Assembly: GCA_014281115.1 (NCBI GenBank)
Contig: JACONQ010000017.1
Span: 558,001-622,000, forward strand
Origin: Laburnicola sp. R22_1
Taxonomy: Eukaryota; Ascomycota; Dothideomycetes; Pleosporales; Didymosphaeriaceae
Direction: 5' to 3'
Length of the DNA: 64,000 nt
The notes beneath the pieces were generated by a model that was not told the DNA's origin, ran no database searches, and was given only the letters and a program-made list of their open reading frames with translations. A program made the position numbers and the translations under genes. Below, in pieces: positions 1-64,000 of this stretch. Numbering within the stretch: position 1 is the first letter of the stretch; each line of letters opens with the position of its first letter.

Positions 1-900
1 TAGATTTTTAGGCCTTATTTCTATACTTTTAGTAGGCTTATTACTATTATAGCTTACCTACGGGGTATATTACAAAAATAAGGCTCTATAGTTATATACT
101 TAGAGCTTATATAATATTCTTAAGCTTAGCTAAAATATCTAAAAGCTTATCTATATATTAGTCCTACTAGCCTTCTTTTCTTATATAGCTTTAATTTATA
201 TTTAGCTTTCTAAATTACTATTTCTAGCTTATTTCCCTTTTATAATTATTAATTGTGGCCTTTGTATAAAAATTTTGCTTATGAAAGCAGCCCCGTGCCA
301 AGATCGCCAAGCTCGCTTAGCAATGCGCTTTTTTTTTGTTATTACCTTTTTATGCCTTTTCTAATTACTAAGTAGGAGGCTCTACTTTTTTTATTATATT
401 ATTTAAGATAAAAGTCTTTATTATTCTACTTCTAGAGAGATAAATTAACACTATATAATTATTAATTAACTACTTAGAAGTAAAATAATAAAGGCTTTTA
501 TCTTAAATAATATAAATAAAAAAGTAGTGCCCTCTACTTAGTAATTAAAAAGAGCGTAAAAATTTAATTATAAAAAAGCATATAAGTATATGTGTTATTA
601 TATTAACTACCTAGGAATAGAATACTAAAGAGTTTTATCTTAAATACTATAATAAGAAAAGTAAAGCCTTCTACTTAGTAATTAAAAAAGTGTAAAAAAA
701 TATATATATATAAACTTTTAGTATTAAATTTATATTAAAATTAATTAATTATAATAGTTATAATACTAAAAATATATTAGTATATACTATATAAGTAAGA
801 TAAATAGCTTTATAATAGTTAACTTACTATATATATAGTTAAGCTTTTTTATTAAAAATTTAGCTAAATTTACGCGTCTTCTATAAATTTAGTGGTAGGG
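1..900. repeat. AT-rich, probably RIP-degraded repeat DNA
   Basis: This block is extremely rich in A and T (many TTATAT/TAATTA runs) and changes abruptly to ordinary GC content near 900. No reading frame of useful length is present. It contains a long inverted repeat and a further partial copy of the same arm (separate entry). Such composition is what repeat-induced point mutation produces in ascomycete repeats; that origin is an inference. No transposase or reverse transcriptase remnant is readable. Confidence 0.7.
362..548. repeat. inverted repeat with about 75-bp arms (MITE-like)
   Basis: The arm at about 362-436 (begins TAATTACTAAGTAG) returns as its reverse complement at about 474-548, at roughly 90% identity by eye, around a spacer of about 37 bp. 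A third, more diverged copy in the orientation of the second arm lies at about 604-690. The arrangement would fold into a long hairpin, as in a miniature inverted-repeat element or a nested element end. No target-site duplication was identified. Confidence 0.6.
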
Positions 901-1532
901 AAAAATTTACGCAGCCCACTAAGGAATCCCCCAATTAACGGAACTAGCAGATGGGCGAATCCACGCTGTCGGACATTGCACACCGGCCGGCTGGAATGAC
1001 ATGTCACGGCACAATGACGGATGACATGTATGTATGTAGCGAGCATGGCTCTCGCCTGCGACAGATAACAGCACGGCACACGAAGAGGCCATCTCCCCTC
1101 TCCCTTGGCCGACTGCCCGTTCGAGCGCCTCCGTAGCGATAGCACTAGCCGATCCCAAGGGCCAGTGTGAGGCTGGCGACCAGAGGCGCACCACTTTGCG
1201 CACGGCAGCATGCTGGCCGCGGCGACGTCCAGGAGCTGAGGAGCTCCATCATCACTCACCACCCGGGCCGACCGTCGACTGCGCGTGGGCCCGGCGTCTT
1301 CTCTCCAGATTGGGTGGCTCCCGACGGCGAGACCAGATTTCACCGACACGCCAAGCCAGACCGAGCAAACCCTTATCTTCGGGCGGCATGTCACACATTC
1401 ACCTGTGACGTGCATCGTTCAATTTAAAATGGTCTCTCCCTCGCCAGCTTGAACATATCAACATATCAACGTTACCACTCCAGCTCCATTGTGGTTGATA
1501 TCCCGCGTCAACGGTCAAGACCGCCCTCCAAG
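901..1532. other. intergenic: upstream region of azgA
   Basis: No gene is recognised. Short overlapping open frames on both strands look like chance frames in GC-rich DNA. The segment joins the AT-rich block to the azgA start codon and presumably holds its promoter and leader. Confidence 0.5.
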
Positions 1533-3666
1533 ATGGGGTGGGTTCAAAAAATCAACCAGTCGGTCGCGACGTCGTCTGCTGGCCGTTGGTTTCGCCTGGA
1601 TGGCTGTGGACATGTAACTCCATCCCTTTGAGTACAAACCGATGTCAATTACTAACAGACGTACAGCCAAAGGCACGGAAGGGCAGTTACTTCTTCACGG
1701 AGATCCGCGCAGGCTTGGCTACCTTCTTTGCCATGGCATACATCATTGCCGTCAACGGTAGGTACCTAGCATTTGAATCTGGAGACGATTTCTAACAATC
1801 ACAGCGTCGATAACATCAAACTCCGGAGGGACATGTGTCTGTCCTGACGATCAAAAGGAAAGTCTGTGCACAAGCTACGAGCCCTATCTACTTTGCAAAC
1901 AAGAAATCAACAGAGATTTGGTAACTGCGACGGCCGCCATCTCCGCCCTGACTTCATTTTGCATGGGTCTCTTCGCAAATATGCCTATCGGTCTGGCTCC
2001 TGGCATGGGCTTGAACGCTTACTTTACCTACACTGTCGTTGGATTTCACGGATCAGGTGCGTCAGAATTCACGCCACTCCCCGTTGCCCCTGGCTAGGGT
2101 GCTACAGCAGGTGCCGGCATATTGGGGCTTGGTGGTAGTACAAGAAGCTCTTTTCGGAAACTCCACTGATTGCTTCTCTAGGCATGGTTCCGTACGAGAT
2201 AGCGCTTACTGCTGTTTTCATGGAGGGCTTCGTCTTTGTAGGCTTGACCCTTCTGGGTATCCGGCAATGGCTAGCAAGGTGAGTACGAAGCCATTGGTCT
2301 TCCAGGTTAGAGGAGCATGGTGCATGTTCTAGTCTTTCCGAGCCGAGATTGACCGCTATTCGCCACGCGCAAAAGGAACTGCCGCTGACTTGCCTCTACA
2401 GAGCCATCCCGGCATCTATCAAGCTCGCAACTGGTGTAGGCATCGGCCTCTACCTCTCGTAAGCTTCCCACACCGAGCGTGACCGGACTTGGCGAGCTTG
2501 CTAATCACCATGATAGCATTATCGGAATGAGTTATTCCGCGGGTATTGGCCTTATCACGGGCGCTAAAGCGACACCACTCGAGCTTGCTGGCTGCGTCAA
2601 CATTCCGGAACAGCTCGACGAGGATGGCCTCGCTTGTCTCGGTAGTTACAAGATGAGAAACCCGGCCATGTGGGTTGGCATCTTTTGTGGTGGCTTTTTC
2701 ACAGCCATGTTGATGATGTACCGAGTCAAAGGCGCCATCATCGCAGGCATCCTTCTCGTCTCCATCATCTCCTGGCCACGATCGACCTCGGTCACGTACT
2801 TTCCCCCTACTCCTCTTGGCGACTCTGCGTTCGATTTCTTCAAGCAGGTCGTCGCCTTCCGCCCCATCAAGAATATCTTGGTTGCGCAGCGGTGGGATGT
2901 TTCGGGGCACGGCGGTAAGTTTGCATTGGCCTTTATCTCGTTCCTCTATGTCGACATCCTGGACTGTACAGGCACCCTGTACTCGATGGCGCGCTTCGCT
3001 GGCTTGATTGATGAGCGCACTCAGGATTTCGAAGGCAGCTCCATCGCGTACACGGTCGATGCTTTCGGAATTTCGATCGGCAGCCTCTTCGGCTCGCCTC
3101 CCGTTACGGCGTTTATCGAGAGTGGTGCGGGTATCAGCGAGGGAGGCAAGACGGGCATAACGGCCATGGTCACGGGGCTTTGCTTCTTCATAGCCGTCTT
3201 CTTTGCGCCGATTTTTGCATCGATTCCTCCCTGGGCAACTGGCTGCACGCTTATCATTGTTGGATGTCTCATGGCCCAAGCGGCCAAAGACATCAACTGG
3301 CGTTATCTGGGCGACTCCGTTCCAGCGTTTCTTACCATCGCCGTCATGCCGTTTACCTACTCGATCGCTTACGGGTTGATTGCTGGTATCATGTCGTACG
3401 TGCTCATCAACACGATTGTCTTCATGGTGGAGAAGGCGTCGGGCGGGCGCATTGTGCCCGATAACAAGAACGAGAAGGACCCATGGACGTACAAGATCCC
3501 CGGAGGCATCCTGCCGCCTTGGGTGAAGCGGGTGATGGGTGGGAAGAAGGATTTCTGGAAGAGCGACGACGAGACGGACGGTGTGCCTGCAGGTGTGGTT
3601 AGTGAGCGCCGGAGCGAGAACAGCCATGTTCCTGTAGACGGCGAGAAGGGGGCCAAGGTCGCTTAG
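1533..3666 (+). CDS. azgA: AzgA-type purine (adenine/guanine/hypoxanthine) permease
   Basis: Plasma-membrane proton symporter of the AzgA-like NCS2 family, importing adenine, guanine and hypoxanthine. Six exons: 1533-1613, 1667-1757, 1805-2056, 2182-2278, 2402-2458, 2517-3666, giving 575 aa. The N-terminus MGWVQKIN, the cytoplasmic RKGSYFFTEIRAGLATFFAM segment and the following NASITSNSGGTCVC stretch are typical of AzgA. Hydrophobic segments run to about residue 490 and a hydrophilic tail follows. Introns 1 and 2 show CTAAC branch sites before their acceptors. The start is the first ATG that gives the conserved N-terminus. Intron 3 (125 nt) is longer than the rest and is the least certain junction. 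Rib3 follows on the same strand 555 bp away, with no functional link implied. Confidence 0.93.
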
Positions 3667-4221
3667 ACGGCCAGAATGATGTTGGATAGGCAGGAAGGCA
3701 AGAAGTTGGACAAGGGCTGATTTTACTAGTGCCGAATACTCGGTGTTAGCATGTTAGATGGCTCGATTACCAAGGAATGAGATACACGCTCGCTACCTGA
3801 CTGGATAGATTTGTGTTGAGCGGAGTATAACACGGTGAGGGTGCCGCTTTGGACGGCGAAGGCTCGGAGGAGTCGGCGGATCGGAGGCCGGCGTGGTGCC
3901 GTGGCGGTTGTGGGCTGAGGCCGAGGGTCGCGTGGCGGGCCTGGCTTTTCCCTGCAGTGTGGCCGTGGCCCTCGGCCATGCAACATACATTCATAGGGCT
4001 AGAGGGTCCTCGGGTCCGTCTGCTCACCGTCTGCTTTTTCTGTCTTCGGGAACGACACGGCTGAATCGCATTCTACGTCGCCATAGCGAATCAACCGGGG
4101 TAGAACATCGGAATTGGAATTGGCCAGGAACGGGAAAGCAACACTGCTTACAGACGCTGTGAAAGCGACCACGGCCACGGCGTAAAACAGCCAAGCCTAG
4201 CGCAATCCGCGTGCTAGGAGC
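3667..4221. other. intergenic: azgA 3' end and rib3 promoter
   Basis: No gene recognised. Small open frames on both strands (for example 3726-4027, minus) overlap each other and resemble no family I know. Confidence 0.5.
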
Positions 4222-4998
4222 ATGCCCGCCGTACTCACCATGGCCACGACCAACGGCCACGCAAACAGCAAAAACGGCGCGCACAACGGCGACCTGGCAG
4301 ACCACACGCCCGCACACCCCGCCTTCGACTCCATACCAGATGTCATCCAAGCATTCGCAAACGACGAATTCGTCATCGTGCTCGACTCCCCCTCGCGCGA
4401 AAACGAAGGCGACCTCATCATCGCCGCCTCCGCCCTCACCCCCTCCAAAGCCTCCTTCATGATCCGCCACACCTCGGGCTACATCTGCGCGCCGCTCCCC
4501 GTCTCGCGCGCCGCCGCCCTGCACCTCCCGCAAATGGTGTCCGAGTCGACGGACCCGAATCGCACCGCCTACGCCATCTCCATCGACGCCATCGCCCCCG
4601 AGATATCGACGGGCATCTCCGCCCACGACCGCGCCCTCACGTGCAACAGGCTGGCCGACCCCGCGGCCAAGGCCTCGCATTTCCGACGGCCCGGGCATAT
4701 CTTGCCGCTGCAGGCGAGGGAGGGCGGCGTCAGGGTGCGCAGAGGCCATACCGAGGCCGCGGTGGATTTGTGCCGGTTGGCTGGCAAAGGCGACGTGGGC
4801 GTTATATGCGAGCTTATTGTCGACGGGGAGGCGGCGGGGGATGGAAAGGCTGAATATGTGGGCGGGGGCATGATGCGGAGGGATGAGTGTTTGGCGTTTG
4901 GGAGAGCGTGGGGGATCAAGGTGTGTACGATTGAGGATCTGGTCGTGTATATTGAGGAGAACGAGGGGAAGTTGGGGGTTGAGGGCGTGGATTATTGA
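4222..4998 (+). CDS. rib3: 3,4-dihydroxy-2-butanone-4-phosphate synthase
   Basis: Converts D-ribulose 5-phosphate into formate and 3,4-dihydroxy-2-butanone 4-phosphate, the four-carbon precursor for lumazine in riboflavin synthesis. Intron-free, 258 aa, which is a little longer than the bacterial RibB domain because of an N-terminal extension of about 35 residues. Diagnostic motifs are visible: the acidic metal/substrate loop DSPSRENEGDLIIAA (residues about 53-67), SAHDRALT followed by the RPGHILPLQAREGGV segment, and RRGHTEAAVDLCRLAG near residue 173. The protein is the stand-alone enzyme, not the bifunctional RibBA. A second in-frame Met lies seven codons in (MATTNGHA), so the exact start could be 4222 or 4240. 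GC content is high at third codon positions. Confidence 0.95.
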   Translation: MPAVLTMATTNGHANSKNGAHNGDLADHTPAHPAFDSIPDVIQAFANDEFVIVLDSPSRENEGDLIIAASALTPSKASFMIRHTSGYICAPLPVSRAAALHLPQMVSESTDPNRTAYAISIDAIAPEISTGISAHDRALTCNRLADPAAKASHFRRPGHILPLQAREGGVRVRRGHTEAAVDLCRLAGKGDVGVICELIVDGEAAGDGKAEYVGGGMMRRDECLAFGRAWGIKVCTIEDLVVYIEENEGKLGVEGVDY

Positions 4999-6201
4999 CC
5001 GAGTGCCTTGCTGGGCTGTGGTTTGTGAGGCGGGCTTATGGGAACTTGTAACATGGAGGCGCTTTTTGGCCGAGGGGAATATGCACTTGGAAGCACGCAT
5101 TGCGGCTGAGAACGCTCACAGGCCCAGAAACATAGATATCCACACTATCCAAAATTCGTCTTGTCTTCTCAACTTGTTGAAAAATCACTCACCCACTCAC
5201 TCCCTTCCTATATATCGATTCGCATAGCCATATGCAGATCACATACACATCCACAACCAGCGCCCCAAGACAAAAACCCACAAGACCTCCCATCAAACCT
5301 CCATCAACCAAACCCACAACGATCTAATAAGAACACACCCACTCATCAAATCAACACACCGCCACCCTAGCCAGTCAACCATCCTAAAAAAAACCAACTG
5401 CAAAACAACCACCACAACCCGCACCACACAAGCCAACCAGCCACACAAGCACCACCTCACCACATCACAGCAACAAAAAAGCCCCCTAAAACAGAAGATG
5501 GTAACATCTATCACATTCAGACTAACCATCTACATGCCCTAACCCTGATCCATCCATCATAAGCATGCATGCACACGCTCCAGCATTTGGAGACGCGCCT
5601 CATTCTCTATCCATACCATGATCCAAACCACCCCGGAGCACACACACACACACAAACATTGATACTCATCCACCATACTGCCACCACCACCACCACCATT
5701 ATTCGCTAGTTTGCATACGAGGCCAACATGAGAACAAGGCCACCGCGAGGTATCATAGCTGCAGAACCCACATCCACCGCCCCCGCAAAGTTTGCCTCGT
5801 AGCTTCGTCATTGCAGACTCGACAGTCTATAGTACAAGTACGGGAAAGAAAGTGAAACCACCCTGCTCGAGCGTCGAAGACGATCGAGGGAGAAAAAAAG
5901 GCTGTCGAGATCCAGTTAAGGAGTAGGCATCGGGGCGAACAAATAAAACGTGCCAATCGTCACCTGTACCGGAAAAAGTCATCTCGCAGTGCCGAGATCG
6001 CAGGTGACCAGAGGCGCAGAGAAAAAACCGCACTAAGCGCATGTTGCAGAATAACTTTTGAGTCGTGATCATCCGCCGTGCAGAGAAACCGTGAACCGTG
6101 AACCGAGCGCCATTCGCCAAAGTCATCGAACCGTCATCATCAGGGTGCCGAGGAAGTGATTTTCAGGACGAGAGTCCTACTCAGCGCCAACTAGAAGGAA
6201 A
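4999..6201. other. intergenic between convergent rib3 and pab1; CA-rich low-complexity DNA
   Basis: No gene recognised. From about 5210 to 5720 the + strand is strongly C/A-rich, with a short CA repeat near 5640 and a CCA-type triplet run near 5680. Read on the minus strand this is T/G-rich sequence beyond the pab1 stop codon. The segment probably carries the 3' untranslated regions of both genes. Confidence 0.5.
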
Positions 6202-8500
6202 TTAAGCTTTGTCTTCTTTGGCCTCCTCCTTGGGAGCTTCTTTCTCGCCCTCACCCTCTTTATTCTTGACATATTCGTCATAGACATTCATAGCCTCGTC
6301 AACCTTGGCGCGGAGAGCAGACTCATCCGAGGTACTGATAACGTTAGAACATGTACGCAGAGAAGATACAAGGGAACACTTACAGGTTGATCAGCTCGGC
6401 GTTGTCCATCTCAAGAAGCATACCGGTGATCTTGCCGGCCAATTCCGGTTGCATCTCGTGGATCTTCGGGTAAAGAGCCTCGCCAAGCATCTGCTTCTGC
6501 TGGCCGGCAGGGGCAGCGTTCAGAGCGGCAAGGTCGACACCAGGGGCGCCAGCCCGGCCGCCCTGAGGGAAGCCGGGCATCGGAGACTGACCTGGGCGGC
6601 CTTGGGGTGCGCCACGACCGGCACCGCCTTGCTGAGCGAAGGTATTACCGCCACGGATACCAGGAACGCCGGCCATCTGGCCGGGCATACCGGGAATGGG
6701 AGCAATAGGGCCCCGTCCACCGGCTCCACGACCTGCACCCATGGCCTGCTGGGCAGCCTGAGCGAGTTGCAAGTACTGCGGGCTCATGTACGGGGCAGGG
6801 AAGGCGCCAGGTGCCATACCAGGAGGCATGTACATGGGAGGCATCTGTTGGGCATTCGGAGCACCCCGTCCACCCTGCTGACCAGGAATGGCGCCAGCGA
6901 AGCCACCACCACGGCCGCCTTGCTGTCCGGGGATGGCACCAGGGAAGGGCATCTGTCCACGACCAGGGGGGAACATCATCGGCTGCTGACCAGGAGCAAT
7001 GAACATCTGAGGCATGGCGCCAAACTGCTGCTGCTGTTGCTGCTGCATGCGAAGCTGGTTGCGGGCTTGGATAGTGGCCTCGAGCTGGTTCTTGCGGACA
7101 TCCTTACGCTGAGCCAGAGCGACGTAGAGCGGCTTACCACCGATCATCTTCTGGTTCATGTCGGTGACAGCCTTGGTGGCCTCATCGGGGTTGCTGAAGC
7201 ACACGAAACCGAAGCCCTTGCTCTTGCCAAGTATCTTCTTCTCTCCCTTGATGGTGACCTTGTCATTCTCCTTCTTTTCCTTGGACTCGTCGTCACCAGA
7301 GCCCTCCTTCTTCTCATCCTCGACTTCCTTCTTTTCGTCCTCGTCTTTCTTCTCCTCAGCAGGCGCCTCGGAGCCCTCAGCAGGCAGGGTGTCACGCATC
7401 ACCTTGGCGGAGGTGATGGTACCGAAGGGAGCAAACATATCGCGGAGCTTCTCGTCGTCAACATCGTCGTCGAGGTTCTTGATGTACAAATTGACGCCCT
7501 GGTACTTGGACTGTTTCTCCAGACGAGCAGCCTCGTACTGCTTGCGCAGCTCCTCCTCGCGCTCATGCTTCTTCTGCGCACGTCCAACATACAACTTCTG
7601 ACCGTGGAAGTCGGTGTCGTTGAGCGTATCGACAGCTGAGGAAGCGGCCTCGTGCTTGACGTAGTTGACGAAGCCAAAGCCACGGCTCTTGCCCTGGTCA
7701 TCGCGCGCAAGGGACGCGGACGTGATTTCGCCGTGCTTTTCGAAGAGATCGCGGAACTGCTCGTCGGTAACGTCGAGGTCGACATTCTTGACGTAGATGT
7801 TGGTGAAGTTGGCCTTCATCTCCTCAAACTTGCTCATGCGCTCCTTCTTGGGGATGTGGTGGCCGACAAAGACTTTCTTCTCGTTGAGCAACATGCCATT
7901 GACGTGCTTGATGGCGTTGTTGGCAGCCTCGGCGGTCTCATAGTGGACGAAGCCATAGCCCTTGGAGTTGCCCATCTCGTCCTGTGCGACCTTGCAGCTC
8001 AAGATGTTACCGAAAGCCGCAAAGGTGTCGTGCAAGGCCTTGTTGTCGATCGCATGGTCGAGGTTCTTGATGAAGACATTGCCCTGGCCAGTCTTGCGCA
8101 GAGCCGGGTCGCGCTGCGACCACATGATGCGGCACGGCTTGCCCTTGATGACGGTGTAGTTGAGCTCCTCGAGCGCCTTCTCACCGTCCTCCGAGCTGTT
8201 GTAGTTAACATAGGCGTATCCGAGCGAGCGGCGGGTGACGGCGTCACGGCAGACACGGATCGAGGCGACCTGGCCGATGGACGAGAAGAGTTCGAACAGC
8301 ATGGCCTCGGTAACAGCAGGGTCGAGCTCGCCCACATAGAGGGAGGCCGAGTTGGGGTGGGCGGTGGTGGCAGAGGCGGGCGTCGCGGCGTCGCCCGCGG
8401 CAGCCGCGCCAACGTTGGTGTTGACAGTGGTGCCGTTGGCAGCATCCTGGGCGCCGCCGTCCTGGACGGGCGAGGTCGAGTTGGCGACTTCAGCAGACAT
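6202..8500 (-). CDS. pab1: polyadenylate-binding protein Pab1
   Basis: Cytoplasmic poly(A)-binding protein acting in translation initiation, mRNA stability and poly(A) tail control. Two exons, 6384-8500 and 6202-6334, spliced through a 49-nt intron near the C-terminus (GTAAGT...CAG), give 749 aa. Four RRM domains lie at about residues 52-130, 140-218, 233-311 and 337-460. The fourth is interrupted between its RNP motifs by a highly charged Lys/Glu-rich insert, a feature I associate with filamentous ascomycete Pab1. A Gln/Gly/Pro/Met-rich linker (about 485-645) leads to the C-terminal MLLE (PABC) domain containing [12 protein letters not shown], which binds PAM2 peptides. The final exon supplies the charged tail ending KEDKA. 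A leader intron precedes the start codon. Confidence 0.97.
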
Positions 8501-8509
8501 ATTGAGTAT

Positions 8510-8621
8510 CTGGCGCAGGTGTTAGTGGCGGTGGTTCAAAATTTTGTCTGCAGATGCAGGGTGCGGCGTGCGGCGACACATGCAGGCGGGCTCGCTAGAA
8601 AAAAAAGTTAAGCGCCCTTAC
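8510..8621 (-). other. probable intron in the pab1 5' leader
   Basis: On the minus strand a GTAAGG donor at 8621 is followed by a CTAAC branch-like element about 15 nt before an acceptor CAG at 8512-8510, ten bases upstream of the pab1 ATG. Length is 112 nt. The combination is as good as in the coding introns here, but no transcript evidence is available. Confidence 0.6.
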
Positions 8622-9572
8622 CTCTGGTAGCTAAGAAGCGGCAACGAAGATACTGGTGGATATACAGTAGCGGGGTGTCCAAGAGAACAGGCAGGCAGGC
8701 GCGCTGGGGTCCTTCTACTCGCGAGGCGGGAGGTTGAAGGAGAGAGGCGGTGGGGGGAGGCGACTGGGAGACGAGCGGGTTGGCGGAGGCCGTCAAGACT
8801 GATTTTTTTGTTCTTTTCTGAATTTTTTTGTAGCTTTTCTGTTATGAGATGTTCCGCTGGGGAACAACGGGGGAGAAGAGCTGTCGAGTGCGGGTGTCGT
8901 GGTTGAGCGATAGAGACTCGGGGGGCGGCTGGCGGTGCCTTTATGAAAAGGTGGTGCGCGCCCCCCCCCGCCAAGCCGCTAGTGCCAAAACAGGCCAGTG
9001 CCATTGTCGTGGGTGAATGAACCACAGCATGAACGTTTCCTTCTCCTGGTAGCGCGGAGGCAACAGCGAGCAGACGTGAGTGGCGGCAAACGGTGACAGC
9101 TACGAAGCGGCGGCATTTTGCGCGGGCAGCTACCACGGTACGATTGTCATCTACAGAAATAGCGTTGGGCGGCGCAGTAGCCATGGCAGTAGGTCGCTGC
9201 CCTTGCGTCCGCCAAAGAAAAGGATGCCCGGGCGCGAGATGCTTCACATGCTTCACTCCTATCTGTTCTCTACTGTGCCATGTCTCGCGTCGCCGCGATA
9301 TCATATCTGCCCCCCAAGCGACTCGCGCGTGGGACAGATGTCGCAAGTTGCAGCGGTAGATAGGCATTGGCATTGTGATCAACCCAGAATTTCATCTCCG
9401 GCAGTCACCGCCAACCTGGCAGCCATGCGTCCGTCTCCCCTTTCCTATCTAGCCAACATCTCCACAACAACGCTCGCCCAAAGAAGAGTTAAAAATGGGT
9501 ATCTGTGCTCCAACGCAAATACGCAAAATACACACACTTCGTGGCAAATTACAAATGCAAATGCTGCCAAGC
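8622..9572. other. intergenic: pab1 promoter/leader, with A-rich tracts on the sense strand
   Basis: Between the pab1 leader intron and the stop codon of the next minus-strand gene. At about 8800-8840 the pab1 sense strand reads as clustered A-tracts (AAAAAAA separated by short spacers). An open frame at 8618-9382 on the minus strand overlaps this promoter, has no recognisable domains and is treated as spurious. Confidence 0.55.
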
Positions 9573-12500
9573 TCAATCCTCCAAGCAATCCTCCCATCCA
9601 CCCTGCTGAGCGAGGAAGGCCTCTACTCTCTTCTTACAATCTGCCAGGCCTGCGCCGAGAGCCTCCTTCCACTGGCTTTCGACCAAGCCAACCTTTTCTT
9701 TCAGGTCATCTGTCAACCTGCGCTCTTCATCCTCTTTGATGGCCTTCATCTCGCGATCCACGCTCTCCAAATCTTCGCCTTCCATGATGCGTTGCGTCTC
9801 TAGCAGTCTTGTGCCGGCGGCCATAACACCATTCTTGACCTCATGCAAGAGGCAAAGTAGGTTGGTCTGTGATTCAATAAACTGATAGGCGGAGCGCCCG
9901 GCGTGCGCCAGAAGCGTGTACAAGTATTGTAGTGGAAAGTCATAGTACGACGGATTTTCGTCATACTCTTGCGGCGGAATCAAGACTTCAAATCCCGCTA
10001 ACCGCTGGGGGACCTTTTGTACGATGGCGAGAAGACCCGGTGCGATATCCCAAAAGGCCGACAGCTGCGCCTCTACGCCGCGAGTAACATTCTGCTCAAT
10101 CACGTTCATAAATTCTTCGTATCGTTTCAGAATGTCCTTCTCCCAGGCGACCTTCCGATCCTGAGCATCGCGTCGGAAGAACGCGTTTGCTTCTTTGACC
10201 TTCTGCTCGTTTCCCGTCTGGGCATACGGCAGAACGATGATATCCTTGTAGAGATCATTGCGCTCGTCTTCGAGTGCGAACAGTTCCTTGTGTAGCTGCT
10301 CGCGGGCCTCAAATAGCCACTTCAACAGCGTCAGCATTTCTAATAATTCTGGTTGTTCATCGCCCTCCTCTTGCGTCTGGTTGGGATTGAGCTCATGCGC
10401 AGCGTTGGTCAAGCGGCTCTTCAAATGATCAATCGATGCCGTAGCCTTCGTGATACGTTCACAGAGCATCGCGTGCAAGGGGTTGGCCACCTCAGCCTGA
10501 AAAGTGTCAAAAATATTTTGCACCAGATCCTGAGCGCGTTGGTGCTCTCTGGCCTCAAAATCTTTGTCGGCATTTGCAGCATCAGCGTAGCTCATTACCC
10601 CATTTCGAATGTTTTCCTGTATGTTGTACCGAAGCTGGGCCCTACGATCAGTAAGGGACGCATTCTCCTGCTCTTTGCGGGCAGTGGTCTTCAACCGGAA
10701 CGCCTCCTTGGTCGTCTTCACTTCCTCTAAATCAGAGAAATTCCGTAGATTGTTCCGGATGGAAATAAGATCAGGGTGACTGTTATTGACAGCCGGGTGA
10801 TGTCGCGGGTAGGCAGGAGGTAGCGTGACTAATCTAGACACATCTAATTTGCGTGGATCAGGAGTTGCCGGCGTAGAACTTGGATAATATCTATACACAC
10901 ATAAGATGTTAGCGTACATAGTCCACACGAACCCAAAAAGTTCTTGAGACGCTTAAAAGCTTGTTGCAGTAGGGAAGATCACACTTACCCATAAGCTTGT
11001 TTACCGGCAGTCTCCTCGTGAAGGCCGACTTTTTCTGGGGGGTACTCGTTCGGCCCATATTGCTGTGGCCGACTGCTAGACTCTCCACGATGAGCCGGCG
11101 AGGACTCGTCCTGACCAACCCACTGCAAGCTCTCGCGCGCCTCCTTTGGTAAACCCATGTATTTCGATTCACGTTTGCTTCTTTCTAATCTGCGGTTGCC
11201 GACACCCGAGGACGCTCCATCATTACTAGCTTCCCACCAACGACTGGCTGATCTGCCCCGTGAATCTTCCTCGTCTGGGACGGTGCTCATAGCCATGCTT
11301 GGTATGGGCGAAAGCACCGGCTTGTAGTTCCAAGATGCATCGCGCGCTCTTTGGCTAGTGGCACTAGACGGCGACGCTGGTTCGGTATGAGGCGTAAAAT
11401 TTGCCACGGACGAAGCCGGACTGGCAGCTGTGGTGGGAACAGAAATGGGATGCCTGGTATCCGGCGACTCCCCACTGGTTGAAGCCTGCGATCTCCTGCC
11501 ACTAGGGACGACGGACGCGCTTTGAGCGCTCGGTGTTGTTGATCTTCGACCGGAATTACTGTAAGATCGCCATAGATCTCTGGTCAGATCTAAGATATCC
11601 CCAGCCATGGCATCAAACGCTGCTGAGTACCGTTCCCGTCGAAGTCGCGATTCGTTGACCATATATTCGGCAAAAAGCTCAAGTCGATCTTGATCCGACG
11701 GAGCAGCCATCTCTTTGTCAATGAACTGGCGATGTCGATCGATAGCTGCTTCCAAGAATTGGTCACCTCCAGCGGGCTTTGGCGTGGTAGACGTAGAAAG
11801 GTCTATCTTAGCATTCGAGTGTTGGGACGTGTGCGATGTTGATCGGTTTGCGGACCCTGAACTGTCAGCCAGGCCTGGGCCAAGATCGTCGCCATAATGG
11901 TGCATGGGTGGGGTAGGAAGAGCTTTGCTTGGGACTGCCGCGGGTTGTTTCTGGGTGTGAGGATGATCGAGACTTTCCGTACCTGGGGAGAAAGGCGGCG
12001 TTGGTGCAGGCCCGGTCACAACCCTCCGAGCTGGGTCGAAGCGAGGCGTGGAACTTGATGACGCCGCATCTCCCAGCGACTGGGAGCTTTTCGGTGAACG
12101 AATTCCGCCACTACGTGGGGTGTTCTTGGTCACTGCACCTCGGCGGTTGAGTCCACCTTCAGGACTGCCCAACACTAGATCAGCAGGCTTCGCAGCGGCT
12201 TCCATGTCTTGTGCCCAAGGGTTGTTATTGGGCTCGGCTCGTTCCCGAGCTGCCCGACTTTCGCTTCGTCGTTCACGAATGCCTCGAGAGCCTTGATCAC
12301 CTCTTGGTTCACGATAAAGTGTGCTGCTTGAGTCCGATGTTGACGCCGTAGGTCCAGAGTTCACAGAATTGTTTTCATTTTCGATAAGCTGCGGCGGCCG
12401 CTCTGGTGTTTGAAGAGCTTGTGGACTAGTATCTATCTGCAATCCTTGACCAGCGGGAGACCGCGATCGTTGCCGTAGAGGTTCGTCTTGCCATCCCATT

Positions 12501-13842
12501 GGTGTTGGCGGAATAGGGGCCAGTGCACTTTGTCCAGGTCTTCGCGTGGGAGGGGCTGGAACGAGAACAGACTGCCGATGGGCGCCCGAATCTAGGCCAC
12601 GTCCCAAACTTTGGGATCTTGAACCGGTGGGCGGGGGACCGGGAGGCGGAGGCGGTAACGGTGGAGCATATCCCCAGCTACCCTGAGGTTGTGTTGGTGT
12701 CTCATCTATGGGAGTTCTCGACTCGGAAGCAAGTACGCCAGTTGAAGCCGCTCTCCGGGACCCAGGTGCTGTGACCGGGGACTGGGTCTCCGGACTCCAT
12801 CGACGCTCTGGAAACGCGTTGGAAAGTACACTAAATTCGAGTCAGCATGATATATCGGTAGTGGCAACTGAACACTTACTGATGCGAAGCACGTGGGGGA
12901 GCAAAGCCTGGTGAAGCTGGTGGTCTCTGTAGAGCTTCACTCGTACTAATGCGCAGAGACTCTATGTTGCTCGGACCGGGACTGCCCGAGCCAGAGCTTC
13001 TGTGTCGAAAAGACGAGAGGTTGAATTTCGACGACAACTTATCGCGCGAAGAGGACCGCTTCCCTGTTGCAGGTGGGGGAGGAGGAGGGAAATGCGACAG
13101 TGATACAACGCTTGTCGCGCTTTGTGGTATCGCGTTCGATCCAGGGCTGCTGTGGAAGAAGGCTGAGGTCGGTCGAGCCGAGGGGGAAGGCGTGTATTCA
13201 GATGGCGGCGGCGGCGGAGGTGGATGGTTGGCAGTGAAGGCGCTGCCGGACACGAGCGGTGACGAAGTGACATTCTGCGGTCGGCTTGGATTCTGGCCTG
13301 GAGAATATGGCGGAGGGGGAGAGGGCATCGACGCTATCGACGGTTAGTCTAACTCGACGGTTCGAGCCAGCCCACATGGACATGACAGCAGACGCGTTGC
13401 GCGGGTGAGGACAGCTGGCGTAGCGTATCTACATACCTTCCATGCCCGTCACATCCTGCCGACTCGCCGTCACAGGCGTCTGGGTGGCCGAGTGCGGGAG
13501 ATAGTGGCCACCCACGGTTCCGCTGCGTGCCCATTGCTGGGGGTTGTAGCCTGGATTCCTCATGGCCATGGGCGAGGCAGGCACAGGAGAGGCGGCATAG
13601 GACGCAGGCGAGGGCGCGTAGGGCGAGAAGGACAGGCTCAAGGACGTCGCGCTCGCAGGCGTGTGGCCATGGGGGAAAGCTCCTGGCGGCGGCGCGAGGG
13701 CGGTAGTGATGATGGGCGGTTGCACAGCAATGCGCCGGAGCGGAGACGACGTCTGCGTCTGGCCTACGCGCGGCGACGGCGGGGCGGGCGGTGGAGGAGG
13801 GAGGGGACTCAGGGGAGCGCGCGGGTCCTGTGCGAATGACAT
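9573..13842 (-). CDS. large proline-rich/coiled-coil fungal protein, function unknown
   Basis: Not recognised beyond being a filamentous-fungal type protein. Four exons, 13437-13842, 12880-13333, 10989-12830 and 9573-10890, give 1339 aa; each junction preserves frame and intron 1 has a CTAAC branch site. Residues 1 to about 330 are disordered and rich in Pro, with several PPPPPP runs (possible profilin, SH3 or WW ligands). Residues about 330-900 are Ser/Thr/Arg-rich, with a more ordered acidic patch near 600 (DRHRQFIDKEMA, RLELFAEYMVNESRLRRER). The last 440 residues are charged, strongly helical and probably coiled-coil, ending WEDCLED. Poly-Pro plus a helical C-terminus suggests a scaffold for polarity or cytoskeleton; this is only inference. 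The start gives MSFAQDPRAPLSPLPPPPP. Confidence 0.8.
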
Positions 13843-14673
13843 GGTGTCGGCGTCTCCAGAAACGTCGGGCTATGCTGGCTTCAGTCTGGAGCAGTACAAA
13901 GCGGCGCTCGAACGGCGAATGCAGGCCGGGATTGCGGCCGTCTCGGGGCGATGCGCAGGGCGTCTGTCACGCTGCTGGGACGCAGAGGCCCGCAGAACGA
14001 CGGGCGCGCAGCGGTTCCCGGCGCATGGCGGCGATGGGGTGAGGACCGTGAGGACAAGACGTGTGCATCCGTCTCCTCCATTTGCTCCGCCGGGCCCAGC
14101 ACAATGTCGAGCGCCGGTGGCGAGACTCCAGGCGGGCCTAACTGCAAGCGCTCCCAGGCCGGGGAGCTCGCTGGACAGCAGCGAATAACGGCCAGGCCCC
14201 GAGCTGCAGCACCCTGCACCAACTGGGCGGCTACCTTCAACACGCCGTTCGGGCGACTTGGCCCGGACTCTGCTCCTCGCACGGCATCCGAGCAATGCAC
14301 ACAACCCCAGCAGCAGCCCGCCAAAACTCCAACGCACCTCCTCTGCCCGCCCACGCCTGAGTGGCCAGAATCATACGTCTCCCAAAAATGGGAATGCATC
14401 GGCTTTCGCGTGGGGAACGAGACCCTAGATGTGTAAAAATAGATGCTATGTATAGTGACCGCCACCCTCGTGCATCACCTGGGCACGCTATCTATACATG
14501 TGTCCGGGCGGGCGTGCGTGAATATAGACTATATAGTTGGTTGCGTCCAAGGCTCCAACGGCCGGAACACTGGATCCGTTGGAGCTTTCAAACCCGTGTA
14601 GAAGATCCAGGTCAAACATTTTGCCTACCAATATGTATACTCACAATCGTTGCCCAATTTTTCCCATGCTGCC
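13843..14673. other. intergenic, GC-rich
   Basis: Upstream of the proline-rich gene and downstream of fbp1, both on the minus strand. Overlapping open frames on both strands (for example 13881-14465 minus and 13951-14436 plus) have no family resemblance. No gene called. Confidence 0.5.
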
Positions 14674-15894
14674 CTACTTTTGGTGCTTCTTGTGCACATC
14701 AATCACCTTCTGCACTTCCTCCTCGCTGCCCAAGAAAATCCCACTCCGATCATGAATATGCTCCGGCACAACCTCCATCATCCGCTCCATCTTGCTATTA
14801 ACCGCAAGACCACCAGCTAGACACGCATCAGCAAATGCCCTCAGACGCACGAGAGCCATGTCCAAACTCACCATTCTCAAACACCATAGCCATCGGCGCA
14901 CACTCATACAGAATCCTCAGCTTCCCCTTCGGGCTCTTCTTATCCGCCGGATACGCAAAGATGCCTCCGTACAGAAGCGTCCGGTACGCATCCGCCACCA
15001 TGGACCCAATGTATCTCGCGCTGTATGGTTTTCCACCCTCACCGGGGTACTTGAGGCTGTTGACATACTCTTTGACAGGCTCCTCCCAGTACAAGCTGTT
15101 CCCCTCATTTACGCTGTAAATCGCCCTCTTCTTCGGTATCCGCATATTCGGATGCGTCAAAATGAATTCCCCAAAGTTGTTATCCAGCGTAAATCCGTTG
15201 ACGGCCCCCTCCTTCATCGTGATGACCAGCTGGGCCGACGCACCGTACATGGTGAAACCCGACGCCACCATCTCTGTGCCCGCCTTCAGCAGGTCTTCTT
15301 TCTTGCCCGCTGCGCCTTCCTCCAGCTTGTAGACGGAGAAGATTGTGCCGACGGAGACGCCGGCGTCGAGGTTGGACGAGCCGTCGATGGGGTCGCAGGC
15401 GACGGCGTAGCGGGCTTGCGGAAACTCGTCGAAAAGGATGCATTCTTCCTCTTCTTCCGAGACGAGGAGGCGCACGCGGCCGCAGGAGCGCATGGCGCTG
15501 ATGAAGAGGTCGTTGCCAATCACATCGAGTTTCTTTTGGTCGTCGCCGGTGGTGTTGGAGGAGCCGGCAAGGCCGGTGAGCTGGGTCATGGTTAGCTGCT
15601 TGCTTTGGGAGCCAGGGGGGATGCGGACACACGTTGATCAGCGTCGAGCGTCGGATGTAGTATGAGATGCTCTTGAATGCGAACTGCAGCGCATGGCAGA
15701 GCAATCTGCGGGGTCAGTACCTGTGCGCTTGCTCCATCGACGAACTACTGCGATACATACGTGAAGTCTCCTGTAGCCTCCTTGTGCTTTGTCTGCTCCT
15801 CAGTGAGGAAGCGTGTCAAGGTGATGATATCAGTGTTAATCGCCTCCCCCACGGCGCCCCCATTGCTTTTACTGATGTCGGTGCTGCTCATCAT
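14674..15894 (-). CDS. fbp1: fructose-1,6-bisphosphatase
   Basis: Hydrolyses fructose 1,6-bisphosphate to fructose 6-phosphate, the committed step of gluconeogenesis, in the cytosol. Exons 15761-15894, 15633-15705, 14872-15580 and 14674-14816 give 352 aa, close to the 348 of yeast Fbp1. Visible motifs: N-terminal TDIITLTRFL and KEATGDFT, then GNDLFI, the metal-binding CDPIDGSSNLDAGVSVGTI block (residues about 130-148), the NEGN substrate loop, and ARYIGSMVADAYRTLLYGG with the KKSPKGKLR active-site stretch. The last exon supplies AGGLAVNSK and ends VIDVHKKHQK. I chose the donor GTGTGT at 15632 because it restores the INLTGLAG reading conserved in the family. Two adjacent ATGs (15894, 15891) could serve as start. 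Confidence 0.95.
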
Positions 15895-16823
15895 GTTTGT
15901 GGACGCGTGTAGTCCAGTATGCCGCCGGAAGCTACCAACAAAGAAGAGAGTGGGAGAAAGGAGGGGCGATGGCAATCACAACGTTTAAGCAAGGCAGTCG
16001 TTCCGCAAGCTAAAGTAATATGGGTCCAAGTGGGTAGTTGGTAGCTTCGGGCGGGCATGCGGAGGCACTGCTGGTATTTCTTTGTGCTTGTCAACGGTTG
16101 GATGCCGCAGCCCTCGGCTCAAGAATTGACCGTCACGAGCTGCCTCCGCTACGTCAAGAATGGTATGTATTGAAGGTGCGAGCCGGGGCTACCTGTGCCA
16201 TTGGCCAGAGGCGCACCAGGCCCTCGCATTGCTGAGAGCATGCCTCCGAATGTTGTCGTGCTCCTGAAGGTACCCAGCCATGACGATGGAGGGGCTCGAG
16301 GCGAAGCGGGGCGCCATTTCCTGAGGCACGCGCATTTCGCACGCTTCCGACTTGTTCCGACCCCGCGGATGGGACCATGCCATGTGGGCCGGAAGAAATT
16401 GCCAGCGTCAAAAGATTCAAAGCCAAAGCCATATGTTCATTATCCGGCCGTGCATCTACGTCGAGGCCAACATGTTCGCTATGTCTACGCCCGAGCATAC
16501 GACGCTAAAACGCACAGTATCAAGGGGGGCAATCGTACATGCGTATGCGTGCCGGGTACATAAATCCAAAACCAACTTTTACACTGCTCCCAGCCTATAT
16601 ACATCTATACATACATACACACACCCGATTGAGCAAACCTACACAAGAGAAGAAGCCTTGTTGCCGCGGTGCAAAGATTCGCACCATGAATATTGTCCAG
16701 CGGATCCGCCAAAAGACTATGCACGGGGAATAAGGCAAATGCAAACGTGACCGAGGAAAGGGAGAGAAATAGTACACGAACGGCTTTCCACCCACGGCCG
16801 TAGCTCATCCAACATCGAGTCCG
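15895..16823. other. intergenic between fbp1 and kgd1
   Basis: Holds the fbp1 promoter and the kgd1 3' region. A short TACA/CACA-rich stretch lies at about 16595-16625. Open frames such as 16195-16750 (+) overlap one another and show no domain. No gene called. Confidence 0.5.
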
Positions 16824-19800
16824 TTACTCACCCTTCAGCTTGTCCTGCTTGACCGTGAAAGCCTGCTCCAGTAGATCCTTCTCCTCCTTCTTGTGCGAAG
16901 CCTTCAACCCAGTTGCCACCGATGCGCTTGGATTTCGTCCCGCGTACATTACGTGTCTCCGGTTGTGGTGCTCCGTCTGGTTGAGTAGCGTCTCGATTCT
17001 GGGCTGCACAAAGCTCCATGCACCGGCGTTCAAAGGCTCCTCCTGGCACCAGATGATGTTCTCTACGTTAGGGTACGAGTCCAGGTTCTCCTTTAGCTGT
17101 TGCCATGGGAATGGGTTCAGTTGCTCGATACGGGTGATGGCGACGTCCTTCAGGCCACGTGTCTCGCGCTCCTTGACCAAGGCAGCATAGGCCTGACCTG
17201 TGCAGAGGATGAGGCGCTTAATCTCATCATTTGAGCCAATCGCACCAGACTCGTGAGCAGGATCGCGAATGATCCATTCAAAGTGAGAATCGCCGGTGAA
17301 TTCGTCAATGGTCGAGCGTGCCAGGGGGTGACGGAGAAGAGACTTCGAGAAAAACAAGATGAGCGGCTTGCGGAATTGACGGTTCATCTGTCTCCGAAGG
17401 ATGTGGAACATGTTGGATGGCTTCGTAAGATACGCAATCTGCACGTTGCAATCCTGGTGTTGACGCTCAAGCTTGTCGGGCGAGGGGAAGATGCGCGGGT
17501 CTTCATTCACCAGTTGTAGGTAACGCTCCATACGTCCAGAGGAGTGCTCTGGGCCCTGGCCATCGTAACCGTGGGGCAAGCTCAGAACGAGACCTGATCG
17601 CTGCAGCCATTTTACCTCTCCCGACGCGATAAACTGGTCAATGATGACCTGGGCGGTATTGGCGAAGTCACCAAACTGAGCCTCCCACACCACAAGCGCG
17701 TTGGGGGAAGACAGAGAGTAACCATATTCGAAACCAAGGCTAGAAATCATTAGCGTATGGGCCGTGATTTTTGTACTGTCAACTTACACTCCATATTCAC
17801 TCAATGAGGAATTTGATATGGTGAACGTGGCCTGGTCCTCGCTGAGATGCTGGAGAGGTGTGTAGGTCTTCTCCGTCTCCTGGTCATGAAGTACAGCGTG
17901 ACGCTGCGAGAAAGTACCACGCTCAACATCCTGACCAGAAACACGGACATGGTGGCCCTCCATGCACAAAGTACCGAAAGCTAGGGCCTCGGCAGTAGCC
18001 ATATCAATGTTCTTCCCGTCAGTCACAGTCTTGGTACGGCCAGCGAGGATACGTTTCAAGTTCTTGTGCACCGTGAAGTCCTCGGGGGCACTACCAATTG
18101 CCTCGGCGACATGTTTCAATTGAGATTCCTCCAAAGCGGTGGGGAGATGGGGTAGAACTTCGGTCGCTAACTCCTTTGGTGATTTAAATCCGTTCCAAGC
18201 CGAGGTGAGCCACTCCTTTGAGTTTGGCTGGTAATCTTTGCTACGGTTGAAGCTCTCTTCGAGCATGCCCCAGACCCAAGCCTTGTGCTCATCAATGTCC
18301 TCTTTGGTGAATGTCTTCTCGTCCAGTAGCTTCTTGGTGTATATGTCTATGGTCGGAGGCTGCTCGGAGATCTTTTTGTACATAAGCGGCTGGGTGAAGA
18401 ACGGTTGGTCAGTCTCATTGTGGCCCTGTTTCCTGTAGCAGACCATATCGATAACAACATCCTTCTTGAACTCGGCGCGGAAGTCGGCGGCAAGCTGGCA
18501 GACAAAGTTGAAAGCTTCTACGTCGTCGCCGTTTACATGGAAAACAGGCGCGTCGATGGCCTTGGCGATGTCAGAGCAGTACGGAGTCGATCGAGAGAAG
18601 CGGGGATCGGTCGTGAAGCCAATCTGGTTGTTCACAATCAAATGAATGGTTCCTCCCGTGTGATAGCTGGGCAGCGAATGGAAGCCCATGGTCTCGTAAA
18701 CTATACCCTGGCCGGCAAAAGCAGCATCACCGTGCAAAAGCACTCCCATAGCTGTGCGGGCCTCTTTCTCATCGTTGTTGTAGTGCAAGATGGCACGCGT
18801 TTTGCCTAGTACTACCGGATCCTCAGCCTCCAAGTGAGATGGGTTGGCGACTAAAGAAAGCTGTACGCGCTTGCCGGAAGGAGTAGGGCGCTCAAAGTTC
18901 ATACCAAGATGATACTTGACATCACCTGAACCCTCGTCATTCGGCTCAGTAGTACCAGCGAACTCGCTGAAAATCGACTCGTTGGGCTTCCTGACGACGT
19001 TGCTGAGCACATTAAGACGTCCACGATGTGGCATGCCGATCACAATGTCCTTGACACCATAGTCGACACTGCGGTCAATCAGGGCCTTCATGCCCGGGAT
19101 CAAGCTCTCTCCACCCTCGAGACCGAAGCGCTTGTCGTTCGGGTACTTGGTGGCCAGAAAGGCTTCGAAGTTGGTACCCCAGATGAGGCGGTCTAGGATG
19201 CGGCGCTTCTCGTCGACCGAGTATTTGTACGGCTGGGGAATCTCGATACGCTCCCGGAGCCAGTCGCATTGCTCCCTGTCTGGGATGTGAATGTATTCCA
19301 CACCATACGAGCCGCAGTACAAGCGCTCGCAAGCGTCAATGATGTCGCGCAGCTTCATCTTCTTGCGTGTCTCGGTCCTGAACCGAGGTAAGATACCGGG
19401 GCCAAGCTCAAATTCCTGATCCAGATCTTTCTCGTGGAAGTTGTAGTGCGACAGCTCCAACTCACGCGGTTTGGCGTAGCCAAATGCGTGCGCCTCGGAG
19501 CGAATGCCCAGCGGGTCGATCCTCGCCTTGTGGTGGCCTCTTGCTTGGTAGGCGCGGACAAGCAGTTGCACCTTCAAATGATTCATGATATCGGAACCCT
19601 CGCCTACGCTCATGCCCATTCCAGGCTTCAGTTCGGGTCCAAGGCCGCCGTGGGGCGAGGGCATAATGGTCGGCGGCGGCTGGAAAGCTTGCGAGACGGG
19701 CATCTCGCCAGACTCCATGTTGCGGAAGTAGATCTGCCACGAGTAGTGGACGCTCGACGGGTCGCGTTTCCACTGCATGTACATCTCGTCGATATAATTG

Positions 19801-20082
19801 GCAGTGTTTCCTTGTAGGAACGAGTCGTTGGGATCCTGTAGCAAGCGCTGTTAGCCAGGTCCAAACTTTGCCATGGGTTGTTGAAGCACGCACGACGCCG
19901 TTGTTAGTATCGTCGGCGGGGAGCGCATATGCCCGCCTCTGCTGGCGCTGGGCAGCCAAGGCAAGCGGCCTGCGACTTGCGGTAATGGCTGTTCTCGCCG
20001 GCGATGCGGTCGCTGTCGAAAAGTTCGCTCGCGCCGCGCAGCCCTGGAGCTGGCGGGCGCACCGCAGCGATGAGCGCAACAT
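16824..20082 (-). CDS. kgd1: 2-oxoglutarate dehydrogenase E1 component, mitochondrial
   Basis: Thiamine-diphosphate E1 subunit of the 2-oxoglutarate dehydrogenase complex: decarboxylates 2-oxoglutarate and succinylates the lipoyl group of E2 in the TCA cycle. Exons 19894-20082, 17788-19835 and 16824-17739 give 1050 aa (yeast Kgd1 is 1014). The first exon encodes an Arg/Ser/Ala-rich mitochondrial presequence ([12 protein letters not shown], then [10 protein letters not shown]). The mature N-terminus has the family signature [19 protein letters not shown]. Further signatures are [18 protein letters not shown], the [11 protein letters not shown] block, [17 protein letters not shown] and [18 protein letters not shown], the cofactor- and substrate-binding regions. 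The C-terminal transketolase-like part contains [22 protein letters not shown], split by the second intron. Transcribed divergently from tfb1. Confidence 0.97.
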
Positions 20083-20967
20083 TATGAACTAGGAGGAAGT
20101 AAAAGGGGCGAGAGCAATAGAGATCATCCAAACGGTAGACGGAGGAGGACTGGAGGCGGGTGCGAGCGGCGTGCAGAAAGGCCAGTGCCAGGAGGACAAG
20201 CCGGGCGCGTATGCGCTCACAGCCGGATGAATCGGGACTAGCGCTTCACAACTCGGAAATGCCTCACACATCATTTCCATTCTGCAGAGTCTTCATTTGC
20301 TCCAAATTGACTCGTCGGCACCGGCGGCCGCGAGCTTCTATGTATCCGCTTCACGGAGGATATGATGTGCTCGCTTGCCCTCGGTTAGCGGAGCGTTTCA
20401 ACGTCTTGGGAACCGTATTGGCGACGTCAATGCTCCCGTTCGCAGCGTCGTATGATGAGATTTTTGGGCGAACAGCTGGCTAGGAGGCGAACATGAATGT
20501 GAGTCCGAATTGAATCACCACCCATCACGGTGAAGGCAAGAGGTGCAAAAGCGTTCGAACCACAATACAGGGGACACATTCAAGACGAGGAATTATCTGT
20601 GTGACTCCTGATTAGGATACTCGGGTCTTCTTTTTCTAGAGTAGCGACAGCAACTCGCTATATATGCGTTTGACTTCGAAAGCTGATAGAATAATACTAT
20701 AACCAGTTGTTATCAATTTTTAGTAGATCAAAGTCACAGGAGCCAAGACAGCATCAATAGACCTGGAGACGTCCGCTGCAGTTACAAGCCTACCTAGGGT
20801 ATGAATGGTGCTCGGTGCTCACAGCGCTCATGTGTGGTTCAGTGTTGACACTGCAGTGACCGCCACCGTGGCAGTAACCAACTTTGGCTTAGCGCGTACA
20901 CTAGTGTAGCTTACTATTCATCAAGCCGGTCGCATTGAGCTGGGCTGGTCACCTGCGCCCCTCCAGC
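20083..20967. other. divergent intergenic region between kgd1 and tfb1
   Basis: About 885 bp with no gene recognised. It must hold both promoters, since kgd1 leaves on the minus strand and tfb1 on the plus strand. Confidence 0.55.
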
Positions 20968-22984
20968 ATGTCAGAAGCGGCAGCTCAGTACAAGAAGCAA
21001 GATGGCAAGCTCACAATATCCGCAGACGGCCACACCGTGTCGTGGAAGGCTACTAGTGGCAATCTGGCCGTAGACGTCGACATCGCCGCCATTACGAGTA
21101 CGTCTCCCCAGGCATCAAAGAACATGTAGCTGGGCGGCTAATGCATACCACCTAGATCTTCAGCAGACGCCAGCAACCTCCGCAAAAGCTTCCATCAAGA
21201 TCGTTGTCCAGCAGCCCGACAAGCCCGACAGTCATACCTTCACCTTCACGTCCGCTGTCGCTCGCGACGACCAACAAGCCACTACCGGTCTTCTGCGGAA
21301 ATGTATAGAAAATTCGAAATCCCGAGCAGCTGTTGCGCCTGCTACGGCAGCTGCGACACCGGCGCCTGCACCTGACGATGGTGGTGCGTCGGCTGCTATG
21401 ACCATTGCGCAGACGTTAGTAGGCACGGCGAAGCCGAGCGAGGATACCTACGATGATGCGAAGCTCTTAGGGGACATCGAGCTGCAGCGGTCGCTCCTGA
21501 ATTCGAGCCCCGCATTGCGCCAGCGGTTCGATCAGGCCCTGCGCGACAAGCCAGATTCGATATCGATTATACAGTTCTCCAATCAATTCTGGGCTACGAG
21601 GGTGCACTTGCTGCGGTCCCATGCTGCCGAAAAAATGCAAGGCGCTGGCACATACAATGTTTTATCAGTAGTAAAGCCAAAGAATGATGGCGGCCAGTTC
21701 AAGCTCAACATGAGCAAGGAGCAGATCCAACTCATCTTCACTCAGCACCCGCTAGTCAAGAAAGTCTACAATGAAAACGTGCCCCCAATGAGTGAGGGAG
21801 ACTTTTGGTCGCGCTTCTTCCGCAGCCGTCTCGTCAAGAAGCTGCGAGGAGAGCGAATTACCGATATGGATGCTGGAGACCCCAAGTTGGACAAGTATCT
21901 GAATCTCGATGATTCAGCCGACGATGCACGGCAACTGGTTGTATCTTCCATCCCTCACTTCCTCGACGTAGAGGGAAACGAGCAGAATCACAGTCAGCGT
22001 TTAGGCAACCGACCGGATCTAACAATGCGGCCAGGCACCAATGAGAAGGTGCCGGTTCTTCGTGTACTCAATCGGATGAGTGAGAAGATGATGGCAGACG
22101 TTCCACCTTCTGACGGTGATAGGCATGCGCCTGTGGGACTAGATGAGGACACGTATAAGGAACTCCAACTCCACGATTTGCAGCGCGCAGCCGAGGACAA
22201 TCGTGTCGTACTCAAAGTTCAGGATCAGAGTCAACTGTTCTCTGCGGGGCAAGGTCTGCACACGTCGAGCAGTGCAGCGACATATGCGAAACGAACCCCT
22301 GCTCAGGTGTTGTCCCTCATGCAGCAAGAATTCAAAAAAATATCCGCGGGTCAAGGCCTAAATGCCGGAATCAACCTGCAATTAGCAGCTGATGCTGAAG
22401 ATGAGAGCAGCAGTGACGAGGAATCGGGCGCTAAGAAAAAAACAAAGGTTGGAAGCAAGTCCTCGCGAACAGCAGCCACTTCACAGATTATCAAGGCTAT
22501 TAAGATGCGGCAAATACACGGCGATGAGTATCCATCCCCCGAAGCCTCACTCTCCAGTGAACAAGCACAGCAACTGGGTCTTTCTGAACAGTTATACGAT
22601 GATCTGGCCATGACCCACAATACCACTGTGGAGTTCTTACACTACTTTTGGGCTGTGTACTATTCTGGCGATGCGGAACGCGCCAATGAAGTGGCGAAGC
22701 TTGTTGAAACACTAGATAAGTCGCTCGACAGGATCAAAGCCGTTGCCGACACTGCCGAGAACGAGCGCACGAGGCAACTTCAAGCAAAAATCCAAGAGAA
22801 CGAAAGGTACACTCAACGTACAGGCAGAAAGAGGAAACTAGATCCCAACAGTATCAAAGGTGGAGCGAACGTGGTGAATGGCTTTGTGGAACCGCTCGTT
22901 CGAGCTATAAACGCCGCGCGACGGCAGTATCAGGAAGTGCTACAGGAGCAGTTACGGCAGAGCAAGCAGCTGAATTCGATGTGA
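20968..22984 (+). CDS. tfb1: TFIIH core subunit Tfb1 (p62/GTF2H1)
   Basis: Subunit of the TFIIH core, used in RNA polymerase II initiation and nucleotide excision repair; its PH domain binds acidic activators, TFIIE and repair factors. Two exons, 20968-21097 and 21156-22984, with a 58-nt intron, give 652 aa. Residues about 1-110 form the PH/GTF2H1 domain (KKQDGKLTISADGHTVSWK...TGLLRKCIENSKSR). Two BSD domains follow, the first around LLGDIELQRSLLNSSPALRQ and the second around EGDFWSRFFRSRLVKKLRG. The C-terminal half contains TVEFLHYFWAVYYSG and a helical end with a KRKLDPNSIKGGANVVNGF segment. An upstream in-frame Met (20935) exists, but MSEAAAQYKKQDG at 20968 fits family length better. Confidence 0.93.
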
Positions 22985-25028
22985 TTATATTCACTGGGTT
23001 CCATCATTGAAGCTCCGATAACGCTCGAGGAAGCTACTTGCATGAGAGGGCTTCGGTTAGAACGAATGGGCGACCCCTGCATAGCGATGGAGTTTGGCTG
23101 CTTTGTGTGATTTAGATTGGCTACCCTCGAATATTTCCACTGCGAGATTCGAGTTCGCGATATTTGTCTCTATAGAAGACCCAACAGGTACCAAAATTCA
23201 TTAGGTATCATATTCTTCAATGCCGCTCCATGGAAATTTTGATCAAGGTTACCTAGCAAGACATAGTCCGATAGCCTCATGACGATTAGCGTAAAGGTAT
23301 TGAAGACATGATATCGAATACGAGAGAAGTCGGCGAGCAACGCGTCGAACAGGTAGGGTTTGGCGAGTCTCGTAGGCTCACCGACGTCATACTCACAGGT
23401 ACTCCAGTGAGGGTCACCGTATTCGTTGCCCGTCGAACTCTATTGCCTATGCCGTGGGCTTCTAGGCTTCTTCTATAGAGTTCTAGCTGCAGTGCCATTT
23501 CCGATGTTCGGATGAGAGGACTCTGCGCGGGCATCGCGACTTCACGTACGGGGATCATCGACGAAAGTCTCTTACACTCTGGAACTCATACCGCTTGAAG
23601 GTGGTACAAGCCGGCGAAGTGCAGAGTCTGATATATCGGGGCGTCTACAGTAGATGATATCACTCCACCTGGTGCGCCAAGCCGACTTCACGTTCTGGAC
23701 CCGGCTTGTCTTAGTACAAGCAAAGCATCGTCGATTTATTTTAAAGTCAGCTCTTCTCCTCAAACAACGGCAATTATAGTGACAAGCGGTAGTTCATGCT
23801 TGCTTGGTCGTAGCTTCCACAATTACTGGGATCGGCCCCACTCTGGCCCAGCAAATGCTGAAGCTTAGTGTGACTCTACCTCACCACCTCCCCCGACTTG
23901 AACAATTCAGATATGCATTGCCATACATGGAGCTTCAACAATCGTGGTTGTATCAATGCGCCATGAGAGGGAAGGTCTCGGTAGTAAAAGGCGTCCGGCC
24001 AGGCAATACCACTCTTTCATCCCCCCCCCTGATCAGGCAAGCATTCTCCGTCCATTGCATAGTCACTTTCCATTCGTCGCAATGAACGCGTATTAAATAT
24101 GTTGGTATACTTCGCAAAGAAAGCGCTTCACTAAGTATGCTGATACAGGTGCCCCGGATTCTAGACGAACGAGCGCTTTCCAGTCCATGAGGCAAGAGAA
24201 AGAGATGGGATATTCGACGGACCGAAACGAGCGACACAGCTGCCCAGGGCACATGTACGAAGAAAGCATACAAGATTTTTTTTGTATTTTCAACGAATCC
24301 CAAAGATTATAGGAAACAAGAGTTGAGATTGTCCGAGGATGCGGCGGCTTTGAGGGATGCGGCGCCACGACATGTACTAGCCCTGCTATCCGTGTAGTAT
24401 ATTCCACATCTACAGTTGGACACGCTGTATGCGGTCCGTGAAGTCTCGAAAGCTGGGTGCGGCTGGAGCCATGATGTGGCTGCATTAAAGAACCGTACCC
24501 CAGTGGTTGTGGGTCAATGTACCTGGAGCAGAGTAAGCATATGCCCCCACAGTCTGACCTTCAATCAGTGAGTTACCTCCCTGACCTGACCCTCTTCCCG
24601 TGGCAGCTTGATTGCCATTTGGAGCCCGTCCAACGCCTAGGTCTCTATTGTCTCGATAACGAAAGCTGATAAGGTATTTAAGTTAAAGTTAAGCAGGGTG
24701 AAACTCTAGTCAGTATACGTACGTATGCCATAGAAACCAGACGGCAACCCAATTTTCGATATTCCCTCCGTCACGATAGGATCCCATCTGATAGTAGGGT
24801 CGTGTATAGGCAGATGCACTGTTGACGATATTTTGCACCTCGGTGTGCCTCGCGGTCTCCTGTATTTTGTCCCACTTGTACGGCGGCTGGACACGACCAC
24901 GTCTCGATTCTGTGGTCAGACAGTTATAGTTATAACTTAGTCTTTGCCTTCCTGCTACTGCTTCGTTCTATGCGACAGCACTGTAAGTGATAATGGCTCA
25001 CTTTGATTCACATGAACTTACCAACAGT
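22985..25028. other. intergenic, no confident gene; possible downstream half of an interrupted gene at 24500-25028
   Basis: From 22985 to about 24480 only small overlapping frames occur, none of them recognisable. From about 25028 back to 24500 the minus strand carries short open segments separated by plausible splice sites; see the separate entry. No tRNA or 5S gene was seen. Confidence 0.4.
25021..25028. repeat. left target-site duplication of the hAT element
   Basis: Eight bases CCAACAGT directly outside the left terminal repeat. They match the right copy GCAACAGT at seven positions. Confidence 0.85.
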
Positions 25029-28000
25029 CAGACTTGTCAACAAGCAAGTCAAGCAAGTTTCGAGCTCGAACTTGACTTGCTTGTATTCCAGCTTCTTAGG
25101 AACTTGACTTGCTTGACTTGGGTGAAGTTTTCGTGCTAATTGCTTGAGACTTGCTTGCTTGCTTGATAGAATTTATGTCGTACAGAGTCGAAGTAGGTAC
25201 AAATTACTGCTGAGACGACTCCCAGTCGCATATCCCATATTGCTGGCCTAGCTTATCGTTGGTAACTAGTGCTTCAAGCTTCTCAGCGATACTGTCAGCT
25301 GGGCGTTCGAAACCAGCTCGCTGCCAAGCTCGAATACATTGCAAAGCTGCTAGCAACTGAGCTCTGATTTTGCGTCTTTTTGGCTCTAATAGATCACCAA
25401 GCTCGCTGAAGAGGCGCTCGCACTCGCAGCTGGAGGCGGGGATTGTTAGAACGTCGATTGCTAAGCGCGATAAATTGGGGTATTTTGGCGCCAGTTCAAT
25501 CCAGTAACGGATAGGGCAGCAACCGTCTTTGAGCTGCTCGCGCGTCCATTTTAGCTCCAGTTTCTTCCACCGCTTGTACTCATCCATGTCCTCGTCGTTG
25601 TCGTCGCTATCGTCGGCGTCAGCTATCGCGGCAATGGCGTCTTCGAGATCGCTAGACTGCGCAGCTAGGCTGCTTTTTGGCGCGTCGGTTGGCCTGTATT
25701 GCCGCCAAAGCTGCTCAAACGCAGCGTTGTTTTTTGCCAACCAGTCTGGCTTTTTGCGCCAGCTACAATCACAGTAGCGCTTGTAGTATGGGTGGAGGAT
25801 TGTAGCGGCGTACGGGTAAGGACTTGCGTCAAGTTTGGCGTAGTAGTCATCGGCTTTAGCCTAGGCAGCGCGAAGGTTAATAGGTATATGATCCTCTAGA
25901 GCGCCAGGTTGCTCGAAGTTGACGCTCTCATACTGCTTAACGCGCAGCTCAAGCTTGTGGAGTAGCGTTTCAAAGACTGGGATAACTGAGTAAAGCGCGC
26001 CAAACCTGCCTAACTTACCACGACTTTCAAGCTGCTTCGTGGCGTCTTTAAGCGGCTTAAGCGCGTTAATATACTCTGTAATCACCGCCTAGTCCGCGCT
26101 GTTTAGGCCGTCTAATCGCATCCATTTTGGCACGTTAGGGAGCTTGTTGCCGCGTCTCTTGGCAATATCATCGAGGTTGCGCGTGCGCTGTATGTGGTAG
26201 TTAGCGTAGTTGCTAACAGCGTGCTGTAGCTCAGCAGCGCGTTTGAAGCAGCTATAGTACGAGTTCCAGCGCGTAACAACCGCCTTAATAGGCTCTAATA
26301 TTGATTTCTTTTCGTGCGTTGGTAGCTCCGTGTTAGCGAGGCGCTGAAAGTGGTTAAACTTGTCGTATTGCTGAGGCGTTTGTATATAGTTAATCACATC
26401 AATAAGTACGCCCAGAGGGCCGTCTTTGCGCCATTCCGCCATTAGTTGCTCCTCATCTCTTAGCTCCGTTGCGTTGTTATCGTATGAGTCGGGATTCTTG
26501 CCAAAAATGATAGCCTGGGCAATAAGATTGATCGTATGTGGACCGCAGCGGAGGCGGTAGTGAGAGGCAGTAAAGCCGTACTGACCAGCAAGGCAGCTAA
26601 CTGCGGTATCGTTAGCGTAGGCGTTATCGAGCACAAAGCAGCCTAGCTTCGATGGACCTATCCCAAACTTCTGCAGCGTTTGAGTAACAACCTCAGCAAT
26701 CCTCTCACCAGTGTGGGCGCCCGCCAGCTGCGGCAGCGCTATAGGCAAGTCCACCAGCTTGCCCGACGCATCAGCGTAGTGAGCTACAACTCCGAAAAAG
26801 CCGCGCTTGCCTCCCTTTGTTGTCCAACCGTCAAAGCTTATATGGATCTTGCTCCTCGATTCGGACAGCGCTGTAACGACTTTCAGTAGCATGAATTCGT
26901 AGAGTCTCATCGCGTACGACGACACGCTATTGTGACTTGCCCATAGCGCTGCTTCTGCCTTAGGGTTGGCAAAGCTGATCAAGGCACGAAAGGCGGGCGA
27001 TTCGAGTTCGCTGAGCGGGTGATTGTTCTCGAGAAGCCACGTAACAACAGCAAAGCGGAAACCCTGTACGTTAAAGTTGCCTATCTCGTTGGCGATTTCT
27101 TAACTGACTTCTATACCAGAACTGGCTACCATCACCAGCGACTTCTGGCCAGGTGGCAGCTTCCGCTTAGCAACTTTGCTGCCAGCTTTGCTGAGGTTGT
27201 GGCCCGCCTTTGGCTGCCCTAGATAAGAGATCGCGGCTGTTGTTGACTGCGTAACCTTTAAGATCCCTTTATTCAAACGATGCTAATGGCAGTACTTGCA
27301 GACAAAGTAGAGCTCCTCAGGCCTACTTTGTAGCGCGACGCGGTAACCATAGTTGTAAATCCAGCTTTTAGCCCGCTTCTGAGTGCGCGGAGGCTTACAA
27401 AAGCGCTTTAAACGATCCTAGTTAATGCCGTCAAAGTTATCCGCAAAACGCTCGTCGAACTGCCCCTCCTCGCGGTTATCCTCGTCGAAACTGGCCACTG
27501 TGGCCGCTTTGCTGCTGGCTACAGACTTAACGATAGCCTTGTTAGCCACTCCATTACGCGACTGCGACTTAAATGGGCGCTTTTCAGTGGCCTGGGACGC
27601 CGCGTCCGCCAGGGCTTTGCGCGGTGAGCGCCGCCGCTGCAGCTGCTCAACTGTTGGGTCGATCGCCTGTACAGCCGGCGAGGCAGGCGGCCATTGCTGG
27701 CTCTCCAGTAGCTCTATAGGCTGGCTTTTGGTGCCTTTGCCGTGGAAGACGCGGGCGTGTTTAGAGGGAGGGTCAGGGGTTGTTTCGGCGTGTCCTACAG
27801 CGCGTTTGCTGCCTCTGCCGGTAGCTTTAGCAGCTCTAGAGACGGGCATGATAGGCTATAAGGCAGCAAAAGAGGCAGCAAAGTACTGGGGTGGGCACTA
27901 GGATAGGCGTTGTAGAGCAACAAGTACGCGGTAAGTTCAAACGAACGCGCGAAATCAGGTGGCTGGAGCTAACTAAGCTAATCTCAACACTAGAAAACTA

Positions 28001-28215
28001 TCGCGAAATCGCTTTTACTAGTAACTTGAAAACCTCACAAAAATCAACTCTAAGACAGCCCAAACACCCAAGTTATTCAAGTTTACCAAGCAAGTTTTCT
28101 ATTAAAACTTAAATTGCTTGGTAAATTTGTATAAGCGAACTTAGCTTGCTTAAATTGGTTATTACCCAAGTTTAACAAGCAAGGCTTGCAAGTTACTTGC
28201 TTGTTGACAAGTCTG
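25029..28215 (-). mobile_element. full-length hAT-family DNA transposon, inactivated
   Basis: A 3187-bp element bounded by perfect 21-bp terminal inverted repeats (each starting CAGACTTGTCAAC from the outside) at 25029-25049 and 28195-28215. The 8 bp outside each end, CCAACAGT on the left and GCAACAGT on the right, match at seven of eight positions, which is the 8-bp target duplication typical of hAT elements. The subterminal 100-150 bp at both ends are packed with ACTTGCTTG/CAAGCAAGT motifs, as expected for transposase-binding repeats. One transposase reading frame fills the interior on the minus strand and is broken by five stop codons. Confidence 0.93.
25204..27849 (-). pseudogene. hAT transposase with five in-frame stop codons
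   Basis: The frame from ATG at 27849 to TAA at 25204 is 882 codons and stays in one register throughout, but stops occur at 27418-27420 (TAG), 27283-27285 (TAG), 27100-27102 (TAA), 26089-26091 (TAG) and 25861-25863 (TAG). Domains in order: a basic Ser/Pro-rich N-terminus; a BED-type zinc finger with VCKYC then paired His; the RNase-H-like catalytic core with HISFDGWTTKGGKRGF (first Asp) and CFVLDNAYANDTA (second Asp); RWNSYYSCFKRA; and the C-terminal hAT dimerisation region with ASSCECERLFSELGDLLEPKR. All five stops are explained by CAG/CAA to TAG/TAA or TGG to TAG, the changes RIP makes at CpA on either strand. Not expected to be functional. Confidence 0.92.
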
Positions 28216-28223
28216 GCAACAGT
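28216..28223. repeat. right target-site duplication of the hAT element
   Basis: Eight bases GCAACAGT directly outside the right terminal repeat. The single mismatch with the left copy implies some time since insertion. Confidence 0.85.
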
Positions 28224-30592
28224 AGTGTGTAGATTCGCTCGCCCTCTATGCCGGACAATCCAAGGCGGGTCATCAGCGTGGCCTTGGGATGACTCTTCGC
28301 GAATGGGCTGGCGGTCATCCTTACGATATGAAGGCCTCGAAGATGATTGATAGGGAAGAATAGGAAGATGATAACGAAGAAGGTAATGGCACAAATTTCG
28401 TTGGTGGGGTTTTCCAATGCAATGCTTCATGGTGCCCACCTGTTTATATACTGAAAACTGTCCAGGGCCAGAGCACTACCCACATGTTCTTGTCGATAGA
28501 GGACGATTTCCATGGGGTGCCCTTTGCACATTGGTCGGCTTTTCGATGCCGACGCCCATGGTCAACTCTGGCCGGGGAGGACGACGTGAGGCTGCACGTA
28601 TTTATGGAGCCCGAGGGTGGCCTGCTACCGTATTCGTGCCGACGCAGCCATCCTGCATCAATGTTTCCATAGGAGGCTAGGCTCTAACATCAAAGTGACC
28701 GCAACCTCCGCCCTTGGAGGGTGACACAACTATGGCCAACCATGGATACTGTTTCAAGGTTGGTCACGCTCGCTCTTGCGTTCGGATCTTGCGGTTACGG
28801 CGCAGCGTCGCTGCTGCTTTCATTCGTTGTAATGACGCCTTCTCGAGCCCAGCAGCTGAAGACTGCCACAGCCCTAACCACTTGATTGACAGCAAACTTA
28901 CGCCTGAGACTTCCGCGCCAATGACCGTTCTGGTATCCATCGTATATTCAAAAGCACATGCAGCACAGGCATGCCGCGCCTGTGCGATGGACATCAGCGC
29001 CGCCACCATGCCCTTGGGTACCGTCACCAACTACACTATGGGAAGGTTAGTACGAAAACCGCAGCTACCTTGGGACTGTTAGGACTAACAACAACCCAAC
29101 CAGGGTTCTCATGTACATGTATGGGTTTCAGGCCTCCGCATACTCATCCTTATCGCCAGGTGCCAATTTCTCTCGTTAGGCACTGGACTACCCATACGAT
29201 CAACTCTTTGAGGATGGGAATTGAGACATGTCGAGAAGTCAGTATAAGAAGCCGCTTGATCAATCTCCTGAGCATCAGCCTATTGTTATCGGCGGAATGT
29301 TAGTGCACACACACTACATCCGTGTGCCGGGAATCGGTTCGCACGTTGTCCACCTCACAACGCATGGCAATCCACGTCATTATTACCGCTCTAAAAATAC
29401 AAGACAGGCCCACGAGTAAACATGAATCCGGATGAGCCGGATGGTGCCAAAGCGACTAGGATGTGGAATAGGGTGGATACACGTCGTCTTTTTGGAAACA
29501 ATACCAACCATTTCTCTGGATACCGGATTGGCAGGGTAAAAACTAATTTCTATGAGCACCCTCTAAATCTTGTAGGGTAAGCCAATGGACGCTAGATGCA
29601 CCAGACTATATCTGACATCCCCGTCTGGCTTCGAGGATGATGCAAATAACATTATATGATACTTAGGAACAGAATGCGAATTGGACCCGACAGTCTGGAG
29701 AAAATTTCATAACCTTGACAGGCCTTTGTATTTCCGGATACGAAGCCTGATCTACCATCTGCAGATGGTATCTGGTGGCCTAACATGGAGAAGAGGAATC
29801 GACGGCGAGTGAACCGCCCTGACTTTTGCCACTTGGACCCTCGGACAACCTTGTCAGCCTTATCAAGATACCGATACTGACCACCTACTGTTACGGCTCG
29901 GTCACATCTTGCACTCGGCAAACCAAAATGCAGGTTCAATCCCCGCAACGAGATTGAGGTGCGCCACTAGCAAAACACAAGTGTTCTTAGCTTGATAGAG
30001 GCCACCAGTACTCGAAAAAGCAAGCAAGGGTCTGGGCTTATGCTTTTAAGAACACTGCACCCATTGCCAATATCGTATCGATGGCCTCAGAACTACGGCT
30101 GCCATTTCGTATCGAGGTCGTTATCAAGAATGGTCAGATAGTATGCCTTTGACCGGGCTTGATATAAATCGTGCCAGAAAATGGACTCAGACTCACCCCT
30201 CTGATCTCGGAATGCCGTTAACTCGCTCTTCACGACGAAACTGTGTCACTGGAGCATCATCTCGAGTTTCATGGATCGACATATCGTGTTTGGGCACTAC
30301 CACTCCCTGGTATAGTGTTGATCTGCGGCTTGGTGGCTCGAGCTGACAACCTGCAGCAGCATCTGAGGTGGGCAATAAAAAGCGACTGACCCGTAGCATT
30401 TGGCACACGGCCAATGCACAATGGCCCATTACTTTTTCTCAAACGAGCTACACCAGAGAAACTAGTGTCACCTCCTGATTCAATGTTACCCTGCCAATAC
30501 TTGCGCCAAATAGTTGCATATTTTCGCTGACAACGTGCCAACTACCGAAACTGTGTCTGGGTCAATTTACTGGGAGCTCTGCAATGGCTTAG
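28224..30592. other. intergenic, about 2.4 kb without a confident gene
   Basis: Several short frames exist. The longest, 28732-29082 (+, 116 aa from its first ATG), has no recognisable domain or convincing splice context and could be chance. A T-loop-like GGTTCAATCCC at 29932-29942 has no matching acceptor stem, so no tRNA is called. No transposon ends were found here apart from the hAT boundary. Confidence 0.45.
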
Positions 30593-30859
30593 AATGGCAC
30601 TCGATGCCGTGCGACGACACTACCAGCAGGCGCTGAGGATGAGCTTCGCGTGCTCTTCCCTGGCGTGGCGAAGGCGCTGCTCCTTCAGGACGCCAACCAG
30701 GAAGGCGGAAGCACTTTCGTGAGGCACCTGCGTGCCCGAGTACAACAAAAATATGACGATTTCTCCTTCGAGACTACTGGGCGATTCTTCTTGCCATCAT
30801 GCGCTACGCTTTATTCTCCCCTTAACTCGGAAAATTCGGTCGTGCAGCACTGCCAAAGT

Positions 30860-33361
30860 ATGCCGTCGTCATACTCCCAGGGTGGTCAATTTCCCGATCG
30901 CACTGATGGCCACGAATATGGTCAAGTCGTCGATCGAGTTCCAGACCTAGCCGATGCTGCGACCCTCACCCCGGCTGATTCGAAAGCCAGCCACTCTCAC
31001 CATGGCGGCATGCCGTTCCAAGATCCCTTCACCTATTACAAGGCATTTTTCAGTACGGAATCATCTTCTCCCGGCCGCCCGGGTGTTATGACTCCGCACA
31101 ACGATGGTAACACGAGATGCGAATTTCGAGCCGAATTGCTACAAGGAGTCGGGGATCAGCAGCAAAGCAGGCCTCCTGCCGTGCCCTATAATCTAGCAGT
31201 CCGGCTCGCAAATCGTTCCGATGGAGCACCACTCGCCACTATTATTGAGCAAGGTTCAGTTTCCACGCTTAATTCTCACGGGTCACTGCTCAGCGTCGGT
31301 CGATTCTCATCGATCCGTGCGGTCGAGAACTTGTCTCCAGTGTGCTCTTCACACAGGGCTTCACGGAGCTTAGACGATAAGGCGCTCAAGAACATGCAAG
31401 AGCAAGGGCGAAACGACTACCTATACCCCCCTCGTGATACGTCTTTCGATGCGCAGGCTAAGCCAGTTCGGGGCGGGAAGTCGGATCCGCAACATAACCT
31501 GGTCGTATCGCCTGGCCTGGCCTCTCGAGAACAGTCGAACTTCGATATGTCTCGACTTCCCGATTCTGACCTTGGTCTCGAGAATAAGGGGTTGAGGGGC
31601 CTTTTGCGAGGTGTTTTGACCAACGTTCGTAGCAGCACGCGCAGCAGATCTGGTTCTTCCTCAATGACAGATCCATCAAAGTTACGAGTTGATGAAGAAC
31701 AGCTTGGTGCAGGCGACTCAAACTCACCCTCATCAACAAGTGTGGGTGAGGAGGATCAAAAGAATGACCCACCAACTCACAGTGTCTCAGCCACAGCAAG
31801 GTTCCTGCACTCTAGCTCATCGTTGCCACATCATGCATCTGAGCCTCAGTCCAGAGACCGTTCCAGCCCCAGCGATAGAACCGAGCCGACGGCTGGTGGA
31901 TACACGTGCACATCGCATCTTCCGCCGCCATCACTTGAATCGAGGTCAGAACCGCGGTCTGTTCCTCAATTGCTTCCCCTCCCTGACCTATCGCGTCCTC
32001 GAAACGATAAAGAACTGTTGGCATCCGTGCGCCCTGTAGCCGCGGAAGCACGCGAGGCGGCTTCGGACCACGTTCATCATACAGCCACAACGTTCCTCAG
32101 CAAGAGCAGGGACGAGCTCTCTGCTCGGTACACTCCGGATGGCGCCCTCCTTCATCGTAACGACGACCAAACACTTCTTGATTACGCTCGTGATCCAAGC
32201 CGCAACGCTAGCTTTTGTAGCACCATGTCTACATCGTACTCTGGCACCGTTTTGGGAATTGATCTCGACCTTCAACACGAGTTTCCCCATGCAACGCGGC
32301 GGTCTGTAACGCCAGTGTGGTTCAGTCCCATCGAGAACGTTGTCACACCGCAGGAACAACCAAAGGGCGAGCCGCCCATCGAGGGGGACAAGTCACTGTG
32401 CCCTCGTTCGATCACTTCCTCGGCACTGACGTCTCTTTTGCCAATTGCAGCGGCCGAGGGAATTGTGCGACAGAATGTCACATTGCCACAGCTTTCATTC
32501 CACTCACCATCTGGCAACTTGATACAAGCACAGGATACTTCGACGTCAACTCCAGCCACAAGTTCGAGGTCGCGTTCAAATTCATACTTTTCAGAGACAC
32601 CAGTGACTTCTTCATCTTACTACAGCAGTACAAACCTGCCTTCTGCGCAAGCGGCGCTATCTACCGCTGGCAATCTCCCACCAGCACGCCCCGCGCCTGT
32701 CCCTTTGACCACCCCTCCTCAATCAACTTCACCACTACCCGAGCATCTACGTCATCACCACAACTATCGTCATGCAGAAAAGTCGCAGATCGGTTCCACC
32801 TCCGACTCGGACACTGTACTCCCATCCCGCTTGATTATCAGCTCAAGTTCAAAGGTCAAGGGGTGCGGAGGAGTAGTCCAACCAACCAGCTCGAACCCCC
32901 ACAGCGGCGTCCCGCCATGTCCACCCAAGCATACTAAGAACGCACACTCACTGTCGTGTCTCCCTGTCAACGAAGCGGATAAATCTAGCCTGGGATTCCT
33001 CCTCTCTCGGCCCGCGCCTAAAAAAGGCAGGACCTTGAAGAAGCGCCCGCCTCAGACCGACAAGAGGCTGGAACATGGGAGCGTCGGCCCCATGGCGGGA
33101 CACGCGCTACGCGTATGCTTCTGCCAACCATATGACGGGGCGGGCAAGCAGACGAGTGAAGGGTGTGGTGGGACAGGGCTTCAGGGCCGCGCCAAGGCGT
33201 GCGTCCGCCGCGGTGCAGACGAGTGGCAGACGCCGAATACAAGGGTGGTTTCCCGAGATGGAAATGCTGAACACGGACGTCGTTCCAGCAAGGGAAAGAG
33301 CAGGGCGAGAAGCGAAAGTGCCGTCAGTGTTGGCGGCAAGGCTGGGATGGTGGTCCGCTGA
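30860..33361 (+). CDS. Ser/Pro-rich disordered protein, function unknown
   Basis: Not recognised. The frame is open from 30593 to 33361; the first ATG inside it is at 30860 (MPSSYSQGG), giving 833 aa. A short upstream exon spliced into the open part is possible, because the preceding codons (for example LFPGVAKALLLQDANQEGG) also read like protein. The sequence is low in hydrophobic residues and rich in Ser, Pro, Arg and Thr. One small helical/basic patch near residue 255 (LENKGLRGLLRGVLTNVRSS) may be a short conserved motif, followed by a long Ser-rich region. A basic segment lies near residue 720 (APKKGRTLKKRPP). The last 90 residues are Gly/Arg/Cys-rich and may instead be read-through after an unrecognised intron. 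Likely an intrinsically disordered regulatory protein. Confidence 0.6.
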   Translation: MPSSYSQGGQFPDRTDGHEYGQVVDRVPDLADAATLTPADSKASHSHHGGMPFQDPFTYYKAFFSTESSSPGRPGVMTPHNDGNTRCEFRAELLQGVGDQQQSRPPAVPYNLAVRLANRSDGAPLATIIEQGSVSTLNSHGSLLSVGRFSSIRAVENLSPVCSSHRASRSLDDKALKNMQEQGRNDYLYPPRDTSFDAQAKPVRGGKSDPQHNLVVSPGLASREQSNFDMSRLPDSDLGLENKGLRGLLRGVLTNVRSSTRSRSGSSSMTDPSKLRVDEEQLGAGDSNSPSSTSVGEEDQKNDPPTHSVSATARFLHSSSSLPHHASEPQSRDRSSPSDRTEPTAGGYTCTSHLPPPSLESRSEPRSVPQLLPLPDLSRPRNDKELLASVRPVAAEAREAASDHVHHTATTFLSKSRDELSARYTPDGALLHRNDDQTLLDYARDPSRNASFCSTMSTSYSGTVLGIDLDLQHEFPHATRRSVTPVWFSPIENVVTPQEQPKGEPPIEGDKSLCPRSITSSALTSLLPIAAAEGIVRQNVTLPQLSFHSPSGNLIQAQDTSTSTPATSSRSRSNSYFSETPVTSSSYYSSTNLPSAQAALSTAGNLPPARPAPVPLTTPPQSTSPLPEHLRHHHNYRHAEKSQIGSTSDSDTVLPSRLIISSSSKVKGCGGVVQPTSSNPHSGVPPCPPKHTKNAHSLSCLPVNEADKSSLGFLLSRPAPKKGRTLKKRPPQTDKRLEHGSVGPMAGHALRVCFCQPYDGAGKQTSEGCGGTGLQGRAKACVRRGADEWQTPNTRVVSRDGNAEHGRRSSKGKSRARSESAVSVGGKAGMVVR

Positions 33362-34372
33362 TCTGTATGCCTGCATGTGGGCGGGATCCATCGATTCATG
33401 CGATTGTCAGGCGAGATGGTGAGTGCGAAAGTACGATCTCGATGTTTGGGCTTGGTAGTCTGGGGCTTAGGGTGTGTATGGGCTCTGTTGGGGGTTGAGG
33501 TTGAAGTTCGTTTGGCTAGCAGATGGACGGAGAGACAGTTTTCCATGGAGAAACATTGATGGATTAGGAAGTAGCTAGCCTGCATGACTTAGCACTACCA
33601 GGAACACACTTTCATAGTAGCGTCTACGCATAGATGCATCGAGTATACACTTCCATGAGACAGAAATAGAAGAATATCAGACCTCTTCGCAACCTCGCAG
33701 TCGGGCAGCAGAACGCACACGCTCAGATATCAATGCATGGCAATGCATACCTACACACACCCACACGCCCACAGAGAGATCATCTAGATCAGATCAGATC
33801 TTATTGCCAAAGCAGCGCGCCTGACTATTTGTTGTTCTAGCCTCCCTCTCATATGTGGATCTATCTATACCCAGGCCAGGGTGCTGTGACTGAGAGAGGT
33901 TCTCGATATCGGCCTCGCCTCTGGCCTTTCGCCTCCCGCCCCCGCGCCGCATAGATTCCCGGTAGTCTACATACATGCATTAGAATGCTCTCTCGGCCGA
34001 AGCGGTGGCGCTATCTCCGACCTCGCGTATACGTGACATTTGATGGTCTTGTGGCTTGGGATGGAGTTTTGCTTTTTAACGTAGTTCCACTTACCCGAAA
34101 GATGGTGTACACTGTACGAAGTAGTGTAGTGCAGCGCGCATCACTCGTGCCGAGATGTGATGTTTGGAAAGTGCTTGGGCGCATATTTAGCTTTGTTTGA
34201 AACTTGAGAGAGGCTGACTACCTATACGGCAAGTTCTTTTATTTTGTTGATCTTGGACTGGGTAGAAGGGTGGTCATGGTAGACCGTACGCGCGTAGTGT
34301 GTGCGGTATACTCAAGACTCAACATTCCTTCCTCTATCGTAACATGTTCCACCCCGCCTCATCACAACTCCA
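33362..34372. other. intergenic between convergent genes
   Basis: No gene seen. Contains the 3' regions of the Ser-rich gene (+) and the DUF1992 gene (-). A GATCA tandem run occurs at about 33785-33800. Confidence 0.5.
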
Positions 34373-36088
34373 TCACCCCCAAATATCCTTCCAAAACTGC
34401 TTGAATCCATACTGCCTCTCCACCCTCTCATCCCTCACTCTGGCCTTCTCGCCCACCAATGTATCCATCACACCCGTCGAGCCCGCAAACCTCTGTCCAA
34501 AGCCTTCGACCTTCCTGACGGGTTTGACGGCCCTCTCTCTAATGGCGGCGGCGAGCTGCGGCGCGACGTCGGCGTACATCGCATCGAGTTCGCGTTGGAG
34601 CGAGAAGTAAGGCTTTTTAGCGAGGTCGGGCGCTTGGAGGTTGTAGGAGCGCGTTTTGCTGTTGAGGTCGGTGATGGCGACGGTGTGGTAGGCGGATTCG
34701 GTGGCTTCCCAGTGCGGGTCGCGGAAGGGGTGGGAGACTGGCGAGACGGACGAGGGAGCGACAGGAAACGGGACTTGAACGGTTGCGGTAGATGGCTCCG
34801 TGGCTTCGGGGTTGATTGGCGGGTGGGCGTCGACGTCAAGATTTACTCTTTCTGCAACAATTTGTTCGGATATGGGAGCGGCTGCAGAGCCTGTGGAAGG
34901 AACTTTGAGTTCCCCCGAGAGGGAAATTTGCGACACGTGGCCGTCATTGTCCACGGTATTGACGACTTCTACTTTCTTCCTCTGCGGGTTGGCGATGAGT
35001 TCGGCCTTCGCGTATGCCTCTGCTCTCTTCATCTGCTCTTGCAAGGTACCGCCCTTGCTCGCAATCATCCTCGCGGCATACCTCTTCCATTCCGCCCTCA
35101 ATCTACTCCGAAACTTGCTCGCTGCCGCCACGAGCTCTTGCTGCTTTTCGATCCACGGTGGCACAATCTCCTGCTTCTGGATCATCTTATTCAAGAAGTA
35201 TTCCGTGGAGTCGATGAAGGGGCTCGAGGCATTGTAGTCGCGCTCGACCTGCTTGCCGCGATTGGGCAGGTTCTTGAACTGACCGCGCGCTATGGCATCC
35301 TCGATGCGTTCGTTTGCGAGGGCGGAGAGGCCTTGGATGGTGCCGGGTACGATGGAGCGAGCGTGTGGCGAAAAGCGATCCTTCAACTCCTGGAAGCGCT
35401 GCTGGCGCTCCTGCTCGTCGAGGTCAGAGTCCTTCAAGCTGGCATACAAACCACTCCGATCTCGCGCATCGGCTAACCGGACGCCCGCACCAGCCTTAGT
35501 TCCTCGCCCCGTGTCAACCGTAGTTGGCAAACGTGCTGCGGGCCCCAACTTGATGGGCTTGTGGGCGTCGTTGAGCATGCGCAGGCTGGCATCGTGCAGA
35601 GACTCGGTGCCTGACCATGGGTCGGCTGTGGCGATGTCGCGCGCGTGGCGACCAGTGGTAGAGGGAAGCGCTGCTTCGGCGACGGCGTTGCCATGCTCGG
35701 CACGGAAGTTTGCGGATGCTATACGCTCTTCGAGTTGTCGCTTGAGATGCTCGCTGAAGTCTGCTTCGGATACTGTCTTTTGCGCACCGCGGCCGCCACT
35801 CTCCAGCGCTTCGTTGCTCATCTCTCGCAGCCGACGTGTCATTGCACCCTCGTCCCCATCCTTTGCTTCTGAGCTTCCACCCCCGGCGTCTTGTCTTCTA
35901 CTCTTCTCCTCGCGACCCCCTCCCCCTTCCCCATCGTCCTTCCGCTGTGCGGCTGACTCGGCGGCATATCGTCGTACAGAAGCGGGCGCAATGCGGCGAC
36001 CCGGAATCGGAGCTTGAGATGGCAGTCCACGTTTAGCCCGCAGACAGCGAGCACAGATATAAGGCGACAAAGCAGCGGATGCGGGCAT
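34373..36088 (-). CDS. mitochondrial DUF1992 (DNAJC28-like) protein
   Basis: Single exon, 571 aa. The first 40 residues (MPASAALSPYICARCLRAKRGLPS, then RRYAAESAAQRK) look like a mitochondrial presequence with a CxxC pair. The centre holds the DnaJ-homologue subfamily C member 28 conserved domain (DUF1992): LANERIEDAIARGQFKNLPNRGK (about 255-277), then STEYFLNKMIQKQEIVPPWIEKQQEL and a helical RSRLRAEWKRY segment. No J domain is present, as usual for fungal members. The C-terminal third is Pro/Ser-rich, then helical (SLQRELDAMYADVAPQLAAAIRER) and ends with GFKQFWKDIWG. Function in fungi is not established; animal DNAJC28 has been linked to Golgi/COG, so mitochondrial location is my inference from the N-terminus. 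Confidence 0.88.
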   Translation of the reverse strand: MPASAALSPYICARCLRAKRGLPSQAPIPGRRIAPASVRRYAAESAAQRKDDGEGGGGREEKSRRQDAGGGSSEAKDGDEGAMTRRLREMSNEALESGGRGAQKTVSEADFSEHLKRQLEERIASANFRAEHGNAVAEAALPSTTGRHARDIATADPWSGTESLHDASLRMLNDAHKPIKLGPAARLPTTVDTGRGTKAGAGVRLADARDRSGLYASLKDSDLDEQERQQRFQELKDRFSPHARSIVPGTIQGLSALANERIEDAIARGQFKNLPNRGKQVERDYNASSPFIDSTEYFLNKMIQKQEIVPPWIEKQQELVAAASKFRSRLRAEWKRYAARMIASKGGTLQEQMKRAEAYAKAELIANPQRKKVEVVNTVDNDGHVSQISLSGELKVPSTGSAAAPISEQIVAERVNLDVDAHPPINPEATEPSTATVQVPFPVAPSSVSPVSHPFRDPHWEATESAYHTVAITDLNSKTRSYNLQAPDLAKKPYFSLQRELDAMYADVAPQLAAAIRERAVKPVRKVEGFGQRFAGSTGVMDTLVGEKARVRDERVERQYGFKQFWKDIWG

Positions 36089-37258
36089 GTATGTACAATT
36101 AATACAGCGACGATTAGGACGAACGGGCTATGATCCGGTCAAGAGAAAGACGAAGAAGGAACTCTTGTGCACGTCATCACTGCAGGGTGGCGGCCACGCT
36201 GCGAGGAATGCCAAGCAACGGAACTCACTTCGGAACGATTCCGAATAGGGCGGACTACCTGGCGGACACCATACATGTACCACACCCACCACACCGCTCC
36301 AATGTCTCACTGACAGCGGAGGCCAACGTCCCTTCGCTCAAACTATGCCCTTCGAGTATGCGTTTCCTACCCTGATGCCTGATGCGGCCGTCGATAAGTG
36401 AGACATCCGAGGGACCTCGTGTTGGGTCCTTGAAGATAGGATTGCCCCCAGAGACGTAAATATGCTTTGAAGCACCCTACGAAAACAAAAATCGCTTCTA
36501 AACAACCAGATGCCTACTCGAGAAACTTCACCATCAAAGCCCCCTCTCGTACAAATCACCCGCCTCCCCCAAACATCCATGTTCTCTGTCCTCAATCTCG
36601 TGGTCTGTTGCATTTAATATGTATGCAACTGTCCTTCACACCCATTCACCATATTCACCTCCATACCATTTCGCTGTAGTCCTATCCGCAACCACCTTAT
36701 AAGATTTCATATCAATCCTCACGATTAACAAAACTCCCCAAACCCCCACCGAAGTAGAACCTCTACACAAAAATCTCATTCATATCTCGTCCATTACAAG
36801 ACCCCCCAAACATCAACCACGTATACAATCTAAACAATAAACACTGTCTGTCAAGTCCAAGCAAAAAGCAACATCCAATCAAAAGCACAAAATCCATTCA
36901 AAGACACTACCACAACCAAGCAAGACGTTAGGGGGGAATCTCATACTAATGCTGAAACAAAAAAGAGCTCATGGCATCATGGTCGTCCCAGCCTCTCTGC
37001 TCTATTTTGTCCTGCCTCATCAGCCATTATATCCGAACGAAGCAACACTCTCCAGCCTGAACCCAACGCCACGTAAATGCACATCAACGATTCCCGCTTG
37101 GTAGGGCCCAGACCCCTAAGCCTAGCACTATGGTAATTGCGGAAGGGGATGGAAGTATAAAGCATCCGAGATGGCCACAGCGGTGCGGTACTTGACTGAG
37201 CGCTACCGTGGCCGGGAGGGGTGAAACGCATGTACAGAATGGGTTGTTAACGCGTCCG
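36089..37258. other. intergenic: DUF1992 promoter and stu2 3' region
   Basis: No gene recognised. The part from about 36640 to 36940 is A/C-rich, T/G-rich on the stu2 sense strand, and probably lies downstream of stu2. Confidence 0.5.
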
Positions 37259-40036
37259 TCACTGTTGGGGTCGTCCGATGCCTTGCTTAGCCTGCGCAAT
37301 GCATTAGTTCTTGTCTTTCAGGATCAACATAAAAGTTATGGATAGCTTACCTTCATCATTTCAATCCTCTGTTTGAGGTTCTGTGTCACTTCAGCAGCGC
37401 GCTTCCAGCTCTCTGCGCCAGCTGCTGCCTGTGTCCCACCCACACGACTGCTTGCCGTGTCCGCAGGGCTCATGCGTCCTCCGCCGCGAGAAGATAGAGA
37501 TGACTTGGTTGAAGCTGCATCTGGACGCGGACTCAGCTTTCCGCTCAAATTGCTGCCAGGGCGGGATAGGGAACCGTCAATGTTCTCCTTACCTTCGCCA
37601 CCGGGACTTGTCGGACCGTTCGCAAAGCGATCTCTCCTATTGTAGAGAGCTTGATTGCTGTACCCGGAATCACCAAATCGTCCGCCACCATTAGTGTCAG
37701 TGTAGATTTGGTCGCCGAGATCTGTCGGGGGCGGAGACGTTGCACGAACTTGCCGGCTGAGTTCGCGTTTCAATCTATCAACTTCCCGGCGTTGATTTTG
37801 TACAGTTTGTTCGGCCGCTTCAAAGTCGGAGCGCGCACGGACAAGTTGCGTTTCCTTCGCTTTGATAGACAGCACGTCTCTGGTGTGGTCTTCAATGAGT
37901 TGGGCGTTTTGGTTTTGCAGTTCGTGGATCTGCGACGTAAGCTTCGTCCGGTCGCTCCGTATCTCCTCGTTCTGCCGTCTTAGTCTTTCGACTTCCGCTC
38001 GAAGTTCCTCAAGCTCTGCACGTTCTACGAGGCTGATGCCGGCAGGTGCCTGAGCTGCCGGCGCAGCAGCTGTGGGCTCTGCTTGCGGTTTTCCTAGCGG
38101 GCGACCTGCTAGTCCTCGTCCGGCACCGATGCCAAACTTGGGCTGTGTGGGTGGAGGTGCAGCTTCTTCAGGCGGTGGCGATACTGCAGCTTTTCGTGGC
38201 GAAGCGGTACCGGCGATTCCGGAACCCGGCTTTTTCAGACCCCCCAAACGTGAAGGAGCCGTGAGTCCAGCTTTCGGTGCACCGGTCTTTGCAGCACCAG
38301 GCCGGGATGTCGGTTTCGGCGCAAGAGGGGCGGTCGGTTCTTCTGCTGGTGGAGGGGGTGCAGCGGCCGCGGGCGCTGGCTTTTTGGCACCGACAGGTCG
38401 CTTGCCCATAGGCTTCTTACCTACCGGGGCTGCAGCGGGCTTTGGAGGGGGCGCCGCTTTGGGCTTGTACTTTGCTTTGACTTCCGCTGCATCGTGAAAC
38501 TCCTTGATTTTGGCTTTTCGGATGTCATCAAGACCATCCAGATGAGCGTTCATTGGGCGGTCTCCCATGATCTTCCACAGTGTACCCAGAACTTCAGCGC
38601 CGGCTGATCGTTGTACTTCTTGTGATTCGGTGAGCAGTTTTGTGGCAGCTTCTGCAATGCTCTTGACCTCGGGTGGTGGAGGCGCCTCCCTGGTAGTCTT
38701 CAAGCATCGGACCAAAAAGCGCGTCGACTCCAGCTTCACCTGGGGATTCTTGTGCTTCAGAAACTCTATGATTTCTTCCAAGCACTCTGACAAGCTGGTA
38801 GAGGCGAACACTGCGTCTAAAGCATTCCCAATGGCGTCAGCGACAGCCTGCTTCTTCTCCTTCAAACGCTCCATCATCGGATTCATAATGGTAGATCGGT
38901 ACTTGGCGAAACTCTTCTTCAAACCCTTAGCTAAGAGCTCGACACAGTTGGCGGCTGTTGTTACAACGGCAATGTTGGCGTCCTTCATGCTCTTTGCAAA
39001 CCCGCGGACCAAGTCGTCGAATGGTCCTTCAGCAATCTTAGGTACTGCGAGGAGCTTGTGTACGTCGTCTAGGGCCTCTTTTCGGTCTTTCCATTTGGAC
39101 GAGGCCAGGCGCTCATTGAAGTTGTGGGGGATCTTGGCCAGTACGTCGACAGCCTCGTACTCAGGCTCAAGATCGATGGCCGCATCCTCTTCCTCTTCTT
39201 CCTCCTCTTCTTCTCCGCCCGGAGCGGCTGCCGCTGCTTCTTTGGCGGCTTGCTGTGAACGCAACAGTCGTTCTTGCTTCGGCGGGGGTTCATCTTTTAC
39301 TTTCTCGAAGAGTTTGTCCAAGTCCTGTTGCTGTACAGGCTTAAGATCGCCCCAAAACAGGGGCTTCATGGCGTCTTTTAGCCATCGGTAAAACTCGACG
39401 GTCAGCTCCTGCGCTTTAGCTCGGACATTCTTGTCTGCATGACCGTAGACTCTCGGAAGTGCCTTGAGAAGGGGCTTTGGCTCTATAGTTTTGCAGCCGT
39501 ACGCATGGTAGATGTGTGTGAGGGCCTCTAGCGTTGCCGCGATTACTTTGGGCTGTTTATGCGACAGGATAGGCAGGAGCTCTTCGATGACGGGGTCGGG
39601 CTTGTCGGTTTCGACGTACAGCATCAATGCCTCGAGCGCATTCTGCTTCGCAGCTGGTCTTGTTGACGGAAGACCTTTTTCGGCGATGGTGGCGATGGTG
39701 ATGTTCCGTGTTCTACACTGTTTATCAGCAACGCCGTCAACCCACAACCCCGGGCCAGAGCGCATACCGTGTGCAGCCAGTCGAGCCTGAAATCTGAAGG
39801 AAGGAGCACAGCGCCTTGAGGCCCTCTTGTTGCGCGGCCACGTTGGAATCGCCAACGACGCCCTTCCATATGCCGGCATCGTTTACAAACTGACGAACCA
39901 CGGGGTCTGCTGCGCTGGCGGCGAGGTCGAACTCTTTTGCTGCGGCCTCATAGCCTTCTTTTCTGACCTTCCAGTTCTTGTGTACAAAGCGGTCGGGAAG
40001 CGGAAGCTTGCTGAAGTCCTCCTCGGCCTCGGCCAT
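37259..40036 (-). CDS. stu2: XMAP215/Dis1-family microtubule polymerase (Stu2/Alp14/AlpA)
   Basis: Binds tubulin dimers through TOG domains and promotes plus-end growth of microtubules at spindle poles, kinetochores and in the cytoplasm. Exons 39768-40036, 37351-39712 and 37259-37291 give 887 aa, like yeast Stu2 (888). TOG1 spans about residues 1-240 (DRFVHKNWKVRKEGYEAA; KGLPSTRPAAKQNALEAL), followed by an acidic EEEEEEEEE linker. TOG2 spans about 265-510 (ERLASSKWKDRKEALDDV). A Lys/Pro/Ala-rich basic linker (about 515-640) binds the lattice, and a coiled coil lies at about 660-750 (VERAELEELRAEVERLRRQN). The last exon is only 10 codons plus stop (AKQGIGRPQQ). The start at 40036 gives MAEAEEDFSKLPLPDRF. 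A donor (GTAAGT at 40272) suggests a leader intron. Divergent from pac1. Confidence 0.95.
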
Positions 40037-40650
40037 GGCGGTGCGCGGGCGCGGTTGCGGTGGGGTGTCTCGCGGTTGAAGCGCTGTCAAACGGTCGAGT
40101 CAGACGCACATCGGACAGACGGCCCCTCTGTACGAGGAGAAGGCGTACGGGAGTCGTCACTGCTAGGAGACGCCGCGCGGGAGGGCAGGGGAACGGTGGA
40201 AGGGCAGGAGAGAGCGCGTGTGTATACTGCAGGGGGGGGGGCTGGGCGGCAAGCACAACAGAGATTACTTACCGTTGTGTGGAGAGCGACGTGTCCGGCA
40301 AACAACGGCGGCGCGTGATCAATCGAGTGCGGCTGTGGTTGCAGCTAGAATAGGCAACAAGCTCGTGGTGGTGCGGGTGCAGGTGTAGGTTGTGGCTCGT
40401 GACGCAAAAGTTCGTTGTGCTGTGGTGGGCCGCGTCGCCGGTCGCCGGTCGCCCAGCAACCGCACCCGTGTCCGCCCTCCACCGCAAAGGCCTACCTCGA
40501 CTGACCACCGCATGCATGCCGCCCGTCCACACCAGCTCCACTCCCGTCGCATCACCCAAACATCGTGGACACAGCTCTCGTCGCCGAAACCCGCCTTTCG
40601 AGTATATGGTCGCCGCTAGCGGCGGTCCCGCCTGAGTGCCCCATTGCGCT
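40037..40650. promoter_or_regulatory. shared divergent promoter of stu2 and pac1
   Basis: The 614 bp between the two start codons must drive both genes. On the stu2 side a probable leader intron begins with GTAAGT at 40272. A run of nine G residues lies near 40232. Open frames here (for example 40269-40745, minus) overlap the pac1 start and have no domain. Confidence 0.6.
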
Positions 40651-42141
40651 ATGAGTGCCATATTGACCGACCGGCAAGCCGAAGAACTGTGAGTGCAAAG
40701 AGACTGGGATGGCGGGCAGCACACTGACACGGTGCGGACAGCCACAAGGCCATAATAGCGTATTTAGGCGTAATCAACGCGCCCAACACAGCAGCCGCTT
40801 TTCGGGAAGAGGTGCACATTCCACCCAGTTTCGACGATGCGACGCGGAAGAAGTACGAAGGCCTGCTGGAGAAGAAGTGGACCAGCGTAGTGAGGCTGCA
40901 GAAGAAGGTCGATGCCCCATGTTACTGGCCGTGGCACATTTCGCTGAGACAAACAGGTCCTCGAGCTCGAACAGCGGAACCAAAGCCTCCAAAGCGAACT
41001 CGACTCAACCACCCCCACGTCCCTCCTCCGCAAGAACCAAGACCCCACAAGCTGGCTACCCCGAGCGCCAGCGCGCCATACCCTCCAGTCCCACCGCTCA
41101 CCGATAACATGTGTCGCTTTCCACCCGATTTTCTCTTCGCTCGCTTCCGGTTCTGAAGATGCAACAATCAAAATTTGGGATTGGGAGATGGGTGAGCTTG
41201 AACGCACAGTAAAAGGCCACACCAAAGGGGTGCTAGGCGTGGATTTTGGCGGACCAAGAGGAGGAACGCTGCTGGCATCGTGCTCCAGCGACCTGACGAT
41301 AAAGCTCTGGGACCCGTCAGACGAATACAAGAATATCCGCACGCTCCCTGGACATGACCACTCTGTTTCCGCCATCCGATTCATACCTAGCGGGGCTGCG
41401 GGTTCGCCATCGTCTGGAAATCTACTCGTTTCAGCGTCACGAGACAAAACTCTGAGAATATGGGACGTCACGACTGGCTACTGCGTTAAAACTATTCGGG
41501 GTCATGTGGACTGGGTGCGTGATGTTGCTCCCAGTTTCGACGGCCGATGGCTACTGTCTGCGGGAACCGATCAGACGGCGCGTCTATGGGACGCTAATTC
41601 CGGCGAAGCCAAATGCACATTCCTAGGCCACGAGCATGTCATTGAATGTGTTGCGATAGCGCCGCCTGTATCATATGCGAACCTCGCATCGCTTGCAGGT
41701 ATTAAGAAGCCCCCACCGCTAAGCAGCTCCGCCGAGTTTGTTGCCACTGGCTCACGAGACAAGACGATAAAAATATGGGACGGGCGAGGGACATTGATCA
41801 AAACGCTCGCCGGTCACGACAACTGGGTTCGGGGCCTAGTTTTTCATCCGGGAGGGAAATATCTTCTTTCTGTGAGCGACGACAAGACGATACGCTGCTG
41901 GGATCTCACCCAAGAAGGTCGATGCGTCAAGACGGTATCTGACGCTCACTCGCACTTTGTCAGCTGCATACGTTGGGCACCAAACGTCGTCAAAGACGTT
42001 TCAGTCAATGGCGATGCAGCGAACGGGGCGTTGGTGAACGGAGTGAACAAGAAGAAAGAGGAAGAAGCTGCGAAAGCGGGGATAAGATGTGTCATAGCGA
42101 CGGGGAGCGTCGATCTGGACGTTCGCATATTCGCTTCTTGA
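40651..42141 (+). CDS. pac1: nuclear distribution protein Pac1/NudF (LIS1 orthologue)
   Basis: Dynein regulator: with NudE it binds the dynein motor, keeps it on microtubules at plus ends and is needed for nuclear migration. Exons 40651-40688, 40742-40907 and 40957-42141 give 462 aa, the usual family length. Residues about 8-40 form the LisH dimerisation motif ([16 protein letters not shown]). [19 protein letters not shown] leads into a short coiled coil, and seven WD40 repeats fill about residues 105-460, with visible IKIWDWE, IKLWD, LRIWD, ARLWD, IKIWDG, IRCWD and VRIFAS ends. The second intron uses the unusual donor GTCGAT but is required to keep [10 protein letters not shown] in frame as in orthologues. 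An Asn/Gly/Lys insert near residue 425 ([11 protein letters not shown]) is typical of fungal versions. Confidence 0.95.
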
Positions 42142-42893
42142 TTTACGTGGAAGACTTAATCACACCGCAAGTCTTCAACAAGCGTAAAGTTCTCGACGCT
42201 CTTGAGCGCGTCTAGAGCACGGCAGAGCACGCCGTCTCAGCTATCTAACCCCTCAGCGCGGGTTTCTCCATCTGTGATGAGGAGAGATTGCAAGGCGGAT
42301 TCTGTTCTTCACTTGGTGGACCATCTGCAACTCTCTTCTTAGGTTGGATGGCGCTTCATGGATTCATGTATGATTACCTGAATAGCAGTCTCAAGAGGGG
42401 TTTCTTACATGGAGTTGCCGTGCACAGAACGGGACGGTTGGTGGATCATATAGGGTAGGTACTGCGTTGCGACCGATAGAGCGGCTTTATCCACAGGTCG
42501 TGATTACTGGACATTGTTCCATTCTGCAATGTACATAATGAACTGTCTATTAAACTGGACCTTGCCTATGCAGCTCATATTTCTCTATGCATTTTGTCGC
42601 ACGCGCCTTGAGTTCGGCTAGGCGGGCGGGCGCCCGAGGGCCACTGCACGTGACACTAGCTTGCCAAGGAAACGGTGACTAAGAGCCCACCTGCGCTAGC
42701 TTCTGCTGAAAAATCAGCTCTAAGCTCCGCTCCGAGCTTTATCTTTTCTCTGCAACTGTCTCCGCCAGCAATTATCCTCTACCCTCACCATCCTCCCATG
42801 AGGGCTTTGTCCTGCCCCGCGACCAGTTTTAACCTCCGTTCACCGAGCGATGTATACTTGGAAGCAATCAGTCGCGGGGTTCTAGTCCACCAG
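42142..42893. other. pac1 3' region, then promoter and first exon of the snoRNA host transcript
   Basis: No protein-coding gene. The first exon of the snoRNA host ends at 42893 (CCAG|GTCAGT). A pyrimidine-rich stretch at about 42738-42800 could lie near the start of transcription, which I cannot place. Confidence 0.5.
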
Positions 42894-42923
42894 GTCAGTA
42901 CTCTCTATTTCTCGTCCTGGACA

Positions 42924-43014
42924 CCTACATGATGATACATATAGCCATTTACAAACTAGAGTCTTTGACCTCTCGGGGAATGAAACTTACGCTTTGCACG
43001 TCAGTCTGAAAGGA
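42924..43014 (+). ncRNA. snR78: C/D snoRNA, snR78-like (LSU Um2421)
   Basis: Box C ATGATGA at 42929-42935 and box D CTGA at 43006-43009, closed by a short CCT/AGG stem. The D' guide 42952-42963 (CAAACTAGAGTC), upstream of a degenerate D' TTGA at 42965, is complementary to LSU GACTCTAGTTTG. The fifth base before D' pairs with the U equivalent to yeast U2421, the snR78 site. The second guide before box D (TTTGCACGTCAG) is perfectly complementary to conserved LSU CTGACGTGCAAA; the +5 rule then selects the A of CTGA, about A757 in my yeast count, which I do not know as a yeast methylation site. Confidence 0.92.
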
Positions 43015-43214
43015 TTGGTTCGGCCACTGTTCGAAATCGGAAAACATTGCAAGAATTGTGCTGACGCGACACAGATGGACTTTGAATTGCCATGACCATG
43101 GCTTAGATGACCCGCGCTGGCAACTAACTGCTCTCTTTTAGCAACAGGACGCTCATCGTATCTGGTATTGTGGCCACTACGCGTTGTACGTATACTTCTC
43201 ATTTCTCCTTCTGC

Positions 43215-43304
43215 TTTCTATGATGAACATTCTGTGCTTCGGCACAGCTGGAATTACTGGCTGAGACTTAGTCGATGTCGAAAAAATGGCTGTTACTGAT
43301 CTAC
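43215..43304 (+). ncRNA. snR77: C/D snoRNA, snR77-like (SSU Um578)
   Basis: Box C ATGATGA 43220-43226, D' CTGA 43261-43264, a C'-like GATGTC near 43273, and D CTGA 43296-43299. The D' guide (GCTGGAATTACTG, 43247-43259) pairs with the universally conserved SSU segment CGGTAATTCCAGC with one G-U pair. The fifth base before D' faces the U equivalent to yeast U578, the snR77 target. The D guide has no obvious rRNA partner. Confidence 0.93.
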
Positions 43305-43418
43305 TCCTACTCTTGCGCACCTATTGATGCATAGCAAGATTCTTATCGCTGACACGCTTTCTGATAGGGTTCCGTCGCCTCGTTGGTACGCATCACCCTC
43401 CTCCTCGTATAGCCACGC

Positions 43419-43508
43419 TTCCTATGATGAATAACGGCACTGGGCACCGATCATTCGTGATGGACAAGTCCTATTGGCAGGCCTAGAAAACCTCGCCCAC
43501 TGATTTCG
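43419..43508 (+). ncRNA. snR76: C/D snoRNA, snR76-like (LSU Cm2197)
   Basis: Box C ATGATGA 43424-43430, D' CCGA 43447-43450, C' GTGATGG 43457-43463, D CTGA 43500-43503. The D' guide (GGCACTGGGC) is complementary to LSU GCCCAGTGCT with a terminal G-U pair, placing the third C of GCCC (yeast C2197) opposite the fifth base before D'. The duplex is about 10 bp, shorter than for its neighbours. The choice of D box is less certain than that of the C box. Confidence 0.87.
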
Positions 43509-43636
43509 CCGACGTCCTCTTAACCCAAGATTGAAGTTACGGATCGTGCTGATTGGAAATCAGGGCTTGCGGTCAACGACGCATGTAATGCGCTGTATAA
43601 TCTGTCTGGTACGGCTCCTCCCTACTTCTTCCCCCC

Positions 43637-43726
43637 AAAGAGATGAGACCTCTTTAGATGACGAGTCTGACGGGTTTCCCTCTGAAGACACCATCTTTTA
43701 ATACCATTCATGCATAACTGAACTTT
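43637..43726 (+). ncRNA. snR75: C/D snoRNA, snR75-like (LSU Gm2288)
   Basis: Box C is a variant, AGATGAG at 43641-43647. D' CTGA is at 43667-43670 and D CTGA at 43718-43721. A terminal stem AAAG (43637-43640) / CTTT (43723-43726) encloses the boxes. The D' guide TTAGATGACGAG (43654-43665) is perfectly complementary to LSU CTCGTCATCTAA; the fifth base before D' pairs with the G equivalent to yeast G2288. An alternative D box at 43682 would make the RNA unusually short. Confidence 0.92.
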
Positions 43727-43835
43727 ACCATTCACTTTATCACTGCCCATGCCGTTGAGCATACCCCAACTGACTCATTTACAGAACCGCAAGCTGTTCT
43801 TCGTGGTACGCTATACAAATTTCCCCTTGCTAGCC

Positions 43836-43915
43836 ACACTATGATGAACCGACAACACAAAGACAAGCATATGTCCAAGCCTCGGCGACGACGACACCTG
43901 TCACGTCTGAACTAC
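43836..43915 (+). ncRNA. snR74: C/D snoRNA, snR74/U27-like (SSU Am28)
   Basis: Box C ATGATGA 43841-43847 and box D CTGA 43907-43910. The guide AGACAAGCATATG (43861-43873) is perfectly complementary to the SSU 5' region CATATGCTTGTCT. With a degenerate D' CCAA at 43875-43878, the fifth base upstream pairs with A28 (yeast numbering), the site of yeast snR74 and human U27. The D-box guide has no target I recognise. Confidence 0.94.
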
Positions 43916-44045
43916 GCCTTGCTCTCTACGCTCCTCGCGACCTTGCAGACGCCAACTAACATTGGCAACAGACCTGCTGAAGCCAGCAGCTCATTCGCTC
44001 CTTTGCGTATTGTGTAAGTTCCCTTGAATCTCCTCACTTCCGACT

Positions 44046-44134
44046 TTACAAGATGAACATTCATTTATCACGACGGTCTACCGAGCTACGGCTATGGTGA
44101 TAATCGCCTGTGACAGGGCAAGAGTCTGACAATA
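44046..44134 (+). ncRNA. snR73: C/D snoRNA, snR73-like (LSU Cm2959)
   Basis: Box C AGATGAA 44051-44057, D' CCGA 44081-44084, C' GGTGATA near 44096, D CTGA 44126-44129. The guide TCACGACGGTCTA (44068-44080) is perfectly complementary to LSU TAGACCGTCGTGA, in the peptidyl-transferase domain. The fifth base before D' faces the C equivalent to yeast C2959, the snR73 target. Confidence 0.93.
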
Positions 44135-44210
44135 TATTGTCTTTTTCAACTTCACTTGCATATCAATGAAGACTAAGCGCTAACCATTAGCAGATTGATA
44201 TCAGTCCATG

Positions 44211-44559
44211 TCCCCAAGCCCAACCTGTTGCGATCGCATACACGTCCACTTGCCACTTGCTACAAAGTCATCACCTGGCCAGCTTTGGACCCCTATTTGC
44301 CTGGCTGATCTCTGCATCTGTTCTGTTCCCATATGATTCACGATCAAGCTTTGTCGATACTGACCAACAGAAACAATATTCATTGCCAGCTCAGGATATC
44401 AAGTACTCCACCGTGAAGGGACTCTAGGTTCCCATCGCCGACACCATCCATAACCAAACTGTAGCTCTACCAAGCTGTTTCCGTCCACATTCGGGTAGGT
44501 CCATCGTTGTCCCAAAGACCCGGCCGTCCTGCCGAAAGAGTATACAATAATAGCCTAGC
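44211..44559. other. intergenic: downstream of the snoRNA cluster
   Basis: Contains the last exon of the host transcript for an unknown distance and the 3' region of the next minus-strand gene. A weak C/D-like pair (ATGATTC near 44333, CTGA near 44361) is too close-spaced to call. No seventh snoRNA was found. Confidence 0.45.
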
Positions 44560-44923
44560 TCAATACAATCCAATCGTAATGTCTCCCCGTATCCTCGCCG
44601 TCAAGTGAATCTCAGCCTCCAGATCCAACTTGATACCGAGAAGGAGCGCGGCATCCTTGAGCTTGCCGTTGTCGTCGACAGGCCCCTTGATGAGGGAACC
44701 TGCGGGCCTGTTGAGACCGGATGAAGATGGTGCTTGAGGTTGAGAAGGGTAGCTGCTGCCGACGTTTGCACTGATCTTGCGACCGCCGGACGCTTGACCG
44801 TCGTTGGAGTCGGAGTCGGACATGTAGCCGGCGGGGCGGGTTGCGGGGCGGGGTGTGGATTCACTGGACGAAGGGTGAGTGCGTGTTGAATAAGTAGGGA
44901 TGAATCACTTACACGCCAGACAT
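44560..44923 (-). CDS. small acidic/Ser-rich protein, 104 aa, function unknown
   Basis: Two exons: 44913-44923 (11 nt, encoding MSG and part of V) and 44560-44863, joined through a 49-nt GTAAGT...CAG intron. The product begins MSGVESTPRPATRPAGYMSD and ends ARIRGDITIGLY. The N-terminal 65 residues are disordered and rich in Ser, Pro and Gly. The C-terminal 40 (DDNGKLKDAALLLGIKLDLEAEI onward) are amphipathic and look like a conserved domain, but I do not recognise the family. An internal Met (MSDSDSNDG, 44823) could start a shorter 87-aa form without splicing. The tiny first exon carrying the start codon is the reason such a gene is easily missed. Confidence 0.72.
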
Positions 44924-45971
44924 TTTGAGTGTGGAGTTGGGTTGGAGGGTTTGTGGATGAAGTTGAGTAACTGAACGGAATGTAGCGAGAGAGTGATAGG
45001 CGTCCTGGCCGCTTGAATATTATTTTTGTCGGTTGGGGTGTATTGAGAATCAGATCAACTGCTCTGGAGTTTTAGATGGAGCGCTGCATGTCTGCCTTAA
45101 GTATTTGCACAGGTGTAAGGTTACTAGGTCCTAGCGGTGAGCAGTGGTCAAACTGCTCAAAGCGTAATCGCCAGATACGGTTCGGGATCGCTTATGCTCG
45201 TGCCCGAAACCGCTCTTGTGCCATTTCTGGGTTTCGCCGGGCAGACATCGTTCGAGCTAAGAATCCTAAGATATGGATCTCTTCGCAGTAAGATGCATCG
45301 AACGTGGGTGTGGTGGTGCGCCTGCCACTACGCGTGGGTCGAGTCGCGCTGAAACCAGGGATGAAAGGGCTAGACCGAGCAGGGGGCGATGTGTTTTGGG
45401 TTTCGTGTTTCCTCTTCTGGAATCTCGTGCCACCATCACACCATCTTTCTAGGAGTCTGAGAATCTGGAGCTGCACAATTTCGATTCCGGGTGAATTGCT
45501 TGTTGTCGCGGGACGCGAGATGGCCCTGGGGGTATATGCGCGGGATGACTGCTGCAAGGGAATTCACATGGCAACTTCGTAGCGATGGGTAGAAGGATGG
45601 CGACGAGTTTCGGACGAGGGATGTCAGGCCATGGATCGCAATCAGTTGTTGAAGCGAGTCGCATCTCAGTGGGACCGGTTATTGCCACGGCCAGTGCGTT
45701 AGGACTCGTGTTTGAAGAGATGCATCTTCGGGAGGGTACGTGCCGTTGACCGTGGTCCCTTGTTGATGCTAATCGGTTGACAGACAACGTCGCACATCGA
45801 TAGCTACGGCGTAAACATCCTATGCTTTCTATGAGGAATATTTTTGAGGTGTGCTGGACACCGCATTAATTTGGTTGTTGCGTGCGTAAAACTGCATTTG
45901 GACGCCATCTCATCCTGAGCCATTCCATCGCGGTATCTCACACTTGCCTTCTTTCTCGCTACATCTTTAAT
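44924..45971. other. intergenic between divergent genes
   Basis: About 1 kb with no gene recognised. Minus-strand frames at 45192-45557 and 45449-45787 overlap each other without splice or family support. Confidence 0.5.
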
Positions 45972-48354
45972 ATGGTCTTGTCAATTCTCGTTGCAATCAT
46001 ATCAGCTCCGGCTCTACTCGGTACTCAGGAGGCCATCAGACAATCGCAATCCAAGGAGAAGCGAGAAGAACATCGAGCGCGCCGATGCAATCTCATAGCA
46101 ACATGCGTCAAGTCTTCCATGCGCAGTCGGGAGATCAACGGTCGACCCATTGTTCTTAAAGACGGAAAGGTATGCTGCGAGTGCCTGTTCGGCAAGCCGA
46201 TGAGTGGCATTTGTTTACATGGGTCCTAGCTGTGGATTGATACGGGCACGAGCGATGGGGCCCCGTTTGGTCATCCTTATGCCGGCTACTACCTACCCTG
46301 TACGTAACTATACCTTATGGCTGCCTGGCATTCACTTACCGATCGCTCCGCATGAAGACCCAGATACCAAGTATGAAGGTCTCGTGACCACCATCACCGA
46401 CATAGCGCCTATCATGAACTGGGTCTACATTGACAAGGACACCTATGAAGTAAAATACGGCGTGCGCCTTGATGCCCAACCCAATCTTACCGGCCCCTTC
46501 GACTGCACCCGCCAAGACCGCCGACTCACCTTTGACGGCTGGGAAGGCTTCTGTGCCGTCGAAGTGTTCCCCACGCTGTGGGCCCTTTACTTCGACAAAG
46601 ACGATGATGGCCTTCGGTCTAAAGTCGCTCCAGGTACCCGTGTGCTAGAAATAGAACTGTCGAGGAAAGAAAAGAGATGGAAGAAAGACGGAGAGGAGAG
46701 GCAAAAGGATCAGACTACGAAAAGAGAGGTGGAGACTAAGGAAGATGCTCTTGTGGATAATCCGGTTACGGCGCAACCGGTATTGAATCCGCCTGGTGTG
46801 GGTGTGCCGAATGCGGAGAAGGTACAGGAACCGTTGAAGCCTTTTGGTCTGCCGAAGTCTCTCTTCAGTGATCCTCCTAGGCCAATCTTCTTTGGTCAGG
46901 AAATGCTACCGCCGAGGACACCACCGCCGGCATACGAGATGGATAGCGCTGTAGATCCTCCACCAGTAGCAGAGATAAAGCTACCTGCTGCAGAGCCTGA
47001 GGTACCTCTGCCCGGGGAGAACATAACGCCATTATCGCCGCCTGCTCAGCAGCCCCAAGCACCATTACCAGTTCGAACACCACAGTGGGCACAAGCGGCT
47101 TCCCAGCCTCGACAAGAATCACCATCTGCTCAAAAATCCGGCTCTCCTGTCGAACTGTTCCAGACACCACAACGAGGTCCAATGGCTCCTTCAAGAAATG
47201 AAGCAAACGAATCACCACCAAGATCAGAGTCTTATAAACCTCCTCTCGCGCCAGCACCACTGCGAGTGACTCCGCCGGCCGACAGACGTCCTACACCGAA
47301 GCTCAACCGGCAAAGCGGCACCCGAGCTATTGCACAGGCGCAAATGTTCGAAGCCTGGGCCCAGGGGCAGGCCCCAACTAGCGAATCGTCAAGAAAGAGT
47401 ACAACTCCTCCCCGCCCGTTAAGCAATGCGACATCAGTTTCTAACTATTCCGATCCTCCTAAAATCGACGAAGAGGACGTCTTCCTAATCTACAAGGAAC
47501 CTGATCCATCAACACTACCGTTGACCGCGGCTCCAAAGCTAGAGAAAGTGCAGGTAGAGTCCGATACGCCGTTTACAGTGGCTGATCCTGCTGTGTTTGC
47601 TAGACTATCATCAGGATCATCTACGACTTCCGATCCGGCAGTTATAAAGGATAAGCCCATCGGCGAACCCCCAATCCGGAACAAGAGCTCTTCCAAGTCA
47701 ATCTCAGCGAATAGAACTTCCAGAAAACCTCTCCCGCCAGTTCCTGATTTACGTAGAGGCGATGGCCAGGGCCGAAGTTCGCCAGACCGAGGTCCGCCGA
47801 ATCGAAGACAAGCTTCCGTTTCTGAGCGCAGTCGAGCTGTTTCTCCAGAACAGCCGCGTCGTACAAGGGCCGGTCCATCGATAAGTCAATCCAGGACTAC
47901 TACACGTAATCCGACCAGAGCACCCAGCTTGAGAGAGCCACCAACACTACGGGAGAGGAACGATGGCGCGTCTTCCCAACGAAGCGGATCCTCAACTGCA
48001 CAACCACAAACCGATAGAAGCCCCAGATCCTCACCAAGACCCCCCATCGCAAGAACAAACACAGCACCAGTTCGCGATCGTGCGGAGCGGAGTAGAACTA
48101 CATCGAATTTGTATCGTGAGATCGACGATCTCGTTAATTCGGCTAGAAGTAGGAGCAATACTGTGGATAGTAATGGCAGTAATACGCGGAGGAATGAAGC
48201 GAGGGCAGATGAGAGACAGCCTCCTTTGAGAAGGACGGTGACGGCCAGAGAGCGACCGAGGAATGAGGGCGGTAGATCGACAAATGATAGAGTGAGAGAT
48301 GTGGGTAGAGGGCCTGCAAGGAGAGGGGAGAGAGAGCCCATGGAAAGAAAATAA
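45972..48354 (+). CDS. conserved fungal protein with ordered N-terminal domain and long disordered tail
   Basis: Three exons, 45972-46169, 46230-46299 and 46358-48354, give 754 aa. Junctions are supported by a continuous conserved-looking N-terminal domain: an RRCNLIATC stretch, INGRPIVLKDGKLWIDT, then YLPYPDTKYEGLVTTI, IMNWVYIDKDTYEVKYG, NLTGPFDCTRQDRRLTFDGWEGF and LWALYFDKDDDGL (residues about 30-215). I recognise this as a domain recurring in filamentous ascomycetes, without a known role. A charged helical stretch (RKEKRWKKDGEERQKDQ) follows, then about 480 residues of Pro/Ser/Arg-rich disordered sequence with PPPAYEM-type PY-like motifs and a basic Arg-rich end. The first exon has a short hydrophobic start (MVLSILVAIISAPALLG) that could act as a membrane or signal segment. 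Confidence 0.82.
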
Positions 48355-49098
48355 CAATATCGCTCTCGTGGCAGATCTGAAAGCCTCTAGACATGATGCA
48401 GTCTAGATAATTGAAAGTACCTTATGCTCAAAGCGACATCCACACTGCAGTTCAAACATAATTAGCGCACGCCCACATGTCTTCCACACCAGCTTGTGAA
48501 CTCTCCACCTAATTCGCCGCTCCACCGACCTCCATTCTATCCTCCCCGCCGGTATCCTTCGGCCTGATCCGAGACACCCGTACGTACCTGTCTCAGCATG
48601 CGACCCGACACATCTCACCTTGCGCACGGCCCGGAATCCCCTCTGAAACTCGAACCACCACTTTTGCGCCCCACCCGCCCCGTCACTCTCGTCTGGAGTA
48701 ATCCATGAGAGCGTGCGCGCTCACGCGACTAACATGCATTCTGAGGCGTATGTGTCTGGAGGGAAGAGTGATGGCATTGCTGATCAAGCGGAGCCCTTTG
48801 GCGATCTTGATACTGGTGTGGCTGCGATATACATGGATCTGATGCGCCTGCAGGTCTTGCTTCTCTAGTTTAAATCTTTTCTTGTTCGTTGGAGATACCA
48901 CTGATCTGGTTGCTGTTTGTAGAGCTTGGGCTTCGTCCTCGGGCTTTTTGAGTTTACGATTTGCGACCGCTCACGACCGGACGTGTGCATTAACTTTTCC
49001 ATCGGCCCGTCCTTCGCAAGACAGAGGTAGCTACATGATTCATCCACTACTATATAGCGCTGGAACTTTGCATTAATATTGTATAGTTGGCGGCTACC
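48355..49098. other. intergenic between two plus-strand genes
   Basis: No gene recognised; holds a terminator and a promoter. A TATATAG element lies at 49051-49057, about 45 bp before the next start codon. Confidence 0.5.
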
Positions 49099-50665
49099 AT
49101 GAGCTCATCAGCCCGTCTATACGAGCGCCTCGGCCAGATACCGGAAGACCCAGAGAATCCAGAAAGCTTGGAAGATCTCATCGTATGCGCGTTTGGAGCC
49201 TTTGATAGATACTACGTATGTTGGAAGACTCGAGGAGGGGATTATCGACAAGGTAAGGATAAAAAAAACTACATATGTACATGGACGCACGACTGACGTG
49301 CTTCAAGATGGATATGACCTCCCCCCGGAACTCGAAGACTGGCTCTTTACCACCGAAGGCGCTCGAGACTTTGAAAGTTTGCAAGTAGTGTTTGGGCGCG
49401 GCGATGAGTTCTTCGCATCGGATAAGAACGGGAAGCTGGAATATAAAGAGCCAGAGAAGAAGGAGCCACCCCTCGAAGAGCGCGAGGAGAAGCGCGCGCT
49501 GAAGAGATCGAGAACTATATCATTCATGCGGCCACGGTACGACGAGAGCCCGAAACCGAATGACCTGGACTCCCCGTCTTCGAGCAGAAGATCGTCCTTG
49601 ATATCAGGGCGACCGCCTAGTTTGGCGCTTACTTCTCGGACATTATCAGATGCTTCGCTGCATTCACACTCCAGACTGAGCTCAGACTCGTCAGTGAGCT
49701 CTCAGCTCTGGTCTCGCCCACTAAACAACCAGAAAACTGTCCCATCTCGACCGCCAGACCTGGACAACAAATCAGAAGACTCTACGGTCGATTTGAACGG
49801 CGAGGGAGCAATACCATCACCAGTACCAACTTCGACACAGCAAACCAGGCGACCCCGCCCTCTAAGCATGTCCTTAAAAACTAGCCTCTTCCCGCGAATA
49901 CCAGAAGGGAAACAAGTCCCATCGCCAGAATCGCAATACCCCATACCACCCGCGAAATTACCGTCTTCGCACCCAGATTCAACTTCCGCATTCCCGCCCG
50001 CGCCTTACGCCCTACCTTCTCAAACGTCACCACCAAACCGCCACCCGCCGCCCTCCGCACCCTCAACATCTTCGCCATCGCCACCACTTCTACAACGCGA
50101 CCCGCCAAACCCCGACTCCAGTCCTCCTCCCCCGTCCGCCCCACTATCCCTCCAAATAATCCCCACCGCCGCACAAACAACCCCAATCCCACCCCCCATC
50201 TCAAACTCCACACCACCCCCCAATCCCCCCACACTCACCATCCAAATAACCACTCTCTCCACAACCCCCATCTCACCACTCCCAGCCTTCCTCCAAACCC
50301 CCACACGCCCAACCACGTCAACATCAATAACCAAATCCACACAAACCACACCCCCTCTAACCCCGCTGCACATCCCCAGTTCTAACACCACCCCCTACCC
50401 CACCACCACCACCACCACCACACCCATCACCACACCCGAAGACTCCTTCCCCACCAGCGCACCGCCTCCTCCTCCTCCTCCAGTCTTCATGGGCCGAATG
50501 ATGGATTACTACAAGAGGCCTGGGTACCAGTTGGGCGATAGTCTGATGAGTGCGTATTACTACGCGGGTGCGCAAACCGAGGTCGTATATGAGTACGAGT
50601 ACGAGTATGAGTATCAGGAGGGGGAGTTAGATGAGTGGGAGAGGGCGAATGGGAGGGGGTGGTGA
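49099..50665 (+). CDS. fungal protein with conserved N-terminus and Pro/Thr-rich tail, function unknown
   Basis: Two exons, 49099-49252 and 49308-50665 (55-nt intron GTAAGG...AAG), give 503 aa. Residues 1 to about 100 are ordered (MSSSARLYERLGQIPEDPEN; CAFGAFDRYYVCWKTRGGDY; LPPELEDWLFTTEGARDFESLQVVFG) and resemble a conserved fungal domain I cannot name. A charged EEREEKRALKRSR segment follows. Residues about 130-445 are disordered, first Ser-rich, then extremely Pro/Thr-rich, with eight consecutive Pro before VFMGRMMDYYKRPGYQLGD. The tail contains a short Glu-Tyr repeat (EYEYEYEYQEGELDEWE). The DNA of the Pro/Thr region is C/A-biased. No signal peptide or membrane segment is seen. Confidence 0.78.
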
Positions 50666-51197
50666 CGGGGATAGGATGAAAGGCATTATGGGCGCGATGA
50701 TTATGCTTGCTCGTCTGACGAGCGTTTTGCACGCATGTAGGATTGAATCGGTGTATTTATTCTTCTTAGGGAAGGAAGTTGAAGTCTACGATGCGGTGCG
50801 GTGCGGCCCACGGGGTCTCCGGCTAGAGACTCGAACAGAGAGCACCACCAGTGGGGAATGAAGTTAATAGTTACCAATGTAAACAAACCCGCGCAGAAGC
50901 TGGAACCAGTTGACGATTCATTAATTCCGTATAGTTCGGCCGATGGCCGCCTGCCTGCCTGCAACACTACCTACCCAATCTACGCATATCATGCATGCAA
51001 ACCCCCACCCAATCCCCTTTAGACGCCCGCAAAAGAATGTCGCTCATAAACAACGCCACGCAAATGCATCAATCAAAGCCTAAGCCAAGCCTAAACCCTC
51101 AAAACAGGAATAAAGAAAAATCCGCGCCCTAAAGGCTCACACTCAAGAAAAGCCAAAAGAATAAGAAAACATAAAGCCGCACGCACCCACGCAGCTG
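50666..51197. other. intergenic between convergent genes
   Basis: No gene recognised; contains the 3' regions of the genes on either side. Confidence 0.5.
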
Positions 51198-54100
51198 CTA
51201 AATCCTACCACCCTCTACTATTTCCCTGCCCACAAGTTCCAGCTCACCACTCTCCGCCGTTCGCCTCCTCTCAAGCACCCACCTGCCCTCGCCACACTCG
51301 TCCTTCTCTCGAACATAGGCTACGCTATCGGCCGCGCTGCCTTTGCGACTGTGACCCCCCCTCCAAGCACCCGGCGTCGCAGGGCTCGTCGTTGAAATGG
51401 GGGATATGAGGCCGAGAGATTGGCGGCGAGGGGCGGCGGAAGTGCCGGCGGTGATTGGAGAAGGCGAGCTAGTAGAAGGAGGTGCGTGCATGAACGTCGT
51501 GTGGAGAGATAAAGGTGGCGGTGGCTGGAAGGAGGAAGAAGGAGATGTTGGGAGAGGAATGCTCGGTGAAGATTGCATTGGTATTGCGGGTGGTGAATGT
51601 AGAGGCATCTGCGGGATAGGCGGATTGGTTTTGGGCTGGAGATGGCTTGTCGGGCTTGACAGCGAGTTGTAATCGCTGGCCGTCAGTGTCGGACTGTCAG
51701 GCCTGTCCTCATAGTTTTCGTCTTCGTCCAATACATGATCGCCAAAGTGTCCAGCGACCGCGGTGACAGCATCCATAAATGCTTGATCATCCTCCTCAGA
51801 CTCTTCTAGACTGTCGAGAATTGCTGGGGATTCGTCACTCCCGAACGAGTCTTCATTCTGTTCCCTCATGCGATGCCCAGCAGGACTCGTTGTGCGCGGT
51901 ACAAACTGCAGGCCCATCGGCGACGCGTTCCTGGGGCTGCCCGATGTACTACCGGGCAGACTAGCTGTACTTCCAAACGCTCCCTTCCGTAGCTTCATCA
52001 ACGAGTCTAGACTCATGTCTTCATCGTCGCGCCAACCGTAAGGGCTTATCCTGGCGAGTTGCGCTAGAGCTGGGCTTGTCAATGAGTGCTGCGTCAGACC
52101 TGGGCTTGTCAGGGACGGGGTGCCGTCGCGGAAATGGTGTAGACTAATGAATGAGTTGCGGGTGCTGTATTCGCTGCGCTCGGTAATAGGTGTTAAGTTG
52201 GGCTCACGCATAGCGTTCCGCCCACTAACAGTTCGACCTAATCCAGACTGGCCAAAGTAGCCACCATACGCATTAACTGCCTCGCCTTCAGCAGCAGCAT
52301 AAAACCCAAATTCCTGGCCATAAAATTCCTCATAGTCATTTGCCAGGGCCTCAGAATTGGCTTCAGCGATCAGGAGTTCATCATCCAGTGCTGAATCGTA
52401 TTCACTGTATTCGTAATCGTCCACAAAGCTTGAGCTCATCCCGAAGACATCATCGTCAGGTGGAAAACCTGTGGTCTCTTGACTGAACCGACCGTCATCG
52501 GGTATCAGGCTGGGTCGTGAGTTGCTGATGGAAGAAGAGTCATCTACATCAGAGCTTAGCCGGCCCACATCAGTGCTCGCTTTTCGAACGAATCGGCCAT
52601 CCGCTTCAGCACGATTTGCAGCATCGGCTAGCGCGCTGTGGTAGGCACTGAGATTGCGACTGGCGCTCGGCTGGGCTCTTGACGTCGTGTGAACGAGTGA
52701 AGGCTCACTCTTCTCGAGGATCTTCGACAGGGTGTCATCGTCCGCCTCGTATCCCGTCTCCGAGGTGAGCCCGTCGGACGGGTGCATGGAGAGAGTGCTG
52801 CGCAGTTCTTCGACAGATGGTGGCTTGACCTTGCGATCAAAAAGGGGGCCCTCCGGGTCGTCGAAGATTCTCTCGTCGAACTCGACAGCATCAACATAGC
52901 CCTGCTCGTCAATCATTCCATCATCAAAGTATAAATCGTCATCCAAGCCCGCTCGGGCGAATGCCACTGCTTTAGTCGGAGCGACTGTCACGTCTTGCGG
53001 TGCCCCACCCGATGTGTATTCAGCGGCAGCAGTCGAATCTTGTGGAAAATCCATTATACCGAGGCCTTGTGCATTGCTCATCGGCACTTCGTTGTCGTCC
53101 GACAACAGTTCAGATGCAGGTGGTTGTGCTTGCTCCAATGCGTTTTCAGACATGGCAAAGCCGATGGGGTCTCCATTAGCGTCAAGCAGCGTCTGTATCT
53201 CGCTGTCCATGCCGAATGGACTCAGCGGGTTCATATTTGGCTGTAAGGATAAAGAGGAGAAGTCGAAAGCCGACATGCCAGGAGACAAAGTCTGGTCACC
53301 CAGACCCCTGTAGTCGGCCTCCTCGCCTAACATAGGAATGTCTTCTTCGTAGCCACCATCCATGTCAAAGTCGTCTTCCATGCCGTAGTCGTCGTAATCG
53401 TCCCCAATACTATTAGTAGACATACGCGCTTCTGATTTGGCCGCCTTCTCGGCAGCCTTCTGTATATGTCGCTCTTCCAGTATCTTCTCCTGCGCGGCCG
53501 AGTCACCGTTGCCTATCTGGAAACTGAACCTGGAGGCTCGACTTGTCAGGTGAGTCGGTAGGCCGGCTGGAACGAAAGAGGGATCGGTAACCGAAGTCGC
53601 TCTTGAACGAGACGATGGTGGCGTCTTCGTAGATTTCCGCTTCCTAGGTGTCACCTCAGCGGAGCTGTCGGTTGGGCTAGGTGCCTCCTGCACCGGCGAC
53701 AAGATAGACGTTACATAGTCCTGATTCAGCTCCAGGGGCGGGGGTATCGGTAGGGTAGTGAAAGGCGGTAGTGAGGGCGAATCTTCCGCGACAGGTGGAG
53801 GGGGCGGCGGCGATCGCGCAGGGGGTTCGGAGAGATAAGAGTTCGGCTTAGAGAAGGCTTGGGACGGTGGTGGTGGCGGTGAACGCCCAGGAGGCTCAGG
53901 GACATGAGAGTTCCTCTTCAGGAAATCCTTATTCACCAGTTGCTCCGCTCTTATGGCAGCCTGGCTCTGCTCATAACTCGTGTCGTCGTCAAAGTGTTCC
54001 CTAAACACTGGCGTATGTTCCCTTTCAATTTTCGGAGGACTCGGTTCCGTCTTCTGGGGTTCGTTGCCGTATGCATTGCTGTACGAGAAGTTCCTATTCG

Positions 54101-54884
54101 GTCTTGGGGCGCTGAAGTCGTGCACGATACGACCGCGAATGCTGGGATCGTAGTTGTCCGGCATAGGTGGAACGATGGGCGGCGATCGCTGGGTGACAAG
54201 GGATTCGTCATGGAGGGCCTCGAGAGGCTGCGCTGACCTCCGGCGCATCAACAGTGACATGGGATTGCGCAGGTTCAACCTCGACTTTCCGGATTTTGGT
54301 GGTTGCGTAGTGGGCGCGGATGGCCTTGGAGTACTCGACATCATCTCGCTCAGACCACTCATGAGCGAAGTCTGCGATTTGGAGTGTCGGGAGTAGGTGG
54401 AAGAAATGATCGAGGGGGCTGGATGAGTCGAAGATTGGGCTGGTGGCACCTCCAGCTGGGTCATATGCTCGGCTACCTGCGGGAGACGTTGCTCCGGTAG
54501 TTGCAGATCTGTTGGCTGATTTCCTGCCGACCACGCTGATGAAGGGCGGTTGGCATCGTAGGCCGGCGAGAGGCGGTCCTGCACAGCATGCGAAGGCGAA
54601 CGCAGGGCACCATGCTGTGGGCTCAGCAGCGAGCTGTGGCCTCGCTTGTCGAGCTTCGAGGCCACGCGCGGTATGGGGGGCAGCTGTGGGGGGAACGGCG
54701 AGACGGGCGAGCTTGACGCATAGCTCGCATCGTCGGGCAGGCGCGGGCTCGTGAAGGGCTCGACGCTTGCTTGCGAGGGGCTCAGCAGCGGATAGGCAGA
54801 GGGACTGGAGACGGGTTCGGGGGATGCGAGGCTGGAAGCATGGCGTTTGGCAGCATTGCGCTTGGAAGAAAAAAAGTGCGCCAT
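51198..54884 (-). CDS. 1228-aa disordered fungal protein, function unknown
   Basis: Uninterrupted 1228-aa frame starting MAHFFSSKRNAAKRHASS. The basic N-terminus is followed by Ser/Pro-rich sequence containing SGKSRLNLRNPMSLLMRRRS (near 205) and NYDPSIRGRIVHDFSAPR (near 245), which read like short conserved motifs. EPPGRSPPPPPSQAF is repeated in altered form as EPPARSPPPPPPVAE at about 330-365. A helical KILEERHIQKAAEKAAKSEAR segment (about 470) precedes a very acidic centre (DDYDDYGMEDDFDMDGGYEED) and many short acidic motifs, among them YFDDGMIDEQGYVDA (about 650) and a Tyr/Asp-rich stretch near 825. The C-terminus is Pro/Ser-rich, ending RRTAESGELELVGREI. Not recognised; a scaffold or regulator is conceivable. 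Confidence 0.82.
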   Translation of the reverse strand: MAHFFSSKRNAAKRHASSLASPEPVSSPSAYPLLSPSQASVEPFTSPRLPDDASYASSSPVSPFPPQLPPIPRVASKLDKRGHSSLLSPQHGALRSPSHAVQDRLSPAYDANRPSSAWSAGNQPTDLQLPEQRLPQVAEHMTQLEVPPAQSSTHPAPSIISSTYSRHSKSQTSLMSGLSEMMSSTPRPSAPTTQPPKSGKSRLNLRNPMSLLMRRRSAQPLEALHDESLVTQRSPPIVPPMPDNYDPSIRGRIVHDFSAPRPNRNFSYSNAYGNEPQKTEPSPPKIEREHTPVFREHFDDDTSYEQSQAAIRAEQLVNKDFLKRNSHVPEPPGRSPPPPPSQAFSKPNSYLSEPPARSPPPPPPVAEDSPSLPPFTTLPIPPPLELNQDYVTSILSPVQEAPSPTDSSAEVTPRKRKSTKTPPSSRSRATSVTDPSFVPAGLPTHLTSRASRFSFQIGNGDSAAQEKILEERHIQKAAEKAAKSEARMSTNSIGDDYDDYGMEDDFDMDGGYEEDIPMLGEEADYRGLGDQTLSPGMSAFDFSSLSLQPNMNPLSPFGMDSEIQTLLDANGDPIGFAMSENALEQAQPPASELLSDDNEVPMSNAQGLGIMDFPQDSTAAAEYTSGGAPQDVTVAPTKAVAFARAGLDDDLYFDDGMIDEQGYVDAVEFDERIFDDPEGPLFDRKVKPPSVEELRSTLSMHPSDGLTSETGYEADDDTLSKILEKSEPSLVHTTSRAQPSASRNLSAYHSALADAANRAEADGRFVRKASTDVGRLSSDVDDSSSISNSRPSLIPDDGRFSQETTGFPPDDDVFGMSSSFVDDYEYSEYDSALDDELLIAEANSEALANDYEEFYGQEFGFYAAAEGEAVNAYGGYFGQSGLGRTVSGRNAMREPNLTPITERSEYSTRNSFISLHHFRDGTPSLTSPGLTQHSLTSPALAQLARISPYGWRDDEDMSLDSLMKLRKGAFGSTASLPGSTSGSPRNASPMGLQFVPRTTSPAGHRMREQNEDSFGSDESPAILDSLEESEEDDQAFMDAVTAVAGHFGDHVLDEDENYEDRPDSPTLTASDYNSLSSPTSHLQPKTNPPIPQMPLHSPPAIPMQSSPSIPLPTSPSSSFQPPPPLSLHTTFMHAPPSTSSPSPITAGTSAAPRRQSLGLISPISTTSPATPGAWRGGHSRKGSAADSVAYVREKDECGEGRWVLERRRTAESGELELVGREIVEGGRI

Positions 54885-56745
54885 TCTGGGGGTGGGCGGA
54901 AGATGCTTCTACCAGAGCTCGCTGGCAGACAAAGGGTGCTCGCGCCTCTCAGCGAGGCCATGGACACTGGGCAGCCATGCGGAAGAGCGCGGGCGCGGGC
55001 GTGGGCGTGGGCGTGGGCGTGGGCGTGACTGTGGATGCGATTCCGGCGTCGTGCCACGGTCGGAAGGCGGGAGCAGGCCGTGATTCGGCGGTGCGCCGCT
55101 GCGGGATGCTGTGGAGCCGTAAGACGGGGCGCGACGACGACGAGGCGGGCGGCGAGCGCGGCGATGGTGATGGTGTCGAGTGGGGAGCGGGCGATGGGTG
55201 CGGGTTGCGGGTTGGATGGTTGCTTGTTGCGCTCCTCCCACGACGCGTTGCAGGGGTTCCGACTTTCTTATTACCCACTTCAGCCCCTCCGCTGCTCCTC
55301 TGCAACCCGTCTTCGATTGTTCTTCCGCTCCTAGATTGGGCCAACGTTGCTGCTAGATTTAACAGGATCCTGCAGGGCGCCGTCATGTTTCAGAATGACG
55401 TCCCTCCCACACCGGAGCTGTACTTGCTGACTAACGGTGCTCACTGGGGACACCGTACAAGACCTCAGCAAGCCCTGGAAGGAACTTGTACAGCACCTAC
55501 CGGTCCAGACAGCAAACTGCTATCCATTGTATACATTCTCGATAGGAACAACCTATTCGCATCGAATTTAAAGCCGTCCTTGAACATCGTTACCCGTGCC
55601 GTAGGATCATCTTCACCATGCGGTGAACAAACAATACCACTTGCAGCTATCCAAGCATCTCAAGAATGCCAAATAGTGTGAACTCCAATCCAAGCCTCAA
55701 AACTACTATCTTCCGTCAAGTTACATGTCAGCATCCATAGATATGGAGTGGGACGGACCGACTGACTTGAGATCTACACGGGCACGCAGACTGCTCTTCT
55801 ACGACAACATCGGGAACTATGCCGAAAATAGACGTTCCTGCAACTATCATTCTACAATTCCTCGCACATGTTGTACCAAAAGTTATGATAAGTTTGTATC
55901 ATATTTACCAAACCCTCTATATAATGTATGTTTGCAGCGAGTCATCATGTCCTACGCAGCAACCTTGAAGTCATTCCATTTAGTCACCAACTACTCTTCC
56001 CTACATCCCACAGTAACCTGAACATGCTACTGCACGTAGACATGTCTCTTTCAAACCCACGCAGCCGAAGACCCGGGCGGGTGTTCCAACAGTCCACCTT
56101 CCTAGAAGAGCCTAGCAAGCTGCTACGGTATTGACAAGCCTGCTAAGCTTCAGAGCTTGACTGCGAACCGCGGCTTGAAGGATATCGCCGTGTTGGCAGC
56201 GCACAACGATGCTGACTGCTTCGCAAGGGCACAGATGCACTTGTGTCACTTCCGCTGCTGGTGGAAGCCACCCGTGGCAAGCTTTGTACTGCCACGGCCT
56301 CCGATATCTTGACGAATTCGGCGTGTCCGCTGCCACAACGTCATGGATGCAGCTACGCATGGCAATCGCTCAGGCAGGATAGCGTGTTCGGGCATTCTAC
56401 TATGTATGGATGTATCCGTACCCGGCAGGTGGGTTGGTTATCGTATTCTCGGGTTGCAGGGCGGATCGGGCCTCCGACTACTGCAGGAAACTGGAGCTTG
56501 TCCTGATGCGTGGGGAACCTGGGAAAAAGGTTAAAAGAGTTGAATCCGCCCCGTCGTGCGTGGTGAGCGCGTGCTTCCTGGCTGCTCTGCTTGTCGATAT
56601 TTTTGTTGGCTTTTTGGAGAGGTCAATTGAGTGGGCTGGGAGACTCTTGGAGCCATTGGTCTTACTGTAGGTATGTATGTTGAAATGGGTACCAATGGAT
56701 CGTAGCTAACGATATCGAAGTAGTCTAGGGCACCCAAACGCCGCG
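54885..56745. other. divergent intergenic region, about 1.9 kb
   Basis: No confident gene. Long frames near 54767-55681 (+) and 54949-55386 (-) run through GC-rich repeats and the 5' end of the neighbouring minus-strand gene, and are judged spurious. A GGGCGT hexamer repeat lies at about 54990-55026. Confidence 0.5.
54988..55028. repeat. GGGCGT/GGGCGC hexamer repeat
   Basis: About six to seven tandem copies of a GGGCG(T/C) unit, roughly 110-140 bp upstream of the start codon of the 1228-aa gene. Four or more GGG runs on the + strand could form a G-quadruplex. Confidence 0.7.
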
Positions 56746-58612
56746 ATGAGATCGACACTCAAGATCGCAGCAGCAGCAATGCTTGCTCGCGGCGCTGCAG
56801 CGCAGTTCGTGCCCGCTCCAGCCGACCTCATCACGAAAGAGGGCTACGCGAACATTAGTGTGCGCTACAAGGAAGTCCCCACGGGCATCTGCGAGCTCGA
56901 CCCGAACGTAAAGAGCTATTCTGGCTACGCAGATATTGCGGAGGACGAACACATCTTTTGGTGGTTCTTCGAAGCACGCAACCAAGATCCCACCACCGCG
57001 CCCCTGACTGTTTGGATCAATGGCGGACCCGGATCATCCTCCATGATCGGTCTTTTTCAGGAGCTAGGCCCCTGTGGTGTAGGCCCCGATCTCAAGCCTT
57101 TCAACAATCCTTACTCATGGTCGAACGCGAGTAACATGCTCTTCATAGACCAACCCTCGACCGTGGGTTTCTCGTACAGCATTCCGATCCCCGCGTACAA
57201 GGATAATGATGGATACACAATTGAGCTGCCGAATGCTACGTGCCCGGAGTACGCCCAGAACTATGGCACGTGTGGGACGTACTCGAAGCCGAAACCTGAA
57301 TTGGTGCCGAACACGACAGAGGGCGCGGCGCCGGGCATGTGGAAGACGCTGCAGGGGTTCATGGGTGCGTTTCCGCAGTATTCCAGGAATGGATTCAGTT
57401 TTACAACGGAGAGTTATGGGGGGCATTATGCGCCTGTGTTTAATGGTGAGTTCCCTCTTTTCAAAGTCTAACCATGGATCATAACTGACCGGAGCAGCCT
57501 ACATTCTGGACCAAAATGCGAAAAACATCTCAGGTGCTCATCATATCGACCTCGAAAACGTCCTCATCGGCAACGGTTGGTTCGACCCACTTCTCCAGTA
57601 CGAGGCGTATTACAAATTCGCTGTTGGCGGTAACACTTATGACTACATGCCGTACAATGCTTCCGTCATCTCCGAATGGCACAATAACCTGTACGGCACC
57701 GGAAACTGCATCGACCAAACCCTCGATTGCTATCGCACTGGCTCAAACACGGTATGCTCACGCGCCGACGACTTCTGCTACTCCAAAGTCGAGTACATGT
57801 ACGACAAGTACTCAGGCCGCGACGAGTACGACATGCGATACTTGGTGCCTGATCCGTTCCCGTATAGTTATTACGTGGAGTACTTGAACACGCCTGAGGT
57901 GCAGAGCGCGATTGGCGCGTACCAGAATTTCTCGGAGAGCTCGCGCACAGTAAGTGCTGCGTTTGGTAACACAGGAGACGATGATAGGGAGAGTGGGACG
58001 ATCGAGGCATGCCAACAACTCCTGGATGCGGGGGTGCAGGTTATGCTGTATTATGGCGATTCGTACGTACTTCCCGGGAAAGACGTAGTCGTGGCATGCT
58101 ACTAAAACGAATGATATAGGGACTACATCTGCAACTGGCTCGGTGGCCTAGGCGTAGCCGACCTGATCAACGCAACCGGCTATGACGAGGCTGGTTTTGT
58201 CAACATGTCGACTTCGGATGGTATCGTACACGGGCAGGTTAGGCAATCCGGCCTGTTTTCTTTCCTCCGCATCTACGAGTCTGGCCACGAAGTGCCCTTC
58301 TACCAGCCCCTTGCCTCGCTGGAGATGTTCCAGCGTGCACTCAGCCAGCGCGATATCGCTACCGGCGAGATGCACGTTGCGAAGAACATGACGTACAAGA
58401 CCGTCGGCACGCCGACGAGCACGTACAGAGAGGGCAATGCGACGATGCAGTTTGATATCACGCCTGCGAATGCAACGTACAACACGGAGTTGGACGCGCC
58501 GGATGCAGTGCCGACGTGGACGGCAGGGGTGGAGAAGCGGCGAAGCGCGATGATGAAGAGGAGCATATCGGGGAGACCCAAGATGTCGAGGGCTGGGAAG
58601 AGGCCTGCGTAA
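56746..58612 (+). CDS. secreted serine carboxypeptidase (peptidase family S10)
   Basis: Removes C-terminal residues from peptides, probably outside the cell or in the vacuole. Exons 56746-57445, 57498-58062 and 58120-58612 give 585 aa. A signal peptide is visible (MRSTLKIAAAAMLARGAAAQ). Family signatures: VWINGGPGSSSMIGLFQELGPC (about residues 90-111), NMLFIDQPSTVGFSYS, the nucleophile in TESYGGHYAP (Ser223), the acid in GDSDYICNWLGG (Asp423) and the His in YESGHEVPFYQP (His478). There are many N-glycosylation sequons (NAS, NAT, NTT, NFS, NMT). A basic C-terminal tail (KRRSAMMKRSISGRPKMSRAGKRPA) follows the catalytic domain, more than S10 enzymes usually have, and may be disordered or cleaved. 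All catalytic residues are intact. Confidence 0.95.
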
Positions 58613-59083
58613 GTGTGACTCTGCGGCTACCGCGATGATGGATGAAGCCTAATGTACTGTTTTCTATCGAGTGCTTGGTCGTGATGATTCAGGTTGTCAC
58701 GTGAATGCGGGCCGTGCGCAGGGCTCGGAATTAACGACGTACGGGCCGACGATGCTGACTGTCGCCTCGCCGTTCGCCGTTCGCCGTCTACCGTCGCTGT
58801 TCGCTGCCTTGCGAGTGCTCGCCGGAGCATTCGCTGCACCTGTGGAGCTTTCTGGAAGCCCGCCGAAGTTTGGACGCGCATCTGTCTGCCGTTTGGCCCG
58901 CCGCCACGCCAGCTGTCTGCTGCTGCTGCTGCTGCTGCTGCCGCTGTCCAGCCACCCACGCCGCCGCCGGCCATCGACCGCATCCCCGCCATCGCTCTCG
59001 CCCCAGCGTACTCTTTACGCATCGTCCTCGCCGCTTCGCCCCCAGCCGAAGGCGCGCAGGCGGTCGTCTGGAGGGCTCCCGTC
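58613..59083. other. intergenic: hul5 promoter
   Basis: No gene. The hul5 reading frame stays open upstream to 58694, but this part reads as low-complexity (a CTG-type run near 58920) and does not resemble the family N-terminus. Confidence 0.5.
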
Positions 59084-62000
59084 ATGTTCACGAGCTTCAC
59101 AGGCAATACCAGGCGGCCTCGTCAGGTCAATCTCGGCGGCCGCAAGACGCATGCGTTTGGCAGTACGGGCCCCGGGGCCGGCTCGCAAGCGACCCTCGAC
59201 CGCGCCCAGCAGGACCGCGCACAGCGACAGCGTGAGCGAGACACGCAGAAGGCAGCCAAGACCATACAGCGAGTATGGCGGGGTCATCGTAGCAGGCGAG
59301 AGGTCAGCGGGCTACTGCGGCAGGAGTGGGATACTGTCGAGAGGCCGTCTGTTGCTTCGCCTTCGCCGGCGCCATACAGCTCGGAAGAGGAGGCTCTGGT
59401 GCAGCTACAGCGGCTCCTCCGCTTCGCAACTACACGCAACGAGGACGATCTCCACCGAATACGCCATTGGTCTCGCCGGCAGGCTGAGACGGTGCAGGCT
59501 TTAAAGCTTGCCGCACGGGGTGCTTGGCCGTCTGCATACCTCGAGCTACAACGGATAGTCTTGAGAATACTAGAACGTCGGACAAAGAACCCGTCATCCC
59601 AGAACTACACTGGGGACTTGTTAAGCATGCTTCAGTTCCTCACGGACCAGATACCCGCCGAGACGTCCAGGAATGCCCAGCAGTATTACCACACCCTTGC
59701 AAACGTCATTCGGATAGTACTCCCAGATCATGACATGACGAGCGAGTCGGACCCAACGGCAATGCTAGACGCTCTGGTCGCAGCCGTCATTGCACCGTTG
59801 ACCAAGGTGACTGGATACACGCTGAACGCGTACGAAGCATTCGGTCACCTCTTTCTAACCCTCCCCATACTCGGAGCGGACGTAGGGTCAACATTAGCAA
59901 CAAAGTTTCGGGACTCCCTTGCGAGTGCGATCAACTACAAATTGTTGGCCAGTGCCTTATCGACGTCCTTCAAGGAGACTGGATTGCCATCACGACAAGA
60001 ATTGACAGAGACAGAAACCCGCCTGCGCTTTTTGGGCCTGTTCATATACTTCCACCGTTATGCACACAATTTCCATTCGTCCGAGGCTTATGCTGTTCAT
60101 AAGGATTTCGTAACAGTCGTATCGCTACTACTGAACTCGCTACCCACCAACATCATTGAGGGATCTCCTTCGGATAGCGAGAGGTCAGGGAGCATTGAGC
60201 AGGCCGTCAATGGCTTCTTAAAAGAACAAATACTGTCATTAGTGAACCAAGAAGGCATTGGTAACCTCTTGGCTGGATCCTCCCACTCATCCGATGCGAC
60301 CGAGGACGAGAAGGTGGAAGAAGCACGCCAATTAGCAAACTACGCCCTCGCCCTTCTCCGGTTCTTTCCGCGTCGAGGCGATGAGATCCGCATGTGGTTG
60401 TACATCGGTCCTTCCAATGCACAGGGTGCGAGGAACCTACCCGCTATCAAATATTTCTGGCAAGCGTCAAAGCAGTCATCTGTCTTTCAGATCGTTTCAC
60501 GAGACTCGCGAGCTGCTGTTGATCTTCTTCGACCAAAGACAATCCCAGCTAATGGTTCCGCGGCTGCTCGTATGCGTTCTTCTAGCTTGACTCAGCACTC
60601 TTTTTGGCAAGCTCCCCAGCAAGAAATTGATCGTGTCGCTGTAACAGCCGACGAATGGCGAGTTTTACTCGTTTTTCTGGAGTTGTACACGTTCGTCCTG
60701 AAAGTGACCGATGATGAGGAATTCTTTTCTGGTGGTCAGGATGTTTATTCTGGTCAGGTGCGCGACAACTCTTTACCGTTGAGTGAAGTCAAGGATTTGA
60801 CGACCTTTCTGAAAAATCTTGGATTCACTCTGTATTTCAACGCTTCCGACATCAACGAGCCTGGGGAACATGAGACCGCCAGTTCGAGCATAAGCTTCTT
60901 TAACCCCCAGGCTCTCGAGGTTCAGCAACGGAAACAGGACGCTGAGCCGTCAGTTGGAGGAGTTGCAGGCTTGAGCCTTGATTACGTCAAGGGTCTGGTA
61001 ACTGGGCTGCTCCGCACGATCTATGAACGCGATTCGCGACGGAAGTTCCTACCTGCGGACCATTGGTTGATGACCTCACGATTTGACATGACTGGCTTTA
61101 TACCGGCTGTGGTCGAAGAAGAGGAGAGCCGACACAAGATAGAGGAGGAGGATGCCGAGGATATGGAGGATGATGAGGACGAATTTGATGCTACTCCACA
61201 ACTGATCGGCACCAGCCGAACGCAACAGCAGCGACGGTTGGAGAGGCTCCAGCGGCAACAGCGCAAAGCATCGCGGAGGAGGTATTTACAAGCTGTCGCT
61301 CCACGCCTAGAGATCCTACAAAACATGCCCTTCTTTATACCATTCACAACTCGGGTACAGATTTTCCGCGAGTTCGTAAATCTGGACATGGTAAGTTATC
61401 AAATGGCAGCTTTATCCCCGTGGAACATAACTAACCTGTACCAGACCAAGCGAAGAGGCAGTGCCGATCCTGAGTCGTGGCGTTGGCGCGTCATGCAACG
61501 ACCTGATGCGCCACAACAGTTTGACAAGCATGCTGCTCGTATCCGTCGCGAGCACGAGTTCGAGGATGCTTTCTCTCAATACTATGAACTCGGACAAGGG
61601 CTGAAAGAGCCCATCCAGATCACTTTTGTTGATCAATTTGACCAGGCAGAAGCTGGAATTGATGGCGGAGGCGTGACAAAGGAATTCCTCACTAGTGTCA
61701 CGAATAGGGCGTTTATGCCGACAGACGACATTGACATGTTCATCGAGAACGATCAGCATCTGCTATATCCGAACCCGGCAGCTGTTGAGGAGCTCAAGCA
61801 TAGACTCAGGGAGGCAGGCTTGCGCGAGAATTCTACGGAGTTTCGATTGCAGGTGTCCGAGTTTTTGCAGCGTTACGAATTCCTGGGTCGCATCATTGGC
61901 AAATGCTTGTACGAAGGTGAGAATTCCACGCATCGAGTTCTTCCAACATGTATACTTACCATGCTCTAGGTATACTGGTCGACGTCAACTTCGCCCCATT

Positions 62001-62846
62001 CTTCTTACGGAAATGGGCGCTGACAGGTGGCACTGGTTCTGCACCGAATGAAACCAGTTACCGTCCGACGCTGAACGATCTCCGCGACTTGGACGAAGAG
62101 CTTTACCAAGGCTTGCATAAACTCAAGACCTACGATGGTATGTTGTCTTGATAGCTGCTGCTCGTGAGTCATATGCTTACTCAACTTTAGGTGACGTCGA
62201 GGACTTCGCTCTGAACTTTACAGTGACTGACACAATCACCATCGACCACAGAACCAAAAGAACTAAAGCCATTACCAAAGATCTTAGACCTGACGGCGCT
62301 AACACCACAGTAACGAATCAGAACCGCCTTGTGTACATCAGCTACGTCGCTCGTCACCGCCTTCAGAACCAACCCTATCTTCAAACCACCGCCTTCCTCC
62401 GCGGCCTCAGTGCTATGATTCAGCCGAGCTGGCTGTCCATGTTCAATCACTCGGAGCTCCAGGCCCTCGTCGGTGGCACCTCGTCCTCGATCGATATCGA
62501 CGACTTGCGTCGCAACACCATTTACGGCGGCACGTATGTTATCGGCGACGACGGTATGGAACACCCTACCGTGCAGCTTTTCTGGAAGATCATGAACGAT
62601 CTGAGTGACGGGGAGAGGAGAGCAGTGCTCAAGTTTGTGACGAGCACACCGAGGGCCCCTCTCCTGGGATTCCGTACATTGAACCCGCGTTTCAGTATTA
62701 GGGACGCGGGGAGCGACCAAGAGCGATTACCGAGCACGAGTACGTGCGTCAATCTGCTCAAGTTACCCATGTACAAAAATGAAGGGCTGTTGAAAGAGAA
62801 GCTGCTCTATAGCGTATTTTCAGGTGCTGGATTCGACTTGAGCTGA
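59084..62846 (+). CDS. hul5: HECT E3 ubiquitin ligase, Hul5/UBE3C type
   Basis: Proteasome-associated ligase that extends ubiquitin chains and helps degrade misfolded proteins. Exons 59084-61390, 61445-61916, 61970-62137 and 62191-62846 give 1200 aa. The start MFTSFTGNTRRPRQVNLGGR is the typical Hul5 N-terminus and is followed by an IQ motif (AAKTIQRVWRGHRSRREV, about 48-65). The middle is helical, with an acidic EEEDAEDMEDDEDEFD patch near 700. The HECT domain (about 820-1200) shows DQFDQAEAGIDGGGVTKEFL, FLGRIIGKCLYEGILVDVNF, and the catalytic STCVNLLKLP with Cys1167, ending FSGAGFDLS. The first intron is 54 nt and stop-free, so its retention would insert 18 residues without changing frame. 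Confidence 0.95.
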
Positions 62847-63663
62847 GTGAGGCTTTGATTGGTACATCGGACTTGTCGAATGGGAATGGTAGGAAGCATA
62901 GGGTGCTACAAGGCGTTTGAGGCATGTGAGGTTTCCTCGGCCATGGTTGGCATTGCGGCATGCTGTGTATATGAAACTACGGGAAATGAAGCCTTTGGTT
63001 TAGACGGCTTGAAGGGAATGGCATCTTGATTATGAATATGACGTCACATGGGTTGTAGAACGGCGTGCGGATGCGTATGATAGTGCATGAAGTCGTTAAT
63101 TGTCATCTCGGCGGGGTATGTATGTGGTTGATGACTTCACCCCACCTTTTGCTTTGGCTCTCCTCCTAACCGTAAAATTTAACGAATGACAAAGGCTTTC
63201 ATTTCAAATAACATGACAAAAAGAGCTTATCTACTATAAGCGTCTGCTTTACTATTATAATTAAGACTTAATCTATTGTTTTGCTAAGGGCTTTTAACTC
63301 TATTGCGGCAGTAGACCCATGTTTGGCCGCCGAGCGGACATCCTGGTTACCCCGCAGGACATGGTATGATCCTAGTCGCGCGACGATATGGCGAGCCTCG
63401 GAACATCACTTGGTTCTGTGGCGTCCACTGGCTGTGTCTACACCATCTCTCTTTACCAGCATGTCCATGACCAAGATCCCCCGAGCCGTCTGCAGAACAG
63501 GCGTCGCGCAAGCTTTCAGATGCAGCCGAGGCAAACGACGACCGGGTCCCAGAGGGGCACACCAGACTCTTAAGGAAGGCTGGAACGCACAGTCAGTTGG
63601 GCATGCTCTTTGCACCGCCGATTCGGAGCCTACCCGGAACGCCTCCTGAGAATCTTTAGAACA
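62847..63663. other. intergenic, with a short AT-rich tract
   Basis: No gene recognised. At about 63175-63300 there is an AT-rich tract whose start (AAAGGCTTTCATTTCAAATAA) resembles the inverted-repeat arm near 490-530, with C where that copy has T. Confidence 0.45.
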
Positions 63664-64000
63664 ATGGTTCAAAACATTGGCAGAGCTATCGTCACTGCTG
63701 CGCTATGGCTTTCCGTTAGCATACCAGCAGCGACGGGAGCACCTACCGAAGTAGCCGCGGCGGCACCCAAGGTAGCAATTGGGGGACTTGTCGACACGAC
63801 CTCCGGCGAGGTTCGAGGAAACGCTTCGGCTCTGCGTCCGGACGTATCTGTGTACTTGGGGATTCCGTTCGCACAGCCGCCTACGGGGCCGCTGCGTTTC
63901 AAAGCTCCAGTGCCATTCCCAAAGTCGAATCAGACCATCAATGCCACGGCATTTGTAAGTTCTTAAACATTCCAACTGCTCCTTCGTGGGACATTGATCA
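63664..64000 (+). CDS. type-B carboxylesterase/lipase, 5' end only (cut by window edge)
   Basis: The first exon, 63664-63954 (97 codons), ends at a GTAAGTTC donor; the rest lies beyond the window. A signal peptide is visible (MVQNIGRAIVTAALWLSVSIPAATG). GGLVDTTSGEVRG and VSVYLGIPFAQPPTGPLRFKAP form the N-terminal signature of the alpha/beta-hydrolase type-B carboxylesterase family (G.V.G......V..F.GIP.A.PP.G..RF). Catalytic residues are not in view, so substrate and activity cannot be judged. An upstream in-frame TTG (63610) is not a plausible start. Confidence 0.85.

Follow-up and report, generated by a model that had tools for sequence, protein, structure and literature searches.

A cluster of six box C/D snoRNAs occupies the plus strand of the interval that separates PAC1/LIS1 from a small open reading frame (ORF) on the minus strand. 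We read this locus, at a probability of roughly 95%, as a non-coding snoRNA host gene orthologous to the fungal "snoRNA gene cluster I," from which the snoRNAs would be released through spliced introns. What the DNA shows directly are the box motifs, the complementarity of the guides to reference rRNA, the order of the RNAs, and the geometry of the splice signals. Judged by its sequence, the locus is real and is an ordinary further ortholog of the published fungal intronic snoRNA cluster.

Genomic setting

The window, by which we mean the whole 64,000-nucleotide stretch analyzed, corresponds to positions 558001-622000 of its contig in an assembly of 63.9 Mb and 26 contigs. The upstream gene, PAC1/LIS1, ends at 42141, and WD40 repeats were detected in it. 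Among the best 120 of 3,397 matches to PAC1/LIS1, the top match is 93% identical, that of Alternaria novae-zelandiae is 91% identical, and those of Periconia, Polyplosphaeria, Melanomma, Amniculicola, and Bimuria are 88 to 90% identical. All six genera, like Phaeosphaeria nodorum, belong to the Pleosporales, so the organism is most likely a member of this order. The downstream neighbor is an 87-amino-acid ORF on the minus strand (44560-44823), and no ORF longer than 85 amino acids lies between it and PAC1/LIS1.

Six box C/D snoRNAs in a conserved order

Rfam cmscan was run over the whole 64-kb window at the gathering score and, with lax settings, over 4 kb. Four matches in the whole window reached the gathering score, all of them in the cluster and on the plus strand (Table 1). 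The lax scan returned 13 matches, including snR77 and snR76 models that overlap Afu_300 and Afu_513, as well as weak snR78 and SNORD27 matches coinciding with the first and fifth RNAs. The E values of these two (2.2 and 8.2) are at chance level, as illustrated by a chance match to mir-432 at E 5.5. Both snR78/72 and snR74 fall below the Rfam cut-off, so they are supported instead by their boxes, their guides, and their location within introns. All six RNAs carry the D box CTGA, and the C box is an exact ATGATGA in four of them and GAGATGA or AAGATGA in the other two; with both boxes counted, the span from one to the other is 70 to 82 nt. The sequence-only reading had placed six C/D snoRNAs in this seemingly empty gap, in the order of yeast snR78-77-76-75-74-73, and had proposed a covariance-model search. 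That search agrees with it, with four RNAs above the Rfam cut-offs and snR78 and SNORD27 appearing only in the lax scan, and each of the six RNAs has both boxes. The plus-strand order snR78-77-76-75-74-73 is confirmed by the Rfam scans together with the guide test described below.

Table 1. Coordinates in the window of the six snoRNAs, their guides, and the predicted host structure
Feature	Position	Strand	Details
First exon of host (predicted)	42760..42893	+	5' end undefined, start arbitrary; short ORF from 42798
Predicted intron 1, 181 nt, hosts snR78/72	42894..43074	+	GTCAGT 42894, CTGAC 43061, CAG; D box to branch A, 55 nt
snR78/72 double-guide C/D snoRNA	42925-43011	+	C box 42929, D box 43006; Rfam snR78 E 2.2, below cut-off; boxes, guides, intron position
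snR78/72 D' guide	42952-42963	+	LSU U2421, 12 nt vs background fungal rRNA; D' TTGA 42965
snR78/72 D guide (snR72 site)	42993-43004	+	LSU A876, 12 nt vs Rfam consensus; box D CTGA 43006
Predicted intron 2, 182 nt	43186..43367	+	GTACGT, CTGAC 43349, TAG
snR77 (Afu_300, RF01509)	43216-43301	+	C box 43220, D box 43296; Rfam 53.4 bits, E 2.8e-7
snR77 guide	43246-43257	+	SSU U578 (Rfam consensus); D' CTGA 43261
Exon 3, 18 nt (predicted)	43368..43385	+	Flanked by predicted splice sites
Predicted intron 3, 178 nt	43386..43563	+	GTACGC, CTGAT 43549, CAG
snR76 (Afu_513, RF01514)	43420-43505	+	C box 43424, D box 43500; Rfam 73.2 bits, E 4e-13
snR76 guide	43437-43446	+	LSU C2197, 10 nt (Rfam consensus); D' CCGA 43447
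Predicted intron 4, 176 nt	43609..43784	+	GTACGG, CTGAC 43770, CAG
snR75 (RF01185)	43638-43723	+	C box 43640, D box 43718; Rfam 70.6 bits, E 2.5e-12
snR75 guide	43654-43665	+	LSU G2288 (Rfam consensus); D' CTGA 43667
Predicted intron 5, 166 nt	43806..43971	+	GTACGC, CTAAC 43956, CAG
snR74 (U27 type)	43836-43912	+	C box 43841, D box 43907; SNORD27 match 43836-43908, E 8.2, below cut-off; boxes, guide, intron position
snR74 guide	43861-43873	+	SSU A28, 13 nt vs background fungal 18S; weak D' CCAA 43875
Predicted intron 6, 180 nt	44014..44193	+	GTAAGT, CTAAC 44180, CAG
snR73 (RF01207)	44046-44131	+	C box 44050, D box 44126; Rfam 40.8 bits, E 0.0034
snR73 guide	44068-44080	+	LSU C2959, 13 nt vs background 28S; D' CCGA 44081
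Last exon/3' part of host (predicted)	44194..44560	+	3' end undefined, end arbitrary; after last predicted 3' splice site

Seven guides in six RNAs

The guide test scored the length of perfect complementarity in 42 pairs (six RNAs by seven sites), with 2,000 dinucleotide shuffles per pair. Target sequences for SSU U578 and LSU A876, C2197, and G2288 were the Rfam eukaryotic consensus, taken from its alignment to a stray rDNA contig, and not the fungus's own rRNA, while those for SSU A28, LSU U2421, and LSU C2959 were fungal rRNA taken from background knowledge. All seven expected pairs have 10 to 13 nt of perfect complementarity to the reference rRNA, and the 35 other pairs have 4 to 7 nt. Across the seven expected pairs, 1, 0, 0, 4, 2, 0, and 0 of 2,000 shuffled RNAs matched for as long as observed. 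The 91 model positions between C2197 and G2288 agree with yeast numbering. Around A28 the Rfam consensus differs from the background fungal sequence, so that site rests on the latter. With D' boxes read from the expected register and not located independently, the D/D'+5 position holds CTGA at three of the seven guides, a box with one mismatch at three (TTGA, CCGA, and CCGA), and one with two mismatches at snR74 (CCAA). Seven yeast functions would be carried by six RNAs, the seventh guide being that for the snR72 site (LSU A876) in the first RNA. The six sites named by the sequence-only reading stand, but its count of six guides does not, as it had missed this second, 12-nt guide in the snR78-like RNA.

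Reference rRNA was sought in several places. Neither the 5.8S family (39 of 1,488 candidates scored) nor two rDNA patterns matched nuclear rDNA in the fungus's own assembly, which in the form analyzed appears to lack it. The bacterial SSU model had one match in the genome, on a 76.7-kb contig; this contig is the mitochondrial genome, because bacterial-type SSU and LSU and 10 tRNAs lie within 9.5 kb of it, and the match was consequently ruled out as the fungus's own nuclear rRNA. Over up to 9.5 kb of the mitochondrial genome, none of the six RNAs has complementarity longer than 9 nt. In viral contigs, plasmids, and phages, the patterns and the segment tried revealed no eukaryotic rRNA, and the snR76 pattern, used to look for relatives of the cluster, was, as expected, absent from viral and prokaryote contigs. 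Six contigs of bacterial MAG records (L004-L009) contain the exact eukaryotic 28S pattern, and Rfam recognized eukaryotic rRNA in two of them, L005 and L006. Five of the seven sites are present in the divergent but real eukaryotic rDNA of L006, where complementarity reaches 10 nt at A876 and G2288 alone; for G2288 this is circular, since a pattern containing that site had been used to retrieve the contig. Isolated chance complementarities of 10 to 11 nt are present in the six stray contigs, and the 10-nt C2197 guide is therefore weak if taken alone.

Two D-proximal stretches were also seen. That of snR76, GGCCTAGAAAACC (43480-43492), fits both the yeast-type snR76 model and the Aspergillus Afu_513 model and has no match of at least 10 nt in L005 or L006. 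In Table 1 of Liu et al. (2009, PMC2780460), however, the Neurospora crassa snR76 homolog is given with a D' guide only. That of snR75, CCATTCATGC (43704-43713), is complementary to GCATGAATGG of the Rfam LSU consensus, some 20 nt downstream of G2288, perhaps as an accessory pairing.

Predicted introns and host transcript

Each of the six snoRNAs lies in its own predicted intron (Table 1), whose 5' splice-site motif GT[AC][AC]G[TCG] lies 32 to 39 nt ahead of the C-box core. Downstream of every snoRNA is a branch motif CT[AG]A[CT] followed by YAG, with 49 to 55 nt from the D box to the branch-point A and 10 to 15 nt from there to the 3' splice site. These splice rules were set after inspection of the six introns, and over both strands of the window 116 of 127,000 positions satisfy both, the cluster sites counted in. 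The claim of one snoRNA per intron in the sequence-only reading is supported by splice signals in all six predicted introns. Inner exons would be 18 to 45 nt long, apart from an exon 2 of 111 nt if the 43074 site is used, and the lax Rfam scan found no snoRNA match in 44194..44560.

The end of intron 1 is ambiguous, with possible alternative 3' splice sites at 43141 (TAG) and 43147. Use of TAG 43141 with CTAAC at 43124 would stretch the distance between D box and branch A to 118 nt; CAG 43074 is preferred because it restores the common spacing, and 43074 and 43141 may both be used. Depending on this site, the longest ORF in the predicted spliced RNA is 42, 60, or 58 amino acids, and the host appears to be non-coding.

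According to a review, vertebrate-type intronic C/D snoRNAs assemble best when they lie some 50 nt ahead of the branch point, and the splicing factor Aquarius helps in this assembly (PMC8162545). The 49 to 55 nt of this cluster are close to that value, and the genome encodes Aquarius (PF16399, E 2e-151). We tentatively suggest, as a possibility somewhat short of even odds, that branch-point spacing of C/D snoRNAs in filamentous fungi is constrained as in vertebrates, with assembly coupled to the spliceosome via Aquarius, and that the choice of the intron 1 3' site alters the ORF and could tune decay of the host RNA, leaving snoRNA output unaffected.

We infer transcription, splicing, processing, and methylation for this cluster as follows. 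RNA polymerase II would produce one precursor carrying all six snoRNAs, from which the spliceosome would excise the six short introns, every one of them holding a single C/D snoRNA some 50 nt ahead of its branch point. The snoRNP proteins would bind during the splicing stage, and each lariat would be debranched and then trimmed to the C/D ends, the exons probably being discarded. The six RNPs would guide 2'-O-methylation at seven sites, namely, LSU U2421, A876, C2197, G2288, and C2959 and SSU U578 and A28.

Alternative explanations

One alternative is that the RNAs are released as in Saccharomyces cerevisiae, by RNase III cuts between the snoRNAs of an unspliced precursor, in which case the splice-like motifs here would be remnants. 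The same cluster is described as unspliced in S. cerevisiae and close relatives (PMC3596301), and one 6-bp hairpin with an AAGC loop occurs at 43974-43989. However, all six predicted introns retain their three splice signals, tightly spaced, which speaks against such a route, as do folding z-scores between -2.1 and +1.9 across seven segments (five between snoRNAs, the leader, and the tail), in which no AGNN loop was found on an unbroken stem of at least 5 bp. We consider this route very improbable. The hairpin itself, CTGCTG-AAGC-CAGCAG, lies two bases past the intron 5 3' splice site in a segment with a folding z of -2.1 and is possibly due to chance. In Schizosaccharomyces pombe, Pac1 is reported to cleave a hairpin at an exon-exon junction (PMC12508059).

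Release from spliced introns, the reading that we prefer, would apply to all six RNAs. The Rfam E values of 2.2 (snR78) and 8.2 (SNORD27) and the CCAA D' box of snR74 are what one might expect if snR78/72 and snR74 had decayed and only four RNAs were functional. Yet these two have some of the longest guides (12, 12, and 13 nt, of which two were scored against background rRNA), exact C and D boxes, and the same intron geometry as the other four, and a fused snR78/72 would be expected to score low against a snR78-only model, which makes decay of the pair highly unlikely. Chance resemblance to C/D motifs does produce isolated hits, with an exact C box and CTGA at 55 to 100 nt found elsewhere in one pair on the plus strand and five on the minus strand. 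As an account of the whole cluster, chance is contradicted by the Rfam scores, the seven in-register guides, and the six introns of equal layout taken together, and its probability is negligible.

Relation to known snoRNA clusters

Fungal cluster I is given as snR78-77-76-75-74-73-72 by Luo et al. (2013, PMC3596301). In that paper, the snoRNAs of three clusters are intronic in Euascomycetes, Basidiomycota, and Rhizopus, and the snR78/72 recombination occurs in all Euascomycetes examined and in Yarrowia. With all fungi and clusters pooled, 323 of 460 analyzed snoRNAs are predicted to be intronic, and 83 introns were verified; Phaeosphaeria nodorum is among the species covered. The same source regards the intronic state as older and the unspliced yeast form as derived by decay of splice signals. 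Compared by description, the present locus shows no difference of principle from the Euascomycete form of cluster I (PMC3596301), with order, one snoRNA per predicted intron, the snR78/72 RNA, and a seemingly non-coding host alike. Comparable clusters had been described in the sequence-only reading as known "in principle"; the type is indeed known, but the implied novelty is not upheld, as the same order, intronic layout, and snR78/72 fusion are published for filamentous ascomycetes (PMC3596301). A literature search made without a species name returned nothing on this species' own locus. No separate snR72 was found with an exact pattern of snR72 guide plus box D, which differing guides escape; the pattern occurs at three places in the genome: in the cluster, at a site without a C box (L012), and at a site with a C-like box, one base off register, and no Rfam match at an E value of 1 or below (L013).

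The order of the six RNAs and their guide targets are the same as in the S. cerevisiae snR72-snR78 polycistron. In contrast to the predicted introns here, that polycistron is an unspliced precursor (PMC3596301), which supports the contrast drawn in the sequence-only reading between an intronless yeast precursor and an intronic arrangement here. The snR72 RNA is separate in S. cerevisiae (PMC2780460), whereas its guide lies within the snR78-like RNA here.

In Table 1 of Liu et al. (PMC2780460), N. crassa CD5 has two guides, that of snR72 next to D and that of snR78 next to D', as does the first RNA here; CD24, CD12, CD7, CD21, and CD31 are listed with the D' guides of snR77, 76, 75, 74, and 73. 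All six are given as intronic and on chromosome VI, and from this table and the text of the paper they would appear to form one cluster. CD24 is also listed with a D guide for U5-Am62 (PMC2780460). In the snR77 of our cluster a D guide for U5 is not supported, as the match at the U5 locus is only 8 nt long and does not adjoin box D. Liu et al. report RT-PCR of the N. crassa cluster hosts, with alternative splicing by exon skipping in two (PMC2780460); the predicted alternatives here are confined to the intron 1 3' sites. Their hosts have ORFs of 159 to 267 bp (PMC2780460), similar to the 42 to 60 amino acids of the longest spliced ORF here. An Exophiala cluster is reported to contain snR73, snR76, snR78, and Afu_300 (PMC4463862).

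Animal hosts of the UHG/GAS5 type share several features with this locus. Their exons are likewise non-coding, and each intron holds a single C/D snoRNA some 50 nt ahead of the branch point, but the set of snoRNAs is a different one. Liu et al. also compare fungal hosts with UHG/GAS5-type genes (PMC2780460).

The locus is nothing new in kind and leaves general views unchanged; it adds a six-intron, seven-guide example to the published series. Its even intron layout would make it a handy natural set for testing splicing-coupled snoRNP assembly in fungi. For this fungus, what looks like an intergenic gap would be a housekeeping gene for rRNA methylation, and the locus could be annotated correctly.
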